A stretch of 64,000 nucleotides of DNA from Sandaracinus sp. GTDB lineage: Bacteria > Myxococcota_A > Polyangia > Polyangiales > Houyiibacteriaceae. The stretch is from NCBI GenBank assembly GCA_002699025.1, contig PABA01000008.1:62001-126000 (forward strand), read 5' to 3'. Under the pieces are notes generated by a model. The model worked only from the letters and a program-made list of their open reading frames with translations. It searched no databases and was not told the origin of the DNA. The position numbers and the translations under genes were made by a program. Below, in pieces: positions 1-64,000 of the stretch. Every line of letters starts with the position of its first letter. The stretch's first letter is position 1.

Positions 1-400
1 CGCCAGCCTCGTTCGGGATGAAGCGCACCTCGGTCTTGATCTCGAAGGAGAGGCTCGTGAGCGCGCGCTGGAGCTCCCCCGCGACGTCCGTCGCCTCGAG
101 GAAGTCCCGCACCTCGTTCGCCACGACCCGCACGAGCGCGTTCTTCGTGTCGTCGAACTGGCTGAAGAGGACGCCGACAATCTCCTTCGGCAGCGGAACG
201 TCGTCGATCGCCCCCCGCACCGCCTTGTCGGCGCGGCTGAACGTGCCGACGCCCGCCTCGACCCCGCGCTCGATGGCTCGTCGGAACGCCTCCCGGAAGA
301 CGCGCTCGAGCCGGCGGCGCCGCTCTTGCCGCTCGGAGTCCTCCCCGAGCTCGTCTTCGGGATCGAGGCCCTCGTCGGGCCGCCCGGCGTCGTCGTCCAT
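1..400 (-). CDS. Hypothetical acidic protein, C-terminus cut by window edge
   Basis: From an ATG at 400 the frame runs 133 codons to the window edge without a stop, so the C-terminus is missing. The N-terminus is acidic (MDDDAGRPDEG and a Glu/Asp run). An Arg-rich helical stretch follows, then a segment containing RADKAVRGAIDDVPLPKEI. I recognise no named family. The absence of a signal peptide or membrane helix suggests a cytoplasmic protein. It begins 37 bp after the stop of the cyclophilin gene on the same strand, so the two are probably co-transcribed. A GTG two codons upstream (406) is an alternative start. Confidence 0.6.
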   Translation of the reverse strand, partial: MDDDAGRPDEGLDPEDELGEDSERQERRRRLERVFREAFRRAIERGVEAGVGTFSRADKAVRGAIDDVPLPKEIVGVLFSQFDDTKNALVRVVANEVRDFLEATDVAGELQRALTSLSFEIKTEVRFIPNEAG

Positions 401-437
401 GGTCACGCGCTAGCGGTACGACGCCCGCGCGGGCGGG

Positions 438-1469
438 TCAATTCCCCTCGACGCGCTGCCGCTCCTCGCCCGGACGGCGGAAGGTGCGCGGGTCGAAGGG
501 GCTCGCGCCCTCGTGCCGCTCGGGCCGGCCGGGGATCGCGTTCTCGTTGGGGCCCGGCGAAGCGGAGCGCACCAGGTCCTCCGGCGTCATGCCCTCGGGG
601 AGCTGCGGCGGCGTGCGGACGGCGTTCGCGGCGCCCCCGCGCACCCGGCGCACCCGCACGCGCTCGATCATGACGTCGGTGCGCGGGCGGTTCTCCTCGC
701 CTTCCTGCGGCACGCGGGCGATGCGCTCCACGATGTCCGTGTTCCGGCAGCGGCCGAAGATGGTGAACCGGTCGTCTTCGTCCAGGTCCGGCGTCGCGCC
801 GTCCGTGATGAAGAACTGGGCCCCGTTCCCGTCCTCGCCCTCGGTCGCCATGCAGAGCAGGCCCTCCCGGTCGTGCGCCAGCTCCGCGTGGGGCTCGTTC
901 GGGATGGTGTAGCCGACCGTGCCCGACCCGTCGCCGAGGTAGTCGCCGCCCTGGATCAGGTAGTCCGGGATGACGCGGTGGAAGGTCGTCCCATCGTAGG
1001 CCGGGCGCCGTCGCCACTCGGCCGCGCGCGCATCCCACCAGCGCCGCTTTCCGCGCGCCAGGCCGATGAAGTTCGCCACCGTGTTGGGGACCTTCTCGGC
1101 GTAGAGGTCGCAGAAGATGGTCCCGAGCGTCGTGTTGAGCTCCGCGACCAGCGTGCCGTCCGTGCCGAGCCCCTCCACGGCCTCGTCGAGGCTGAAGCTC
1201 CCGCCGTGCGGGTCGGGCGAGGTCGGCTCGCGCACGAGGGTCTGGTGCTCCTCGCGCTCCTCCCGGGCCGGGCGGCGCGGCGCCTCGATGATCTCGTAGC
1301 CGTCCGGGGTCCGCGGACGCGCGAGGATCTTCTCCGCGTTCCCGACGGATCCGCGCTGCGCGAAGCCCTCGCCGTTGCCCTCTTCGGAGGCGGCGGCGTC
1401 TTCTTCGCATCCCCCGCACCCGCCGAGGGCGAGAGCGAGGAAGAGGAGGAGGTGGGGAGTGCGTCGCAT
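438..1469 (-). CDS. Cyclophilin-type peptidyl-prolyl isomerase, lipoprotein
   Basis: 343 aa. The ATG at 1469 is chosen because it is followed at once by a lipoprotein signal (MRRTPHLLLFLALALGGC) with lipobox LGGC, Cys18. The frame stays open upstream to 1808 but that stretch shows no signal-peptide or domain character. Residues about 105-275 form a cyclophilin domain: FHRVI near 163, QGGD near 173 and NGAQFFIT near 215 match the active-site motifs of the family. The roughly 85-residue linker after the Cys and the proline-rich tail are extra to a minimal cyclophilin. Its likely role is proline isomerisation during folding of exported proteins, anchored to a membrane. The next gene on the strand is the edge-truncated one at 1-400. 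Confidence 0.9.
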   Translation of the reverse strand: MRRTPHLLLFLALALGGCGGCEEDAAASEEGNGEGFAQRGSVGNAEKILARPRTPDGYEIIEAPRRPAREEREEHQTLVREPTSPDPHGGSFSLDEAVEGLGTDGTLVAELNTTLGTIFCDLYAEKVPNTVANFIGLARGKRRWWDARAAEWRRRPAYDGTTFHRVIPDYLIQGGDYLGDGSGTVGYTIPNEPHAELAHDREGLLCMATEGEDGNGAQFFITDGATPDLDEDDRFTIFGRCRNTDIVERIARVPQEGEENRPRTDVMIERVRVRRVRGGAANAVRTPPQLPEGMTPEDLVRSASPGPNENAIPGRPERHEGASPFDPRTFRRPGEERQRVEGN

Positions 1470-1791
1470 GGGGTTCGAGGGGCGGTCGATGGGGGGCGTT
1501 CGAGGAGCCTGGGCCGCCGGTCGGCAGGCCGCGGGCCGCGGGGGCGTCAACACGCGGGCGCCCTCTTCATTCCGGTCGGCGACCCGTTCGTTTCGGTCGG
1601 TGACCTGCTCGGGGGCGGCCGTGCCGCGGGGCCCTCGAGGGAACAGGGGTACCACGCCCCAAGGGCTCGTCAACGGGCAGCGCCGCGCGGAACAGCCCGC
1701 AATGGGTGCAAAATTCGACCTCTTCTCCGGCTCCCGTCCCGCGAGTCGCACCGGTGGAAGCCGGCTCGAATTTCCGGGCAGGGGTATTAGG
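1470..1791. promoter_or_regulatory. Divergent intergenic region with paired 11-bp dyads
   Basis: No gene is supported in this stretch between the cyclophilin gene (minus) and cobA-hemD (plus). Two copies of an interrupted palindrome, GGTCGGCGACC at 1574-1584 and GGTCGGTGACC at 1595-1605, lie 21 bp apart, about two helical turns. That is the geometry expected of a dimeric regulator binding one face of DNA. Which of the two flanking genes it would serve cannot be told. Confidence 0.35.
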
Positions 1792-1800
1792 GTGCGCGGC

Positions 1801-3312
1801 GTGGGCAAGGTCTACCTGGTGGGCGCCGGCCCCGGCGATCCCGAGCTGATCACCGTCAAGGCGCAGCGTCGCCTCGCGGAAGCGGATCTCGTCCTCTACG
1901 ACGCGCTCGCGCACCCCGAGCTGCTCGACCTCTGCAAGCCCGGCGCGGAGAAGGTCTTCGTCGGCAAGCGGGCCGGCAAGCCGAGCGAGCGCCAGGCGCG
2001 CATCAACGCCCGCCTCGTCGACGAGGCGAAGGCGGGCCGCACGGTGGTGCGCCTGAAGGGCGGCGACCCCTTCCTCTTCGGCCGCGGCTCCGAGGAAGCC
2101 GAGGTGCTCGCGGAGGCCGGCGTGCCCTTCGAGGTCGTCCCCGGCGTGCCCTCCCCGGTCGCCGCCACCGCCTACGCGGGGCTCTCGCTCACGCACCGCA
2201 ACCTCGCGAGCTCCGTCACCTACCTGACGGCCACGGAGTCGCCGACGAAGGATCGCTCGAGCCACGACTGGGCCAAGCTCGCCACCGCCTCGCAGACCCT
2301 CGTCGTCTTCATGGGGATGCGCAAGCTCGACCACCTCATGGGGCTCCTGGTCGAGCACGGCCGCGACCCCTCCACCCCGGCGGCCGTCGTGCACTGGGCC
2401 TCCATGCCACAGCAGCGCACGGTCGTCGGGACCATCGCCGACATCGCCGAGAAGGCCGCCGCGGCGGAGCTCGGGCTCCCTTCGCTGATCATCGTCGGCG
2501 AGGTCGTCCGGCTCCGCGAGCACCTCCGCTGGTGGGACGTCCGCCCGCTCTTCGGCACCCGGGTCCTCGTCACCCGCGCGCCCCACCAGGCCGGCTCGCT
2601 CGCCGAGCTCCTCCGCGACCGGGGCGCCGCGCCGCTCCTCGCGCCGACCATCCGCGTCGTCCCGCCGGCCGACCGGGGGCCCCTGCTGCAGGCGAGCCGC
2701 GACGTCGGCGCCTACGACTGGGTGCTCTTCACGAGCGCGAATGCCGTCCTGGCCTTCTTCGAGGCCCTCGCCGAGACCGAGGGGGACGCGCGGCGCTTCG
2801 GGGCCGCCTGCGTCTGCGCCATCGGCAAGAAGACGGCCCGGGCCCTGAAGCGCCGGGGCGTCGTCGCCGATCGCGTGCCCGCCGAGAGCCGCGCCGAAGG
2901 CGTGCTCGCGGAGCTCGCCCCGCTGCTCCGCCCAGGGGCCCGGCTCCTGCTCCCGCGCGCCGAGGTCGCCCGGGAGATCCTCCCGGAGACGCTCCGCGAG
3001 GCGGGGCATCGGGTCGACGTCGTACCCGCCTACCGCACGGTGCCGGTCGAGGGCGAGGCGAAGGGCCGCGTCGCCTCGAAGCTGGAGGAGGCGGACGCCG
3101 TCACCTTCACCTCCTCGTCGACGGTGACGAACCTGCTTGCCCTGACCGGACCGGACGCGCTCGCGGGCAAGGTGCTCGCCTCCATCGGGCCGATCACCAG
3201 CGCGACCCTCCGCGACGCGGGGCTCACGCCGACCGTCGAGGCGCAGGAGGCCTCCATCGAGGGGCTGGTGCAGGCGCTCGAGGAGCACTACGCCCAGGAG
3301 AGGGACCGATGA
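1801..3312 (+). CDS. cobA-hemD: Fused uroporphyrinogen-III C-methyltransferase / uroporphyrinogen-III synthase
   Basis: 503 aa in two enzyme halves. Residues 1-~245 are a SAM-dependent uroporphyrinogen methyltransferase (SUMT/CobA): VYLVGAGPGDPEL at the N-terminus, RLKGGDPFLFGRG near 82, and VVPGVPSPVAATAYAG. Residues ~250-500 are HemD-like: GTRVLVTRAPHQAGSLAELL, DWVLFTSANAV, and TFTSSSTVTNLL. HemD cyclises hydroxymethylbilane and SUMT then makes precorrin-2, committing tetrapyrrole to sirohaem or cobalamin. Start: GTG at 1801 puts the enzyme motif right at the N-terminus; an in-frame GTG lies at 1792. TAGGGT at 1788-1793 sits 7 nt upstream of 1801 with no Shine-Dalgarno, which suggests a leaderless message. 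The stop overlaps the next start (ATGA). Confidence 0.93.
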   Translation: MGKVYLVGAGPGDPELITVKAQRRLAEADLVLYDALAHPELLDLCKPGAEKVFVGKRAGKPSERQARINARLVDEAKAGRTVVRLKGGDPFLFGRGSEEAEVLAEAGVPFEVVPGVPSPVAATAYAGLSLTHRNLASSVTYLTATESPTKDRSSHDWAKLATASQTLVVFMGMRKLDHLMGLLVEHGRDPSTPAAVVHWASMPQQRTVVGTIADIAEKAAAAELGLPSLIIVGEVVRLREHLRWWDVRPLFGTRVLVTRAPHQAGSLAELLRDRGAAPLLAPTIRVVPPADRGPLLQASRDVGAYDWVLFTSANAVLAFFEALAETEGDARRFGAACVCAIGKKTARALKRRGVVADRVPAESRAEGVLAELAPLLRPGARLLLPRAEVAREILPETLREAGHRVDVVPAYRTVPVEGEAKGRVASKLEEADAVTFTSSSTVTNLLALTGPDALAGKVLASIGPITSATLRDAGLTPTVEAQEASIEGLVQALEEHYAQERDR

Positions 3313-3725
3313 CGCGACCCCGCCCGCTCGAGCTCGCCAGCCTCCTCGCCCTGGTCGCCCTCGCCGCCCTCCCCGGCTGCGGAGAGGCCGAGGCCCAGGA
3401 GCCCGTGGAGGTCGGCCTCGCCGATCTCCCCTGCGCGAGCGACCCGGCGGACGGGGACCTCTGGGAGACGGCGCCCTTCCCGCCCGCGACGGACGGCGAG
3501 ACCTGCGCCTGGCTCGCCTACGAGAGCGACACCACCTACCGGATCGCCCACCCGCTCGGCCGGGTGCCGCGCGCCGTCCACGCCTACGTCTCCTTCCACG
3601 CGGACGGGCGGAGCTCGACGCCGCTCTCCGGGGACGTGACGCGCATCGTCTCCGTAACCGACACGGCCGTGGAGATCCGCAACGGCCAGGGCGCCGACTT
3701 CTTCCTCCGCCTGGTCGTGGAGTGA
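3309..3725 (+). CDS. Small predicted lipoprotein
   Basis: 138 aa, starting at an ATG that overlaps the cobA-hemD stop by 4 bp (ATGA), so translation is probably coupled. It has a lipoprotein signal with lipobox LPGC near residue 22, then a mature part of about 115 residues with two further cysteines (LPCAS and ETCAW). The C-terminal half, with HPLGRVPRAVHAYVSFHADG and VTRIVSVTDTAVEIRNGQG, has beta-strand character. I recognise no family. Its stop overlaps the next gene's GTG (GTGA). Co-expression with a tetrapyrrole enzyme is seen directly; a functional link is not shown. Confidence 0.75.
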   Translation: MTRPRPLELASLLALVALAALPGCGEAEAQEPVEVGLADLPCASDPADGDLWETAPFPPATDGETCAWLAYESDTTYRIAHPLGRVPRAVHAYVSFHADGRSSTPLSGDVTRIVSVTDTAVEIRNGQGADFFLRLVVE

Positions 3726-4195
3726 GCGCCCCGGCCCGCCGCTTCGAGCTCGACGCGAAGGCGGAGCGGAGCGTCGGTCGGCTCCGGCTCGTCGGCGCGA
3801 TCATCGTCTTCGTCTGCGGCGGCGTGCTGGTCGCGCGGGGCGCCGGCGCGGTCGGTTGGACCCTGGTCGTGATGGCCTGGCTCGTCGGCCTGGGCTGGAT
3901 CGCCGCCTTCGTCCGTGCCCGCCGCCGGGTCGCCGGGGCGGGCGGGCACTACCTCGAGCTCGGCGACGCGCTGCGCATGGCCCGCGGCGCCGCGCCGGTG
4001 GAGGTGCCCTGGGGCGAGGTCGACGCCGTGCGCGTGGACGAGGACCGGCTGGTGGTCGTCGTGGAGCGGCGCGCGGGGCCGCCCCTGCTCGTGCCACCTT
4101 GCTGGCGCGGCGTCGGGCTCTACGAGTTGGCCGAGGCCATCCGCGCGGCGGCCTCGGGAGCGAGCCCCGCTCGCCCGAGCCCCGGAACCCACTAG
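3722..4195 (+). CDS. Membrane protein with two N-terminal helices and a PH-like C-terminal part
   Basis: 157 aa, GTG start overlapping the preceding stop. Two hydrophobic helices (about residues 24-40 and 45-62) form a hairpin followed by an Arg-rich turn (RARRRVAG). The remaining ~90 residues read as alternating beta strands (VPWGEVDAVRVDEDRLVVVVERR), like bacterial PH-domain membrane proteins. I infer a small inner-membrane protein with a cytoplasmic beta domain. It is the third gene of the coupled cobA-hemD unit. Function unknown. Confidence 0.7.
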   Translation: MSAPARRFELDAKAERSVGRLRLVGAIIVFVCGGVLVARGAGAVGWTLVVMAWLVGLGWIAAFVRARRRVAGAGGHYLELGDALRMARGAAPVEVPWGEVDAVRVDEDRLVVVVERRAGPPLLVPPCWRGVGLYELAEAIRAAASGASPARPSPGTH

Positions 4196-4278
4196 ACTCT
4201 CCGGGCGGGGGAATCGGGCTGCGCAGCACGACCCCCCGCTCCGCCCCTGGCCGCAGAAGCTCTCACGGACACCGAGAC

Positions 4279-4611
4279 ATGCCCGAGTTCGAGGACGACA
4301 CCGGCGTCGTCACACGCACCAAGCCGGAGAAGAAGGTCAAGCGACCGCGGCTCTACAAGGTGCTGATGCACAACGACGACTACACGACGCGAGACTTCGT
4401 CGTGTGGGTGCTCCAGACCATCTTCCACAAGAGCGAGAACGACGCCGTCCGCGTGATGCTCCACGTGCATCACAACGGCGTGGGGGTCGCCGGCATCTAC
4501 ACGCGCGAGGTCGCCGAGACGAAGGTCGCGAAGACCGAGCGGCTCGCGCGGGAGAACGAGTACCCGCTGCGGCTCACGATGGAGCCCACCGAGGGCGACG
4601 ACGACGACTGA
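4279..4611 (+). CDS. clpS: ATP-dependent Clp protease adaptor ClpS
   Basis: 110 aa. The core carries ClpS signatures: YKVLMHNDDYTTRDFVVWVL (N-degron-binding region with the conserved NDDYT), then VMLHVHHNGVGVAGIYTREVAETKV. ClpS delivers N-end-rule substrates to ClpAP. The N-terminal extension of about 25 residues is Lys/Glu-rich (KPEKKVKRPR), and the C-terminus ends in an Asp run. The ATG at 4279 is chosen because it precedes the N-terminal extension at normal ClpS length. clpA follows on the same strand after 213 bp, the classical clpS-clpA order. Confidence 0.95.
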   Translation: MPEFEDDTGVVTRTKPEKKVKRPRLYKVLMHNDDYTTRDFVVWVLQTIFHKSENDAVRVMLHVHHNGVGVAGIYTREVAETKVAKTERLARENEYPLRLTMEPTEGDDDD

Positions 4612-4630
4612 GCGAGCGCGCGGCCCGGGC

Positions 4631-4660
4631 TTTACATGAACCCGCCCCAGCCACACTGAT
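4631..4660 (+). promoter_or_regulatory. Candidate sigma-70 promoter for clpA
   Basis: TTTACA at 4631-4636 and ACTGAT at 4655-4660 are separated by 18 bp, in a locally AT-richer patch after the clpS stop. Transcription would begin near 4667, exactly where the 25-bp repeats start, placing all repeats in a leader of about 158 nt before clpA. The -10 match is only 3 of 6. Confidence 0.35.
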
Positions 4661-4665
4661 TGTAG

Positions 4666-4775
4666 GAACGGTCCTGCAGGGACCACGAGTGAACGGTCCG
4701 GCACGGACCACGAGTGAACGGTCCGACAGGGACCGCGAATGAACCGACCGGCACGCACCCCCGAGCGAACGGTCC
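4666..4775 (+). repeat. 25-bp tandem repeat with internal dyad, about 4.4 copies, between clpS and clpA
   Basis: Units begin GAACGGTCC at 4666, 4691 and 4716, with a degenerate unit at 4741 (GAACCGACC) and a partial one at 4767. Each of the first three contains GGTCC-N5-GGACC, so each unit can form a small hairpin, followed by ACGAGT or CGCGAAT. The 25-bp period is not a multiple of 3, and no protein is supported here. The hairpin arms are better conserved than the loops (TGCAG, GGCAC, GACAG). Confidence 0.85.
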
Positions 4776-4824
4776 ACGCCGGCACACAGCTGGTCCGCCG
4801 CCGGGCCGCAGACGACGAGACACC

Positions 4825-7140
4825 ATGGCAGGTCCCATCATCGCCAAGGAGCTCCAGGCGACGCTCCGCAAGGCCTTCGACGAGGCGAGCCGCGAGCGCT
4901 TCGAGTACGTCACGCTCGAGCACCTCCTCCTCGCGCTGCTCGACGACCCGAAGGCCCGCAAGGCCCTCCGCGCCTGCGGCGCCGACGTCGACCGGCTCCG
5001 CGAGCGCCTCGAAGACTTCATCCAGGAGCACTCGACCACGGTCCCCGACGGGGTGCCCTTCGAGCCGCAGCAGACGCTCGCCGTCGAGCGCGTGCTCCAG
5101 CGAGCGGCGATCCACGCGATCTCCTCCGAGATGAAGCAGATCGATGGCGGCAACGTGCTCGTGCAGCTCTTCAAGGAGAAGGAGTCGCACGCGGTCTGGC
5201 TGCTCTCCGAGGAGGGCGTCGACCCCTTCGACCTGAAGCAGTACGTCTCCCACGGCGTCCACCCCGACGGCACCTCCGACGCGGACGCGCTGACCTTCCC
5301 CGAGGGCGAGGGCGGCGAGGTCGAGGGCGACGAGGACGAGGAAGGCGGCCGGAAGGACCCGCTCGAGGCCTTCGCGACCGACCTCGTGAAGGAGGCCGCG
5401 GAGGGGCGCATCGACCCGCTCATCGGGCGCGACCTCGAGCTCGAGCGGACCATCCAGGTCCTCTGCCGGCGCCGCAAGAACAACCCGGTCTACGTGGGCG
5501 AGCCCGGCGTGGGCAAGACCGCCATCGCCGAGGGCCTCGCCCTGCGCGTGCACGAGGGCACGGTGCCGGAGGTGCTGAAGGACGCGAAGATCTTCTCCCT
5601 CGACATGGGCGCCCTCCTCGCCGGGACGAAGTTCCGCGGGCAGTTCGAGGAGCGGCTGAAGGCGGTCATGCGCCGCATGCAGGAGCTCGACAACGGCATC
5701 CTCTTCGTCGACGAGATGCACACCATCGTCGGCGCCGGCGCGACGACCGGCTCGTCCATGGACGCCTCGAACATCCTCAAGCCGGCGCTCGCGAGCGGGA
5801 AGCTCCGCTGCATCGGCTCGACGACCTTCACCGAGTACAAGCACGTGGAGCGCGACCGGGCGCTCGCGCGGCGGCTCCAGAAGATCGAGGTGCTCGAGCC
5901 GAGTGAGGACGAGACGCTGCAGATCCTCCAGGGGCTCCGGGGGCGCTACGAGGAGCACCACGACGTGAAGTACGACGACGATGCGCTCGAGGCGGCCGTG
6001 AAGCTCGCCGCGAAGCACATCGTCGAGCGCTTCCTGCCGGACAAGGCCATCGACGTGATCGACGAGGCCGGCGCCGCCGACCGCATGAAGGACGAAGGGG
6101 AGCGGACGCATCGGGTGACGGCCGCGGACGTGGAGCGCGTCGTGAGCAAGATGGCGCGCGTCCCGGTGGAGGCCGTGACCGCCAAGGAGCGGGACCAGCT
6201 CGCCGACCTCGAGCCGCGCCTGAAGAAGCAGATCTACGGCCAGGACGAGGCCGTCGGCATGGTCTGCGACGCCATCACGCTGAGCCGCGCCGGCCTCCGC
6301 GCCGACCGAAAGCCGATCGGCTCGTTCCTCTTCGCCGGGCCCACGGGCGTCGGCAAGACCGAGCTCGCGCGGCAGCTCGCCTCGGCCATGGGCGTGGAGC
6401 TCCACCGCTTCGACATGAGCGAGTACGGCGAGCGCCACAGCGTGTCGCGGCTGATCGGCGCGCCCCCCGGCTACGTGGGCTTCGACCAGGGCGGGCTCCT
6501 CACGGACGCCGTGCGCAAGCACCCGCACTCGGTCGTCGTGCTCGACGAGATCGAGAAGGCGCACCCGGAGCTGTTCAACATCCTGCTCCAGGTCATGGAC
6601 AACGCGAAGCTCACGGACAACAACGGCCGCGAGGCGGACTTCCGGAACGTCGTGCTGATCATGACGACGAACGCCGGCGCCTTCGAGGCGGCCGAGCGAG
6701 TCGTGGGCTTCGGCGCGAGCGACGACGCGAAGGTGAAGGACGCCCAGCGGAGCAAGTCGAAGGCGGCCATCGAGCGGATGTTCACGCCCGAGTTCCGCAA
6801 CCGGCTGGACGCCGTGGTCTTCTTCGCCGGGCTCGGCCCGGAGGTGATCCGCAAGGTGGTCGACAAGGAGGTCGGTCTGCTCGCGGAGCTCCTCGAGGAG
6901 AAGGACGTGCGCGTGGAGCTCGGCGAGGGCGCGCGGGAGTGGCTGGCGCGGCACGGCTACGACGCGAAGATGGGCGCCCGGCCCATGGCGCGGCTCGTCG
7001 AGCGGGAGCTGAAGAAGCCGATCGCCAAGGCGATGGTCTTCGGGGAGCTGGTCGACGGAGGCGTCGTCACGGTGGAGCTCGAGGGCGACGCCGAGGACGG
7101 GACGCTGAAGCTGACCTACGGTCCGCGCGTCGAGGCGTAG
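4825..7140 (+). CDS. clpA: ATP-dependent Clp protease ATP-binding subunit ClpA
   Basis: 771 aa, normal for ClpA. The N-terminal Clp-N domain ([19 protein letters not shown]) is followed by an acidic linker near residues 150-180. AAA-1 has Walker [14 protein letters not shown] near 228; AAA-2 has [13 protein letters not shown] near 505, then [16 protein letters not shown] and the D2-small domain ending in [11 protein letters not shown]. The loop normally carrying the ClpP-docking IGL/IGF tripeptide reads VVGFG. There is no ClpB-type middle coiled coil. The ATG at 4825 begins directly at the N-domain. ClpA unfolds substrates for ClpP, with ClpS as adaptor; no clpP is in this window. Confidence 0.96.
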
Positions 7141-7229
7141 CCCCGCGCGTACCCACCGGCGGGACCGCGTGCCAGAGCCCGTGCGGCCAGGCGTCGCGGC
7201 GCCCTCCCCGATGACGAGAGCCACCGGAT

Positions 7230-7249
7230 GACCACCGGCCGGCGTGGTC
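7230..7249. terminator. Hairpin between convergent clpA and HtrA-like genes
   Basis: GACCAC (7230-7235) pairs with GTGGTC (7244-7249) around a CGGCCGGC centre. It lies between two convergent genes about 90 bp past the clpA stop. No T-run follows on either strand, so intrinsic termination is uncertain. Confidence 0.4.
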
Positions 7250-7268
7250 CTCCGTGAGCCTTCGGCCG

Positions 7269-8405
7269 CTACTCCTGGTGAACGGCGGCGCGGGCGGCGC
7301 CCGCCGGGGGAGCCTCGAGCTCGACGAGCGCCTCGCCGCGCACGCGCCCGTCCGCCATCGTGAGGTGCACGCGCGCCCGCTCGCCCGGTTGGTGGCGCTC
7401 GAGGGCGGCCTTCAGCTCGTCGAGGTCGCGCACCGGGCGTCCGTCCACGCCCACGATGATGTGACCGGTCCACGGCATGCCGAGGCGCCGCGCCATGGAC
7501 GGCGGCGGATCCTGCCGGCCGCGGAGCCCGGCCTCGTGCGCCGGCCCCCCCGGGAGGACGCGCTGGATGCGCACGCCGACCACCCCCGGCGCCCGGTAGT
7601 CGTCCCCGAGGATGCCGATCCAGACCCGCCCCGGACCGGTGACGGCGGGCGCCGGCGCGGGGGCCTCGCGCGTCTCGCTGCGCGCCACCTGCTGCTGCGA
7701 GAGGGACTCCTGCACCTCGGCGAGGAGCTCGCGGACGAAGTGCACGGGCACCGCGAAGCCGATCCCGTTGCTCGCGCCCGTGCGGGAGAGGATGGCGGTG
7801 TTGACGCCGATGACGCGGCCACGGGAGCTGACCAGGGGGCCGCCGGAGTTGCCGGGGTTGATCGGCGCGTCGGTCTGGATGACGTCCTCGATCAGGCCGC
7901 CTAGGGTCGGCAGATCGCGGCGGGCGCTGACGATGCCCTGGGTCAGCGTTCCGTCCAGGCCGAAGGGGCTGCCGTAGGCGAGGACGGTCTGCCCGACGCG
8001 GACGCCGTCGTCCGCTGCGAGCCGGAGCGGGCGCACGCCGGGCTCCGTCCCCTCTGGCGGCGCGAGGACGGCGAGGTCGTGGTGGGCGTCCACGGCGAGC
8101 ACGCGCGCGCGCACCTGGCGGCCGTCCCCGTAGCCGATCACGACCGGGGCCCGGCGCCAGTGTCGGACCACGTGGGCGTTGGTGACGACCCAGCCCTCGG
8201 AGGTCGCGACGAAGCCCGAGCCCCCGCTCGACCCGACGCGCACGGTGACCGAGGACTCGCGGAGCCGCTCGGCGATGGCGATGCGACGGTCCTCGGTGAG
8301 CTCGGGAGCCTGCGCCCCCGCCCCGTCCAACGGCGCGAGGGCCGCGGCGAGCGCGAGGGCGAGCGCGACGCGGGAGGGCCTGCTCATGGCGGCTTGGATG
8401 GTCAT
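7269..8405 (-). CDS. HtrA/DegP-like serine protease with one PDZ domain
   Basis: 378 aa from the ATG at 8405 (372 aa from the ATG at 8387). An N-terminal signal peptide (ALALALAAALAPLDGAGAQ) indicates export to the periplasm. The trypsin-like domain has its triad: His78 in TNAHVV, Asp110 in HHDLAVL, and Ser187 in NPGNSGGPL. A PDZ domain follows (about 265-365), with an unusual Pro/Arg-rich insertion (RGRQDPPPSMARRLG) before the GHIIVGVDGRPV strand. There is one PDZ, as in DegS-type enzymes, but no obvious membrane anchor after cleavage. The family degrades or senses misfolded envelope proteins. It is divergent from the PP2C gene. Confidence 0.9.
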   Translation of the reverse strand: MTIQAAMSRPSRVALALALAAALAPLDGAGAQAPELTEDRRIAIAERLRESSVTVRVGSSGGSGFVATSEGWVVTNAHVVRHWRRAPVVIGYGDGRQVRARVLAVDAHHDLAVLAPPEGTEPGVRPLRLAADDGVRVGQTVLAYGSPFGLDGTLTQGIVSARRDLPTLGGLIEDVIQTDAPINPGNSGGPLVSSRGRVIGVNTAILSRTGASNGIGFAVPVHFVRELLAEVQESLSQQQVARSETREAPAPAPAVTGPGRVWIGILGDDYRAPGVVGVRIQRVLPGGPAHEAGLRGRQDPPPSMARRLGMPWTGHIIVGVDGRPVRDLDELKAALERHQPGERARVHLTMADGRVRGEALVELEAPPAGAARAAVHQE

Positions 8406-8474
8406 CGGGGCTCGGGGATTCAACCGCGCGTCCGGGCGGCCTGTTCCACGGGGGATCGGGCCGGCGGGTTTCGC

Positions 8475-8502
8475 TTGATGCACGCGGTGCACAGTGTAAC
8501 CT
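8475..8502 (+). promoter_or_regulatory. Candidate promoter of the PP2C gene with operator-like dyad in the spacer
   Basis: TTGATG (8475-8480) and TAACCT (8497-8502) are 16 bp apart, 30 bp before the ATG at 8532. The spacer contains the interrupted palindrome TGCAC-GCG-GTGCA (8479-8491). A protein bound there would block RNA polymerase directly. The divergent HtrA-like gene starts about 70 bp away, so the site could act on both. Confidence 0.4.
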
Positions 8503-8531
8503 CGCTGGGCCCTCTGATTGGGGCACGGGGG

Positions 8532-9290
8532 ATGATGGAGCGGCACGGCGCAGGACTGACCGACGTAGGGCGACGACGCGCCGTCAACCAGGACGCCTTC
8601 TTCCTCGACGATCGCCTGGGCCTCTACGTCGTCGCTGACGGCATGGGGGGCCACGCGGCGGGCGAGATCGCCAGCGCCGAGGCCGTCGACACCGTGCACG
8701 GCATGGTGAAGCGCAACGTGGGCGTGCTCGAGCAGCTCGCCGCGGGCGAGACCAGCGAAGACATCATGCGCCAGGCGATCCGCACGCTGGAGTCGGCGGT
8801 GCAAGCGGCGACCTACATGGTCTTCGGGCTCGCGCAGGCCGACCCGGAGCGCCAGGGCATGGGCACGACGCTCAGCGCGCTGGCCGTCTGCGGCCGCTAC
8901 TGCATCGTGGCGCAGGTCGGCGACAGCCGGATCTACCTCGTGCGCGAGGGCGAGGCGACGCCCCTGACCGAGGACCACACGCTCGTCGCCTGGCAGCTCA
9001 AGCAAGGCATCATCACCGAGGACGAGGCGCGGGTCTCACCGCATCGGAACGTGATCACGCGGGCCGTGGGGTCGCGGGACTACGTGCAGGTGGACACGCG
9101 CTTCTTCGAGGCGCGCTCGGGTGACGCCTTCCTGCTCTGCTCGGACGGCCTGCACGGCTACCTCAAAGACGAGGAGATCGCTCCGATCGTGGAGCTCGGG
9201 GCGGCGCCGGCCGTGAAGCGGTTCATCCAGATCGCGAACCAGCGCGGCGGCAAGGACAACATCACCGCCGTCGTCGTCGAGCTGCGCTGA
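8532..9290 (+). CDS. PP2C-family protein serine/threonine phosphatase
   Basis: 252 aa, a bare catalytic domain. Metal- and phosphate-binding motifs are in order: GRRRAVNQDAF, VVADGMGGHAAGEIAS, GMGTTLSAL, AQVGDSRIYLVR, LTEDHTLV, LLCSDGLHGYL and GKDNITAVVVEL. It would dephosphorylate Ser/Thr targets of Hanks-type kinases such as the one at 31344-32885. The ATG at 8532 (or 8535) is preferred over an in-frame ATG at 8478, because the extra residues lie over the candidate promoter and carry no domain sequence. Confidence 0.95.
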   Translation: MMERHGAGLTDVGRRRAVNQDAFFLDDRLGLYVVADGMGGHAAGEIASAEAVDTVHGMVKRNVGVLEQLAAGETSEDIMRQAIRTLESAVQAATYMVFGLAQADPERQGMGTTLSALAVCGRYCIVAQVGDSRIYLVREGEATPLTEDHTLVAWQLKQGIITEDEARVSPHRNVITRAVGSRDYVQVDTRFFEARSGDAFLLCSDGLHGYLKDEEIAPIVELGAAPAVKRFIQIANQRGGKDNITAVVVELR

Positions 9291-9421
9291 GACCGCGTTG
9301 GCCGCTGCCCCGGCGTCTTCGCGGTGAAGTCGGTTCTTGCGCACGAGGTGTAGGGCGCCTTCGGTGAGGTGCCTCACGAGCGCCGTACGAGCGCTGCACA
9401 CCGATTGATACGGTGCGCGCC

Positions 9422-11113
9422 ATGCGCCGTACCGCTCTTGCTTTGTCTTGTCTCCTGGCCGTCGCCTGCGGCGACGACGATCGCCCCAGTCGGGGCGACG
9501 GCGGGGTGAGCCCCGACGCCACCATCACCGGTCGCTGCGACAACATGACCGACACCGATGGGGACGGCCTCTGGGACGACTTCGAAGGCTCGGACGACGT
9601 CGACGGAGACGGGATCCCGAACTTCATGGACACGGACTCGGACGGCGACGGGTTCGATGATCGCACCGAGAGCGGTGAGCAAGGCGGCTGCAGCGCGCGC
9701 AACTCCGACGCGGACGCCTTCCCGGACTACCTGGACAACGACTCGGACGGCGACGGGCTCGGCGACCGGGAGGAGGCGGAGACCTACTTCACGGACCCGT
9801 ACAACCCGGACACGGACGGCGACGGCTTCCCGGACGCGGCCGAGGTCGCGACCATGAGCGACCCGAACGACCCGAGCTCCACCGTCGACCCGGAGGACTT
9901 CTTCGTCGTGCTGCCCTTCGGCGGCCCGGAGGAGCGGCGCAACCTCACCTTCGGCACGGAGATCCGCAAGGCCGACGTCTTCTTCATGGTCGACTCGACG
10001 GGCTCGATGCGCGGCGAGATCAGCAACCTCCAGTCGGGCCTGAGTAGCCTCGTCGATCGGCTCGTGATGGCCATCCCGGACATCGGCGTGGGCTTCGGCC
10101 AGTTCGCCGGCTTCGGCGGCGTGAACTGCACCACGGTCATCGGCGTCGAGGCCTGCTCCGATGGTCGCCGCTCGGACCTCCCCTTCGAGCTGAACAGCGT
10201 CATCGTCACCGACCGCGCGCAGATGCAGACGGCCGTCGGCACCCTGGACGCCGACTCGGGCGGCGCCATCTGGGCGTCGAGCACCGAGGCCATCTACCAG
10301 GCGGCCACCGGCGAGGGCATCGGCCGCTGGGTGCCGCCCCAGAGCTGCCCGACCATCCCCGATGAGGTCGGCCGCCGCTTCGGCTACCCCTGCTTCCGCC
10401 CGGGCTCGCTGCCGATCATCGTGCCCATCACGGACACCTCGTCCAAGAACGGCCCAGGGAACTCTCCCAGCCAGAACTACGACCCGGCCGACTTCGCCCC
10501 CGAGCCCGCTCCGCACACGCTCGACCAGACCCGCTTCGCCGCGCTCGGCATCGGCGCGCGCGTCTTCGGCATCATCAGCGGCGACGAGGTCAACACCCCC
10601 GATGGTCCGGGCGGGCCGAGCGCGATCAGCCAGGCGGAGTGGTGGGCCACCGAGACCGGGACCGTCGACGCCGCCGGCAGCCCCATCGCCTTCATGATCG
10701 GCTCGGACGGGTCGGGCCTCACGGACCGCATCGTCGACGCCATCCAGCAGCTCTCGAGCGAGACGCCGCAGGACATCACGACGCGGACCGAGGACAGCCG
10801 TGACATCCCCGAGCAGTCGCCGCCCGTGGACGCCACCCTGATGATCAAGGCCATCACGCCCGTCGCCGCCTACGACGGCATGGGCATCGAGATCCCCGAG
10901 AGCGAGATCGCCCGCGACGACATCGCCTTCTACGGCGTGACGCCCGGGGTCCGCGTCGAGTTCGAGATCACCTTCCTGAACGACGTCGTCCCGGCGGCCT
11001 CGAGCGCGCAGATCTTCCTCGCGAAGATCATCGTCGTCGGCAACGGCGTCGCCGACCTCGACGAGCGCGAGGTCATCATCCTCGTCCCCGCCGGCTCCGG
11101 CCCGCTCATCTGA
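9422..11113 (+). CDS. Lipoprotein with calcium-binding TSP3-like repeats and a VWA-like domain
   Basis: 563 aa. The lipoprotein signal ends at LLAVAC (Cys about 16). Residues ~40-150 hold repeated Asp-rich calcium motifs (DTDGDGLWDD, DVDGDGIPN, DSDGDGFDD, DSDGDGLGD, DTDGDGFPD), as in thrombospondin type-3 repeats. A von Willebrand A-like domain begins near 185 with VFFMVDSTGSM, a MIDAS variant (DxTxS). Inference: a surface-exposed, Ca2+-stabilised adhesion or matrix protein. Start: ATG 9422, preceded 7 nt upstream by TACGGT (9409-9414) with no Shine-Dalgarno; a GTG lies at 9413. The next gene is convergent. Confidence 0.85.
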   Translation: MRRTALALSCLLAVACGDDDRPSRGDGGVSPDATITGRCDNMTDTDGDGLWDDFEGSDDVDGDGIPNFMDTDSDGDGFDDRTESGEQGGCSARNSDADAFPDYLDNDSDGDGLGDREEAETYFTDPYNPDTDGDGFPDAAEVATMSDPNDPSSTVDPEDFFVVLPFGGPEERRNLTFGTEIRKADVFFMVDSTGSMRGEISNLQSGLSSLVDRLVMAIPDIGVGFGQFAGFGGVNCTTVIGVEACSDGRRSDLPFELNSVIVTDRAQMQTAVGTLDADSGGAIWASSTEAIYQAATGEGIGRWVPPQSCPTIPDEVGRRFGYPCFRPGSLPIIVPITDTSSKNGPGNSPSQNYDPADFAPEPAPHTLDQTRFAALGIGARVFGIISGDEVNTPDGPGGPSAISQAEWWATETGTVDAAGSPIAFMIGSDGSGLTDRIVDAIQQLSSETPQDITTRTEDSRDIPEQSPPVDATLMIKAITPVAAYDGMGIEIPESEIARDDIAFYGVTPGVRVEFEITFLNDVVPAASSAQIFLAKIIVVGNGVADLDEREVIILVPAGSGPLI

Positions 11114-11116
11114 GCC

Positions 11117-11152
11117 GGAGCGCGAGCTCCAAACGTTCGCGCCCGTGGGCGC
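11117..11152. terminator. Two short hairpins between convergent genes
   Basis: GGAGC-GCGA-GCTCC (11117-11130) and GCGCCC-GT-GGGCGC (11139-11152) lie just past the VWA gene stop, opposite the end of the gene at 11181. The position fits termination for both strands. There is no T-run. Confidence 0.35.
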
Positions 11153-11180
11153 TCGCGCCTGAAGGGCGGGGCGCCCATCG

Positions 11181-12731
11181 CTATTCACAGGCGAGCAAGA
11201 GCAGCTCCACGGGAGCAGGCTCGGCCGCCGGCGACGGGGCGCTGACGATGGCCACGACGTTCTCGCTCATGGCGCTCGCCAGAGTGGCGAAAGGTGAGCG
11301 CCCGGAGGTGCTCACGGAGCTGCTGCGCCCGGACGCAGGGTCGAGTTGCTCCCAGCGAATCTCGTCGTCGCGACCGTAGGCAAAGGCCGCGTTGGGGGCC
11401 TCGGAGGCGAAAGCCGCCACCACGTCCGACTCCAGGGGGCTCGGGTCGCTGACAGACCCCGACGGGCTCACGGCCACCCGCACGATGCGATACGCGCTGG
11501 CGCCGAAATCGGCGTCGGAGAAGGAGAGGACGAGGTGGCCGTCGGGTGTGACGGTCCCACGCGGCCCCAGGGCGGCGTAGTCCCCCGCGACCAAGAGCTC
11601 GGGCGTGGAGGTCGATGGACGCTCCTCGATTCGGCCTTCCGCCACGTATACGGCGTCCAATGCCTCTCCGTCGCGCTGATCCCCGGAGAGGACAAAGAAC
11701 TCCGGGCGGGCGTCGTTCGCTGCGACAGCGACCCCGTTCGTCTCCCACGCGGTGAACGGGGGCCGCGTCCCGACGCGCGAGTAGAGGCTCACCGGTGAAC
11801 CCAGCTCCCAGTCCTCCACGTCGAGCGTCTGGGCGCTGACCTGATCCGACAGCGTGACCGCCGCGAAGACCCCGTCGCGGGTAGCGGCGAGGAAGGGCCG
11901 GTAGACGTCCCTTTCCCGGGTGTCCATCTCGAGGATCCTGCTCGGGGGCGAGCCATCGAGGGGAACGGACTGCAGCCTCACGTCCGCGGATTCCCACCAA
12001 CCGAGGACCGCCTGCTCCCGGGCTCCCTCCCCGGTGACGAGGAGCGCGGGGAACTGCTCGGTGGCCTCTGCCTCCGTGAAGGGGACGGGCCGCCCCCGGA
12101 CCCGTTGACCCCGACGGTCCAGGATCACGTAGTGGAAGACGTGGTCGCCCCCGAAGACGATCTCGTCGTAGGCCACGACGAACCCCTCGCTCCATGCCGC
12201 GATGGCGGGTCGTTGGGCCCCGCCCATCTCCGTGAGCGTCACATCTCGGCGGACCTCGAGCAGTCCCTCGTCGAAGAGGCCGTCGCAGTCGTTGTCGTTG
12301 CCGTCACAGGCCTCGGTGCCGCCCTCGAAGCAGCTCGGGCAGTCGTCGTCGCAGTCGGTGGCGTCCGTGACCCAGCCCTCCATCGGGCAGGCCTCCATCG
12401 TCACCGCCGGGTCGCCGCGGCCGTCGTCGTCGGCGTCGCGGTAGAGGGTCGTGGGCGCGCAAGCGTCGACGCCCGAGTCGGCGCCGGCGTCGAATCCTGC
12501 GTCCGGGAGCGAGGCGTCCGCCCCGGCGTCGGGCGCGGGTACGCTCGCGTCGACGCCGGGCTCGGCGATGATCCCGCCATCGGGGAGCGCGCACGCCATC
12601 GGGCCGATGGGCGTCGTCCCGATGGGGCACATGCACTCCCCGTCGCGCTCGACGAGGTCGCCGCAGAAGTCGTCTTCCCCGCAGCCCGCGAGCGCGAGCA
12701 GGCAGAGACCGAGGCGGAGGTGTCGTCGCAT
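11181..12731 (-). CDS. Lipoprotein with MopE-like Asp/Cys motif and propeller-like C-terminal part
   Basis: 516 aa. Signal with lipobox LAGC (Cys17), then a Cys-containing module (GEDDFCGDLVERDGECMCP...CALPDGGII). An Asp/Ala-rich linker follows (VDASVPAPDAGADASLPDAG), then the MopE-type motif ACDGNDNDCDGLFDEG near 150. The last ~350 residues are beta-rich repeats with Trp and Gly turns that look like a propeller. The N-terminal module closely resembles that of the lipoprotein at 44685. The ATG overlaps the upstream gene's stop (TGATG), so the two are translationally coupled. Predicted exported; function unknown. Confidence 0.8.
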   Translation of the reverse strand: MRRHLRLGLCLLALAGCGEDDFCGDLVERDGECMCPIGTTPIGPMACALPDGGIIAEPGVDASVPAPDAGADASLPDAGFDAGADSGVDACAPTTLYRDADDDGRGDPAVTMEACPMEGWVTDATDCDDDCPSCFEGGTEACDGNDNDCDGLFDEGLLEVRRDVTLTEMGGAQRPAIAAWSEGFVVAYDEIVFGGDHVFHYVILDRRGQRVRGRPVPFTEAEATEQFPALLVTGEGAREQAVLGWWESADVRLQSVPLDGSPPSRILEMDTRERDVYRPFLAATRDGVFAAVTLSDQVSAQTLDVEDWELGSPVSLYSRVGTRPPFTAWETNGVAVAANDARPEFFVLSGDQRDGEALDAVYVAEGRIEERPSTSTPELLVAGDYAALGPRGTVTPDGHLVLSFSDADFGASAYRIVRVAVSPSGSVSDPSPLESDVVAAFASEAPNAAFAYGRDDEIRWEQLDPASGRSSSVSTSGRSPFATLASAMSENVVAIVSAPSPAAEPAPVELLLLACE

Positions 12732-14338
12732 CAGAAGCTCCCGGAGATCGTCAGGGCGGCGCGGCCGGGGCCGACGTCCAGGCCCACGTTCGTCCGCGGG
12801 GGCTGGTCGTTGCGGATGAGGTAGACGAAGGGGCTCAAGAGGAGCGGGACGCCGTAGCCGAGGAGGAGCGGCGAGAGGACCGCCGGATCGGCGCGCTCGG
12901 GGCACTCCATCTGGAGCGAGCTCCCCTCCATGCCCAGACAGCGGCGGTCGAGCCCCTTGACCAGCGCGACGACGCCGTAGGCGGTCATGCCCGCGCCCGC
13001 GGCGCCCAGGATCCAGCTCCACCAGGGCGTGCCTTCACGCCGCGGGAGGAGCATCGGGATGCCGATGGTGAGCACGCCGGCGCTCGCGATGCCGAGGCCG
13101 TAGGCGACGTTCGTGGACCGGTCGAGATCCTGCCGGATCGACAGGTACATCCCGCTGAAGTCCCCGAGCTCGTCGAAAGCGGACTCGTCGTCGCGCATCT
13201 TGCCGCGCCAGATCCAGCCCGCGATGTTCCCGGCGAGGCCCACGGCCGTGACCATCATGCCCGCGATCCACAGGCGGCCGGCGTCGACCTCCGCGTCCTC
13301 GGGCGGCAGGCTCGGATCGCGGCGGCCGAGGGCCACGAAGGCCACGCGCTGGGCCTCGGGCTGGCTCGTCGCCGCCGTCTCGAGGGGCGCGGCGAGCGGC
13401 GTCAGCGCCCCCGCCTCCACGTCGTAGGCGTTCCAGGCCCCCTCGTTCCGCACGAGCAGCCGCCGGGCCCCGAGCACGCGCGCGATGCGCTGCAGGTGCA
13501 GATCACGGCGCCGCTCCATGGTCGGCCCGTCCGGATAGACGAGGCGCACGGCCCCGTCCGTGCGGAGCGCCGTGTCGAGCGTCGCGTCGACGTCGATGCG
13601 CGACGGCTCGTTGCCGCTCACCTGCACCTGGTGAAGGCGCCCGGCCCGCCCCTCGCACTCGACCTGCACCGCGTAAGGGCCCGGCGGCACCCGGAGGCGC
13701 ACCCGGCTGCCGCTCCCGACCACCCTCCCCTGCACGCGCACCTGGCAGCCCTCGCCCTGGATGACCTGCACGGCGAGCACGCTCAGCCCCTCGCTCCCGC
13801 GCTCGGCCTTGAAGTCCCGCACGCTCGGCGGGTGCAGCCGCTCGCTCGGCGCGAAGCCGGGGGCGAGGCGCAGGCAGATGTCGAGCTGCCGCCGGGCGGC
13901 GCCGACGTCCTGCTTCTGGAGCAGCGCGCGCACGACGTAGTAGCAGAGGTTCCCCACGTCGTTCGCCGAGCGCTCCTCGCGACCCAGCCCGGCCAGGTGG
14001 GGCTCGATGGCCTCGAGCACCGGCTGCGCGGCGTCGATGGCCTCCTGCTCGTTGCCCCGCGCCACGTCGCCGAGCACCTGCTCGGTCACCACGCCGAGGC
14101 GCGAGACCAGCGCCTCGGGGGGCGGCACGTAGGGGGCCGAGAGCTGCGCCTCGAGGGTCGCGCCCGCGCCATCGCCCCGGACCACGTCGACGCCCTGCTC
14201 GGCGAGGGCCCGCTCGACGTTCCGGAGCGCGTCCGTGCTGCCCGGCGCCGTGCCCGCGGACACGACGAGCCAACGGGTCTGCGCCTCGGCGCCTGCCACA
14301 CCGGCGAGCACGAGGAGCGTGGCGAAGAGAGCGCGCAT
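12731..14338 (-). CDS. Envelope protein with PEGA-like domain and four C-terminal membrane helices
   Basis: 535 aa. A signal peptide (MRALFATLLVLAGVAGAEA) leads a helical region about 40-170 with TPR-like character. A short beta module near 200-265 (GCQVRVQGRVVGSGSRVRL, PPGPYAVQVECEGRAG) resembles PEGA domains. Four hydrophobic helices lie between about 355 and 520, the first near LWIAGMMVTAVGLAGNIAGW. Inference: an inner-membrane anchored envelope protein. ATG 14338 is preceded by a well-placed TTGAAC-N17-CAAAAC-N7. Its stop overlaps the ATG of the lipoprotein at 11181-12731, forming a two-gene unit. Confidence 0.75.
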   Translation of the reverse strand: MRALFATLLVLAGVAGAEAQTRWLVVSAGTAPGSTDALRNVERALAEQGVDVVRGDGAGATLEAQLSAPYVPPPEALVSRLGVVTEQVLGDVARGNEQEAIDAAQPVLEAIEPHLAGLGREERSANDVGNLCYYVVRALLQKQDVGAARRQLDICLRLAPGFAPSERLHPPSVRDFKAERGSEGLSVLAVQVIQGEGCQVRVQGRVVGSGSRVRLRVPPGPYAVQVECEGRAGRLHQVQVSGNEPSRIDVDATLDTALRTDGAVRLVYPDGPTMERRRDLHLQRIARVLGARRLLVRNEGAWNAYDVEAGALTPLAAPLETAATSQPEAQRVAFVALGRRDPSLPPEDAEVDAGRLWIAGMMVTAVGLAGNIAGWIWRGKMRDDESAFDELGDFSGMYLSIRQDLDRSTNVAYGLGIASAGVLTIGIPMLLPRREGTPWWSWILGAAGAGMTAYGVVALVKGLDRRCLGMEGSSLQMECPERADPAVLSPLLLGYGVPLLLSPFVYLIRNDQPPRTNVGLDVGPGRAALTISGSF

Positions 14339-14648
14339 GAACCGGGTTTTGCCCCACAGACGGCGACCGTTCAAACGGAGAAGGGGCCGCTCGCGCAGGG
14401 CGAAAGGCGCATATGGCAACAAAGTGCCATTGCGTGAGAGGCGTTCGCGCGGTGTGTTTCGCGGCGGGAGGCACCGGGGGGAGCGAGCGCGGCGACGCGC
14501 GGCCCCCTTCACCGCACTTCGTCGCGCGCGGGGCGCCGGGCCGCGGCGGGCCCTCGGGAGACGGGAGCGCTGCACGGACGTCCGCTTCCCTCTCGTCGCC
14601 ACGCGCGCGGCGGCGCCGTCGCCGCTCCCGGAGCGCCCCGCCCGACGG
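14339..14648. promoter_or_regulatory. Intergenic region with AT-rich dyad, no gene seen
   Basis: The stretch holds the promoter above and one striking element at 14408-14434: CGCATATGGCA and TGCCATTGCG flank ACAAAG. ATGGCA (14413-14418) pairs exactly with TGCCAT (14425-14430), and the CGCA/TGCG outer arms match with one offset base. It sits about 70-95 bp upstream of the ATG at 14338, an activator-like distance. The remainder toward 14648 is GC-rich with nothing I can support. Confidence 0.4.
14346..14374 (-). promoter_or_regulatory. Candidate promoter for the 12731-14338 gene, leaderless geometry
   Basis: On the minus strand TTGAAC (14374-14369) and CAAAAC (14351-14346) are separated by 17 bp, and the hexamer ends 7 nt before the ATG at 14338. 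Transcription starting about 7 nt after the -10 would begin at the start codon itself. Confidence 0.45.
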
Positions 14649-16136
14649 TCACTCCGGGGCGAGCTCGGTCCCGGGCGACGAGCGCGACGCCGGGACGCCC
14701 AGCATCACCTCCCGGTAGTGCAAGAAGAGGCTCTGCACGATGCTCAGCACGGGCACGGCGAGGAGCGCGCCGGCGATGCCGAAGAGCGACTCGCCCGCCA
14801 GGAGCGCGAAGACGACCAGCACCGGGTGCACCTTCGCCGCGTCCCCCATGATCTTCGGGTTCAGCAGGTTGGCCTCGATCTGGTGGACGACGACGATCCA
14901 CGCGAGCACGAGGAGCGCCGTCCCCGGCCCGTTCTGGAGCGCGATGACGACGGCCGGGATGGTGCTGATGATCGCGCCGAAGATCGGGATGATGCTCAAG
15001 GCCGTGGCGATGAGCGTGAGGATCGGCCAGTAGCGGAGCTCGAGCGCGTAGAAGCCGATGCCGCTCAGCACCCCGTTCACCAGCGCGATGAGGAGCTGCC
15101 CGCGCACGACCCCGCTCAGACCCCGATCCATGCGCAGCGTGAGCCGGTCGAAGCTCCGCCGCCGCGCTCGCGGCCAGAGTGAGCGCAGGAACGCCAGGAT
15201 CGACTCGCTCGTCGCCAGCAGGTAGGCGCTGAGCATCAGCATGATGAAGAACGTGAAGACGCCCTTCACCACGGCCTTGATCACCGCCTGGGCGGTCCGC
15301 AGCACGGTCGCCGCCGTCTGCCGCGTGTTCTCCGTCGTCGCGCGGAGCGCCTCCACGAAGGCCGCGCTGAGGTCGCCCGACTCCTCCTCACGCGGCGTCG
15401 CCTCGACCACCCGGTAGCGGTCGCCGCGCGGCTCGATGACGAGCCCCTCCTCCGGGAGCCGCACGGCCCAGCCGCCCTCGGGCGTCGGCTGGATGCGGAT
15501 CGAGCCCGTGTCCTCCGCCGCCGCCGAGGTCACGACGTCGGGCGCCTCGGGCGCGGGGGCCGGCGTCGCCTCGCCGTACTCGCGCATGGCGGCGCGGAAG
15601 CGCGTCTCCACCCAGGGGAGCCACTCCTCCCGGACGGTGGACACGGCCTCGGGCACCTCGCGCGCGAGCTTCTGCACCTCGGCGGCGAGGCGCGGCACAC
15701 CGACGGCCGTGAAGGCGCCGAGCACGCCGAGGAGCGCGAGATACACGATGACGACGGCCACCCAGCGCGGCGGCGACCAGCTCCCGAGCTGGCGCTCCTG
15801 GAGCCAGCGCACGACGGGGGCGAGCACGTAGGCGACGACCACCGCGAGGAAGAAGGGCAGGAGCACGGCCCGGCTGAGCCAGAGCACGGCCAGCACGACG
15901 GCGCCCCAGACGCCGAAGAAGAGCAAGCGCTTGCGGGGCGGGCGGCGCCGACGGCGGGGGCGCCCGCCGAGGTCCGGATCGGTCATGGCCGCGGCGTCCA
16001 CGCCGGAGCGGCTGGCGGCGGCGGTCTGCTCGGCGCGCTCGGGGGCTCCGCCCTGCGGCTTCTCTTCCGCGTTCTCCTGCGCGTTCGCCTCGGCCTCGCT
16101 GGCGCCGCTCGCGGGCTCGTCCTCCTCGGCGCTCAT
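14649..16136 (-). CDS. AI-2E / UPF0118 family permease with charged N-terminal extension
   Basis: 495 aa. After about 70 charged residues (Glu/Ala-rich, then RPRRRRRPPRKR) come the hydrophobic segments typical of the AI-2E transporter family (TqsA/PerM/YtvI-like). Two helices lie near 75-115, one near 130, a large soluble insertion spans about 150-270, and a C-terminal bundle contains IALVNGVLSGIGFYAL and IIPIFGAIISTIPAVVIAL. The family exports or exchanges small molecules; the substrate is unknown here. The soluble insertion is longer than I would expect and includes a PTPEGGWAVRLPEEGLVIEP segment. TACACC at 16149-16144 lies 7 nt before the ATG. Confidence 0.85.
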   Translation of the reverse strand: MSAEEDEPASGASEAEANAQENAEEKPQGGAPERAEQTAAASRSGVDAAAMTDPDLGGRPRRRRRPPRKRLLFFGVWGAVVLAVLWLSRAVLLPFFLAVVVAYVLAPVVRWLQERQLGSWSPPRWVAVVIVYLALLGVLGAFTAVGVPRLAAEVQKLAREVPEAVSTVREEWLPWVETRFRAAMREYGEATPAPAPEAPDVVTSAAAEDTGSIRIQPTPEGGWAVRLPEEGLVIEPRGDRYRVVEATPREEESGDLSAAFVEALRATTENTRQTAATVLRTAQAVIKAVVKGVFTFFIMLMLSAYLLATSESILAFLRSLWPRARRRSFDRLTLRMDRGLSGVVRGQLLIALVNGVLSGIGFYALELRYWPILTLIATALSIIPIFGAIISTIPAVVIALQNGPGTALLVLAWIVVVHQIEANLLNPKIMGDAAKVHPVLVVFALLAGESLFGIAGALLAVPVLSIVQSLFLHYREVMLGVPASRSSPGTELAPE

Positions 16137-16143
16137 CCCGCCG

Positions 16144-16173
16144 GGTGTACCGCCCTTCCCCGCCCCCCCGCAA
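16144..16173 (-). promoter_or_regulatory. Candidate promoter of the AI-2E-type permease gene
   Basis: Minus-strand TTGCGG (16173-16168) and TACACC (16149-16144) are 18 bp apart. The -10 ends 7 nt before the ATG at 16136, which again gives a leaderless arrangement. The sequence GGTACACCCGGCG before the ATG is nearly identical to that before ileS. Confidence 0.4.
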
Positions 16174-16222
16174 CGCCGTTCGCGCGCCGTCCACGCCCCG
16201 CCGGACCGCCGCGGACGGAACG

Positions 16223-16254
16223 GCGAAGGCCGGACCCCAGGGCCCGGCCTTCGC
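16223..16254 (-). terminator. Terminator-like hairpin after rpsA
   Basis: A perfect 11-bp stem, GCGAAGGCCGG (16223-16233) with CCGGCCTTCGC (16244-16254), and a 10-nt loop lie 28 bp past the rpsA stop. The exit sequence on the minus strand is CGTTCCGTCC, only weakly T-rich. Confidence 0.65.
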
Positions 16255-16281
16255 GCGCGTTTCAGAGGTGGCAGACGGGGC

Positions 16282-18078
<1,797 letters not shown>

Positions 18079-18437
18079 GAGGTGATGACGGACTGCTCGT
18101 TGGCGGGGGTCCGGACTCGGTGGCGCCCTCCCGAGAAGGGGAGTCCCGCAGGGCGGGGGTGGCGCCACCATGGCCGGTCCGCGAGGCAGCCCGGCTGGGG
18201 TGGACGTTCGAAACCCGCTCCATCAGTGGAGCGGGTCGGGGAGTGTCGCGGCGGGGGCGGCCCCGCCGGAGAACGCAAGAAAGGCAATGCCCTCGGCCGC
18301 GTGGCGCGAGGGCTCGTCGGGGTAGCAGTCGCCCCCAGGGCTGTCAACCGCGGTCGGGCGACCTTTCACACGGCGTTTCCAGGGCCATTCCCAGGGTTTG
18401 ACGGGCGTTTGACGGGCGCAGATGACCGCCGGGTCGC
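18079..18437 (-). promoter_or_regulatory. rpsA promoter and long structured leader
   Basis: Minus-strand TTGACA (18347-18342) and TACCCC (18324-18319) are 17 bp apart, giving a leader of about 234 nt before rpsA. Within it ACCCGCTCCA-CTGA-TGGAGCGGGT, then TT (stem between 18236 and 18213), is a terminator-like hairpin. Nearer the gene, GGACTC...GAGTCC (about 18150-18117) and the palindrome GGTGGCGCCACC (about 18168) add further stems. This looks like an attenuator or a binding site for S1 autoregulation. No coding gene is seen. Confidence 0.55.
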
Positions 18438-19127
18438 TCAGCGCGCCATCGCCTCGCGCACCGCGGCCACCACCGCCTCCACCACCTCGTCGAAGCCCAG
18501 ATCGGTGGTGTCGAGGGTCGTGGCGTCCGCGGCGGGCTTCAGGGGCGCGACGGCCCGGCTCGAGTCGCGGGCGTCCCGCTCGCGGATGGCCTCCAGGATG
18601 GACCCGTAGTCGGCGTCCTTCCCGCGCTCCATCAGGTCCCCCACGCGCCGCCGCGCCCGGGCCTCGGGCGTGGCCGTGAGGAAGAGCTTCACCTCGGCGT
18701 CCGGGAAGACGACCGTGCCGATGTCGCGTCCCTCGAAGACGACCGCCCCGGCGGCGCCGAGCTGCCGCTGGACGTCGAGGAGCGCGGCGCGGACCGGCTC
18801 GTGCTGGCTCACCTTGCTGGCCCCATCCGCCACGTCCGGCGTGCGGATGTCCGGCGCGCGGTCGATCCCGTCGATCAGGAGACGCGGCCCCTCGTCCGTG
18901 GCCTCGAAGTCGAGATCGAGCGCCCGCGTCAGCGCACCGAGGGCCTCGCCGTCTTCCCAGGAGACGCCCTTCTCCTTCGCGGCGAGCGCGACGCCCCGGT
19001 AGAGCGCCCCCGTGTCCACGTAGAGGAAGCCGAGGGCCTTGGCGACGGCGCGCGCCACCGTGCTCTTCCCGGCGCCGGCCGGGCCGTCGAGGGCCACGAC
19101 GGGTCGGTCCTTCGCGCGTTCGCTCAC
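18438..19127 (-). CDS. cmk: Cytidylate kinase
   Basis: 229 aa. P-loop GPAGAGKST at residues 15-23, FLYVDTGALYRGVAL, then VFEGRDIGTVVFPDAEVKLFLTA and ARRRVGDL match CMP kinase of the nucleoside monophosphate kinase fold. It phosphorylates CMP and dCMP. It starts at a GTG overlapping the aroA stop (GTGA, 19127-19124), so translation is probably coupled. A short C-terminal tail (LDTTDLGFDEVVEAVVAAV) is typical. Downstream is rpsA with its own promoter. Confidence 0.96.
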   Translation of the reverse strand: MSERAKDRPVVALDGPAGAGKSTVARAVAKALGFLYVDTGALYRGVALAAKEKGVSWEDGEALGALTRALDLDFEATDEGPRLLIDGIDRAPDIRTPDVADGASKVSQHEPVRAALLDVQRQLGAAGAVVFEGRDIGTVVFPDAEVKLFLTATPEARARRRVGDLMERGKDADYGSILEAIRERDARDSSRAVAPLKPAADATTLDTTDLGFDEVVEAVVAAVREAMAR

Positions 19128-20485
19128 GACTGCACCTCGACGTCGGCGCCCAGGCTGCGGAAGGTCTCCGCGAAGGTCGGGAAGCTCGTCGCGACGCAGT
19201 CCACGTCCTCGATGACGGTCTCTCCCTCGGCGGCCATGCCGAGCACGGCGGCCGCCATGGCGATGCGGTGGTCGCCCCGGCTCTCCACGGTGGCGCCCTG
19301 GAGCGACCCGCCGCCCTCGATGCGGAGGCCGTCCTCGAGCTCCTCGTGGGGTACGCCGAAGGCGCCGAGCACGGCGGCCATGGCGGCGATGCGGTCCGAC
19401 TCCTTCACGCGGAGCTCGCGGGCGTCGCGGATCTCGGTGGTGCCGGCGGCGGCGACGGCGAGGGCGCAGAAGGCCGGGACCTCGTCGATCATGCGGACCA
19501 GGAGCTCTCCCCCGAGGAGCGTGCGCCGCGGCCGTCCGGGGCTCGTCGTCAGATCGGCGCGCGGCTCGCCGCCGGCGCCCTCCTCGCGTGTCTCCTGCTG
19601 CACGGGCACGCCCATCAGGCGCATGGCGTCGAGCAGGCCGGTGCGCGTGGGGTTCACGCCCACCCCCTCGAGGCGCACGCGGCTCCCCTCGACGAGCTGG
19701 GCCGCGGCCAGGAGGAAGGCGGCGCTCGAGAGGTCGCCGGGGACCTCCCACTCGAAGGGATCCCAGCCGCCGCTCCACTCGTCCGCGCTCGGATCGAGCA
19801 TCACGACCGAGCCGGCCGTCTGGATGGGCACGCCGAGCTCCCCGAGCATGCGCTCGGTGTGGTCGCGGGAGACGACGGGCTCGCGGAGCACGGTCGGCCC
19901 GGCCGCGTAGAGGCCGCTGAGGAGCAGGCAGCTCTTCACCTGCGCGCTCGCCACGGGCATGTCGTACTCGAGCCCCGCGAGCTGCTCCCCCTCGACCAGG
20001 GGCGCGATGGAGAGGGGCGGGAAGCACTCCTCGCCCTCCTTCACGGCGCGCCCTTCCCGGTCGCTGCCGGCGATGTGCGCGCCGCGAGCGCGGAGCGGGC
20101 CGACGACCCGGCCCATGGGGCGGCGGCTGAGCGAGGCGTCGCCGACGAGGCGGGTGCCGAAGCGCTGGGCCGAGACCAGGCCGGCGAGGAGGCGCATGGT
20201 CGTGCCGCTGTTGCCGCAGTCGAGCACGCCCTTGGGCATCGAGAGGCCCCGGAGCCCGACGCCTTCGATCACGGCCGTGTCGCCGTCGAGCTGGATGTCG
20301 ACGCCCATCTCGCGGAAGCAGGCGATGGTCGAGCGGTTGTCCTCGCCGCCGGCGAGGCCGCGGACGACGCAGCGCCCCCGCGCGAGGGAGCCGAAGATGA
20401 CGGCGCGGTGGCCGATGGACTTGTCGCCGGGCACGCGGACGGTCCCGCGGAGGGGGCCGGCGGAGCGAACGATGAAGCGGGTCAT
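19124..20485 (-). CDS. aroA: 3-phosphoshikimate 1-carboxyvinyltransferase (EPSP synthase)
   Basis: 453 aa. It shows GDKSIGHRAVIFGSLARG near 20 (the family has GDKSISHR), LDCGNSGTTMRLLAG near 88, and SRDHTERML, GDLSSAAFLLAAA and RVKESDRIAAM. It joins shikimate-3-phosphate and phosphoenolpyruvate on the way to chorismate. It lies 88 bp after the lipoprotein gene and overlaps cmk. Neighbours pheA and hisC act in the same aromatic pathway. Confidence 0.96.
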   Translation of the reverse strand: MTRFIVRSAGPLRGTVRVPGDKSIGHRAVIFGSLARGRCVVRGLAGGEDNRSTIACFREMGVDIQLDGDTAVIEGVGLRGLSMPKGVLDCGNSGTTMRLLAGLVSAQRFGTRLVGDASLSRRPMGRVVGPLRARGAHIAGSDREGRAVKEGEECFPPLSIAPLVEGEQLAGLEYDMPVASAQVKSCLLLSGLYAAGPTVLREPVVSRDHTERMLGELGVPIQTAGSVVMLDPSADEWSGGWDPFEWEVPGDLSSAAFLLAAAQLVEGSRVRLEGVGVNPTRTGLLDAMRLMGVPVQQETREEGAGGEPRADLTTSPGRPRRTLLGGELLVRMIDEVPAFCALAVAAAGTTEIRDARELRVKESDRIAAMAAVLGAFGVPHEELEDGLRIEGGGSLQGATVESRGDHRIAMAAAVLGMAAEGETVIEDVDCVATSFPTFAETFRSLGADVEVQS

Positions 20486-20573
20486 GGCGGGAGGGGGGCG
20501 CTGGAAGGAGCGTCGGACGACGCGGGGGACGTCGGGGCGCCGCGCGGCGGCGCGAACGCTCCCGGGAGGAGGA

Positions 20574-21644
20574 TCAGGGGGCGACGGGCTGGGGCTCGGC
20601 CGGCACCTCGGTCGCGGTCGCCCCGGACTGCTGCCGGGCCTGGAGGGCCAGCTGGATGAAGGCGTCGAGGGCGCCGAGCATGCCCTCGACCTCCTGGGCG
20701 GCGAGCCCCATGCGGACCCGCACGTCCGTGCCGTCCTGTTGCACTTCGGTCTGCTCGGCGACCGTGTGGAGCTGCATCGCGCGGGCCTCCATGGACTGGC
20801 CCGCCTCGCCGAGCCCCTGCTGCGCCTCGGCCGCGAGGGCCTGGGCGAGCGCCGGGTCGTCCGTGCGCACCACGATCTCGCCCTGCACGCCGCTCTGCAC
20901 CGAGACGGCCGCGGCGCCGGACTGCACGTGGGCCGCCTGCTCCGAGCTCAGGGGCGTCTCCCGCCGGACGAAGGTCCGCGCGACGTCGTTGACCGTCGCC
21001 ATCGTGACCACCACGGCCGGCTGGGCGATGGTGAGCTGCTGCTGCGCCTCGAGGTAGCGCGCGTCGGCGAGGACGGCCGGCCGCGCCGGGTTCGCGATCA
21101 CCGTGTCGAGCGTGTAGCGGGGGCCGAGGATCCACGCGCCTGGGTCGAGCTGGATGAGCGCGCCGTCGTCGTTGCCGATGCCGCGGTGGCCGGCGATCTC
21201 GAGGTCCTGGAAGTCCTCGCTGTCGGCGGCCTCCCGGAGGAAGCCCTCGAGCTCGCCGGGCTCGTAGCGGCCGACGAGGATGACGGCGCCGAGCTCGGGA
21301 GAGCGGCCGCTGCGGTTCGAGGCGAAGGGGAGGATGACCCGCTCGGTGCGGTCGAGGGCCGAGCGGACGCGGGCGATGAGGTTCGGGTCGAGCTCGTCGA
21401 TGAGCTCGGCCCAGCCCCAGACCGTCTCGAAGTAGGGCGAGGCGAGCACCTGGGCGACGTCGATCTCGGCGACGGCGTAGGTGTCGGCCGGCATGTAGGC
21501 CATCGGATCGAAGGGCGGCGGGGGCGGCGCCTCGCTCACCTCGACCGGGGTCGTGCCGCCCTCCGGGGTCGCGCCCCCGCCGCAGGCGAAGGCGAGGAGC
21601 GCGCCGAGGGCGAGGAGGGAGCGGAGGGGATCACGCAGACGCAT
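20574..21644 (-). CDS. Predicted lipoprotein inserted between hisC and aroA
   Basis: 356 aa. Lipobox AFAC near residue 20, a Thr/Pro linker (VEVSEAPPPPPFDPM), then a soluble domain starting AYMPADTYAVAEIDVAQVL. This recalls DUF3352-type proteins, but the match is loose. A C-terminal amphipathic helix and Gln/Ala-rich tail follow. The start overlaps the hisC stop by 14 bp, so it is embedded in the aromatic operon. In the analogous pseudomonad cluster tyrA occupies this position. No catalytic motif of prephenate dehydrogenase is present (no GxGxxG). Function unknown. Confidence 0.75.
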   Translation of the reverse strand: MRLRDPLRSLLALGALLAFACGGGATPEGGTTPVEVSEAPPPPPFDPMAYMPADTYAVAEIDVAQVLASPYFETVWGWAELIDELDPNLIARVRSALDRTERVILPFASNRSGRSPELGAVILVGRYEPGELEGFLREAADSEDFQDLEIAGHRGIGNDDGALIQLDPGAWILGPRYTLDTVIANPARPAVLADARYLEAQQQLTIAQPAVVVTMATVNDVARTFVRRETPLSSEQAAHVQSGAAAVSVQSGVQGEIVVRTDDPALAQALAAEAQQGLGEAGQSMEARAMQLHTVAEQTEVQQDGTDVRVRMGLAAQEVEGMLGALDAFIQLALQARQQSGATATEVPAEPQPVAP

Positions 21645-22743
21645 CGAGGAGCTCCTTGACCGCGCCGAGGAGCCGGTCGTTCTGGTCGGGGGTGCCGATG
21701 GTGATGCGCAGCCAGGTGTCGATGGGGGCCGGCATCGGGCGGAGGATCACGCCCTTTCGGAGGAGCGCGTCGTAGACCTCGCGGCCCGGGCGCCCGAAGT
21801 CGACGAGGACGAAGTTGGCCTGGCTCGGCGCGACGGTGAGGCCGAGCTCGCGGAGGCCGGCGGCGACGCGGGGGCGCTCGGCGGTGTTCAGCGCGACGTA
21901 GCGCTCGACGTGGGCCGTGTCGTCGAGGGCCGCGAGGGCGCCGATCTGGCCGAGGCTGTTCACGTTGAAGGGGGCGCGCATGCGGTGGAGGTAGCCCACG
22001 AGCTCGGCCGGCCCGAGGGCGTAGCCGACGCGGCTGCCCGCGATGCCATAGGCCTTGGAGAAGGTGCGCAGCACGAGGAGGCGCTCGCGGAGGTCCCGGA
22101 GCTCGAGGGCCGTGACGTAGTCCTCCGCGTCCGGGAACTCGACGTAGGCCTCGTCGATGACGGCGACGACGCGCTCCGGGAGCTCGCGGAGGAGGCGGCT
22201 CAGCTCGGCCTTGCCGACGTGGGCGCCCGTCGGGTTGTTCGGGTTGGCGAGGAAGAGGACCTTCGTGCGCGGCTCGACGGCCTCGAGCATGGCGTCGACG
22301 TCCCAGGCGAGGTCGTCCTTCAGCGGGACCTCCGTGAAGGGGACGCCCGCGGCCGTGCAGCCGAGCCAGTAGCAGACGAAGCTCGGCTTCCCGAAGACGA
22401 CGTGGTCGTCGCGGGAGGGGAAGGTCCGGCAGATGAGGTCGATGAGCTCGTTGCTGCCGTTGCCGAGGACGACCTCGTCCAGCGAGACGCCGTGGCGCTC
22501 GGCGAGGGCGCTGCGGAGCGCGTGGGCGGCGCCGTCGGGGTAGAGATGGAGCTGGGTCGCGGCGGCGCGGATGGCCTCGACCGCCTTCGGGGAGGGCCCG
22601 AGCGGGTTCTCGTTGGAGGCGAGCTTGATGGCCTGGGTGATCCCGAGCTCGCGCTCGAGCTCTTCGAGCGGCTTCCCCGGCTGATAGGGGATCATGCGGT
22701 CGACGTTGGGCGGTACGAGCGGGTCCATGAACCCGGGGAGCAT
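21631..22743 (-). CDS. hisC: Histidinol-phosphate / aromatic aminotransferase
   Basis: 370 aa, class II-type PLP aminotransferase of the HisC group. Visible are IKLASNENPLGPSPKAVEAI, VVLGNGSNELIDL, FLANPNNPTG, VIDEAYVEF, and TFSKAYGIAGSRVGYALG with the Schiff-base Lys near 230. Between pheA and aroA its substrate may be an aromatic keto acid (phenylpyruvate or prephenate) rather than imidazole-acetol phosphate; sequence alone does not decide. Start: ATG 22743; an alternative ATG at 22728 precedes MDPLVPPNV. The upstream 467-bp spacer contains a tandem duplication. Confidence 0.92.
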   Translation of the reverse strand: MLPGFMDPLVPPNVDRMIPYQPGKPLEELERELGITQAIKLASNENPLGPSPKAVEAIRAAATQLHLYPDGAAHALRSALAERHGVSLDEVVLGNGSNELIDLICRTFPSRDDHVVFGKPSFVCYWLGCTAAGVPFTEVPLKDDLAWDVDAMLEAVEPRTKVLFLANPNNPTGAHVGKAELSRLLRELPERVVAVIDEAYVEFPDAEDYVTALELRDLRERLLVLRTFSKAYGIAGSRVGYALGPAELVGYLHRMRAPFNVNSLGQIGALAALDDTAHVERYVALNTAERPRVAAGLRELGLTVAPSQANFVLVDFGRPGREVYDALLRKGVILRPMPAPIDTWLRITIGTPDQNDRLLGAVKELLDASA

Positions 22744-23210
22744 GGTTGCTGGGGGGCGCGCGGCGCAAGGGGGACGCCCGGGGGGCGTCCCCCGGGGGTC
22801 GGGAGGGGTGCGGGGCAGCGCGGCTGGGGGCGATGATGGAGGCGGCGCGGTGGCGCGGGGGGAGGCGGTGGCGACGGGGGTCGGGGAACTGGGCCGAGTC
22901 GGGGCGCGTGGGCGGCGCGTCCGGCTCGCGCGGCGCTGCCGCGGGGGTCCGGAGGGCGGACGCGGCAGGGCTGGGGGGGGGGGGATGGAGGCGGCGCGGC
23001 GGCGCGGGGGGAGGCGGCGGCGACGGGGGTCGGGGAACTGGGCCGTCTCGAGGCGCGTGGGCGGCGCGTCCGGTTCGCGATGCCGGGCGCTTTCGCTGGG
23101 AGCCAGAGGGCGGACGCGGCAGCGTGGTTGGGGGCGGCGAGTGAGGCTGCGCGGGGAGAGGCGCTGGCGCTGGGGCCCGGGCGCGCGGCGACGGGCTGGG
23201 CTCTCCGGCC
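22744..23210. other. pheA-hisC spacer, no gene supported
   Basis: 467 bp of extreme strand asymmetry (G-rich on plus, C-rich on the coding strand) containing the tandem duplication above. On the minus strand the mRNA here would be C-rich and poorly structured, like a Rho-loading region. Several open frames cross it but none has a recognisable domain or start signal. Confidence 0.5.
22835..23133. repeat. Two tandem copies of a ~149-bp GC-rich unit
   Basis: Copy 1 begins GATGGAGGCGGCGCGG at 22835 and copy 2 begins identically at 22984. Both continue with the same ~95 bp with few substitutions (for example CGGCTCGCG against CGGTTCGCG). Both share a second block, AGGGCGGACGCGGCAG, before a G-run. 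A fragment before copy 1 (GGGGCAGCGCGGCTGGGGG, 22813-22831) resembles the end of the unit, so there may have been a third copy. No conserved reading frame is apparent. Confidence 0.8.
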
Positions 23211-24272
23211 TCAGACCGGGTAGGAGCCGAGGACCTTCACGTAGCGGGAGATGCCGCGGAGCTCCTCGAGGGCCGTGAGGATCGGGCGGTCGGTCACGTG
23301 CCCGTCCATCTCCACGAAGAAGAGGTAGCGCCACTGGGGCGTGGGACGCGACTCGAGCTTGGTGAGGTTCACGTCGCGCGCGGCGAAGGGCTTCAGGCTC
23401 TCGTAGAGCGCGCCCGGCGCGTCGTGCACGGCCATGGCGATGACGGTGTGGTCCTTGCCACTCCGCGAGGGCAGCTCGTCGCTGACCACCGCGTAGCGCG
23501 TCTCGACGTGGGTCCGATCCTCGATGCGCTCCCGCGCCATGCGGAGGCCGAAGAGCTCGACGAGCATCTCCGTGCCCACCACCGCCGCGCCGTGGTCCTC
23601 GCGCACCAGCTCGGCCGCCATCTCGCCGCTCGGCACGTCGATCACCGTCGCGCGCGGCAGCTCCCGCGCGAGGAAGCGCGCGCAGGCCGCGAGCGCCGCC
23701 CGGGTCCCGTAGACCTTCTCCACGTCGGTCGCGTTCCCCGTGCCGCTGAGCAGGTGGTAGCTCGTCGTGACCGTTCGCTCGGCGCAGATGCGCGCGTCGG
23801 CGCCGGCGAGCCCGAGGAGCGTGGCCGTCACCGCCCCGTCGCTCGAGGTCTCGAGGGGGAGCACGCCGAAGGACGCGCGCTCCTTCTGCACGTCCTCGAG
23901 GAGCGTCGCCACGTCCTCGTAGCCGTGGAAGCTCGAGGCGCGACCGAAGTGCGTGCGCGCGGCGAGGTGGGCGAAGCCACCGGGCTCGCCGAGGTAGGCG
24001 ATGACCCGCGGCGCCGTGAGGCTCGCGCAGACGCCCAGGACCTCGCGGAGGACCGGCTCGACGCCCGTCGCCGGGAAGTCCTTCACGCGCTCCCGGGCGC
24101 GGGCGACGTAGTCCTCGTCGCGCGGGACGCGGAAGTAGGCGTCCGGCTCCCGCTCCTCGAGCTGGGTCAGGGCGCGGACGGCGCGGGCCCGCGCGTCGAG
24201 CGCCTGCGCGAGGGAGGCGTCCGCCTCGTCGATCGACTCCAGGATGCGCTCGAGCTCTTCGCGGTCCGCCAT
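23211..24272 (-). CDS. pheA: Bifunctional chorismate mutase / prephenate dehydratase (P-protein)
   Basis: 353 aa in three parts. Residues 1-85 are an AroQ chorismate mutase-like helix pair (ILESIDEADASLAQALDARARAVRAL). Residues 95-270 are a prephenate dehydratase with VIAYLGEPGGFAHLAA, GVLPLETSSDGAVTATL (family: ENSxxGxV) and HVETRYAVVSDE (family: TRF). Residues 280-353 are an ACT domain with PGALYESL and KLESRPTPQWRYLFFVEMDG, the Phe-sensing ESRP motif. It makes phenylpyruvate under Phe feedback. The Asn-to-Thr and Phe-to-Tyr changes are within catalytic motifs. ATG 24272 with TAGGCT 8 nt upstream is preferred to an in-frame ATG at 24329. Confidence 0.93.
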   Translation of the reverse strand: MADREELERILESIDEADASLAQALDARARAVRALTQLEEREPDAYFRVPRDEDYVARARERVKDFPATGVEPVLREVLGVCASLTAPRVIAYLGEPGGFAHLAARTHFGRASSFHGYEDVATLLEDVQKERASFGVLPLETSSDGAVTATLLGLAGADARICAERTVTTSYHLLSGTGNATDVEKVYGTRAALAACARFLARELPRATVIDVPSGEMAAELVREDHGAAVVGTEMLVELFGLRMARERIEDRTHVETRYAVVSDELPSRSGKDHTVIAMAVHDAPGALYESLKPFAARDVNLTKLESRPTPQWRYLFFVEMDGHVTDRPILTALEELRGISRYVKVLGSYPV

Positions 24273-24316
24273 CGCTCCCGAGCCTATCAGCCCCACCGCC
24301 GGCGGACACGGCTCCA

Positions 24317-24336
24317 CCGGACGGGCCACCGTCCGG
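24317..24336 (-). terminator. Hairpin between mutS and pheA
   Basis: CCGGACGG (24317-24324) and CCGTCCGG (24329-24336) form a perfect 8-bp stem with loop GCCA, 45 bp past the mutS stop and just upstream of the pheA -10. There is no T-run; it could be a terminator or an operator for pheA. Confidence 0.4.
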
Positions 24337-24381
24337 CCGGCCCGCGACGAGCGCGCGCGACGCCGACGCGCGAGCGGGGGC

Positions 24382-27072
<2,691 letters not shown>

Positions 27073-27272
27073 CGTCTGCTCGCCTCACCGCCCTCGGCGG
27101 CGACTCGGCGGTGTACCGCGAAGCCCTCCCCGCCTCAACGGGGAGCGCTGCTCCGCTCGGTTCGTCGGCCTCGGTCGAGGCGTCGGGCACGGCGCTCCCG
27201 GGCACGCCACCAAGCTCCGACGAAGAGCCGCTCCCGTGGGCGACGCGGCGACCTCCCGCGCACACCCGGCGC

Positions 27273-29726
27273 TCAGTCGAAGGTGCGGCGGCGCGAGAGC
27301 GGGAAGAGGTCGTACTGGGAGAAGCCGCTGCTGTTGCTGTCGACCACGTAGAGCCGCTCGTCGGTCGCGCTGTAGAGCAGGCGCTCGATGATCGTGCCCA
27401 CACGACCCCGCCCGCGCGAGCCCACGTCGGCGAACTGGCGCGGGGGCGGGTCCGAGATGGTGAACTCGAGCACGGACTCGGACCCGTCCGGGATGTCGGC
27501 CCGGGTGATGCTGAAGGATACGAGCGGGTTCGTGTAGACCGTCTCGTTGAAGGCGCGGCCCAGCAGGTGCGTGCTCGCGTCGAGCGGATCGTAGGGCTGC
27601 TCCGGGTCCGGGACGCAGACGCCGTCGGCCTGCGCCACGACGCGATGGAAGAACCCGGAGAAGGCCCCCAGCACCGTGAAGGCCTGCCGCGTCCGGACCT
27701 CGAAGGTGAAGAGGCTCGGGTAGCAGGCGGCCAGGTCGGCCAGGGCCTCGCTCGAGGCGCTCACGTCGAGCGTGACGGCGTCCCGCTCGGCGAGGCGGAT
27801 CGGGAACTCGATGAACTCGCGCTCGTCGAGGTCGTTCTCGAAGAAGGCCTCGCAGCGGCTCTGCTCCCGCACCGACTCGGGCGGCTCGCTCGTCACGACG
27901 ATCTTGTCGCCGCCGTAGGCCCGCTCCGGCCCCTCGGCCCCGAGCTGCGTGTTCTCGGACCCGAGCACGCCGACGCGGCAGAGGTCGCCGCCCGTGGCGA
28001 GGACCTGGAGCGACCCGTCCGGCTGCACCACCGGTGCTCCGGAGCCGTCGCGCTCGAGCCGCCCCAGGCGCGAGGTGCCGGGGATGGCCCCCTCGAAGGT
28101 GGCCGTCCAGCGCTGCGCTCGCGCGTCCCAGGGCCGGAACGCGGCGCAGATCAAGGGGGCGCCGTCGCCCGAGCGCGTGAGCGCCGGGAAGTACTCGGGG
28201 CCACAGCCGGGCTCGCCCTCGTAGAGGAGGCCATCGAGCCCGGGCCCGCTGCCGATCGCCGGGAGCCCGTCGCCCTCCAGACGCCCCGGGTTGTTGTCGA
28301 CGGAGAAGCGCGGCGTGCCGGCGACCCGCACGAACTCCTGCTCCGAGATGAAGTCGGCCGTCCGGACCTCGTGCCGGCGCATCAGGACCACGTCGTCCCG
28401 CTCGTTGAGCTGGTCGTCCCCACAGGGCGCGCCCGACTCGGGGACGAAGCCCCCCCGGCAGAGCGCGTCGAGGTCGTGCACGTCGACGATGGCGACGAGC
28501 CCCTCGGTGTCGCCGGCGGCCAGGAACACCCCCCGGAGGTTGTCCGGCCCGAAGCTCTCGCTGCTCACCCGATCGGCCTCGGTGCAGGGATCGCCGGGGA
28601 AGCCGGGCGTCAGGATCTCGAGGTCGCGCACGGGGGCGCCGGCGAGCCGGAGCCGGTCGCTCTCGCCGAAGCCGTGGTGGACCGGCAGGACCGTGCCGAA
28701 CGTGGGCGAGCCCTCGAGCGCGTCCATCGCCAACACCGTGCCGTCCGTGGCGTCGAGGGCGTAGAGGTAGCGGGCCGTCCCCGTGAACTCCGCCGGCTCG
28801 AGGAGCTCGGGGACCTCCGGGGTGAGCACGATGTCGTCGGTGGGGACGCCCGGGAGGAAGGCGTCCAGCTCGGCCGGCGCCGCGCCGTCGCTGATGTCGA
28901 AGCGATGAATCACCGGCAGCGCCGAATCCGCGACCCAGAGGGTCGTGTCGTCGAGCACGAGCTCCGAGGGCGTGGGCGCCTCCCCGAGCGACACGGCTTC
29001 GCGATCCACCGGCTGCGGGAGGAGCGAGTCGGCGCGGACGTCGTCGGGGACGCAGGTCTTCTCGTAGACGGTCGTGAGCTCGGGCTGGGCGAGCGGCTCC
29101 AGGTCGGCCGGAGCCGTCAGGTCGAGGAGCGTCACCGCGCTCGGATCGTCCGGCAGCGTCCCATCGGCGTTCACGGGGATGAGCGCGAGCTGTCCCGCCC
29201 GCGGCAGGGTGGCGATGAGCGTGCTGCCGTCCGGCGAGAGCACGAGGTCCGCCGGCCCTTCGGGCAGCGTGACGAAGCCGTCGTTGGGGATGGCGCGGTC
29301 CACGACCCGCGGGAGGAAGCGCGAGGTGGCGTAGTACTCGACGCGGCGCGAGCCGAAGGTCGCCACGTAGGTCACGCCCGGGCGCTCTTCGGGGACGACC
29401 ACGGCGCTCGGCCCCTCGCCGACGCGCACGAAGGTGAAGCCGGGGACGCGCTCGTCCGCGTCGAGCACCAGGTCCTCGCGCAGGTCGACCGCTGCCAGCT
29501 CGCCGCGGGCCGTCTGCGCGACGAGGGCGATCAGCGTGTACGGCTCGTCGTCGAGCCCCTCGAGCCCGTCGCAGGTCGAGAGCGGCACCAGCTCGTTCGC
29601 GAGGTGGTCGTAGCAGAGGAAGGCCGTCGCGCCGGGGCGCTCGAAGACGGCCGGCTGGACCACGGTCGGGTCTTGGCCGCACGCCGCGAGGAGCAGGAAG
29701 GGGGCGAGGAGGGAAGCGCGTCGCAT
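27273..29726 (-). CDS. Large surface lipoprotein, propeller-like
   Basis: 817 aa. Lipobox LLAAC (Cys about 16), then a long beta-rich chain with repeats such as LVLSPDGSTLIATLPRAGQLALIPVNADG and LVLDDTTLWVADSALPVIHRFDISDG. These read like YncE/lactonase-type propeller blades. The closing residues (ERLLYSATDERLYVVDSNS) are another blade-like unit. Several Cys pairs suggest disulphides after export. No enzymatic motif is recognisable. ATG 29726 is chosen because it starts the signal peptide; the frame is open far upstream. It follows the lipoprotein gene at 29765-31240 by 38 bp and is probably co-transcribed. Confidence 0.8.
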   Translation of the reverse strand: MRRASLLAPFLLLAACGQDPTVVQPAVFERPGATAFLCYDHLANELVPLSTCDGLEGLDDEPYTLIALVAQTARGELAAVDLREDLVLDADERVPGFTFVRVGEGPSAVVVPEERPGVTYVATFGSRRVEYYATSRFLPRVVDRAIPNDGFVTLPEGPADLVLSPDGSTLIATLPRAGQLALIPVNADGTLPDDPSAVTLLDLTAPADLEPLAQPELTTVYEKTCVPDDVRADSLLPQPVDREAVSLGEAPTPSELVLDDTTLWVADSALPVIHRFDISDGAAPAELDAFLPGVPTDDIVLTPEVPELLEPAEFTGTARYLYALDATDGTVLAMDALEGSPTFGTVLPVHHGFGESDRLRLAGAPVRDLEILTPGFPGDPCTEADRVSSESFGPDNLRGVFLAAGDTEGLVAIVDVHDLDALCRGGFVPESGAPCGDDQLNERDDVVLMRRHEVRTADFISEQEFVRVAGTPRFSVDNNPGRLEGDGLPAIGSGPGLDGLLYEGEPGCGPEYFPALTRSGDGAPLICAAFRPWDARAQRWTATFEGAIPGTSRLGRLERDGSGAPVVQPDGSLQVLATGGDLCRVGVLGSENTQLGAEGPERAYGGDKIVVTSEPPESVREQSRCEAFFENDLDEREFIEFPIRLAERDAVTLDVSASSEALADLAACYPSLFTFEVRTRQAFTVLGAFSGFFHRVVAQADGVCVPDPEQPYDPLDASTHLLGRAFNETVYTNPLVSFSITRADIPDGSESVLEFTISDPPPRQFADVGSRGRGRVGTIIERLLYSATDERLYVVDSNSSGFSQYDLFPLSRRRTFD

Positions 29727-29764
29727 GAAGAAGGAGAGGCGAGACGAAGGAAGGGGGAGCGCGC

Positions 29765-31240
29765 TCAACGCAGCTCCTCGACGGCGACCGGCCGACCGAC
29801 GACGCCGAGCTGCACCGGCGAGCACTCGGCCGTGCAGGCCGGGTCGGGCGAGTCGCCACCGCACTCGAGCGCCTCCCCCCGGTCGAGGCACGCGAACATG
29901 GGCGCGAGGTCGATGACGCGGATGACCGACTGGCGGAAGTCGAGCACGTAGATGCGCTCGCGCTCGGCGTCCACGGTCAGCTCGAAGGGGCCGCCGAGGC
30001 CGCGCACGATGCCGACGAGGCGCCCGAGGTCGAGGTCGACCACGTAGATGGCCTGCGAGGTGAACGTGCTGATGAAGGCCAGCGCGCGCTCGCCGCCCTC
30101 CCCCCGGTCGAAGGCCTCGACGGCCAGCCGCGAGGGGCCGGCGCCGACCTCGATGATGTCGAGCACGTCGAGCTCGAAGGTCGAGTCGTCGGGATCGATG
30201 ACGACCAGGGCGCGCGGGCGGCGCGAGAGCACGTAGGCGCGGCGCACGCCCGGCCGCGGATCGAAGCGGATGGCGCGGGTGTCGCCGAGCGTGCCCGAGC
30301 CCGTGTCCACGTCGCCCACGAAGAGGTCGCCCGCGTCGAAGAGGAAGCTCCGATCGATCTCGTCGAGCTGGTCGTCCACGGCTAGCCCCACGCGCCCGAT
30401 CAGCTGGTCGATCGCGCTCGGCATCCAGCCGAGGCCCGTCTCCGGATCGATGGTCACGTCGACCAGCTCCTCGGGGAAGCCGCTGAGCGTGTGGACGAGG
30501 ACGGGCGGCCCCTGGAAGCCCTCCCCGGCGCGCGGGTCGAAGAAGAGGCTCGCCCGGCCGGCGCGGTGCGCCACGAGCACGAAGCTGCCCTCGCCGCCCG
30601 AGGTCACGCTCGAGAGCTCGCCGACGGTGACCCCGACGGGATCGGCCGGCAGCTCGATGCCGCGCAGGGTCGCGGCCTCGTCGTCGCCCCGGCGGAAGGC
30701 GTCCCGGCAGTCGTAGGGCGCGCCGGCGGGAGCCGGGCCTTCGCCGCAGTCGAGGGCGCCCGTCGCCGGGTCCACGTCCACGTAGGTGAGGTTCGCGTCG
30801 CTCCGCACCGGGAGGTACACGCGCCGCCCGTCCGGGCTCACCTCGAGGCCGTCCGCGTAGGAGCCGATGCGCACCTCGCTGCGGAGGAGGCCCGAGACCG
30901 GCTCGATGGCGAGCCCCTCGAGGTCGTCGCGCGTCGCCGCGTCCTCGGCGGAGATGATGCCGCAGCTGTCGGCCTGCGACTCGGGGCAACCGGCCGCGTC
31001 GATGCGCTCGTTCAGGACCGCCAGGTCGTAGGTCTGGAGCGAGCCGCTGTTGTAGCGGAGGTTGAAGTTCGAGTTGGCGACGTAGAGGAAGGACCCGTCC
31101 GGCGAGACCGCCAGCGCCGCGGGGAACGCGAGCCGGCCGTTCGGCGGCGGCGCCCCCTCGTTGTCGCACGCGCCGAGCGCCAACCACGCGAGGGCGAGGC
31201 CAGCGCGGAGAACGGGTCGGGCTCGAGCCGGGAGGCGCAT
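29765..31240 (-). CDS. Propeller-repeat lipoprotein, YncE-like
   Basis: 491 aa. Signal MRLPARARPVLRAGLALAWLALGAC, lipobox LGAC (Cys25). Repeats of the YVTN/NHL-like type follow: LAVSPDGSFLYVANSNFNL, LEVSPDGRRVYLPVRSD, and AIYVVDLDLGRLVGIVRG with LTVDAERERIYVLDFRQSVIRVIDL, so a beta-propeller is likely. Inference: surface-exposed scaffold or binding protein. ATG 31240 starts the signal peptide; an in-frame ATG at 31267 would place extra residues over the promoter. It leads a two-gene unit with 27273-29726. Confidence 0.83.
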   Translation of the reverse strand: MRLPARARPVLRAGLALAWLALGACDNEGAPPPNGRLAFPAALAVSPDGSFLYVANSNFNLRYNSGSLQTYDLAVLNERIDAAGCPESQADSCGIISAEDAATRDDLEGLAIEPVSGLLRSEVRIGSYADGLEVSPDGRRVYLPVRSDANLTYVDVDPATGALDCGEGPAPAGAPYDCRDAFRRGDDEAATLRGIELPADPVGVTVGELSSVTSGGEGSFVLVAHRAGRASLFFDPRAGEGFQGPPVLVHTLSGFPEELVDVTIDPETGLGWMPSAIDQLIGRVGLAVDDQLDEIDRSFLFDAGDLFVGDVDTGSGTLGDTRAIRFDPRPGVRRAYVLSRRPRALVVIDPDDSTFELDVLDIIEVGAGPSRLAVEAFDRGEGGERALAFISTFTSQAIYVVDLDLGRLVGIVRGLGGPFELTVDAERERIYVLDFRQSVIRVIDLAPMFACLDRGEALECGGDSPDPACTAECSPVQLGVVGRPVAVEELR

Positions 31241-31248
31241 GGCGGCGC

Positions 31249-31277
31249 AAGGTAGTATTTGGGCCACGGCCGGGCAA
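31249..31277 (-). promoter_or_regulatory. Candidate promoter of the propeller lipoprotein pair
   Basis: Minus-strand TTGCCC (31277-31272) and TACCTT (31254-31249) are separated by exactly 17 bp; the hexamer ends 8 nt before the ATG at 31240. Both boxes support this start and a leaderless transcript. Confidence 0.5.
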
Positions 31278-31343
31278 CGCGGGATTTCACCCCGCGATTC
31301 CCGCGATTTCCGCGGCTTCGCCCAGGCGCCTTCGCAGGCGGAA

Positions 31344-32885
31344 TTACTCGTTCGCCCAGGGGTCGAGGACCTCGGTCGTCGGCCGCACGCGGGTCGACAT
31401 CATCGGGGTCTCCATCATGGGCGGCGGCGACGCCATCTCCGCCTGGGCGGACTCCATCGAGCGGGTCCGCCGCGACGAGGTGCCGCGCCGCCGACGGCGC
31501 TCGCGCTCCAGCCGGAAGCTCACCTCCTGGGAGGTCAGCGAGGAGATCGCGAAGCCCCGCGTCTCGTAGCCCTCGGCCCGCAGCTCCAGCTCGAGCCGCT
31601 CCTCGGGCCGCTCGAGCTCCACGGGCGTCCGGCCGACGTACTCGTCGCCGCGCCAGACCTCGGCCTCCGGCTCGGACTGGATCGTCACCATGACCGGCTC
31701 GGCCATGGCCGCGGCCTCGTCCATGGCGGTCTCGGCCGGCTCCACCTCCGGCTCCTCCACCTCGGGCTCGGGCGTCTCCTGCTCCGGGGTCGCGGCGATC
31801 GGCGGGGGCGTCGGCTGGGCCTCGACCTCGGGCTCGCCGCCCTGCATCGCGAACCACGCGCCGCCGCCCGCCAGGCCCAAGAGGAGCACGACGGCGATGG
31901 CCACCAGCGGGCCCTTGCCCCCACCGGTGGAGGCGGGCTCCTCCTCGGGCTCGAGCAGGACGCTCCGGGTGGTCTCCCGGGCCACCGTGCCGACGCCGGC
32001 CTCGAGGCGCTCGAGGTCCTCGAAGAACTCCTGCATCGACTGGTAGCGCTGGTCGGCCTGCTTGGTGATCGCCTTGAGGATCACCAGCTCGAGCTCCTCG
32101 GGGAGCTTCGGGTTCCGCTGCCGCGGCGGGATGGGCTCCTCGTAGAGGTGCTTGGTGAGGATGCCCATCAGGTTGTCGGCGTCGAAGGGCACCACACCCG
32201 TGCACATCTCGTAGAGGATGATGCCGAGGGCGTAGACGTCCGTCCGGTGGTCGACGCCGCTGCCGGCGCACTGCTCCGGCGACATGTAGTGCGGCGTGCC
32301 AAAGACCTGCCCCGCCCGAGTGAGCTTCGAGGAGCTGCCGCCGACCTTGGCGATGCCGAAGTCGAGGACCTTGACGAAGTTCTCGTCGCCGCCGCGGCGG
32401 ATCAGGTAGATGTTGTCGGGCTTCAGATCCCGGTGGACGATCCCCGCGTCGTGCGCCGCGCCCAGCGCCTGGCAGAGCTGCTTGACGATGTAGACCGCGC
32501 GCGCCGGCTGGATGAAGGGGCCCGCCTCGATGGCGCCGGTCAGGTCGACGCCTTCGAGGAACTCCATCACGAAGTAGGTCGAGCCATCGCCCAGCGTGCC
32601 GAAGTCGCTGATGTCGATGATGTGCTGGTTACCGATCGCCGAGGCGCTCTGAGCCTCCTGGCGGAAGCGCGTGATGATCTCCTCGTCCTTCGAGACGTCG
32701 GGACGGAGGACCTTGAGGGCCAGGGGCTTCTGCAGGACGACGTGCTTCGCCTTGTAGACGAGGCCCATGCCGCCCTCACCGAGCACCTTCTCGACCAGGT
32801 ACCGGCCGTCGATCGTCTGACCGACGAGCTTGTCCTGCCCGTTTGGCTCGCCGCCCTCCACGACCTGGAGCTCTGCTTGGCTCAT
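31344..32885 (-). CDS. Hanks-type serine/threonine protein kinase with PEGA domain
   Basis: 513 aa. Kinase domain about 29-290: glycine loop GEGGMGLVYKAKH, catalytic Lys in LALKVLRPD, HRDLKPDNIYL, DFGIAKVGG and GTPHYMSPEQC. A juxtamembrane stretch is followed by one membrane helix near 325-347 (VAIAVVLLLGLAGGGAWFAM). The predicted extracytoplasmic part has a Pro/Glu-rich linker and a PEGA domain near 400-470 (VTIQSEPEAEVWRGDEYVGRTPVEL). The tail is Arg- then Met-rich. PEGA kinases are common in myxobacteria; the substrate is unknown. The upstream region carries a promoter and a strong palindrome. Confidence 0.95.
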   Translation of the reverse strand: MSQAELQVVEGGEPNGQDKLVGQTIDGRYLVEKVLGEGGMGLVYKAKHVVLQKPLALKVLRPDVSKDEEIITRFRQEAQSASAIGNQHIIDISDFGTLGDGSTYFVMEFLEGVDLTGAIEAGPFIQPARAVYIVKQLCQALGAAHDAGIVHRDLKPDNIYLIRRGGDENFVKVLDFGIAKVGGSSSKLTRAGQVFGTPHYMSPEQCAGSGVDHRTDVYALGIILYEMCTGVVPFDADNLMGILTKHLYEEPIPPRQRNPKLPEELELVILKAITKQADQRYQSMQEFFEDLERLEAGVGTVARETTRSVLLEPEEEPASTGGGKGPLVAIAVVLLLGLAGGGAWFAMQGGEPEVEAQPTPPPIAATPEQETPEPEVEEPEVEPAETAMDEAAAMAEPVMVTIQSEPEAEVWRGDEYVGRTPVELERPEERLELELRAEGYETRGFAISSLTSQEVSFRLERERRRRRGTSSRRTRSMESAQAEMASPPPMMETPMMSTRVRPTTEVLDPWANE

Positions 32886-33228
32886 CGCCTACCCCGAGAA
32901 AACGTCATTCGAAACGAAAGAAAGCCGCCCGGGGCGTGCCCCCGTACCGACGCCGACACGCCGACCGGCTCCCATGCTCGGACTCCGGTCACCTGGCCCA
33001 TCTTGGCCGCCACTGGGTTTCCCCCATGCACGCGGTACCCGCAAGGTACCGCCGAAAGCATCGAACGCCGACCGAAGACCGTCAAGGTTTACCAGCACTG
33101 GAACTTTCGGGGTCGGAGCGGGAGAGTCGGCCATGGGCGCGCGAACGCTCGTCCCAGGACTCCCGGATGCGGACCCCGCGGCGCCCGTTCCGCGGGTGCG
33201 TTTCCCGGGCGGGGCCGTCCATTCGCGC
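32886..33228 (-). promoter_or_regulatory. Kinase upstream region with promoter and 21-bp operator-like palindrome
   Basis: Minus-strand TTGACG (33085-33080) and GATGCT (33062-33057) are 17 bp apart. Immediately downstream, GCGGTACC (33032-33039) and GGTACCGC (33045-33052) form a perfect 8-5-8 palindrome that would cover about +1 to +20. The leader would be about 165 nt. The part toward 33228 lies downstream of nothing on this strand, and I see no gene in it. Confidence 0.45.
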
Positions 33229-35913
<2,685 letters not shown>

Positions 35914-35917
35914 GGGC

Positions 35918-37996
35918 TCACCCCTGGGGCTGGAGCTTGTGGAAGTGAACGATGCGGCTGACGGAGTGGGCGATGCGGGCGAGGAGCGTGAGCCGGTTCG
36001 CGCGGAGCGCCTCGTCCTCGTCCATGACGAGGACGTCGTCGAAGAAGCGGTCGACGGGATCCTTGAGCTCGGTGGCGACCAGCTCGAGGGCGGTCGCGTA
36101 GTCGCGCTTCGCCGTGGCCGCGTCGATGGCGCCGCCGGCCTTCGCCCAGACGGCGGCGAGGTCCTGCTCCGCCCCCTCCGTGAGGAGCGCGTCGTCGAGC
36201 TCGCCGGGGGCGTGCTCGCCGGCGATGTTGAAGACGCGCTTGAAGGCGTGGGCGAGGGCCTCGTAGGCGGCCGTACCGCGCAGGGTCATCAGGCCGTCGA
36301 CACGCTCACGGAGGTCGCGGATCGAGTGGGCCCCGGCCTCGCGCCAGGCGCTCAGGGCGGCGTCGACGACGTCGCTCGGATAGTCGGCGCCGAGCGTGCT
36401 CTTCAGGCGCCCGTCGAAGAAGCCGTCCAGGGCGGCGCGGCTCTTCGCGAAGTCGTGGCCCTGGGTGGCGTAGACGGCGGCGGCGCGGTCGAGCCAGTGG
36501 GCGAGGTCCACGTCGAGCGGCCCCTCGAGGGCGATGCGGATGACGCCCAGCGCGGCCCGGCGGAGGCCGAAGGGGTCGGCGTTGCCCTTGGGCTGCTGGC
36601 CGATGCCGAAGCAGCCGACGAGCGTGTCGACGCGATCCGCGACGGCGAGGACGGCGCCGAGGACGCTCGTCGGGACGTCGTCGGAGGCGCCGGCGGGCTT
36701 GTAGTGCTCCTCGATGGCGAGCGCGACGCCGGCGTCGATGCCCTCCCGCTCGGCGTAGAAGCGGCCCATCTGGCCCTGGAGCTCGGGGAACTCGAAGACG
36801 ATGAGGGTCTCGAGGTCGCACTTGGCGAGCTCGGCGGCCTGGACGATCTTCGCGTCCTCGAGGTGCACGTGCTCGGCGCCCGCGACGGCCTCCTGGGCGA
36901 GGTTGGCGAGGCGCTCGACCTTCTGCCCGATGGAGCCGAGCTTGCGCTGAAAGACGACGCTGTCGAGCTTCGGCCGGCGGGCGTGGAGCGGCTGCTTGCG
37001 GTCCTCCTCGACGAAGAAGCGCGCGTCGGCGAGGCGGGCGCGGAGCACGCGGTCGTTGCCGCGCGCGATGCGCTCGGGATCGTTCGCCGTGTTCACGACG
37101 TTGAGGTAGCGGCTCATCAGCGATCCGTCCGCGGCGCGGACGGCGAAGTAGCGCTGGTGATCCCGCATCACGGAGATGACGACCTCGTCCGGGAGCTCGA
37201 GGAAGACCTCATCGAAGGTGCCGGGCACGACGAAGGGCTCCTCGACGAGGTGGACGCATTCGCCGACGAGGAAGTCGTCGGGGATCAGCTCGCCGCCGAG
37301 CTTCTTCGCGGCCTCCGCGAGCGCCTCCTCCATGCGCGCGCGGCGACGCTCGATGTCCACCATCACGCGCGCCTTGCGCAGGTCCATCTCGTAGGAGGCG
37401 GCGGAACCGAGCTCGACCTCGCCCGGCGCGAGGAAGCGGTGCCCGCGGCTGGTGCGACCCGCCGTGAGGCCGAGCCACTCGAAGGGGACGACGGCGCCGT
37501 CGAGGAGCGCGACGAGCCAGTGCACCGGGCGGCCGAAGGCGTGCTCGCCCTCCCCCCAGCGCATGGACTTCGGGAAGCGGACGCGCTCGCAGAGCTGCGG
37601 GAGGAGCTCGGCGAGGACCTCGCTCGTGGGTTGGCCCTTCTCGTGGACGTGCGCGGCGACGTACTCGCCCTTGTCCGTCTCGACCTTCTTCAGCTCCGCG
37701 ACGGCGACGCCGTTCTTCTTGGCGAAGCCCTCGGCGGCCTTGGTCGGCTCGCCGCCCTGGAAGGCGACGCTCCAGGGCGGGCCCTGGACGGTCTCCTCCC
37801 GGTCCGGCTGGGCGGCGGGGAGGCCGGCGAGGCGGAGGGCCAGGCGCCGGGGGGTGCCCAGGGGCTGGATGGCCTCGGCCTGGAGGCGGTGGGCCTTCAG
37901 GAGGTCCGCCGCGGCGGACTCCATGGACGCGAGGGCGTGGGTGAGGAAGGAGGCGGGGAGCTCCTCCACGCCGATCTCGATGAGCAGGTCCGGCAT
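35918..37996 (-). CDS. glyS: Glycine-tRNA ligase beta subunit
   Basis: 692 aa. The N-terminus LLIEIGVEELPASFL is the GlyS signature. LGTPRRLALRL, the RGHRFLAPG motif, and the HD-like region (EHVHLEDAKIVQAAELAKCDL) follow, with a C-terminal anticodon-binding/DALR-like helical domain (SVSRIVHFHKLQP). It pairs with GlyQ to charge tRNA-Gly in the alpha2-beta2 enzyme. It is separated from glyQ by one gene, a ROK kinase, an unusual insertion in this pair. Confidence 0.96.
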   Translation of the reverse strand: MPDLLIEIGVEELPASFLTHALASMESAAADLLKAHRLQAEAIQPLGTPRRLALRLAGLPAAQPDREETVQGPPWSVAFQGGEPTKAAEGFAKKNGVAVAELKKVETDKGEYVAAHVHEKGQPTSEVLAELLPQLCERVRFPKSMRWGEGEHAFGRPVHWLVALLDGAVVPFEWLGLTAGRTSRGHRFLAPGEVELGSAASYEMDLRKARVMVDIERRRARMEEALAEAAKKLGGELIPDDFLVGECVHLVEEPFVVPGTFDEVFLELPDEVVISVMRDHQRYFAVRAADGSLMSRYLNVVNTANDPERIARGNDRVLRARLADARFFVEEDRKQPLHARRPKLDSVVFQRKLGSIGQKVERLANLAQEAVAGAEHVHLEDAKIVQAAELAKCDLETLIVFEFPELQGQMGRFYAEREGIDAGVALAIEEHYKPAGASDDVPTSVLGAVLAVADRVDTLVGCFGIGQQPKGNADPFGLRRAALGVIRIALEGPLDVDLAHWLDRAAAVYATQGHDFAKSRAALDGFFDGRLKSTLGADYPSDVVDAALSAWREAGAHSIRDLRERVDGLMTLRGTAAYEALAHAFKRVFNIAGEHAPGELDDALLTEGAEQDLAAVWAKAGGAIDAATAKRDYATALELVATELKDPVDRFFDDVLVMDEDEALRANRLTLLARIAHSVSRIVHFHKLQPQG

Positions 37997-38030
37997 GCGC
38001 TGGCGGTGCTATCACCCGCGGCGTCGGCGC

Positions 38031-38891
38031 TCAACGCGCGAGGTGCGCGCGGGCGGCTTCGGCGGCGAGGACGAGCGCGCCCGCGAGCCCCGGCTCGCCC
38101 AGGGCCGGGCGGCGGAGGAGCGGCAGGCGCGGGAGATAGGCGCCCTGGCGCGCCTCGAGCCGGGCGCGGATGCCGTCGAGGAGCCCGGCGCGCTTCATCA
38201 CGCCGCCGCCGAAGACGATCACCTCCGGCGAGGCGACGAGGGCGAGCGCCCCGGCGAGCTCGCCGAGGTGGGCGGCGACCCGCTGCCAGACCGGGTGGTC
38301 GTCGGGCAGCGCGGCCGGGTCGGCGCCGGTGCGCGCGCGGATGGCCGGCGCGGAGGCGAGCCCCTCGACGCAGGCGCCGTGGAAGGGACAGACGCCCGGG
38401 AAGTCGTCGGGAGCCGACGAGCCGAGGTGGCCCATCTCCGGGTGGAGGCGGCCGTGGAGGGGGGCGCCGTGGACGACGAGGCCGCCGCCGACGCCCGTGC
38501 CCACCGTGACGTAGGCGAGCGGGTCACCGACCGGGGCGCCGAGCGCGTCGCCCCAGCGGGCCTCGGCGAGGGCGGCGGCGTTGACGTCGGTCTCGAGGGC
38601 GACGGGCCCGAGCGCCGCAAAGGGCGCGCGCAGATCGAGGCCCGCCCAGCCGGGCTTGGGCGTCCGGAGCAGGCGGCCGGTCCCGAGATCGAGCGGACCG
38701 AAGGAGGCGAAGCCGACGGCCTCGACGCCCTGCTCGCCGAGGAAGCTCGCCGCCGCCTCGAGCGTCTGGGCGGGCGTCGTGGTCGGGAGGGTCCGGCGCG
38801 CTCGCCAGCGCGGCGGGGCGTCGCCGATGGGCGCCTCGGCCACGGCGAGCTCGAAGGTCGTCCCCCCGCCCTCCACCGCGCCGAGGATCAC
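38031..38891 (-). CDS. ROK-family sugar kinase (fructokinase-like)
   Basis: 286 aa, GTG start 7 bp after the glyQ stop. It has an N-terminal phosphate-binding segment VEGGGTTFELAV, the sugar/ATP motif VTVGTGVGGGLVVHG, and a zinc signature (HPEMGH, then VCPFHGACVEGLASAPAI). This signature is typical of ROK fructokinases and manno-fructokinases. It probably phosphorylates fructose or a related hexose at C6. Its place inside the glyQ-glyS operon suggests simple co-expression; no functional tie is visible. Confidence 0.88.
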   Translation of the reverse strand: MILGAVEGGGTTFELAVAEAPIGDAPPRWRARRTLPTTTPAQTLEAAASFLGEQGVEAVGFASFGPLDLGTGRLLRTPKPGWAGLDLRAPFAALGPVALETDVNAAALAEARWGDALGAPVGDPLAYVTVGTGVGGGLVVHGAPLHGRLHPEMGHLGSSAPDDFPGVCPFHGACVEGLASAPAIRARTGADPAALPDDHPVWQRVAAHLGELAGALALVASPEVIVFGGGVMKRAGLLDGIRARLEARQGAYLPRLPLLRRPALGEPGLAGALVLAAEAARAHLAR

Positions 38892-38898
38892 GGCCGCC

Positions 38899-39870
38899 CT
38901 ACTCGGCCGCCTCGGCCGCCGCGCCCTTCAGGAGCGGGAAGCCGAGGGCCTCGCGCTGCGCGTACCAAGCCTCGGCGACGGCCCGGGCGATGTGCCGGAC
39001 GCGCCCGATGTAGCGCTGGCGCTCGGTGACCGAGATGGCGCCGCGGGCGTCGAGCACGTTGAAGTAGTGGCTGCACTTGATGACGCAGTCGTAGGCCGGG
39101 AGGACCAGGCGCTTCAGGGGCGCGTCCTCGTTCTCGGCGGCGTCGGCCCAGGGCTCCCAGAGGAGCTTGCCGCCCTTGCCCTTCTCCGCCTTCAAGCCGA
39201 GGAGCGCGTGGACCTGCTGCTCGTAGTCGTCGAAGAGGCGCTGCTGGAGGGCGACGTCCGCCTTCTCGAAGTTGTAGGTCGACCACTCCCACTCGGCGCG
39301 CTGGAAGACGTCGCCGTAGCGGACGCCGGGCGCGTACTCGAGGTCGTAGACGTCGTCGACGTCCTGCAGGTACATGGCGATGCGCTCGAGGCCGTAGGTG
39401 AGCTCCCCGCTGATGGGCTTGCAGTCGATGCCGCCGCACTGCTGGAAGTAGGTGAACTGGCTGATCTCGAGGCCGTCGAGCCAGACCTGCCAGCCGAGGC
39501 CCCAGGCGCCGAGGGTCGGCGACTCCCAGTCGTCCTCGATGAAGCGGATGTCGTGCTTCTGCGGATCCGTGCCGAGGGCGCGGAGCGAGTCGAGGTAGAG
39601 CTCCTGGATCTCGAGGGGGCTCGGCTTGAGGATGACCTGGTACTGGTGGAACTGCTGGAGGCGGTTCGGGTTGTCGCCGTAGCGGCCGTCGGTCGGGCGC
39701 CGGGAGGGCTCGACGTAGGCGACGTTCCAGGGCTCGGGGCCGATGGAGCGGAGGAAGGTGTGCGGGTTGAAGGTGCCCGCGCCGACCTCCGAGTTGTAGG
39801 GCTGACCGACGAGGCAGCCGTGCTCGGCCCAGAAGCGCTCGAGGGTCAGGATCAGATCCTGGAAGGTCAT
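38899..39870 (-). CDS. glyQ: Glycine-tRNA ligase alpha subunit
   Basis: 323 aa. [59 protein letters not shown], and [26 protein letters not shown] are the class II catalytic motifs of GlyQ, essentially unchanged. It forms the alpha2-beta2 enzyme with GlyS. The C-terminal extension ([13 protein letters not shown]) is short. It begins 4 bp after the scpB stop and precedes the ROK gene by 7 bp. Confidence 0.97.
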
Positions 39871-39874
39871 CGGC

Positions 39875-41473
39875 TCACTCCTCTTCGTCGCGGCCTCGGC
39901 CGCGGGCGTCGGTCTCGGCGTCGGGGTCGGTCTCGGCGTCTTCCGCGTCGAGCTCGTCCTCGGCATCGTCCGGGTCGGCATCGTCCGGGTCGGCGTCGTC
40001 CGGGTCGGCGTCGTCCGGGTCGGCGTCGTCCGGGTCGGCGTCGTCCCCCTCGTCTTCGGGGCCGTCCGCGTCGCGCTCGTGCTCGCCCTGGTCCTCGCTC
40101 GGATCGTCGCTCGGGTCGTCGGGGCCGCCCTCGGCCACCTCGTCCTCGCCGGAGGGGGACTCCTCACCCTCCACGCCCTCGCGCTCCTCGTCGTCTTCCT
40201 CGTCCTCGCCGTCGAACATCTCCGACGCCGCGTCCGCCTCCGCGGCGGCGGCCTGCGCGTCGATGCTCTTGAGATCCAGGGGCTCGCCCATGCGCTTCTC
40301 GAAGATGCCGCGGCTCTCGTCCGAGAGCTCGCTGAACTCCTGCAGCGTCGGGAGGTCCTTCAGGCTCTTCATGCCGAAGAACTCGAGGAAGTGGGGCGTC
40401 GTGCCGTAGAGGAGCGGGCGGCCGGGCTCGTCCTTGCGGCCGAGCACCTTGAGCAGGTTGCGCTCCGTGAGGACCTTGAGGGCCGAGCCCGAGTCGACGC
40501 CGCGGATGTCGTCGATCTCCGGGCGGGTGACGGGCTGGCGGTAGGCGACGATGGCGAGGGTCTCCGTCTGCGCGCGGGTGAGGCGCACCGGGCGGCGCGA
40601 AACGAACTCGCGGACGAAGGGGGCGCTCGAGACGGCCGAGCGGAATTGGTAGCCGCCGCTGACCTCCACCAGGTGGATGCCGCGCTCGGCGTAGTCGGCC
40701 GTGAGCTCCTCGAGGAGGGGGCGGACCTCCTTCACCCGGGACTTGGCGGCGCGGGCGAGCTGGCGGGCCGTGACGGGCTTGTCGGCGACGAAGATCAGGC
40801 TCTCGAGGACGCTCTTGAGATGCGCCTCGTGGACGGCGACGGACTTCTCGAGGCCGGGGCGCTGGGCGTCGTCGGAGCCGGGCGGGAGCGGCTCCTCTTC
40901 GTCCTCGTCGTCGTCGCCCGCGTCGTCGTCGCCCGCGTCGTCGCCCGCGTCCGCGTCATCGACGTCCGCTTCCGCGTCGTCGTCGTCCGCGTCGCTGGCG
41001 TCCGCGTCTTCGTCGGCGTCCGCGTCATCGCCGTCCGCTTCCGCGTCGTCGTCATCGCCCGCGTCGCTGGCGTCCGCGTCATCGCCGTCCGCTTCCGCGT
41101 CGTCGTCGGCGTCCGCGTCCGCGTCATCGCCGTCCGCTTCCGCGTCGTCGTCGTCCGCGTCGCTGGCGTCCGCGTCGCTGGCGTCCGCGTCGCTGGCGTC
41201 CGCGTCGTTGGCGTCCGCGTCATCGCCGTCCGCTTCCGCGTCAGCATCTTCACCGGGCTCCGCGTCGTCGTCGGCGTCCGCTTCCGCGTCGGCCTCGTCG
41301 TCGGCTTCGGCTTCGGCATCCGCTTCCGCGTCGCCTTGGTCGTTCGCGTCGCCATCCTCCGTGGGCGCGTCGTCGGGCTCGGCCGCGGGCTCCCCCGTCT
41401 CCGCGTCTTCGTCGCGCGGATCGGGCAGCTCGCTCTCGTCGGGCGTCGCCTCGTCGTGGATCGACTCGCTCAC
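39875..41473 (-). CDS. scpB: Segregation and condensation protein B with giant acidic extensions
   Basis: 532 aa, against roughly 200 for typical ScpB. The winged-helix core lies at about 208-390: [80 protein letters not shown] and [17 protein letters not shown]. Residues 1-~205 are almost only Asp, Ala and Glu, encoded by short GC-rich tandem repeats (DADD, DASDA units). The C-terminal ~140 residues are again acidic, with five DADPD repeats. ScpB with ScpA and SMC compacts and segregates the chromosome. GTG start overlaps the scpA stop (GTGA). Confidence 0.93.
39961..40046. repeat. 15-bp minisatellite in the scpB 3' part
   Basis: Five full copies of CGGCRTCGTCCGGGT (39961-40035) and an 11-bp partial copy lie in tandem, differing only at one A/G position. 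In the scpB frame this encodes repeated DADPD. Near-identity between units implies recent expansion or active slippage. Confidence 0.9.
40895..41330. repeat. Complex acidic-coding minisatellite in the scpB 5' part
   Basis: About 430 bp built from GCGTCC, GCGTCGTCGTC and TCATCGCCGTCCGCTTCCGC blocks. The last block recurs four times (near 41026, 41080, 41124 and 41221). CGCTGGCGTCCGCGT recurs three times, plus one CGTTGG variant (41161-41220). It encodes Asp/Ala/Glu-only sequence at the ScpB N-terminus. All units preserve the reading frame. Confidence 0.85.
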
Positions 41474-43230
41474 GGCGACCCGTCTTGCTCCGTCTCTTCG
41501 CCGTTTTCAAGCGGCTCGCCCACCGACCGGCCGTCCGGGCCCGCGCCCTCGCCATCCTCGGCGACCGACTCGGGCGCGAAGGGGCCCGGCGCGCCCGCGA
41601 AGCCCGGCTCGTCCGTGGCGGTCTCGCTCCCGATCCCGGTCTCGTCGTCGATCCCCGCGGGGTTCCCTGCGTCGGCGGGCTCGTCGACGGGGGCCCCATC
41701 CACGGGCGCTGCGTCCGCCGGTCGCTCTCCGGCGGCGCGCTCCCCGGCCGAGTCGGCCGGAACCGCCTCCGCGGAAGTCTCTCCGGCGGCGCCCTGCCCT
41801 TCGGCGGCCTCGACCGGTGCCCAGGGCGGCTCCTCGTCCCGCGCCGCCTCGGCCTCGGCCTCCAGCTCCTCTTCGAGCTCCTCGTCGTCCGCGTCGCCCC
41901 AGCCCACGGCCTCGGCCGCCTCGGCGCCCGCCTCCGTGTCGTGCGTGTCGAAGGCCGCCGCCGCCTCCGCCGCGGCCGCGGCCGCCCAGTCCGCCGGCGG
42001 CTCCACCGGCTCGGGCTCCGGCTCCACGTCGGGCACCTCGTGGCCGGGCGCCTCGATCCCGGCTTCCGTCTGCGTCCGCGCCTGGGCCGCGGCCTCCGGG
42101 TCGGGCGGCGGCGCCGCCGAGGCGTCCTGCGGCGGCGGCTCGGGCTCGTCGGGCGCCTCCGCGTCGAGCACCCGGTACTCGAGATAAATCTCGTCGTCCT
42201 TCCCCGATTGGTAGATGCGAATCAGCCGCATCTTCCCCATCTCGAGGAGCGCCAGGAACGTGACGACCAGGTCGTAGGTCGTCGCGTAGCCGTCGAAGAG
42301 GCTCACGAAGCCGACGCGCTCGTGCCGCTTCAGGCTCTCCGTGATCTGCCCGATGCGCTCCTGGATCGTGATGCGCTCGGCGTCGATCTCGAGGCTGAGG
42401 TCGCCCTGCTTGCGCTTGACGATCTTCTGGAAGGCGTCGATCAGCTTGAAGACGCTGAACTCCGCGAGCGGCGCCGGTCCCTCGGCCTTCGGGGCCGGCA
42501 GCCCGCGTGGGAAGACGTCGCGCCCGGCTACGCCCCGGGAGCCGAGCTGCTCGGCCGCGCGCCGGTACTTCTGGTACTCGAGCAGGCGCCGGATGAGCTC
42601 CTGGCGCGGATCGATCTCGTCCTCGAGCTCGTCGTCGTCCTGGTCGCTCGGCACCGTCGGGAGCAGCGACTTGCTCTTGATGTGCGCCAGCGTCGCCGCC
42701 ATCACGAGGTACTCGCTCGCGATGTCCAGGTTCAGCTGCTCCATCAGGGAGATGTACTCGACGTACTTCTCCGTCACGAAGGCGATGGGCAGGTCGAGGA
42801 TGTCGAGCTCGTGCTTCTTGATCAGGTAGAGCAGGAGGTCGAGCGGGCCCTCGAAGTTCGGGAGCGCGATGCGGAAGTCGGGGTCGAGCGGGGTCGGCGC
42901 GTCGGGCCACTCCTCGGCGAGGTCCTTCGCCTCCCTCGCGGCCGTCGTCTCCTCCGAGGCCTCCCCTGCCGACTCCTCCCCTGCCTCCGAGGCTCCCGCG
43001 GCCGGCTCCTCCGCCGTGCCCGTCGCGGACGTCGCCTCCTCCGAGCCGCCCCCTTCCGGCTCGTCCGCCGCGCGCGCGGCGGACGCCGTCGCCTCCGGCT
43101 CCTCCGGGCTGGCGTCACCGGTCTCTGGGGTCTCGCTGGCCAATTCGTCGATCGCTCTGCCCGCGGAGGGCGCCCTAGCGTACCAGGGGCGCGATCGCCC
43201 CGTGGAATGAAGGGCGATCGCCTCGACCAC
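41470..43230 (-). CDS. scpA: Segregation and condensation protein A with long low-complexity flanks
   Basis: 586 aa from a GTG at 43230, against about 250 for typical ScpA. The core is at about 117-370: DFRIALPNFEGPLDLLLYLI, KHELDILDLPIAFVTEKYVEYI, SEYLVMAATLAHIKSKSLLP, and a C-terminal winged helix (FVSLFDGYATTYDLVVTFLALLEMGKMRL). N- and C-terminal flanks (about 115 and 210 residues) are Ala/Glu/Pro-rich. ScpA is the kleisin bridging SMC heads. The start is uncertain: the first 30 codons overlap promoter-like motifs, and a TTG at 43143 is an alternative. It opens the operon running to ppdK. Confidence 0.88.
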   Translation of the reverse strand: MVEAIALHSTGRSRPWYARAPSAGRAIDELASETPETGDASPEEPEATASAARAADEPEGGGSEEATSATGTAEEPAAGASEAGEESAGEASEETTAAREAKDLAEEWPDAPTPLDPDFRIALPNFEGPLDLLLYLIKKHELDILDLPIAFVTEKYVEYISLMEQLNLDIASEYLVMAATLAHIKSKSLLPTVPSDQDDDELEDEIDPRQELIRRLLEYQKYRRAAEQLGSRGVAGRDVFPRGLPAPKAEGPAPLAEFSVFKLIDAFQKIVKRKQGDLSLEIDAERITIQERIGQITESLKRHERVGFVSLFDGYATTYDLVVTFLALLEMGKMRLIRIYQSGKDDEIYLEYRVLDAEAPDEPEPPPQDASAAPPPDPEAAAQARTQTEAGIEAPGHEVPDVEPEPEPVEPPADWAAAAAAEAAAAFDTHDTEAGAEAAEAVGWGDADDEELEEELEAEAEAARDEEPPWAPVEAAEGQGAAGETSAEAVPADSAGERAAGERPADAAPVDGAPVDEPADAGNPAGIDDETGIGSETATDEPGFAGAPGPFAPESVAEDGEGAGPDGRSVGEPLENGEETEQDGSP

Positions 43231-43360
43231 CCTCGAGATCGTCCGGCGTGATCCGGGGCGATCTCGAAGAGCGGGAGCTACCAGGGGCCCCCGATCGTGT
43301 CAACGAAGCGAGGCCCGGGCGATCGCTGGAAAGATCCGCGAGGAGCGAACGCCCTGGTAT
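43178..43360. promoter_or_regulatory. scpA / coiled-coil divergent control region with repeated motifs
   Basis: TACCAGGGGC occurs at 43181-43190 and 43279-43288, and inverted TACCAGGG at 43359-43352. GCGATCGC occurs three times (43191, 43214 and 43319). CGAGATCG (43234-43241) and CGATCTCG (43259-43266) form a perfect 8-bp inverted repeat. Such density in under 200 bp between divergent genes suggests shared regulator sites. Confidence 0.5.
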
Positions 43361-43374
43361 CCTTCGGGCCGGCC

Positions 43375-44475
43375 GTGGCGTTCGACGACTTCGACGAGCT
43401 CGACCCCTTCATGCAGGACCTCCCGGCCCTCGAGCTCGCCGAGGAGCGCCCGAAGAAGGTCGAGGAGCGGGCGGCGCCGGCGGCGCGGAAGCCGAAGAAG
43501 CCCGAGGACTCCATCCGCGAGGCCGAGGTGCGCGCCCTCTCCAACATGGCCGAGGGGCCCGGGAACCCGCTCTCCGCGGTGCCCTACGCGCTCCTCGTCT
43601 TCTTCCGGCGCCGCGAGCTCCTGCAGAAGGCCGAGGAGCTCGCGGGGCGCCACGCGGCCGCCACCAAGGCCGCGAAGGGCGCCGCGGCGCGGGCGGGCCG
43701 GGTCCTCCTCGGGCATCGGGCCGAGCTGGAGGGCGCCGGGCTCAGCGGTGCGTTGCGGGTGGCCGACGCGGCGCTCGACCGCGCCGGCGACCAGGGGGCG
43801 AAGCTCGCCGCCACTCAGGCGGAGCTGAAGCAGGAGCGCGCCCAGGTCGAGGCGACCATCGGGCGGCTCGAAGCCGATGCCCAGCCGCTCCGGGACCGGG
43901 AGGCGAAGTACGCCCGGGAGCTCGAGGTGCTCGAGCACGAGCTGAAGCGCCGGGAAGCGGCCGCGCAGCGCGCCGAGATCGAGCTCCGAAACGCGCTCGG
44001 CGTCCCCGAGCGGCAGGTGGACTTGCAGGCGGCGCTCGACGCCCGGAGCGCCGAGGCGCGCGAGCAGCAGGAGCGCGTCAACGGCAAGGCGGCGGCGCTC
44101 CGCGAGATCCGAAAGGGGCTGACCGACACCATGGAGCGCCTCGAGCGGGCCCGGCGGACGAAGCGGGAGCTCGACGCGGCCCCCGAGCCGGAGGTCCAGC
44201 AGGCCGCCCAGGCGAGCGAGGGGGCGGGCGCGGAAGCCGAGGCGGCGCTCGCGAAGCTCGCCGAGGTCGCCCGGGCCGCCGATGTCTCCCCCGACGCGCC
44301 GGAGCTCGCCCGCATGGACAAGGCCTGCCGGCACCGGGACGACCTCCGCCGCGAGCTGGTGCTCCACCAGCGCGCCGCCGACCGCTACGACGCCAAGGCG
44401 TTCAAGACCGGCGCCGCCGTGATCGGCCTCGTCACGCTGGTCCTGCTGGTCATCGTCGTGCTGATGATCGTCTGA
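43375..44475 (+). CDS. Coiled-coil protein with C-terminal membrane anchor
   Basis: 366 aa from GTG 43375 (an in-frame GTG lies at 43297). After an acidic start (VAFDDFDELDPFMQDLPAL) comes a long heptad-like Ala/Glu/Arg region, roughly 90-330, including KQERAQVEATIGRLEADAQ and REQQERVNGKAAALREIRK. The protein ends in one hydrophobic helix (VIGLVTLVLLVIVVLMIV) at the very C-terminus, a tail-anchor arrangement. I recognise no named family. It is divergent from scpA and shares its control region. Inference: an inner-membrane-attached cytoplasmic coiled coil. Confidence 0.75.
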   Translation: MAFDDFDELDPFMQDLPALELAEERPKKVEERAAPAARKPKKPEDSIREAEVRALSNMAEGPGNPLSAVPYALLVFFRRRELLQKAEELAGRHAAATKAAKGAAARAGRVLLGHRAELEGAGLSGALRVADAALDRAGDQGAKLAATQAELKQERAQVEATIGRLEADAQPLRDREAKYARELEVLEHELKRREAAAQRAEIELRNALGVPERQVDLQAALDARSAEAREQQERVNGKAAALREIRKGLTDTMERLERARRTKRELDAAPEPEVQQAAQASEGAGAEAEAALAKLAEVARAADVSPDAPELARMDKACRHRDDLRRELVLHQRAADRYDAKAFKTGAAVIGLVTLVLLVIVVLMIV

Positions 44476-44523
44476 GCGCCGGACCTTCGGCTCGGCGCGG
44501 AAGCGGGACTCGGGGAATCCCGC
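44476..44523 (+). terminator. Two hairpins after the coiled-coil gene
   Basis: GCGCCG (44476-44481) pairs with CGGCGC (44493-44498), and GCGGGA (44503-44508) with TCCCGC (44518-44523), directly after the stop codon. No T-run follows. The remaining ~160 bp before the next gene show nothing else. Confidence 0.4.
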
Positions 44524-44684
44524 GGAGCGGGCGGTCGAGGTCTTCCCGGACGTGCCCGACCCCGGGATGCTGGCTCCCGGGCGCGCCAGGCCCCCACTCC
44601 TGCCCAGCTCGGCCCGGCCCGCCCCGCTCCCGCTGATCGGTTCGGCGCATACCGCCGGGGCCGGCTCCGCGCTAGCGTGGCTCC

Positions 44685-46559
44685 ATGAACGCTCGGATGG
44701 GGATCGCTTGGAGCGGCGCGCTGGCGGCGCTGATCGTGCTCGGAGGCTGCGGCGAGAAGGACTTCTGCGAGAGCGTCGGGCTCGTCGAGTCGGCGGACGG
44801 CACGACCTGCGAGTGCCCGGACGGCGTGCCGCTCTCGGAGGACGGAGTGAGCTGCCTGCTCCCCGATGGCGGCACCATCCTGATCCCCGAGGACCGGCGC
44901 GGCGACGCCGCCACGCCCGAGGTCGACGCGGGACCCGGCGGTGAGTGCGAGGACGGCGAAACCCGTCCCTGCGAGGGCGGCACCGACGAGGGCGAGTGCG
45001 ACCGCGGCACCCAGACCTGCTCCAGCGGCCGCTGGGGCGCCTGCGAGGGCCGCGTCGAGCCGACGGCCGAGGTCTGCAACGGCCGGGACGACGACTGCGA
45101 CGGCGACATCGACGGCCCCGCCGCCTCCGCCGCGTGCGCGGAGGACCCGACCGTCGAAGCGGCGACCTGCGACTCCGGCGTCTGCACGCTGGGGTCCTGC
45201 GTCGCGGGCCGCGACGACTGCAACGATAGTCTGGAAGACGGCTGCGAGACGGACCTCACCTCGGACGCGTCGAGCTGCGGCTCATGTGGAAACGCCTGCC
45301 TCGTCGGCAATGTGTGCGAAGAATCCGGGTGTCTCCCCACGAGCGCCATCGAGTGGATTCTGCCCTTCGAAGGGGCACCGCCCGAAACTGCCTTTCACAC
45401 GGCATCCAACGGTCGCGTCTTCGTCTCGGGGGCTGCCGAGGGGAGCTTCACCATCGGAGGCGAGACGGAGCCGGTCCGCGGCTCGTCGGACGCCTTCCTG
45501 CTCGCCGCGAGCGAGGCCGGGGAGGTCGCTTGGCTCCTCCGTTTCGGCGCGGCCGGAGACGAATACGGATTCAACCGGGTCGCCGCGACCAGCACGCGGG
45601 TGTTCGTCGGCGGCCAGTTCAGTCCGGCCGGGCGGGCCAGCTTCGGTGGGCCCGAGCTCGTCTCCAACAGGACCGGTGGAGAGGACATGGTCCTCGCCGC
45701 GTACGACGCGGAGACTGGGGCACACGTTTGGAGTCGTCGGTACAACTCGAACTACTTTCGGGCGGAGCACGTCGCGATCGCGGGAGACACGCTCTGCGTG
45801 GTGGGACGGCGGGAGGGAGGTGTGTTCGTGGGCGGGTTCTCGACGGACGACGGCGAACGGCGTTGGGTGCGTTCCCTGGGGTCGGACCTGGCGGTCACGT
45901 CCGTCATCGGCCGAAACGTGGGCACCGCGCTTTGCACGGTCTCCGGTGCGTTCCGCGGCAGCGTCGACTTCGGCGACGGACCGGTCGACGCTGAATCTGG
46001 AACGGCTTTCGAGGCGACCTACGACGCGAGCGGCCTCCGGTCGCTCCTCACGGCGACCTCCCCCGGACGCTCCAATGTGCTGCACTCGGGAGGCCCCGGA
46101 ACGCCGGCATCCATCCTGGCGAGCGACCTGCGAATCTCGTGGGAAGACGGTGATTACGACTTCGCCGGACGTGACGACGGCCTCGTCGTATGGCGGCAGG
46201 GTATCCTCGAGCCCTCGTGGGGTTTCGCGATTCCGTTCGCGGGTAGCATCCAAGCGGCCACCATCGGCACCACGGCGGATCGAACCAGTATCGCCATCTT
46301 CGGCACAGGCTCCTTCGACATAGGAGGCGGTTCTCTCGCCGTGGATGGCCTTCGAACGCTCCTAGTCGACTTCGAGCGTGGCGAACTCGCGTCCGTGGTC
46401 GTCTGGGGTGGAGATGCGGCGGTCACCAGATCGCGCATCACGGTCGATGCTGATGGAAGTCAGTATCATCTCGTCGCGAACTTCGGCACGGCTCAGCTGG
46501 GCCGTCAATCGATCAGCTCGGCGGGCTCGGAGTTGCTCCTCGTCAGGCGACTTCTCTGA
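44685..46559 (+). CDS. Lipoprotein with Cys-rich head, MopE-like motif and propeller-like tail
   Basis: 624 aa. Lipobox LGGC (Cys22), then DFCESVGLVES...CECPDGV...CLLPDGGTI, a module shared with the lipoprotein at 11181-12731. Next come ETRPCEGGTDEGECDRGTQ and the metal-site motif VCNGRDDDCDGDIDG near 128, then DDCNDSLEDGCETD and CGSCGNAC. The last ~400 residues are beta-rich (VFVSGAAEGSFTIGG, VFVGGQFSPAG). Codon choice from about 45290 on is visibly less GC-biased than in neighbours, suggesting a younger or transferred segment. TAGCGT at 44673-44678 lies 6 nt before the ATG. Confidence 0.82.
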   Translation: MNARMGIAWSGALAALIVLGGCGEKDFCESVGLVESADGTTCECPDGVPLSEDGVSCLLPDGGTILIPEDRRGDAATPEVDAGPGGECEDGETRPCEGGTDEGECDRGTQTCSSGRWGACEGRVEPTAEVCNGRDDDCDGDIDGPAASAACAEDPTVEAATCDSGVCTLGSCVAGRDDCNDSLEDGCETDLTSDASSCGSCGNACLVGNVCEESGCLPTSAIEWILPFEGAPPETAFHTASNGRVFVSGAAEGSFTIGGETEPVRGSSDAFLLAASEAGEVAWLLRFGAAGDEYGFNRVAATSTRVFVGGQFSPAGRASFGGPELVSNRTGGEDMVLAAYDAETGAHVWSRRYNSNYFRAEHVAIAGDTLCVVGRREGGVFVGGFSTDDGERRWVRSLGSDLAVTSVIGRNVGTALCTVSGAFRGSVDFGDGPVDAESGTAFEATYDASGLRSLLTATSPGRSNVLHSGGPGTPASILASDLRISWEDGDYDFAGRDDGLVVWRQGILEPSWGFAIPFAGSIQAATIGTTADRTSIAIFGTGSFDIGGGSLAVDGLRTLLVDFERGELASVVVWGGDAAVTRSRITVDADGSQYHLVANFGTAQLGRQSISSAGSELLLVRRLL

Positions 46560-46574
46560 GTCACCCTCGCAAGC

Positions 46575-46606
46575 AAGAAGGCCACCCGATCTCGGGTGGC
46601 CTTCTT
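46575..46606. terminator. Bidirectional intrinsic terminator
   Basis: AAGAAGGCCACCCGA (46575-46589) pairs perfectly with TCGGGTGGCCTTCTT (46592-46606). The 15-bp arms give an A-run at one end and a T-run at the other, between the convergent genes ending at 46559 and 46628. This is the best intrinsic terminator in the window and should work on both strands. Confidence 0.9.
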
Positions 46607-46627
46607 GGCGCTTCACGCGGGTTTCAA

Positions 46628-47713
46628 CTAGAACGGAAGGCCACCGCCGCCGCAGCCGAAGAAAACCACCTCGGGGCCACCGCAGCATACGGTGGCTGCT
46701 TCCATCATGGTCCCGGGGAAAAGGCCACCGCCTCCGATCTGGCAGGTGTCCTCCCCGGTGCAAGCTTCGCCACACGTGCAGCTGGTATCGCTATTCGCCA
46801 CGCAGGTGCCGTCGCAGCAGGTCTCGCCGAGTGAGCCGCCCGCACCAGGAAGCGGAATCGGGCTCGGGCTCATGCCGCCTCCGACAGCCTCGCAGACGAC
46901 TCCCGCGCTTCCGCAGGAGCAGCGTCCGTCGATGCAGCTCGGTGCGTTGTCGCCGCAGAGCATCCCGCACCCGCCGCAGTTGGCGGAGTCGCCGGTCACG
47001 TCGGTGCAGGTGCCCGCGCAGCAGGCCTGGCCGTCGGTGCAGGCCGCGCCCGTGCCGCAGCCGCAGACGCCGCTGTTGCAGCTCTCGCCCTCGTTGCAGC
47101 GGTTGCCGATCTCGCCGCAGTTGTTCGGGTCGAAGTTCAGGTCGGCGCAGAGGAAGGTGCCGCCGTCGCCCATGACACAGGCCTGGCCGGCCGGGCACTG
47201 GAGGTTGTTGCCGCAGAGGCACTGGGGCGGGCCGCTGCTGCCGGGCTGCTGGCCGCAACGACTCGCACGGTCGGCGTCGCAGGCGAGGCCGCAGCCGTTG
47301 CAGTTGAGGAAGCTGCTGTCGGTGCGCGCATCGAGGACGCCCGCGGGGGCGCTCCGGTTCACGCACTCGGTGCCGCAGCAGCGCTGCGAGCTCGAGCAGC
47401 TCGGCGTGCACATGCTCGTGATCGGGCCGCTGTCGGTGGCGGGACCCGAGTCGACGATGGTGCCGGTGCAGGATCCGTTGGTGCAGCTCTGGCCGGCGCC
47501 GCAGGCCATGCCGCAGCCGCCGCAGTTGCCGGGATCGGTGAGCGTGTTGACGCAGCGACTCCCGCAGCAGGACTGGCCGGTCGTGCAGGCGGGGGTGCAG
47601 GAGCCCCCCACGCCGGAGTCGACACCGGTGCCGGGGCGGTCGTCGTCACCGCAGGCCGCGGCGAGGAGCGCCGTCAGCGCGAACATCAGGAGCCGAGGGC
47701 GAAAGAAAGTCAT
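46628..47713 (-). CDS. Cys-rich repeat lipoprotein
   Basis: 361 aa. Lipobox LAAAC (Cys21), then at least five Cys-rich units of the form CxxGQSCCGxRCVNxxxDPxNCGGCGxxC (for example CTDGQACCAGTCTDVTGD and NCGGCGMLCGDNAPSC). They resemble Stig1-like and myxobacterial surface repeats. Many disulphides are expected after export. A Gly-rich end (VVFFGCGGGGLPF) closes the protein. ATG 47713 is supported by GGAGG 9 nt upstream, one of the few clear Shine-Dalgarno sites here. Function unknown. Confidence 0.83.
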   Translation of the reverse strand: MTFFRPRLLMFALTALLAAACGDDDRPGTGVDSGVGGSCTPACTTGQSCCGSRCVNTLTDPGNCGGCGMACGAGQSCTNGSCTGTIVDSGPATDSGPITSMCTPSCSSSQRCCGTECVNRSAPAGVLDARTDSSFLNCNGCGLACDADRASRCGQQPGSSGPPQCLCGNNLQCPAGQACVMGDGGTFLCADLNFDPNNCGEIGNRCNEGESCNSGVCGCGTGAACTDGQACCAGTCTDVTGDSANCGGCGMLCGDNAPSCIDGRCSCGSAGVVCEAVGGGMSPSPIPLPGAGGSLGETCCDGTCVANSDTSCTCGEACTGEDTCQIGGGGLFPGTMMEAATVCCGGPEVVFFGCGGGGLPF

Positions 47714-47835
47714 GAAACGGAACCTCCGAGCGAACCGTCCGAGCCCCACACCACCCACCTCGCGCCCACCCACCGAGCGTCGAACGGGTCGCAGCGACGG
47801 AGCACTGCGCAGAGGTCGTACGGAATTTGGCCCAC

Positions 47836-47865
47836 AACCTAGCGGTCCGCGTCGAGCGGTGTCAA
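47836..47865 (-). promoter_or_regulatory. Sigma-70-like promoter of the Cys-rich lipoprotein
   Basis: Minus-strand TTGACA (47865-47860), a full -35 consensus, and TAGGTT (47841-47836) are 18 bp apart, giving a leader of about 115 nt to the ATG at 47713. Confidence 0.5.
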
Positions 47866-47875
47866 TGTCGTCACA

Positions 47876-47943
47876 GCCCGGATAGCTCAACGATTCCGGG
47901 CGCGTGCGTTGAGTCACGCAAGAATCGTAAGCGTTCGCGCCCG
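47876..47943. other. Compact element with competing stems and tRNA-like ends
   Basis: Mutually exclusive perfect stems are possible: GCCCGGA/TCCGGGC (47876-47882, 47895-47901), CTCAACG/CGTTGAG (47886-47892, 47907-47913), ACGATTC/GAATCGT (47890-47896, 47922-47928) and CGGGCGCG/CGCGCCCG (47897-47904, 47936-47943). The first 14 bases, GCCCGGATAGCTCA, match a tRNA 5' half and ACGATTCCGGGC resembles a tRNA 3' end. A deleted tRNA remnant is possible. No complete cloverleaf exists. Confidence 0.35.
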
Positions 47944-48130
47944 TGATCCGTGCTCGGTTTCGACACCCCGAGCGCAGCCTCCGCCACGACGCACGACCCC
48001 TCCCCGGCTCGGGAGGGACCGGCCCGGACGCCCCGCATGCGGGCGCGGAGATGGACGCGCGGGCGACACGCACGCGCGGACGACGCGCACCCGGACGGAA
48101 CACGGCGCGCCGAGAGTGGAGGCGCGGGGC

Positions 48131-48604
48131 TCAGCCCTCGCGGTGCTCGCGGATGGCCTCGAGCACCTTCTCGACGTGGCCCTTCACGCGCACCTTCGGG
48201 AAGTGCGCGACGACCTTCCCGTTCGGCCCGATCACCGCCGTCGAGCGGATGATCCCCATGAAGGTCTTCCCGTACATCTTCTTCTCGCCCCAGGCGCCGT
48301 ACTTCTCGAGCACCTTGCCCTCGGGGTCCGAGAGGAGCGGGAAGTTCAGGTCGTGCTTGTCGCGGAACTTGCAGTGCGACTCGATGGAGTCCTTGCTGAT
48401 CCCCAGCACCACGGCGTCGAGCTTCTTCAGCTCCTTCGCCGCGTCCCGGAAGCCCTGCGCCTCCGTCGTGCAACCGGGCGTGTTGTCCTTCGGATAGAAG
48501 TACACGACCACGTACTTCCCCTTCAGATCCTTCAGGGCGACCTTCTCGCCGCTGTCCGCGGGGAGCGTGAACATCGGGGCGCGCTTGCCGACTTCGATGG
48601 GCAT
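48131..48604 (-). CDS. bcp: Peroxiredoxin, Bcp/PrxQ type
   Basis: 157 aa. The peroxidatic motif is DNTPGCTTEAQGFRD with Cys45. The resolving Cys50 found in E. coli Bcp is Gln here, while Cys78 in SHCKFRDKHDLNFPLLSD sits where alpha-3 resolving cysteines occur in some PrxQ proteins. It reduces peroxides with thioredoxin. ATG 48604 lies 4 bp after the folD stop, so folD and bcp form an operon. Confidence 0.95.
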   Translation of the reverse strand: MPIEVGKRAPMFTLPADSGEKVALKDLKGKYVVVYFYPKDNTPGCTTEAQGFRDAAKELKKLDAVVLGISKDSIESHCKFRDKHDLNFPLLSDPEGKVLEKYGAWGEKKMYGKTFMGIIRSTAVIGPNGKVVAHFPKVRVKGHVEKVLEAIREHREG

Positions 48605-48608
48605 GGGC

Positions 48609-49472
48609 TCAGTCCTTTCCGGCTTCGCGGCGCTCGGCCGCGGTCACGGTGTTCGCGAGGAGCATGGCGATGGTCATGGGGCCGACGCCACCAGGCACGG
48701 GCGTGATCCAGCTCGCGCGCTCCTTCGCCGCGGCGAATTCCACGTCGCCGATGAGCTTGCCCTCCTCGTTCCGGTTGATGCCGACGTCGAGGACCACTGC
48801 GCCCTCCTTCACCCACTCGCCCTTCACGAGCTCGGCGCGCCCGACGGCCGCGACCACCACGTCGGCCTCGGCCACGCGCGCCGCGAGCTCCTTCGTGCGC
48901 GAGTGCGCCATGGTCACGGTCGCGTTCTTCGCGAGGAGCATCAGCGCCACCGGCTTGCCGACGAGCAGGCTCCGCCCGACCACGAGCGCGCGCTTGCCCT
49001 CGAGCTCGACGCCCGTCTCCTCGAGCATGCGCATGCACCCGCTCGGCGTGCAGGGCCTCAGCCCCGGTCGCCCGTCCATGAGCAGGCCGGCGCTCATGGG
49101 CGTCAGCCCGTCGACGTCCTTGGAGGGGTCGATGAGGTCGAGCACCGGCTGGGCCTCGAGCTGCTCGGGGAGCGGGAGCTGGACCAGGATGCCGTCGATC
49201 GCCGGGTCCGCGTTCAGCTTCGCGACCAGCGCCTCGAGGTCGGCCTGCGTCGTGTCCGCCGGGAGCCGGTGCACGTGCCCGTCGAGCCCCGCCTTGCCCG
49301 CGGCGCGCTCCTTGTTGCGCACGTAGACCTGGCTCGCCGGGTCCTCGCCCACGAGCACCACGTGCAGCCCGGGCTTGCGTCCGTGCGCCTCGAAGAACGC
49401 CTCGGCCCGTTGTTTCACCTCGGCGCGCACCTTCTTGGCGATCGCCTTCCCATCGAGGAGCTGCCCTGCCAT
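48609..49472 (-). CDS. folD: Methylenetetrahydrofolate dehydrogenase / methenyltetrahydrofolate cyclohydrolase
   Basis: 287 aa, the normal FolD length. Signatures: [15 protein letters not shown] (catalytic Lys), [37 protein letters not shown] (NADP site) and [19 protein letters not shown]. It interconverts one-carbon folate forms. ATG 49472 is preceded 7 nt upstream by TAGGCA (49485-49480). It is divergent from the gene at 49620 and followed by bcp. Confidence 0.97.
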
Positions 49473-49619
49473 GGCCGCGTGCCTAGCAGAGCGACGCCGC
49501 CGATGGAAGGCCGGGGAGCGCCCCAGCCGGGAGAGATCCCGGCGCGCCGGGTCGGGCCGAGCCGGGCGCGCGCCGGAAGCTCTGTTCGCCCCGCCCGCCG
49601 ATGTACTAGGGTCGGCGCC

Positions 49620-50663
49620 GTGCCGACACCGAAGGAGGCTTGGTTGCTCCACCCCGACAAGGGCTGGAAGCACCTGAAGATCGACGGGAAGATCGTCCGC
49701 GGCGAGACGCAGGACGGGCAGGAGCTGACCAAGCCCTATGTCTCGCCCCTCGCGGCGAAGCAGGCGATGGAGTCGCTGCTGAACAGCGCGCTCAACGAGG
49801 GCTACGCGCTCTCGACGCCGGAGGACGTGGAGGCGTGGAAGGAGCGCGCCGAGGCCGTCGTCGACCTCGACCAGGAGCAGCGCGAGCGGGACTGGCACTA
49901 CGTGGGGCTGAAGCTCGCGCAGGGCTTCGAGGTGGTCGACGTCGGCCACTCGGACGTGGCGAACGAGGCGCCCTCCCCCGCGAACCTGCTCGCGGATCCG
50001 CGCTGCGACCACATGCGCGAGCTGCACGTGCGGATCTGGCTCGTGAAGAGCTACGAGCGCTCGGACTACCGGGGTTGGTTCCAGGCGATGGAGACGCGGG
50101 TGCTGCCGGCGCTCGAGTGGCTGGACTTCGACGCCGGGGATCCGAAGCAGGCGCGCGAGGCCCGGGCCGGGCGGCTGGCGAGCGCGCTCCGGCACCCGCT
50201 CCTGCGGAAGCTCACGCTCATGGGCACGCCGAAGGACGCGGATCTCGGCGGCGTCGAGGCCCCCTCGCTCGAAGAGATGAAGATCTGGTCGGCGGCGGAC
50301 GAGCTGCGCCTCGACCAGGCGCTGAAGGTGCGGGCGCCGAAGCTGAAGCGCCTCTTCCTCGACGCGGGCTGGCACGGGGACTTCATCGAGCACGACCAGG
50401 TGCTGCCCTTCTTCCAGCGGGACGACCTGATCTCGCTCGAGCACCTCGAGCTCCGCGGCGTGCGCCTGGACGAGGATCTCTTCGCGCGGCTCGCGCACTC
50501 GCCGGTGCTCCGACGCCTGAAGAGCCTGACGCTGGCGGGCGACGTGCCGGACGAGTGCGGGCTCGAGCTGGCGCGCCACGCCGACGCCTACCGGCACATC
50601 AAGCTGAGCATCCCCGAGGACGCCATCCCGGACGGCCTCCGGGGCGCCGACTTCCTGCTGTAG
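49620..50663 (+). CDS. WGR-like plus leucine-rich-repeat-like protein
   Basis: 347 aa from a GTG. Residues 1-75 resemble a WGR domain ([46 protein letters not shown]). From about 155 on there are irregular leucine-rich strands ([57 protein letters not shown]). No signal peptide, so cytoplasmic. WGR-LRR pairings are known in bacteria without firm function. TAGGGT at 49607-49612 ends 7 nt before the GTG, as before cobA-hemD, supporting this start. Confidence 0.75.
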
Positions 50664-50999
50664 CGCTCGCTTCGCTCGCGGCTCTCCGCCGTCCGCTTTC
50701 CGCCGTCCGCTTTCCGCCATCCGCTTTCCGCCATCCGTCCGGGCGGCGAGCTGCCGCGGCGGCGGCCGCGTTCGCGGAGAGCGGTGAGTCGGCTCGCGGC
50801 GCCCCCTGGCTCGACCGCCTCTCTCGACCGTTTCGCTCCGGCTGGCGTCCTTCGCCCCGGCCCACGCAGGGCGCGGTGGGGACGGCGCGTCGTCGCCGTG
50901 TGACTCCGCGAACACGCCGCGCGGCGGAGAGTCGGTCGTGGGCGGGCGCGCCGCCAGCTCCCGCGTGGCCTGGTTGCGCGTGCGTGGTACACCCGGCGC
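50664..50999. other. Intergenic region with 14-bp tandem repeat, no gene supported
   Basis: CCGCTTTCCGCCRT units repeat in tandem between about 50686 and 50738 (roughly 3.5 copies, two with GT and two with AT endings). The rest, to the ileS start, shows only the TACACC hexamer at 50988-50993, 6 nt before the ATG. Confidence 0.6.
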
Positions 51000-53900
51000 A
51001 TGTTCGACCCGGTGACTCCGCAGGTCTCGTTCCCCGCCCTCGACGAGGAGGTCCAGCGCCTCTGGGACGAGCGGCAGATCTTCGAGAAGACGGTCGAGAG
51101 CCGAAAGGGCGGCGAGCCCTTCATCTTCTACGAGGGCCCGCCCACGGCGAACGGCATGCCCCACGCCGGCCACGTGCTCACGCGCGTGATGAAGGACGTC
51201 TTCCTCCGCTACCGCTCCATGTGCGGCCACTACGTCCCGCGCCGCGCCGGCTGGGACACGCACGGGCTCCCGGTCGAGGTGGAGGTCGAGAAGTCCCTCG
51301 GCATCAGCGGGCGCCAGGCCATCGAGGAGTACGGCGTCGAGGCCTTCAGCCGCCAGTGCATCGACAGCGTCTTCCGCTACATCGGCGAGTGGCGGAAGAT
51401 GACCCGCCGCATCGGCTTCTGGGTCGACCTCGACGACGCCTACGTCACCTTCCACAAGAGCTACGTCGAGAGCGTCTGGTGGGCGCTGAAGCAGCTCTTC
51501 GAGAAGGGGCTCCTCTACCAGGACTACAAGGTCGTCTGGTGGTGGGCCCAGGGCGGCACGGCCCTCTCCATGGGCGAGGTCGGCCAGGGCTACAAGGACG
51601 TCGACGACCCCTCGGTCATGGTGCGCTTCCCCGTGAAGGGCGCCGAGGGGACGAGCTTCCTCGCCTGGACCACGACCCCCTGGACGCTCCCCTCGAACAT
51701 CGCGCTCGCCGTGAAGGAGGACGCGACCTACGCCACCGTGAAGCTCGAGGACGGCTCGAAGGTCGTGGTGGCCGAGGCGCTCCTCGGCGCGGTGATCGGG
51801 GACGCGGAGCACGAGGTCGTCGAGACGAAGCCCGGCTCGGCCTGGGTGGGCACCGAGTACGAGCCCCCCTTCCGCTACGCCGAGCCCGAAGGCGGCCCGG
51901 CGCATCGGGTCATCGCCGCCGACTTCGTCGAGCTCGGCACCGGCTCGGGCCTCGTGCACCTCGCGCCGGCCTTCGGTGAGGACGACTTCCGCGTCTGCAA
52001 GGCCGCCGGCCTGGGCTTTCTCCAGCTCGTCCAGCCGGACGGCACCTTCCCGCCCGAGGTCACCGACTTCGCCGGCCGCTTCTGCAAGGAGGCGGACCGC
52101 GACATCATCCGGAACCTCCGCCAGCGCGGCATCCTCTTCAAGGAAGAGGTCTACCGGCACCAGTACCCCTTCTCCTGGCGGAAGATGAGCGACCCGCTCA
52201 TCCAGTACGCGCGCACGAGCTGGTTCATCCGCACCACCCGCGAGATCCACCGCGTGCAGGAGAACAACCAGCACGTGAACTGGGAGCCGGAGCACATCAA
52301 GGACGGGCGCTTCGGCCAGTTCCTCGCGAACAACGTCGACTGGGCGCTGAGCCGCGAGCGCTTCTGGGGCACGCCCCTGCCCATCTGGATCAACGACGAG
52401 ACCGGCTCCATGGAGGCCGTCGGATCCGTCGCGGAGATCCTCGAGAAGAACCCGGAGGCCTTCGCCCACTTCGAGGCGGCGAAGGAGGCGGACCCCTCGC
52501 TCCAGGACGACCTGATGGTCCACAAGCCGTGGATCGACCAGGTCACCTGGACGAAGGAGGGCGAGCCCGGCGTCTACCGGCGCGTCCCGGAGGTCATCGA
52601 CTGCTGGTTCGACTCGGGCTGCATGCCCTTCGCGCAGTGGGGCTACCCGCACCAGAACCAGGAGGCCTTCGAGCAGTGCTTCCCGGCGGACTTCATCACG
52701 GAGGCCGTCGATCAGACCCGCGGCTGGTTCTACTCGCTGATGACGATCAGCACGCTCCTCCACGAGGAGCAGCCCTACCCGCACCCCTTCCAGAACTGCT
52801 TCGTCATGGGGCTGCTGACGGATGAGAAGGGGCTGAAGTACTCGAAGAGCCTCAAGAACTACACGGACCCGCTCGTGCTCATGGAGCAGACCGGCGGGGA
52901 CGCGGTGCGTTGGGCGCTCTACTCGAACACGGTCCCGGGTCAGAACACGCGCTTCTTCGAGAAGGCCGTGCGCGACGCGGCGCGCGAGTTCCTGCTCAAG
53001 ATCTGGAACGTCCACTCCTTCTTCGTCACCTACGCGAACATCGACGAATGGGATCCGAAGGCGGCGCGACCGGCGCCCGCCGAGCGGAGCGACATGGACC
53101 GCTGGATCCTCGCCGAGCTCGACCACACGGTGCGCGCGCTCCGCGGGGAGCTCGACGCCTTCAAGAGCCACGTCGCCGTGCGCGAGCTCAAGAGCTTCGT
53201 CGACAGCCTCTCGAACTGGTACGTGCGCCGGAGCCGCGCGCGCTTCTGGGCGAAGGGCGACTCGGCCGACAAGGCGGCGGCCTTCGCGACGCTCTACGAG
53301 GTGCTCGTCGACCTCACGAAGTGCGTCGCGCCCTTCATCCCCTTCCTGGCCGAGTCGCTCTTCCAGAACCTCGTCGTGAAGCACGAGGAGGGCGCGCCGG
53401 AGTCGGTGCACCTGGCGGGCTTCCCGGCGCCGGACGAGGCGCGGGTGGACGACGCGCTCCGGGAGGCGATGGCGGTCGTGCGGCAGGTCGTCACGGCCGG
53501 CAGCCGGGTGCGGAACGAGAACAAGCTGAAGGTGCGCCAGCCGCTCGGCGAGGCGATCGTGGTGGTCGCCGGCGCCGAGGAGCGAGAGGCGATCGAGCGC
53601 TTCGCGGACGCGATCCGCGAGGAGCTGAACGTGGAGGCCCTGGGCTTCACGGAGGAACCGGCGAAGTACGTGGAGTTCCAGCTCCTGCCGAACTTCCGCG
53701 TGCTCGGGCCCAAGCTCGGTAAGCAGGTGCCGGCATGCAAGAAGGCGCTGGCGGAGGCCGACGGGGCGAAGCTCCAGGCCGAGCTCGCGGAGAAGGGCGC
53801 GATCACCGTGGAGCTGCCCGAGGGGCCGGTGGAGCTCGGGCCGGAGGAGATCCAGATCCGGCTGACGGCGAAGGAGGGCTTCGCGGCGGCCGACGAGGGC

Positions 53901-54197
53901 GGGCACGTGGTGGTGCTGGACACGCACATCACGCCCGAGCTCGAGCGGGCGGGCATGGCGCGGGAGGCGATCAACCGCATCCAGCGCGTGCGCAAGGACC
54001 GGGACCTGGCCTTCGACGCGCGCATCGCCGTCGTGTGGAGCGCGGAGGGCGAGCTGAAGGCGGCGCTCGAGGAGCACGGCGGGAAGATCGCGGAGGAGAC
54101 CTTGGCCACGCGCTTCGAGGCGGGCGAGCCCGAGGGCGAGGTGGAGGAGACCGAGGTCGAGGGAGCGGCGCTCCGCTTCTCGCTCGCCGTGGTCTGA
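51000..54197 (+). CDS. ileS: Isoleucine-tRNA ligase, type-2-like
   Basis: 1065 aa. The HIGH motif is PHAGH near residue 55 ([20 protein letters not shown]) and the KMSKS motif is KYSKS near 612. The editing domain contains [25 protein letters not shown] and LRRTYQFE-type anticodon-binding helices follow. There is no C-terminal zinc finger. Where many IleRS have CPRC before GTxLS, this one reads [11 protein letters not shown], so that cysteine knuckle is lost. The overall layout is that of the eukaryote-like type 2 enzymes. GGTACACCCGGCGC directly precedes the ATG with no Shine-Dalgarno. Confidence 0.95.
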
Positions 54198-54198
54198 G

Positions 54199-54213
54199 CT
54201 CGGAGCGCCGAGC
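54199..54213 (+). terminator. Short hairpin after ileS
   Basis: CTCGG-AGCG-CCGAG lies directly after the ileS stop. The stem is short and lacks a T-run, so confidence is low. Confidence 0.25.
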
Positions 54214-54278
54214 GGCCGCGGCGCGGAGACTCGGCGCGACGCCACGACGGGCCGGCCGGGCCGGCACGGCGGATGCAA

Positions 54279-54290
54279 GTCGATATCGAC
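54279..54290. promoter_or_regulatory. 12-bp perfect palindrome at a start codon
   Basis: GTCGATATCGAC ends one base before the ATG at 54292 and is flanked by TGCA on both sides. A dimeric regulator bound here would block initiation of the small lipoprotein gene. Its AT core is unusual in this GC-rich region. Confidence 0.35.
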
Positions 54291-54291
54291 C

Positions 54292-54534
54292 ATGCACCCT
54301 GGCAGAGCCTGGCACACCCTCCCCTTCCTGATGCTGCTCCTCCTCGCCCTCGTCGGTTGTCCGGACGGGGGCGAGGAGCCTCCCACCTGCGTCGACGCCG
54401 GCCCGCCGGCGGAGTGCGCGCGGGGCGCCTGCTGCGAGGACGTCGCGGAGCCGGTCGGGACCGGCTGCCCGGCCCCGTGCCCGGAGGGCTACTCCCGGAG
54501 CTGCACGCCCGATCCGGCGGCCGATTGCCCCTGA
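54292..54534 (+). CDS. Small Cys-rich lipoprotein
   Basis: 80 aa. Signal with lipobox LVGC (Cys23), then a mature part with eight more cysteines: [34 protein letters not shown] and AADC. This matches the N-terminal half of the mature protein encoded at 54691-55476 (PPTCVDEACC, PGCRFVCPEGY, CEPGPGC), so it looks like a short paralog. Disulphide-rich and exported. Function unknown. Confidence 0.7.
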
Positions 54535-54690
54535 GCCCTCCGGCCGCGCCGCAGGTCGACGAGCGAAGCTGGGTGACACCGAGCCACGAGCCGCGCGCGG
54601 CTTCCACGCGCCGAGGCGGGCACGGGCGCCCGCGAGCTGGTCCCGGCGGAGGACTGAGCGCACCATGGGGGCGTGGGAGGCGAGGTGAGG

Positions 54691-55476
54691 ATGGACGACG
54701 CGACGACCGGGAGCGGGCGGAGCCGCGCGACGTGGGCTGTGCTGGCTGGGCTGATGGTGGCGCTGGGTGCCTGCGGGGAGTCGCACGAGGGCGACGAAGA
54801 CGCCGGGCGCGGCGACGCGGGTCCGGACGCCGAGATCTGCCCGCCCATCGCGCCGCCCACGTGCGTGGACGAGGCCTGCTGCGTCACCGAGGCGCCCGCC
54901 GAGGCCGTCCCCGGCTGCCGCTTCGTCTGCCCCGAGGGCTACGTCGAGGAGCCGATCTGCGAGCCCGGGCCCGGATGCGGCGACTTCGCCGGCCCCTGTG
55001 AGCGCCACGACGAGTGCGCGCTCGCCATCACCGACTGCTGCGGGCCCTGTGGCTCGCCGACCCTCGACGCCTACGACGCCATCCTCACGAGCCGCGCGGA
55101 CGCCCACCGCGACGCGGTCTGCCCGGATCCGGGCGGCACCGTCTGCCCCGCCTGTGCCGTGATGCCCAACCCGGAGCTCGGCGCGACCTGCGACGACGCG
55201 AGCCGCTGCGCCGGCTTCGACGTGGGCGCGATGGAGCTGAGCGCCTGCGAGGTGGACGCCGACTGCCGGCTCCGCGTGACCCAATGCTGCGAGTGCGGCG
55301 GGGACACCGACCCCTTCGCGCTGATCGCGATCCGGACGGACGCCGAGGGCGACTACGCGGGGCTCGTGTGCGACGACCTCGCTTGCCCCGAGTGCGAGCC
55401 CGCCTACCCGGACACGGTGCGCGCGGCCTGCGGCGCCGACGGGCACTGCGAGGTCGTCCCGGCCGACGGGGGCTGA
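54691..55476 (+). CDS. Cys-rich lipoprotein, paralog of its upstream neighbour
   Basis: 261 aa from ATG 54691, preceded by GAGGTGAGG. Lipobox LGAC near 33, an Asp/Gly linker, then PPTCVDEACC and VCPEGYVEEPICEPGPGCGD as in the 80-aa protein. Two further modules follow, each with a C...CxxCG pattern (DECALAITDCCGPCGSP and ADCRLRVTQCCECGGDTDP) and a following VCPD/LACPEC segment. This looks like an internal duplication. Predicted surface protein; function unknown. Confidence 0.78.
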   Translation: MDDATTGSGRSRATWAVLAGLMVALGACGESHEGDEDAGRGDAGPDAEICPPIAPPTCVDEACCVTEAPAEAVPGCRFVCPEGYVEEPICEPGPGCGDFAGPCERHDECALAITDCCGPCGSPTLDAYDAILTSRADAHRDAVCPDPGGTVCPACAVMPNPELGATCDDASRCAGFDVGAMELSACEVDADCRLRVTQCCECGGDTDPFALIAIRTDAEGDYAGLVCDDLACPECEPAYPDTVRAACGADGHCEVVPADGG

Positions 55477-55640
55477 GCCGAGCCGGAAGGCGCCGCCTGC
55501 GCCGAGGCGGCGACCCAGACCGAGACCGACGGATCGGGTCGTCCGAGCGGGCAGGCCAGGCCGTCGTCATCACTGCACTTTTTCACTTTCTGCACGCGGA
55601 CTGAGCCGATCCGAGCCGGTCGCGGCACATACTCCGTCGC

Positions 55641-56243
55641 ATGGGAGTCGTCGTCCCGCTGCGCCGCCCGGCGCCCGAGCTCACGGACGCGGACCTGGTG
55701 GACCAGGCCCTCGAGGGCTCCCGTGCGGCGCAAGAGGCCCTCTACCGGCGCCACGTCGGAATGGTGACGGGCCTCGCGCACCGGCTCCTCGGTGGCCAAG
55801 ACGTGGACGACCTCGTCCAGGACGCCTTCGTGGCCGCCTTCTCGAAGCTCGACTCGCTCCGCGACCCGCAGGCCTTCGCCAAGTGGGTGGGGAGCATCGT
55901 CGTGCGCCAGGCGCGCAAGCGCATCCGGCGCCGCAAGCTGCGCCGACGCTTCTTCCTCGAGCGGAGCGAGCCCCTCGAGGCCGACCGCTACGTCTCGGCG
56001 AGCGCGCCCCCGGACGTGGGCGCCGAGCTCCGCGCCATCCACGCCCTGCTCGACGAGCTCCCGGCGGATGTGCGCATCGCCCTCGTGCTCCGCCGCGTCG
56101 AGGGCCTCACCATTCCCGAGATCGCCGACCGGATGGAGCGCTCACCCGCGACCGTCAAGCGCCGCTTGCAGGACGGGGAGGTCCTGCTCTCGGCGCGCCT
56201 CGAGCGCCCGCTTCCCAACAGCTCCCGGGGGGGAACCTCATGA
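55641..56243 (+). CDS. ECF-type RNA polymerase sigma factor
   Basis: 200 aa. Sigma-2 region: EEALYRRHVG-like start (QEALYRRHVGMVTGLAHRLLG), then DVDDLVQDAFVAAFSKL and AFAKWVGSIVVRQARKRIRRRK. Sigma-4 region: LLDELPADVRIALVLRRVEGLTIPEIADRMERSPATVKRRL, the promoter -35 reading helix. Length and motifs fit ECF sigma factors. Its stop overlaps the FecR-TPR gene (ATGA), so the two are coupled. TACTCC at 55630-55635 lies 5 nt before the ATG. Confidence 0.95.
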   Translation: MGVVVPLRRPAPELTDADLVDQALEGSRAAQEALYRRHVGMVTGLAHRLLGGQDVDDLVQDAFVAAFSKLDSLRDPQAFAKWVGSIVVRQARKRIRRRKLRRRFFLERSEPLEADRYVSASAPPDVGAELRAIHALLDELPADVRIALVLRRVEGLTIPEIADRMERSPATVKRRLQDGEVLLSARLERPLPNSSRGGTS

Positions 56244-57268
56244 CCGCTCCGCTCACCCGCACACCCGAGCTCGACCGGCGCGAGCACACGCAGCCCGTCG
56301 ACACTGCCGAGCGCCGCGACGCCAACTGGGAAGCCATCGCCGCGCGCCTCGACGCCGCCCCGAAGCCCGCCCGCCGCTGGGTCGCGCCCACCGTCGTCAT
56401 CGCCGCGGCGGCCGCCGCCGTCCTCGGCCTGCTCCTCCGCCCGGCGGAGGTGCCGAGCTGGGCCGGGACCACGCTCACGGCCGGCGCGGAGAGCGCCCGA
56501 GCGCGCCTCGAGGACGGCTCGGAGGTCGTCGCCGCACCCGGCGCGGAGCTCGAGCGGCGCCCCGGCGCGGAGGACGAGCTCCGGCTGGCGCTGCGGCGCG
56601 GGAGCGCGACCTTCGAGGTGGCGCGCGATCCCTCGCGGACCTTCATCGTCGAGGTGGAGGACGTCGAGGTGCGGGTCGTCGGGACGCGCTTCGTCGTGCG
56701 GCGCCAGCCGGGCGCCGTGGCCGTCGAGGTCGAGCGGGGCGCGGTGGACGTGCGCCTCGGCGAAGAGGTGCGTCGCCTCCGCCCCGGGCAGCGCTGGAGC
56801 GGCCCGAGCGAGGCCGCCGCGCCGGCCCCGGCCGCCGAGCCCGTGCAGTGGCCGGAGGCGGAGGAGGCGAGCGAGCGTCCGCCGCGGCGGCGGCGTCGCG
56901 GGGCCCGGCCTTCGGCGGAGGAGCTCTTCGAGGCCGCCCGGAGCGCCCGTCGGGAGGGCGACGCGCGAGCGGCCGAGCAGGCCTACGAGCGCTTCCTCCG
57001 CGCGCACGGGCGGAACCCGCGCGCGGGGCTCGCGGCCCTCGAGCTGGGGCGCCTGCGCATGGACTCGCTCGGCGATCCCGCGGGCGCGGCGGAGGCCTTC
57101 GAGCGCGCGCTCCGGGTGGGCCCCGGGAGCTTCCGCGAGGACGCGATGGCGCGGCTCGTGCGGGCCCGGGATCGCGCGGGGCAACGGGCGGCCTGCCAGC
57201 GAGCGCTCGACGCCTACCTGGCGCGCTACCCGGAGGGCCGGCACGCCGACGATCTCACGTGCCGGTGA
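56240..57268 (+). CDS. FecR-domain protein with C-terminal TPR, likely anti-sigma or signal transducer
   Basis: 342 aa. A cytoplasmic segment (1-~45) is followed by one membrane helix (VVIAAAAAAVLGLLL), then a FecR-like beta domain about 75-185 (LRRGSATFEVARDPSRTFIVEVEDVEVRVVGTRF, VEVERGAVDVRLG). A Glu/Arg linker and a TPR/Ybgf-type tail from about 225 (AEELFEAARSARREGDARAAEQAYERFL, GAAEAFERALRV) complete it. The small N-terminal part could bind the sigma factor. FecR-TPR proteins are common next to sigma factors in myxobacteria. Confidence 0.88.
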   Translation: MTAPLTRTPELDRREHTQPVDTAERRDANWEAIAARLDAAPKPARRWVAPTVVIAAAAAAVLGLLLRPAEVPSWAGTTLTAGAESARARLEDGSEVVAAPGAELERRPGAEDELRLALRRGSATFEVARDPSRTFIVEVEDVEVRVVGTRFVVRRQPGAVAVEVERGAVDVRLGEEVRRLRPGQRWSGPSEAAAPAPAAEPVQWPEAEEASERPPRRRRRGARPSAEELFEAARSARREGDARAAEQAYERFLRAHGRNPRAGLAALELGRLRMDSLGDPAGAAEAFERALRVGPGSFREDAMARLVRARDRAGQRAACQRALDAYLARYPEGRHADDLTCR

Positions 57269-57275
57269 GCGCCCG

Positions 57276-57386
57276 ATGAGCGAGCTCCTCCCCGGCGCCC
57301 GCCGGGCCGCGGCGAAGCTCGCCTCGGTCGCACGAGCCGCGCGGCGGGGCGAGTCGACGGGCAGGCCGATCCTCGCCAGACTCTGA
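57276..57386 (+). CDS. Possible 36-aa basic peptide
   Basis: An ATG 8 nt after the FecR-TPR stop opens 36 codons rich in Arg and Ala (MSELLPGARRAAAK), ending in TGA at 57384-57386. It could be translated by reinitiation, but it has no clear Shine-Dalgarno and no recognisable domain. The rest of the 57269-57512 spacer shows no other feature. Confidence 0.25.
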   Translation: MSELLPGARRAAAKLASVARAARRGESTGRPILARL

Positions 57387-57512
57387 ACGCGTGCCCGCCT
57401 CGCCGCCCCCCAGCTCCGGCCCCCCTCCTGCGACCCGCGCCCCCGACCCGGGGCGCCGAGCCGCGCGCGACCCGCGGGCCCAGCGGCGGGCCGTTCTCTC
57501 GGGGGCGGCCCC

Positions 57513-58664
57513 GTGCTGAGCTCGGGCAGCGGCTTCGCCCACGCGGGCCTCGGTGCCGCGCGCCCGCGTCGAGGTCCGGCGCGAGCGGGCTGGACCTCGC
57601 GCCCGGTCGTCCTGCTGGGCGGCGTGATCGCCCTCTCGCTCTCCGCCGCGTCCTTCGCCGCAGCGCAGACCCCGGAAGAGGGCACCGTCGATGCGAGCGC
57701 GGAGTCGGCCCCGCTCTGCCGGCCGCGGCGCGCGTTCCTCTCCGTTCGCCTGCCCGGCGCGTGGGTGCCGGGGCAGCGCGGCGCCGTGGTGGCGGAGCTC
57801 CGCGCCGCGCTCCGGGTGCAGGGCTTCGATCTCTGCCTCGCCGACGGCCGCTGGCCCGAGGATCGGGAGCCCGTGGCGCAGCTCGCCCTCGAGGTCCGGC
57901 GCGCGGGCGTGGTGCGCATCGTCGTCCGCGACGTGGTCACGGACAAGCACGTCTGGCGAGAGCTTCCCCTCGCCGAGATGCCCCCGGACAGCCGCCCGCT
58001 CGCCGTCGCCATCGCGGCGGACGAGCTCCTCCGGGCGAGCTGGGCGGAGCTGCTGCTCGCGGACGCACCGCCCCCCGCCGAGGAGCCGCCCCCGGAGGTG
58101 CGCGCCGTGGTCGAGCGGGCGGCGGAGCAGGTCGTCGAGCGGGAGACGGCCGCGCGCCCCTGGTGGCTCTCGCTCGCCTTCGCCGTGGAGCGCTACGGAG
58201 GCGGCGAGCGGCACCTCGGAGGCTCGCTGCGGCTCGAGCGCTGGGTGCACCCGCGCGTCGGGCTGCGGCTGGCCCTCGGCGCGCGCGGGGGGCTCACGAC
58301 CGACGGACAGCGGGGCGCGATCGAGAGCCGCGTCCTGGCCGGCGACCTGACGCTCCTCGGGACGCTCTGGGGGGACCCGAGCGACGGGCCGCAGGCGGTC
58401 GTGCTGGCCGGGCTCGCCGTGCGCTGGGTGCGCTTCCGCGGCGTGGGGGACGAGGGCGTGAGCGCGCGGACCGACGCGGGGGTCGCGGCCTTCGTGCGCG
58501 GCGGGGCCGGGCTCCGCTGGGCCTTCGGGCCGCTTCGGCTCGGGCTCGAGGCCGGGCTCGGCGCCCCCATCGCGGGAGTGGCGGCGCTCGAAGACGGGGA
58601 GGCGGTCACGGCCGTCTCGGAGCTCGAGGTGCACGGCTCGCTCTCGCTGGGGGTGCGGCTGTGA
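57513..58664 (+). CDS. Exported protein with beta-barrel-like C-terminal half
   Basis: 383 aa, GTG start; the start is uncertain because the signal-like segment (VVLLGGVIALSLSAASFAAAQ) only begins near residue 32. The mature N-terminal ~150 residues form a soluble domain (FLSVRLPGAWVPGQRGAVVAEL, LEVRRAGVVRIVVRDVV). From about 210 on amphipathic strands with aromatic ends alternate (WWLSLAFAVERYGGG, LRLGLEAGLGAPIAG), closing on SLSLGVRL, a barrel-like end. Inference: outer-membrane or envelope protein of the sigma/FecR module. Its stop overlaps the RCC1 gene start (GTGA). Confidence 0.7.
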   Translation: MLSSGSGFAHAGLGAARPRRGPARAGWTSRPVVLLGGVIALSLSAASFAAAQTPEEGTVDASAESAPLCRPRRAFLSVRLPGAWVPGQRGAVVAELRAALRVQGFDLCLADGRWPEDREPVAQLALEVRRAGVVRIVVRDVVTDKHVWRELPLAEMPPDSRPLAVAIAADELLRASWAELLLADAPPPAEEPPPEVRAVVERAAEQVVERETAARPWWLSLAFAVERYGGGERHLGGSLRLERWVHPRVGLRLALGARGGLTTDGQRGAIESRVLAGDLTLLGTLWGDPSDGPQAVVLAGLAVRWVRFRGVGDEGVSARTDAGVAAFVRGGAGLRWAFGPLRLGLEAGLGAPIAGVAALEDGEAVTAVSELEVHGSLSLGVRL

Positions 58665-59950
58665 GCGTGGCTGCGAGAGCTGCGGCTGCGAGAGCTGCGG
58701 CTGTGAGCGCCGCGAGCGTGCGCCTGCTCTCCCTCCTCGCGCTCGCCGGCCTCGGCTGCGGCGTCCAGGAGCTCGCGATCCTGGATGGTCCGTCCGCCGA
58801 CGGCGGTCCCGCCATCGACGCGGGGGCGCGTGACGCCGGGCGGGACGCGGGGGCGGTGGACGCGGCGATGCCCGACGAGGGCTTCGGTCGTCGGGTGGCG
58901 GCAGGCCGGGCACACAGCTGCGCGCTCCGGGACGACGGCATCTGGTGCTGGGGCGGCGACGGCGCGGGCCAGCTCGGCCTGTCCCCCTCCGGCGATCGGA
59001 CCCGGCCCGAGCGGGTCGAGCTGCCCCCGCGCGCCTGGCGGAGCGTCCTCGCCGGCGCGGCGCACACCTGCGCCCGCGACGCCGCTGGCGCGGTGTGGTG
59101 CTGGGGGCGCAACGACCTCGGGCAGCTCGGCCAGGGCGACTTCGAGCCGCGCTCCGGCCCGGTCGAGGTCGCGCTCCCGGCCCCCGTGGCCCAGCTCGGT
59201 GTCGGGGAGAACCACGCCTGCGCGATCCTCACGAACGGCCAGCTCCACTGCTGGGGGCACAACTACGAGGGGCAGCTCGGGCTGGACGACCTCTTCGGCG
59301 CCGGGGACGTGCCGGAGCCCACGCGGGTGGGGACGGAGAGTGATTGGGAGCAGGTGGACGGGCACCAGGGGCACAGCTGCGGGGTGCGAATGCAGGGCAC
59401 GCTCCACTGCTGGGGGCGGAACACCGAGAGTCAGCTCGGGCTCGGCCCCAGCGGCCCCATCCAGCGTCGCTTCCCCACGCCGGTGCCCGACGCGCGCTGG
59501 CTGGCGGCCTCGCCGGGCCAGAGCCACAGCTGCGGCATCGACGCGGCCGGAGCGCTCCACTGCTGGGGCTCGAACGGCTCCTTCCAGCTCGGCACGGGCG
59601 ACCGGGAGCCGCGGGACGTGCCGACGCGGACCTTCGAGGGCCCCGTGGTCCAGCTCGACACGGACACGTTCCACGGCTGCGCGGTGACGCCCGACGAGGC
59701 GATGCGGTGCTGGGGGCGCAACGTCGAGGGGCAGCTCGGGACCGGCGACCTGATGGACCTCCGGGCTCCAACGGAGGTCGGCGCGTCCGTCGCGTGGAGC
59801 GAGGTCGCGACGGGTCGCTTCCACACCTGCGCGCGCAGCACCGATGGACGCTTCTTCTGCACCGGGGAGAACAGCGAGGGGCGCCTCGGGACCGGCGATA
59901 CGGAGCGGCGGCGCGACTGGACCGAGGTCGCCTTCCCCGACCCGCGCTGA
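58661..59950 (+). CDS. RCC1-repeat lipoprotein
   Basis: 429 aa from GTG 58661 (alternative GTG 58703, nearer the signal). Lipobox LGLGC, an Asp/Ala linker (DAGARDAGRDAGAVDAA), then seven RCC1-type repeats of the form HSCALRDDGIWCWGGDGAGQLGL, each with Cys-x-Trp-Gly (VWCWGRN, LHCWGHN, MRCWGRN). A beta-propeller with many cysteines is expected. The first codons contain a 15-bp duplication encoding ARAAA. Overlap with the preceding stop shows coupling. Likely surface-exposed output of the sigma/FecR module. Confidence 0.88.
   Translation: MSVAARAAAARAAAVSAASVRLLSLLALAGLGCGVQELAILDGPSADGGPAIDAGARDAGRDAGAVDAAMPDEGFGRRVAAGRAHSCALRDDGIWCWGGDGAGQLGLSPSGDRTRPERVELPPRAWRSVLAGAAHTCARDAAGAVWCWGRNDLGQLGQGDFEPRSGPVEVALPAPVAQLGVGENHACAILTNGQLHCWGHNYEGQLGLDDLFGAGDVPEPTRVGTESDWEQVDGHQGHSCGVRMQGTLHCWGRNTESQLGLGPSGPIQRRFPTPVPDARWLAASPGQSHSCGIDAAGALHCWGSNGSFQLGTGDREPRDVPTRTFEGPVVQLDTDTFHGCAVTPDEAMRCWGRNVEGQLGTGDLMDLRAPTEVGASVAWSEVATGRFHTCARSTDGRFFCTGENSEGRLGTGDTERRRDWTEVAFPDPR
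58670..58707 (+). repeat. 15-bp direct repeat at the start of the RCC1 gene
   Basis: GCTGCGAGAGCTGCG occurs at 58670-58684 and 58685-58699, with a third partial copy to 58707. It encodes ARAAA and lies before the second possible GTG start (58703). It may be untranslated. Confidence 0.7.
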
Positions 59951-60099
59951 GCCGCGTCCGCCGCGCGCGAACCCGGGCGCGAGCCACGCGCTCGCCGGCT
60001 CCGGTACGCGCGAATCCGCCGCGGCGATGGCCGCCCGGTGGGAGCGCGGGCTTCGACGGATCTGAGCCGCTTTCGCGTGCGCAAGGCACGTACACTCCG

Positions 60100-61767
60100 A
60101 TGCCGCGCAGCCCTACCCTCCCCGCTCTGGTCGGTGCGCTCCTCCTCCTCGGCGCCTGCCAGGGCGTCATCGCCGACCCGGCTGGCGCCCCCGCGGGCGG
60201 CGGAGGCGGCCCCACCCCGGACGACCCCTACGTCCCCGGCAGCGCCGAGCCCCTCCGCTGCGCCGAGGGGGACTTCCACCCGACCGAGGCGCCCCTGCGG
60301 CGCCTGACCCCACACGAGCTCGAGCGGAGCCTCGCCGCCCTCTTCCCGGGCGTCGCGCTCCCGCCGCTCGCGCTCCCCTCGGATGGCGAGGTCGACGGCT
60401 TCGACAACAACGCGCTCGGCCAGGCCGTGACGCCGCTCTTCGTCGAGCGGCTCGCGGAGGGGGCGCGGGCCGTGGCCGACGCCGCCGTCGCCGACCCGAG
60501 CTGGCTCCCCTGCGACCCGGTCGAGGCCGGCTGCGGGGCGACCGTGGCGAGCTCGCTCGGGGAGCGCGCCTATCGACGCCCGCTGAGCGAGGAGGAGCGC
60601 GCGCGGCTCGTGGCCTTCTTCGACGCGGCGGAGGCCGAGCTCGGCTCCTTCGACGAGGGGCTCGGCGCCTTCATCGAGGGCCTGGTGCAGAGCCCGGACT
60701 TCCTCTACCGGCCCGAGCTCGGCGACGGCTCCCTACCCGCGCCGGACGGCCTCGTCGCCCTCGCCGGGCCCGAGGTGGCGACGCGCCTGAGCTACCTGCT
60801 CTGGCAGGCGCCTCCGGACGACGCGCTCCGCGAGGCCGCCGCGGCCGGGGACCTCGCCACCCCCGAGGGCATCGAGGCCGAGGCCCGGCGCATGCTCGCC
60901 GACCCGCGCGCCGCAGAGGCCGTGCGCCGCTTCCACGCCCAGTGGATGCGCCTCGACCGCATCGCCGAGATCGATCTGAGCGCCGAGCGCTTCCCGGAGC
61001 TCGACGGCGCGCTCCGCCGGGACCTCGAGGCCTCGGCCGAGGCCTACCTCGAGCACGCCTTCCGCGAGGGCTCCTTCAGGGAGCTCTTCACCGGCCGGAC
61101 GGGCTTCGTGAACGACCGGCTCGCGCCCCTCTTCGGCGTCGCGCCGCCGGGCACGGACGAGCTCGTGCCGGTGACGCTCCCGACCGAGGAGCGGGCGGGC
61201 CTGCTCACGCAGCCGGGCGTGCTCGCCTCGACCAGCCACGGCCTGAGCCACTCGCCGATCCTCCGCGGCGTGCTCGTGCTCGACGCCGTGCTCTGCGCGC
61301 CGCCCCCTCCCCCGCCCGCCGAGGTCGACATCGGCGTCGCCGAGGAGGAGCCGGGCGGCGAAGCGGTGACGACCCGCGAGAAGATCGAGCTCACCCATGG
61401 CACGAGCGAGTGCGCCGTCTGCCACGACGCCATCGACGGCATGGGCTTCAGCTTCGAGCGCTACGACGCCCTCGGCCGCTTCCGCACCACCGAGAACGGC
61501 GTGGAGGTCGACCCGACGGGCCGCCTCCGCGAGCGCGAGGTCGCCGACGCCGTCGAGCTCGCCGAAGCCCTCGCGGACGACGCGCAGGTGCAGCGCTGCG
61601 TGGCGACCCAGTGGTTCCGCTACGCGCTCGGCCGCAGCGAGGCGCGGGCCGACGCCTGCACGCTGCAGGACCTCGCCGACACGCTCGAGGAGACCGACGA
61701 CCCCGAAGAGATGCTCGTCCGCCTCGTCACCAGCCCCGCCTTCCGCTTCCGCCCGGAGACTCCCTGA
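60100..61767 (+). CDS. DUF1592/DUF1588-type lipoprotein with CxxCH motif
   Basis: 555 aa. Lipobox LGAC near residue 20, Gly linker, then RRLTPHELERSLAALFPG (DUF1587-like), GERAYRRPLSEEERARLVAFF (DUF1595-like), SPDFLYRPEL...ATRLSYLLWQAPPDD (DUF1592) and RAGLLTQPGVLAST (DUF1588). Next is CAVCHDAIDGMGFSFERYDALG, a potential c-type haem CxxCH, and a DUF1585-like end. These domains occur in planctomycete-type cytochrome proteins. The ATG has TACACT only 3 nt upstream. The stop overlaps the DUF1552 start (TGATG), a conserved pairing. Confidence 0.9.
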   Translation: MPRSPTLPALVGALLLLGACQGVIADPAGAPAGGGGGPTPDDPYVPGSAEPLRCAEGDFHPTEAPLRRLTPHELERSLAALFPGVALPPLALPSDGEVDGFDNNALGQAVTPLFVERLAEGARAVADAAVADPSWLPCDPVEAGCGATVASSLGERAYRRPLSEEERARLVAFFDAAEAELGSFDEGLGAFIEGLVQSPDFLYRPELGDGSLPAPDGLVALAGPEVATRLSYLLWQAPPDDALREAAAAGDLATPEGIEAEARRMLADPRAAEAVRRFHAQWMRLDRIAEIDLSAERFPELDGALRRDLEASAEAYLEHAFREGSFRELFTGRTGFVNDRLAPLFGVAPPGTDELVPVTLPTEERAGLLTQPGVLASTSHGLSHSPILRGVLVLDAVLCAPPPPPPAEVDIGVAEEEPGGEAVTTREKIELTHGTSECAVCHDAIDGMGFSFERYDALGRFRTTENGVEVDPTGRLREREVADAVELAEALADDAQVQRCVATQWFRYALGRSEARADACTLQDLADTLEETDDPEEMLVRLVTSPAFRFRPETP

Positions 61768-63188
61768 TGGCCCTGAAGCGCCGCTCCCTCTTCCGCAGCC
61801 TCGGCCTCGGCGCCGCGGCCCTCTCCCTCCCGGCCCTGGGCGCCCGTCGCGCGAAGGGCGCGGACGACGTGCCCAAGCGCGTGATCTTCTTCTATGGCGG
61901 CTCGGGCTCGCTCCCCGGGAGCTGGGAGCCGCTCCCCGCCGGGGGCGCCGCCGAGGCCACCGAGACCGAGTTCGAGCTGAACGAGCTGATGCAGCCGCTC
62001 GCGCCCTGGCGGGACCAGCTGCTGCTCTTCGAGAACCTCGACATGGTCTCCACGCGCCGGGACCCGACCGGGGCCGCGAACGCGCACCACAACGGCGCCA
62101 CCCACTGCATGACGGCGGCGAACCGGCTGACCGGTGACCGGGCCGGCGACGTGAGCATCGACCAGCTCATCGCCCGGCGCCTGAACGACCCGGCGCCCCT
62201 CACGCGCCTGCCCTCGCTCGAGGTCGTCGGCTCCTCCTGGCGGAACGGCGCCGAGAGCTCCGTGCTCTACAGCGGGCCCGGGGAGCAGGTGCCCTTCCTC
62301 TACGAGCCGCCGGAGATCTACGACCGCGTCTTCCCGGGGGAGCTCGCCGACGAGGGCGCCGCGCTCCGGCGCGCCCGCCGGGATCTGGTCTTCGGCTTCG
62401 TGCGCAGCGAGCACCAGGAGCTCCTCCGCCGCCTCCCGAGCGCCGACCGGCTGAAGGTCGAGCAGCACCTGGCGACGCGCTCGGACCTCGAGGCGCGGCT
62501 CGGCCTCGGCAGCGGCCGCGAGGACCTCTGGCCCGGGCGCGACGTGATCGCCGCCTGGGACGACGTGGACTTCGGCTACAACGTGCCGCCGAGCGGCAAG
62601 GACGCCATCTGGCAGGCGACGAGCGAGCTGAACATCCGCCTCGCCGTCGCCGCGCTCCACGCCGACGTCACGCGCGTGGCGACCGTCGCCATCCACGACG
62701 CGCCCGCCTACACCTTCGGCTACGCGGACGGGGACTTCGAGTCGGACAACCCGCACGACCTCACGCACAAGGTGAACGGGCGCGACACCTGGCAGAGCGC
62801 GGACCCGGACGCGCGCGCCGCCATCCGCCGGCAGCACCTGGCGACCATGGAGAAGATGCGCCTCCTGCTCGAGCTGCTCTCGGAGCGCATCGAGCCGGAC
62901 GGGTCCACGCTCCTCGACAACACGCTCGTCGTCTACGTCAGCCAGATCGCCGACGGAAGCCACAGCACCGAGCGGCTCCCGTGGTTCACCGTCGGCCACT
63001 GCCAGGGCTTCTTCCGCACCGGGCGCTACCTCCGCTTCGCGCGCGCCGAGGATCCGGAGCGGAGCTGGCGCACGGACGGCCGCCCCCACAACGACCTCTT
63101 CGTGAGCGTGGCCCAGGCCATGGGCGTCGACCTCGAGAGCTTCGGGAACCCGGAGGTCTGCACGGGGCCCATCGCCGAGATGCGCTGA
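61767..63188 (+). CDS. DUF1552 exported protein
   Basis: 473 aa. The Tat-like signal is KRRSLFRSLG followed by a hydrophobic stretch (LGAAALSLPALGARRAKGA). The body has the DUF1552 style: RVIFFYGGSGSLPGSWEP, AHHNGATHCMTAANRLTG, SIDQLIARRL, LVVYVSQIADGSHST and LPWFTVGHCQG. It is distantly like DUF1501/alkaline-phosphatase-fold proteins. It is translationally coupled to the DUF1592 gene. Pairs like this are frequent in myxobacteria and planctomycetes with no proven biochemistry. The last codons (GPIAEMR) are part of a duplication that continues downstream. Confidence 0.9.
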   Translation: MALKRRSLFRSLGLGAAALSLPALGARRAKGADDVPKRVIFFYGGSGSLPGSWEPLPAGGAAEATETEFELNELMQPLAPWRDQLLLFENLDMVSTRRDPTGAANAHHNGATHCMTAANRLTGDRAGDVSIDQLIARRLNDPAPLTRLPSLEVVGSSWRNGAESSVLYSGPGEQVPFLYEPPEIYDRVFPGELADEGAALRRARRDLVFGFVRSEHQELLRRLPSADRLKVEQHLATRSDLEARLGLGSGREDLWPGRDVIAAWDDVDFGYNVPPSGKDAIWQATSELNIRLAVAALHADVTRVATVAIHDAPAYTFGYADGDFESDNPHDLTHKVNGRDTWQSADPDARAAIRRQHLATMEKMRLLLELLSERIEPDGSTLLDNTLVVYVSQIADGSHSTERLPWFTVGHCQGFFRTGRYLRFARAEDPERSWRTDGRPHNDLFVSVAQAMGVDLESFGNPEVCTGPIAEMR

Positions 63189-63343
63189 GCCTTCCGGCGT
63201 GCGCCGAGCCTACCGGCGGCGGCGCGGACGACGGCGTCGAGCAGCGGGCGCGGGAAGACGCCGCCCATCGCCGAGATGCGCCGAGCCCTCACTCGGCGGC
63301 GGCGCGAACGACGGCGTCGAAGAGCGGGCGCGGGAAGACGCGG
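63168..63343. repeat. Tandem duplication across the convergent gene ends
   Basis: CCCATCGCCGAGATGCGC at 63168-63185 (end of the DUF1552 gene) recurs at 63264-63281. The following GACGACGGCGTCGAG...AGCGGGCGCGGGAAGACG block at about 63228-63260 recurs at about 63308-63340, inside the end of the TRAP gene. The unit is about 96 bp in copy 1 and 80 bp in copy 2. Copy 1 would encode a second, truncated version of the TRAP protein C-terminus. Confidence 0.85.
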
Positions 63344-64000
63344 CCCATCAGCCGGTCCTTCGTCTCGAGGGCGGCCTCGACCCACTCCTCCTCGTGGGCG
63401 CGCGTGTCGACGGCGGTCATGCGCTGCTGGATCACTTCGAAGGCCCGGTCGTCCTCGCGGCGAACGGCGCGGGCGACCAGCCGGTGGCCGCGGCGTGAGG
63501 TCTCGAGCAGCACGCGGCGGTCCGCCTCGGGCAGCGCGTCGAGCTTCTCCTTCCGCAGGATGGTCGCGCCGATGAGGATGCCGGCGCCCTCCGCCGCGTA
63601 GTAGCGGAGCCGCGTGTGCCACTGGAGCGCGATGACGCCGAGGGCCGAGCCGGGGACCGTGTCGACCATGCCGGTCTGGAGCGCCGGGTAGACCTCGGGG
63701 ATGCCGAGGCGCCGCGGACGCGCGCCGACGACTTCGAGGAAGCTGCTGAACACCACGTCCGAGCGCGGGGCCCAAGGGCGCGCGCGGCGGAGGTCCGCCG
63801 GTCGGGCGATGCGCCGCCGCGAGAAGAGGCGCCCGCGGCCGACGTCGCCCCAGCCGAGGAGCGCGTAGCCGCGCCGGTCGAACTCGGCCTCGAAGCGGCG
63901 CCCCATGCGGCGGCGGACCCGGTCGAGGGTGGCGTAGTCGTCGACCACGCCGGGGAGCCCGAGGACGAGCACGGGGCGGACGATCTCCGAGAGGCCGGTG
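63289..64000 (-). CDS. TRAP-type solute-binding protein (DctP-like), N-terminus outside the window
   Basis: 237 residues are present and the frame is open at 64000. Segments read LVLGLPGVVDDYATLDRVR, LLGWGDVGRGRLFSRRRIARPADL, RRLGIPEVYPALQTGMVDTVPGS and LRYYAAEGAGILIGATILRKEKLDAL. Together these follow the DctP pattern of ligand-domain strands and the 'YxALQTGxVD' signature. It would bind a small organic acid in the periplasm for a TRAP transporter. The final 20 residues (GRVFPRPLFDAVVRAAAE) lie in a locally duplicated segment. Confidence 0.82.
   Translation of the reverse strand, partial: TGLSEIVRPVLVLGLPGVVDDYATLDRVRRRMGRRFEAEFDRRGYALLGWGDVGRGRLFSRRRIARPADLRRARPWAPRSDVVFSSFLEVVGARPRRLGIPEVYPALQTGMVDTVPGSALGVIALQWHTRLRYYAAEGAGILIGATILRKEKLDALPEADRRVLLETSRRGHRLVARAVRREDDRAFEVIQQRMTAVDTRAHEEEWVEAALETKDRLMGRVFPRPLFDAVVRAAAE

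Follow-up and report, generated by a model that had tools for sequence, protein, structure and literature searches.

The window, the whole 64,000-nucleotide stretch of Sandaracinus sp. DNA that was analysed, carries the genes clpS and clpA on the same strand, separated by a spacer of 213 nt. Within this spacer, a tandem array of a self-complementary 25-bp unit lies between a probable promoter and the clpA start codon. The features of the junction are as follows.

4279-4611, + strand: clpS, adaptor of the Clp protease (Pfam PF02617, E 4e-33)
4631-4636, + strand: TTTACA, probable -35 element of the clpA promoter, a box also found in relatives
4654-4659, + strand: CACTGA, tentative -10 element at a spacing of N17, weak and from an alignment chosen after the fact
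4666-4690, + strand: repeat unit 1, GAACGGTCC-TGCAG-GGACCACGAGT, exact GGTCC-N5-GGACC
4691-4715, + strand: repeat unit 2, GAACGGTCC-GGCAC-GGACCACGAGT, exact GGTCC-N5-GGACC
4716-4740, + strand: repeat unit 3, GAACGGTCC-GACAG-GGACCGCGAAT, exact GGTCC-N5-GGACC
4741-4766, + strand: degenerate unit 4 of 26 nt, with the loop of unit 2 and three of five arm pairs broken
4767-4775, + strand: half unit 5, left arm only (GAACGGTCC)
4825-7140, + strand: clpA, AAA+ unfoldase (Pfam domains Clp_N, AAA_2 and ClpB_D2-small)

TRF delimited the tandem repeat at 4666-4775 with a period of 25, 4.4 copies and a score of 134, and gave the same interval a higher score, 150, at a period of 50 (2.2 copies). Units 1 to 3 are contiguous. 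Both TRF and our reading of the individual units agreed with the earlier note, which had described three well-kept 25-bp units with GGTCC-N5-GGACC together with degenerate copies. The span that the note had assigned to the array (4631-4824) does contain a real repeat, but its first 35 nt and last 49 nt are non-repeat sequence. With several head-to-tail copies, beyond chance, of a unit in the range of approximately 10 to 100 bp, the array is a minisatellite by definition; its copy number may be wrong, the assembly being a draft of 238 contigs. The start codon of clpA was assigned to ATG 4825, which aligns with the ClpA starts of relatives (mostly MAGP). An in-frame upstream GTG at 4714 was also considered as a start and was ruled out by the match of the relatives' ClpA starts to the downstream ATG.

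A search of 38 genomes recovered ClpS from every one, and clpS and clpA were adjacent in each of the 29 relatives whose junction was extracted. The spacers of these relatives measured 0 to 158 nt, compared with 213 nt in the window, and the 29 junctions are not independent, given that some family genomes with spacers of 1 to 3 nt share one genus and that those from outside the family are less closely related. The repeat was absent from all 29 spacers, none of which comes from the source genus, and TRF detected no comparable array in them. Absence from related clpS-clpA spacers is one of the outcomes that the earlier note had itself named as refuting its proposal. A search for two neighbouring GGTCC-N5-GGACC units returned 64 scattered stretches among 84,980 species genomes, none of which adjoins clpS-clpA, the only trace being a weak 23% AAA-type match at one locus; in viral contigs such a pair of units gave one match, which was unrelated. 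Outside the source genome, a family-wide search that allowed up to 3 mismatches yielded only background-like matches. Literature searches on clpA promoters, on leaderless genes of Myxococcus and on tandem repeats of Sandaracinus turned up nothing directly relevant.

The box upstream of the array recurs in relatives. Ahead of clpA, the spacers of G007, G015 and G008 contain TTTACA and that of G016 contains TTTACC. In these four relatives, which represent three genera (loci L023, L024, L027 and L030), the box begins 37 to 40 nt upstream of the ATG, compared with 194 nt (position 4631) in the window. The hexamer is very rare in the source genome, with 13 occurrences on both strands of 2.38 Mb. 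We thus identified in the family a conserved clpA promoter box, with TTTACA probably serving as the -35 element. The promoter proposed in the earlier note, TTTACA-N18-ACTGAT, gained support for its upstream half, whereas ACTGAT is a weak -10 element and CACTGA at N17 fits the relatives better: the hexamers at this spacing are CACTGA, CATCTC, TACACA, CAAGAA and CATGAG, with A at the second place in all five sequences as read by eye. Scans with sigma-70 and terminator consensus sequences found neither.

If the box is the -35 element, transcription would probably start approximately 36 nt after its first base, at about position 4667, which falls in the first bases of the array. The placement of the array at the start of transcription, as previously proposed, is therefore probably accurate to one or two bases, given the conservation of TTTACA, and the array would probably make up most of a transcribed leader of approximately 159 nt. 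In the relatives the predicted start lies 1 to 4 nt before the ATG, which suggests an almost leaderless clpA messenger. Because the box is 37 to 40 nt from the ATG in the relatives and 194 nt from it in the window, it appears that the array expanded in the interval separating the clpA start codon from an ancestral promoter that gave almost no leader. The description of the array as a probable clpA leader accordingly gains backing for its position from the box in relatives, whereas the accompanying idea of selection, whether for pairing or for the site of a dimeric protein, is unsupported.

Within the source genome the array stands alone. BLAST against the whole 9.24-Mb assembly returned the array itself, all other matches having E values of at least 0.5, and the exact motif ACGGTCC-N5-GGACC occurs three times in the genome, each time inside the array. 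Tandem repeats as such are common: 270 arrays were detected in the 2.38 Mb (of 9.24 Mb) covered by these statistics, and in 87 of these arrays the period is not a multiple of 3. Arrays of such non-triplet period occur at approximately one per 27 kb, a density that is probably somewhat overestimated, given that the sample contains many contig starts and is repeat-enriched, assemblies tending to break at repeats. Hairpin-forming units were not enriched among the 87 arrays (3 at p <= 0.05, with about 4 expected), and the mean stem was 3.64 in these arrays and 3.60 for shuffled units. The clpA array ranked second among the 87 for its hairpin; this rank can be explained by picking the best-looking of many arrays, although that list was not the source from which the clpA array had been selected. 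The window also holds a second non-triplet array at 50681-50737 (14 bp, 4.1 copies, GCTTTCCGCCATCC), as well as long low-complexity repeats of coding type at 40899-41243 and 39933-40121, whose periods are divisible by 3.

The distribution of differences among the units fails to bear out the claim that the arms are conserved while the loops vary, which draws on three copies. Units 1 to 3 differ at five columns, and none of these is among the ten columns of the arms (hypergeometric P = 0.057). Compared with unit 2, unit 4 differs at three positions in the arms and at none in the loop, and these differences give C-C, A-A and C-C, each of which breaks a pair. The loops of units 2 and 4 are identical, and those of units 1 and 3 are alike at the loop end. 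Together with the preference of TRF for a period of 50, this alternating pattern indicates that the loop differences largely record the duplication of a 50-bp dimer. Given that loop variation is mostly such a record and that unit 4 breaks pairs, the evidence for selective pressure on pairing is weak. With regard to hairpin quality, the 5-bp stem of unit 1 was equalled in 12% of shuffled units of the same composition, and the 6-bp stems of units 2 and 3 were equalled in 3% and 2%, respectively (p 0.015-0.03), whereas the stems of units 4 and 5 showed nothing unusual against such shuffles. In the degenerate units, pairing was lost without compensation.

We consider it likely that the array is a species-specific minisatellite with incidentally self-complementary arms and no selected switch; it appears to belong with the hundreds of other tandem repeats that have built up in the source genome, and not to be a regulatory device kept by conservation. 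Tandem duplication, first of a 25-bp unit and later of two units together (50 bp), would have taken place just downstream of the clpA promoter, with replication slippage or unequal recombination as the mechanism suggested by the tandem structure and the dimer pattern. Such growth would have moved the start codon approximately 155 nt further from the conserved TTTACA box. The self-complementary arms would most likely have been incidental to the seed unit and copied along with it, and any effect on clpA expression would then be a by-product. Speaking against the minisatellite explanation are the hairpins of units 2 and 3, which are better than those of most shuffled units, the untouched arms of three copies at the borderline P value given above, and the start of the array exactly at the predicted start of transcription, which would have to be a coincidence.

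That same coincidence is what recommends a functional RNA leader, with hairpins that tune clpA translation or messenger stability relative to clpS, as does the invariance of the arms in units 1 to 3. In the predicted leader the hairpins of units 1 and 3 formed with a probability of at least 0.99, and in one folding window codons 3 and 4 of clpA (GGTCCC) paired with GGGACC of unit 1 at a probability of 0.61. This pairing, which would bury the start codon, disappeared when 30 more bases were folded and was set aside as window-dependent; unit 2 did not form its own hairpin and paired elsewhere. The RNA folding that had been suggested as a check predicted two hairpins, but the sequence from 4655 to 4830, which folds at -69 kcal/mol, gave a z score of -1.15 against dinucleotide shuffles, and the predicted leader as a whole is therefore unremarkable, its modelled fold being no better than that of shuffled sequence. 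For a conserved cis-regulatory RNA, a homologue was lacking in all 29 relatives examined, no Rfam family came near threshold, and the pairs of unit 4 are broken without compensation. We regard a functional leader as unlikely. A related idea, to which we give little credence, is that minisatellite growth at the start of a near-leaderless clpA has produced a multi-hairpin leader whose copy number sets the output of ClpA against that of ClpS in the manner of a tandem-repeat rheostat. If copy number were variable and altered ClpA levels, this would be a rare case of tandem-repeat control on a protein quality-control gene.

The alternative of an operator array supposes that a putative dimeric regulator acting on clpA would bind GGTCC-N5-GGACC as its dyad. 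The dyad is perfect in three units and lies beside the probable promoter. An operator would be expected at other promoters of the genome, however, and the exact sites are confined to the clpA array; the 29 related spacers are without it, and a 5-bp stem arises by chance in approximately 12% of shuffles of a 25-bp unit this rich in GC. A period of 25 corresponds to about 2.4 helical turns, which would place neighbouring sites on different faces of the helix. A regulator dedicated to clpA alone and acting at the dyad may be compatible with sites at a single locus, but we judge the operator explanation very unlikely. Neither kind of selection put forward in the earlier note, for pairing or for the site of a dimeric protein, found backing: no related spacer contains the repeat, no exact copy of the dyad lies elsewhere in the genome, and the degenerate units have lost pairs.

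As a minisatellite, the array resembles bacterial intergenic minisatellites and VNTR loci (PMC3899988) in its head-to-tail units, decaying outer copies, lineage specificity and position near a promoter. Known tandem-repeat cases affect expression by altering how many binding sites there are or how far apart the promoter elements lie. The switching cases named mostly have very short units (TAAA, TA, poly-G), located inside promoters or upstream of them (PMC3899988), whereas the clpA unit is 25 bp long, lies downstream of the predicted promoter and is known here from the copy number of one genome. BrickBuilt of Porphyromonas gingivalis, a minisatellite within a MITE (PMC4596501), is likewise intergenic with a short tandem unit (23 nt), but has 19 occurrences, with leader and tail subunits carrying small inverted ends; the clpA array occupies a single locus, and no flanking inverted ends were found. 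REP and REPIN extragenic palindromes (PMC2817692, PMC3116915, PMC3733652) are also short, palindromic and intergenic but are dispersed in high copy number, whereas the clpA unit is confined to one locus of the 9.24-Mb genome and not spread over many intergenic places as REP or BIME elements are. The locus illustrates how growth of a minisatellite can give a long structured leader to a gene that probably had none. It also cautions that when a GC-rich unit is repeated, any hairpin within it is multiplied as well, and is by itself no sign of selection. Beyond the source genome, the clpA array matters little as it stands.

More notable than the clpA array is a family of tandem arrays dispersed over the genome, in which the palindromic core GTCCGCAGGAC recurs every 21 to 24 bp with linkers of 10 to 13 nt; this family is closer to BrickBuilt than the clpA array is. 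Its exact junctions number 326 in the source genome, whereas 183 other genomes of the order contain none; the 2.38-Mb sample contained 19 array segments with 135 units (for example, L208:16273-16560, L225:15862-16060, L202:342-600, L255:5368-5600 and L237:9775-9930). Adjacent units differ at 3.9% of core and 9.2% of linker positions, and linkers vary from array to array with the core constant. Descent of the clpA array from this family as a diverged member, sharing whatever spreads the family, appears improbable to us. The two have a common plan of GTCC-loop-GGAC with a 12-nt linker (23 = 4 + 3 + 4 + 12, compared with 25 = 4 + 5 + 4 + 12 for clpA), and the loop centre is GCA in two of the three clpA units. 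The exact core is nevertheless absent from the clpA array and the whole window, no core within one mismatch was found in the clpA array, and the linkers differ. Local alignment to the array at L237:9777 gave a z score of 2.25, which several unrelated arrays equalled or exceeded (up to 4.4), so that the plan is suggestive but the alignment is not significant, and kinship was not accepted.

Two further repeats of the genome were observed. A dispersed element with the inverted ends ACGGGCCCCGCGGGACC and its complement, approximately 115 bp apart and flanked by GGGGGGAGGGG, has close to 20 end copies, some of them at contig ends (L165:1440-1680, L166 and L184:1440-1680; ends of contigs C91, C99, C118 and C225). 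Contig C166 (L136:13031-20000 and L137:1-3830) carries a long CRISPR-like array of roughly 10 kb, with a repeat of approximately GGTTCATCCCCGCGCGTGCGGGGGAGCC every 61 bp.
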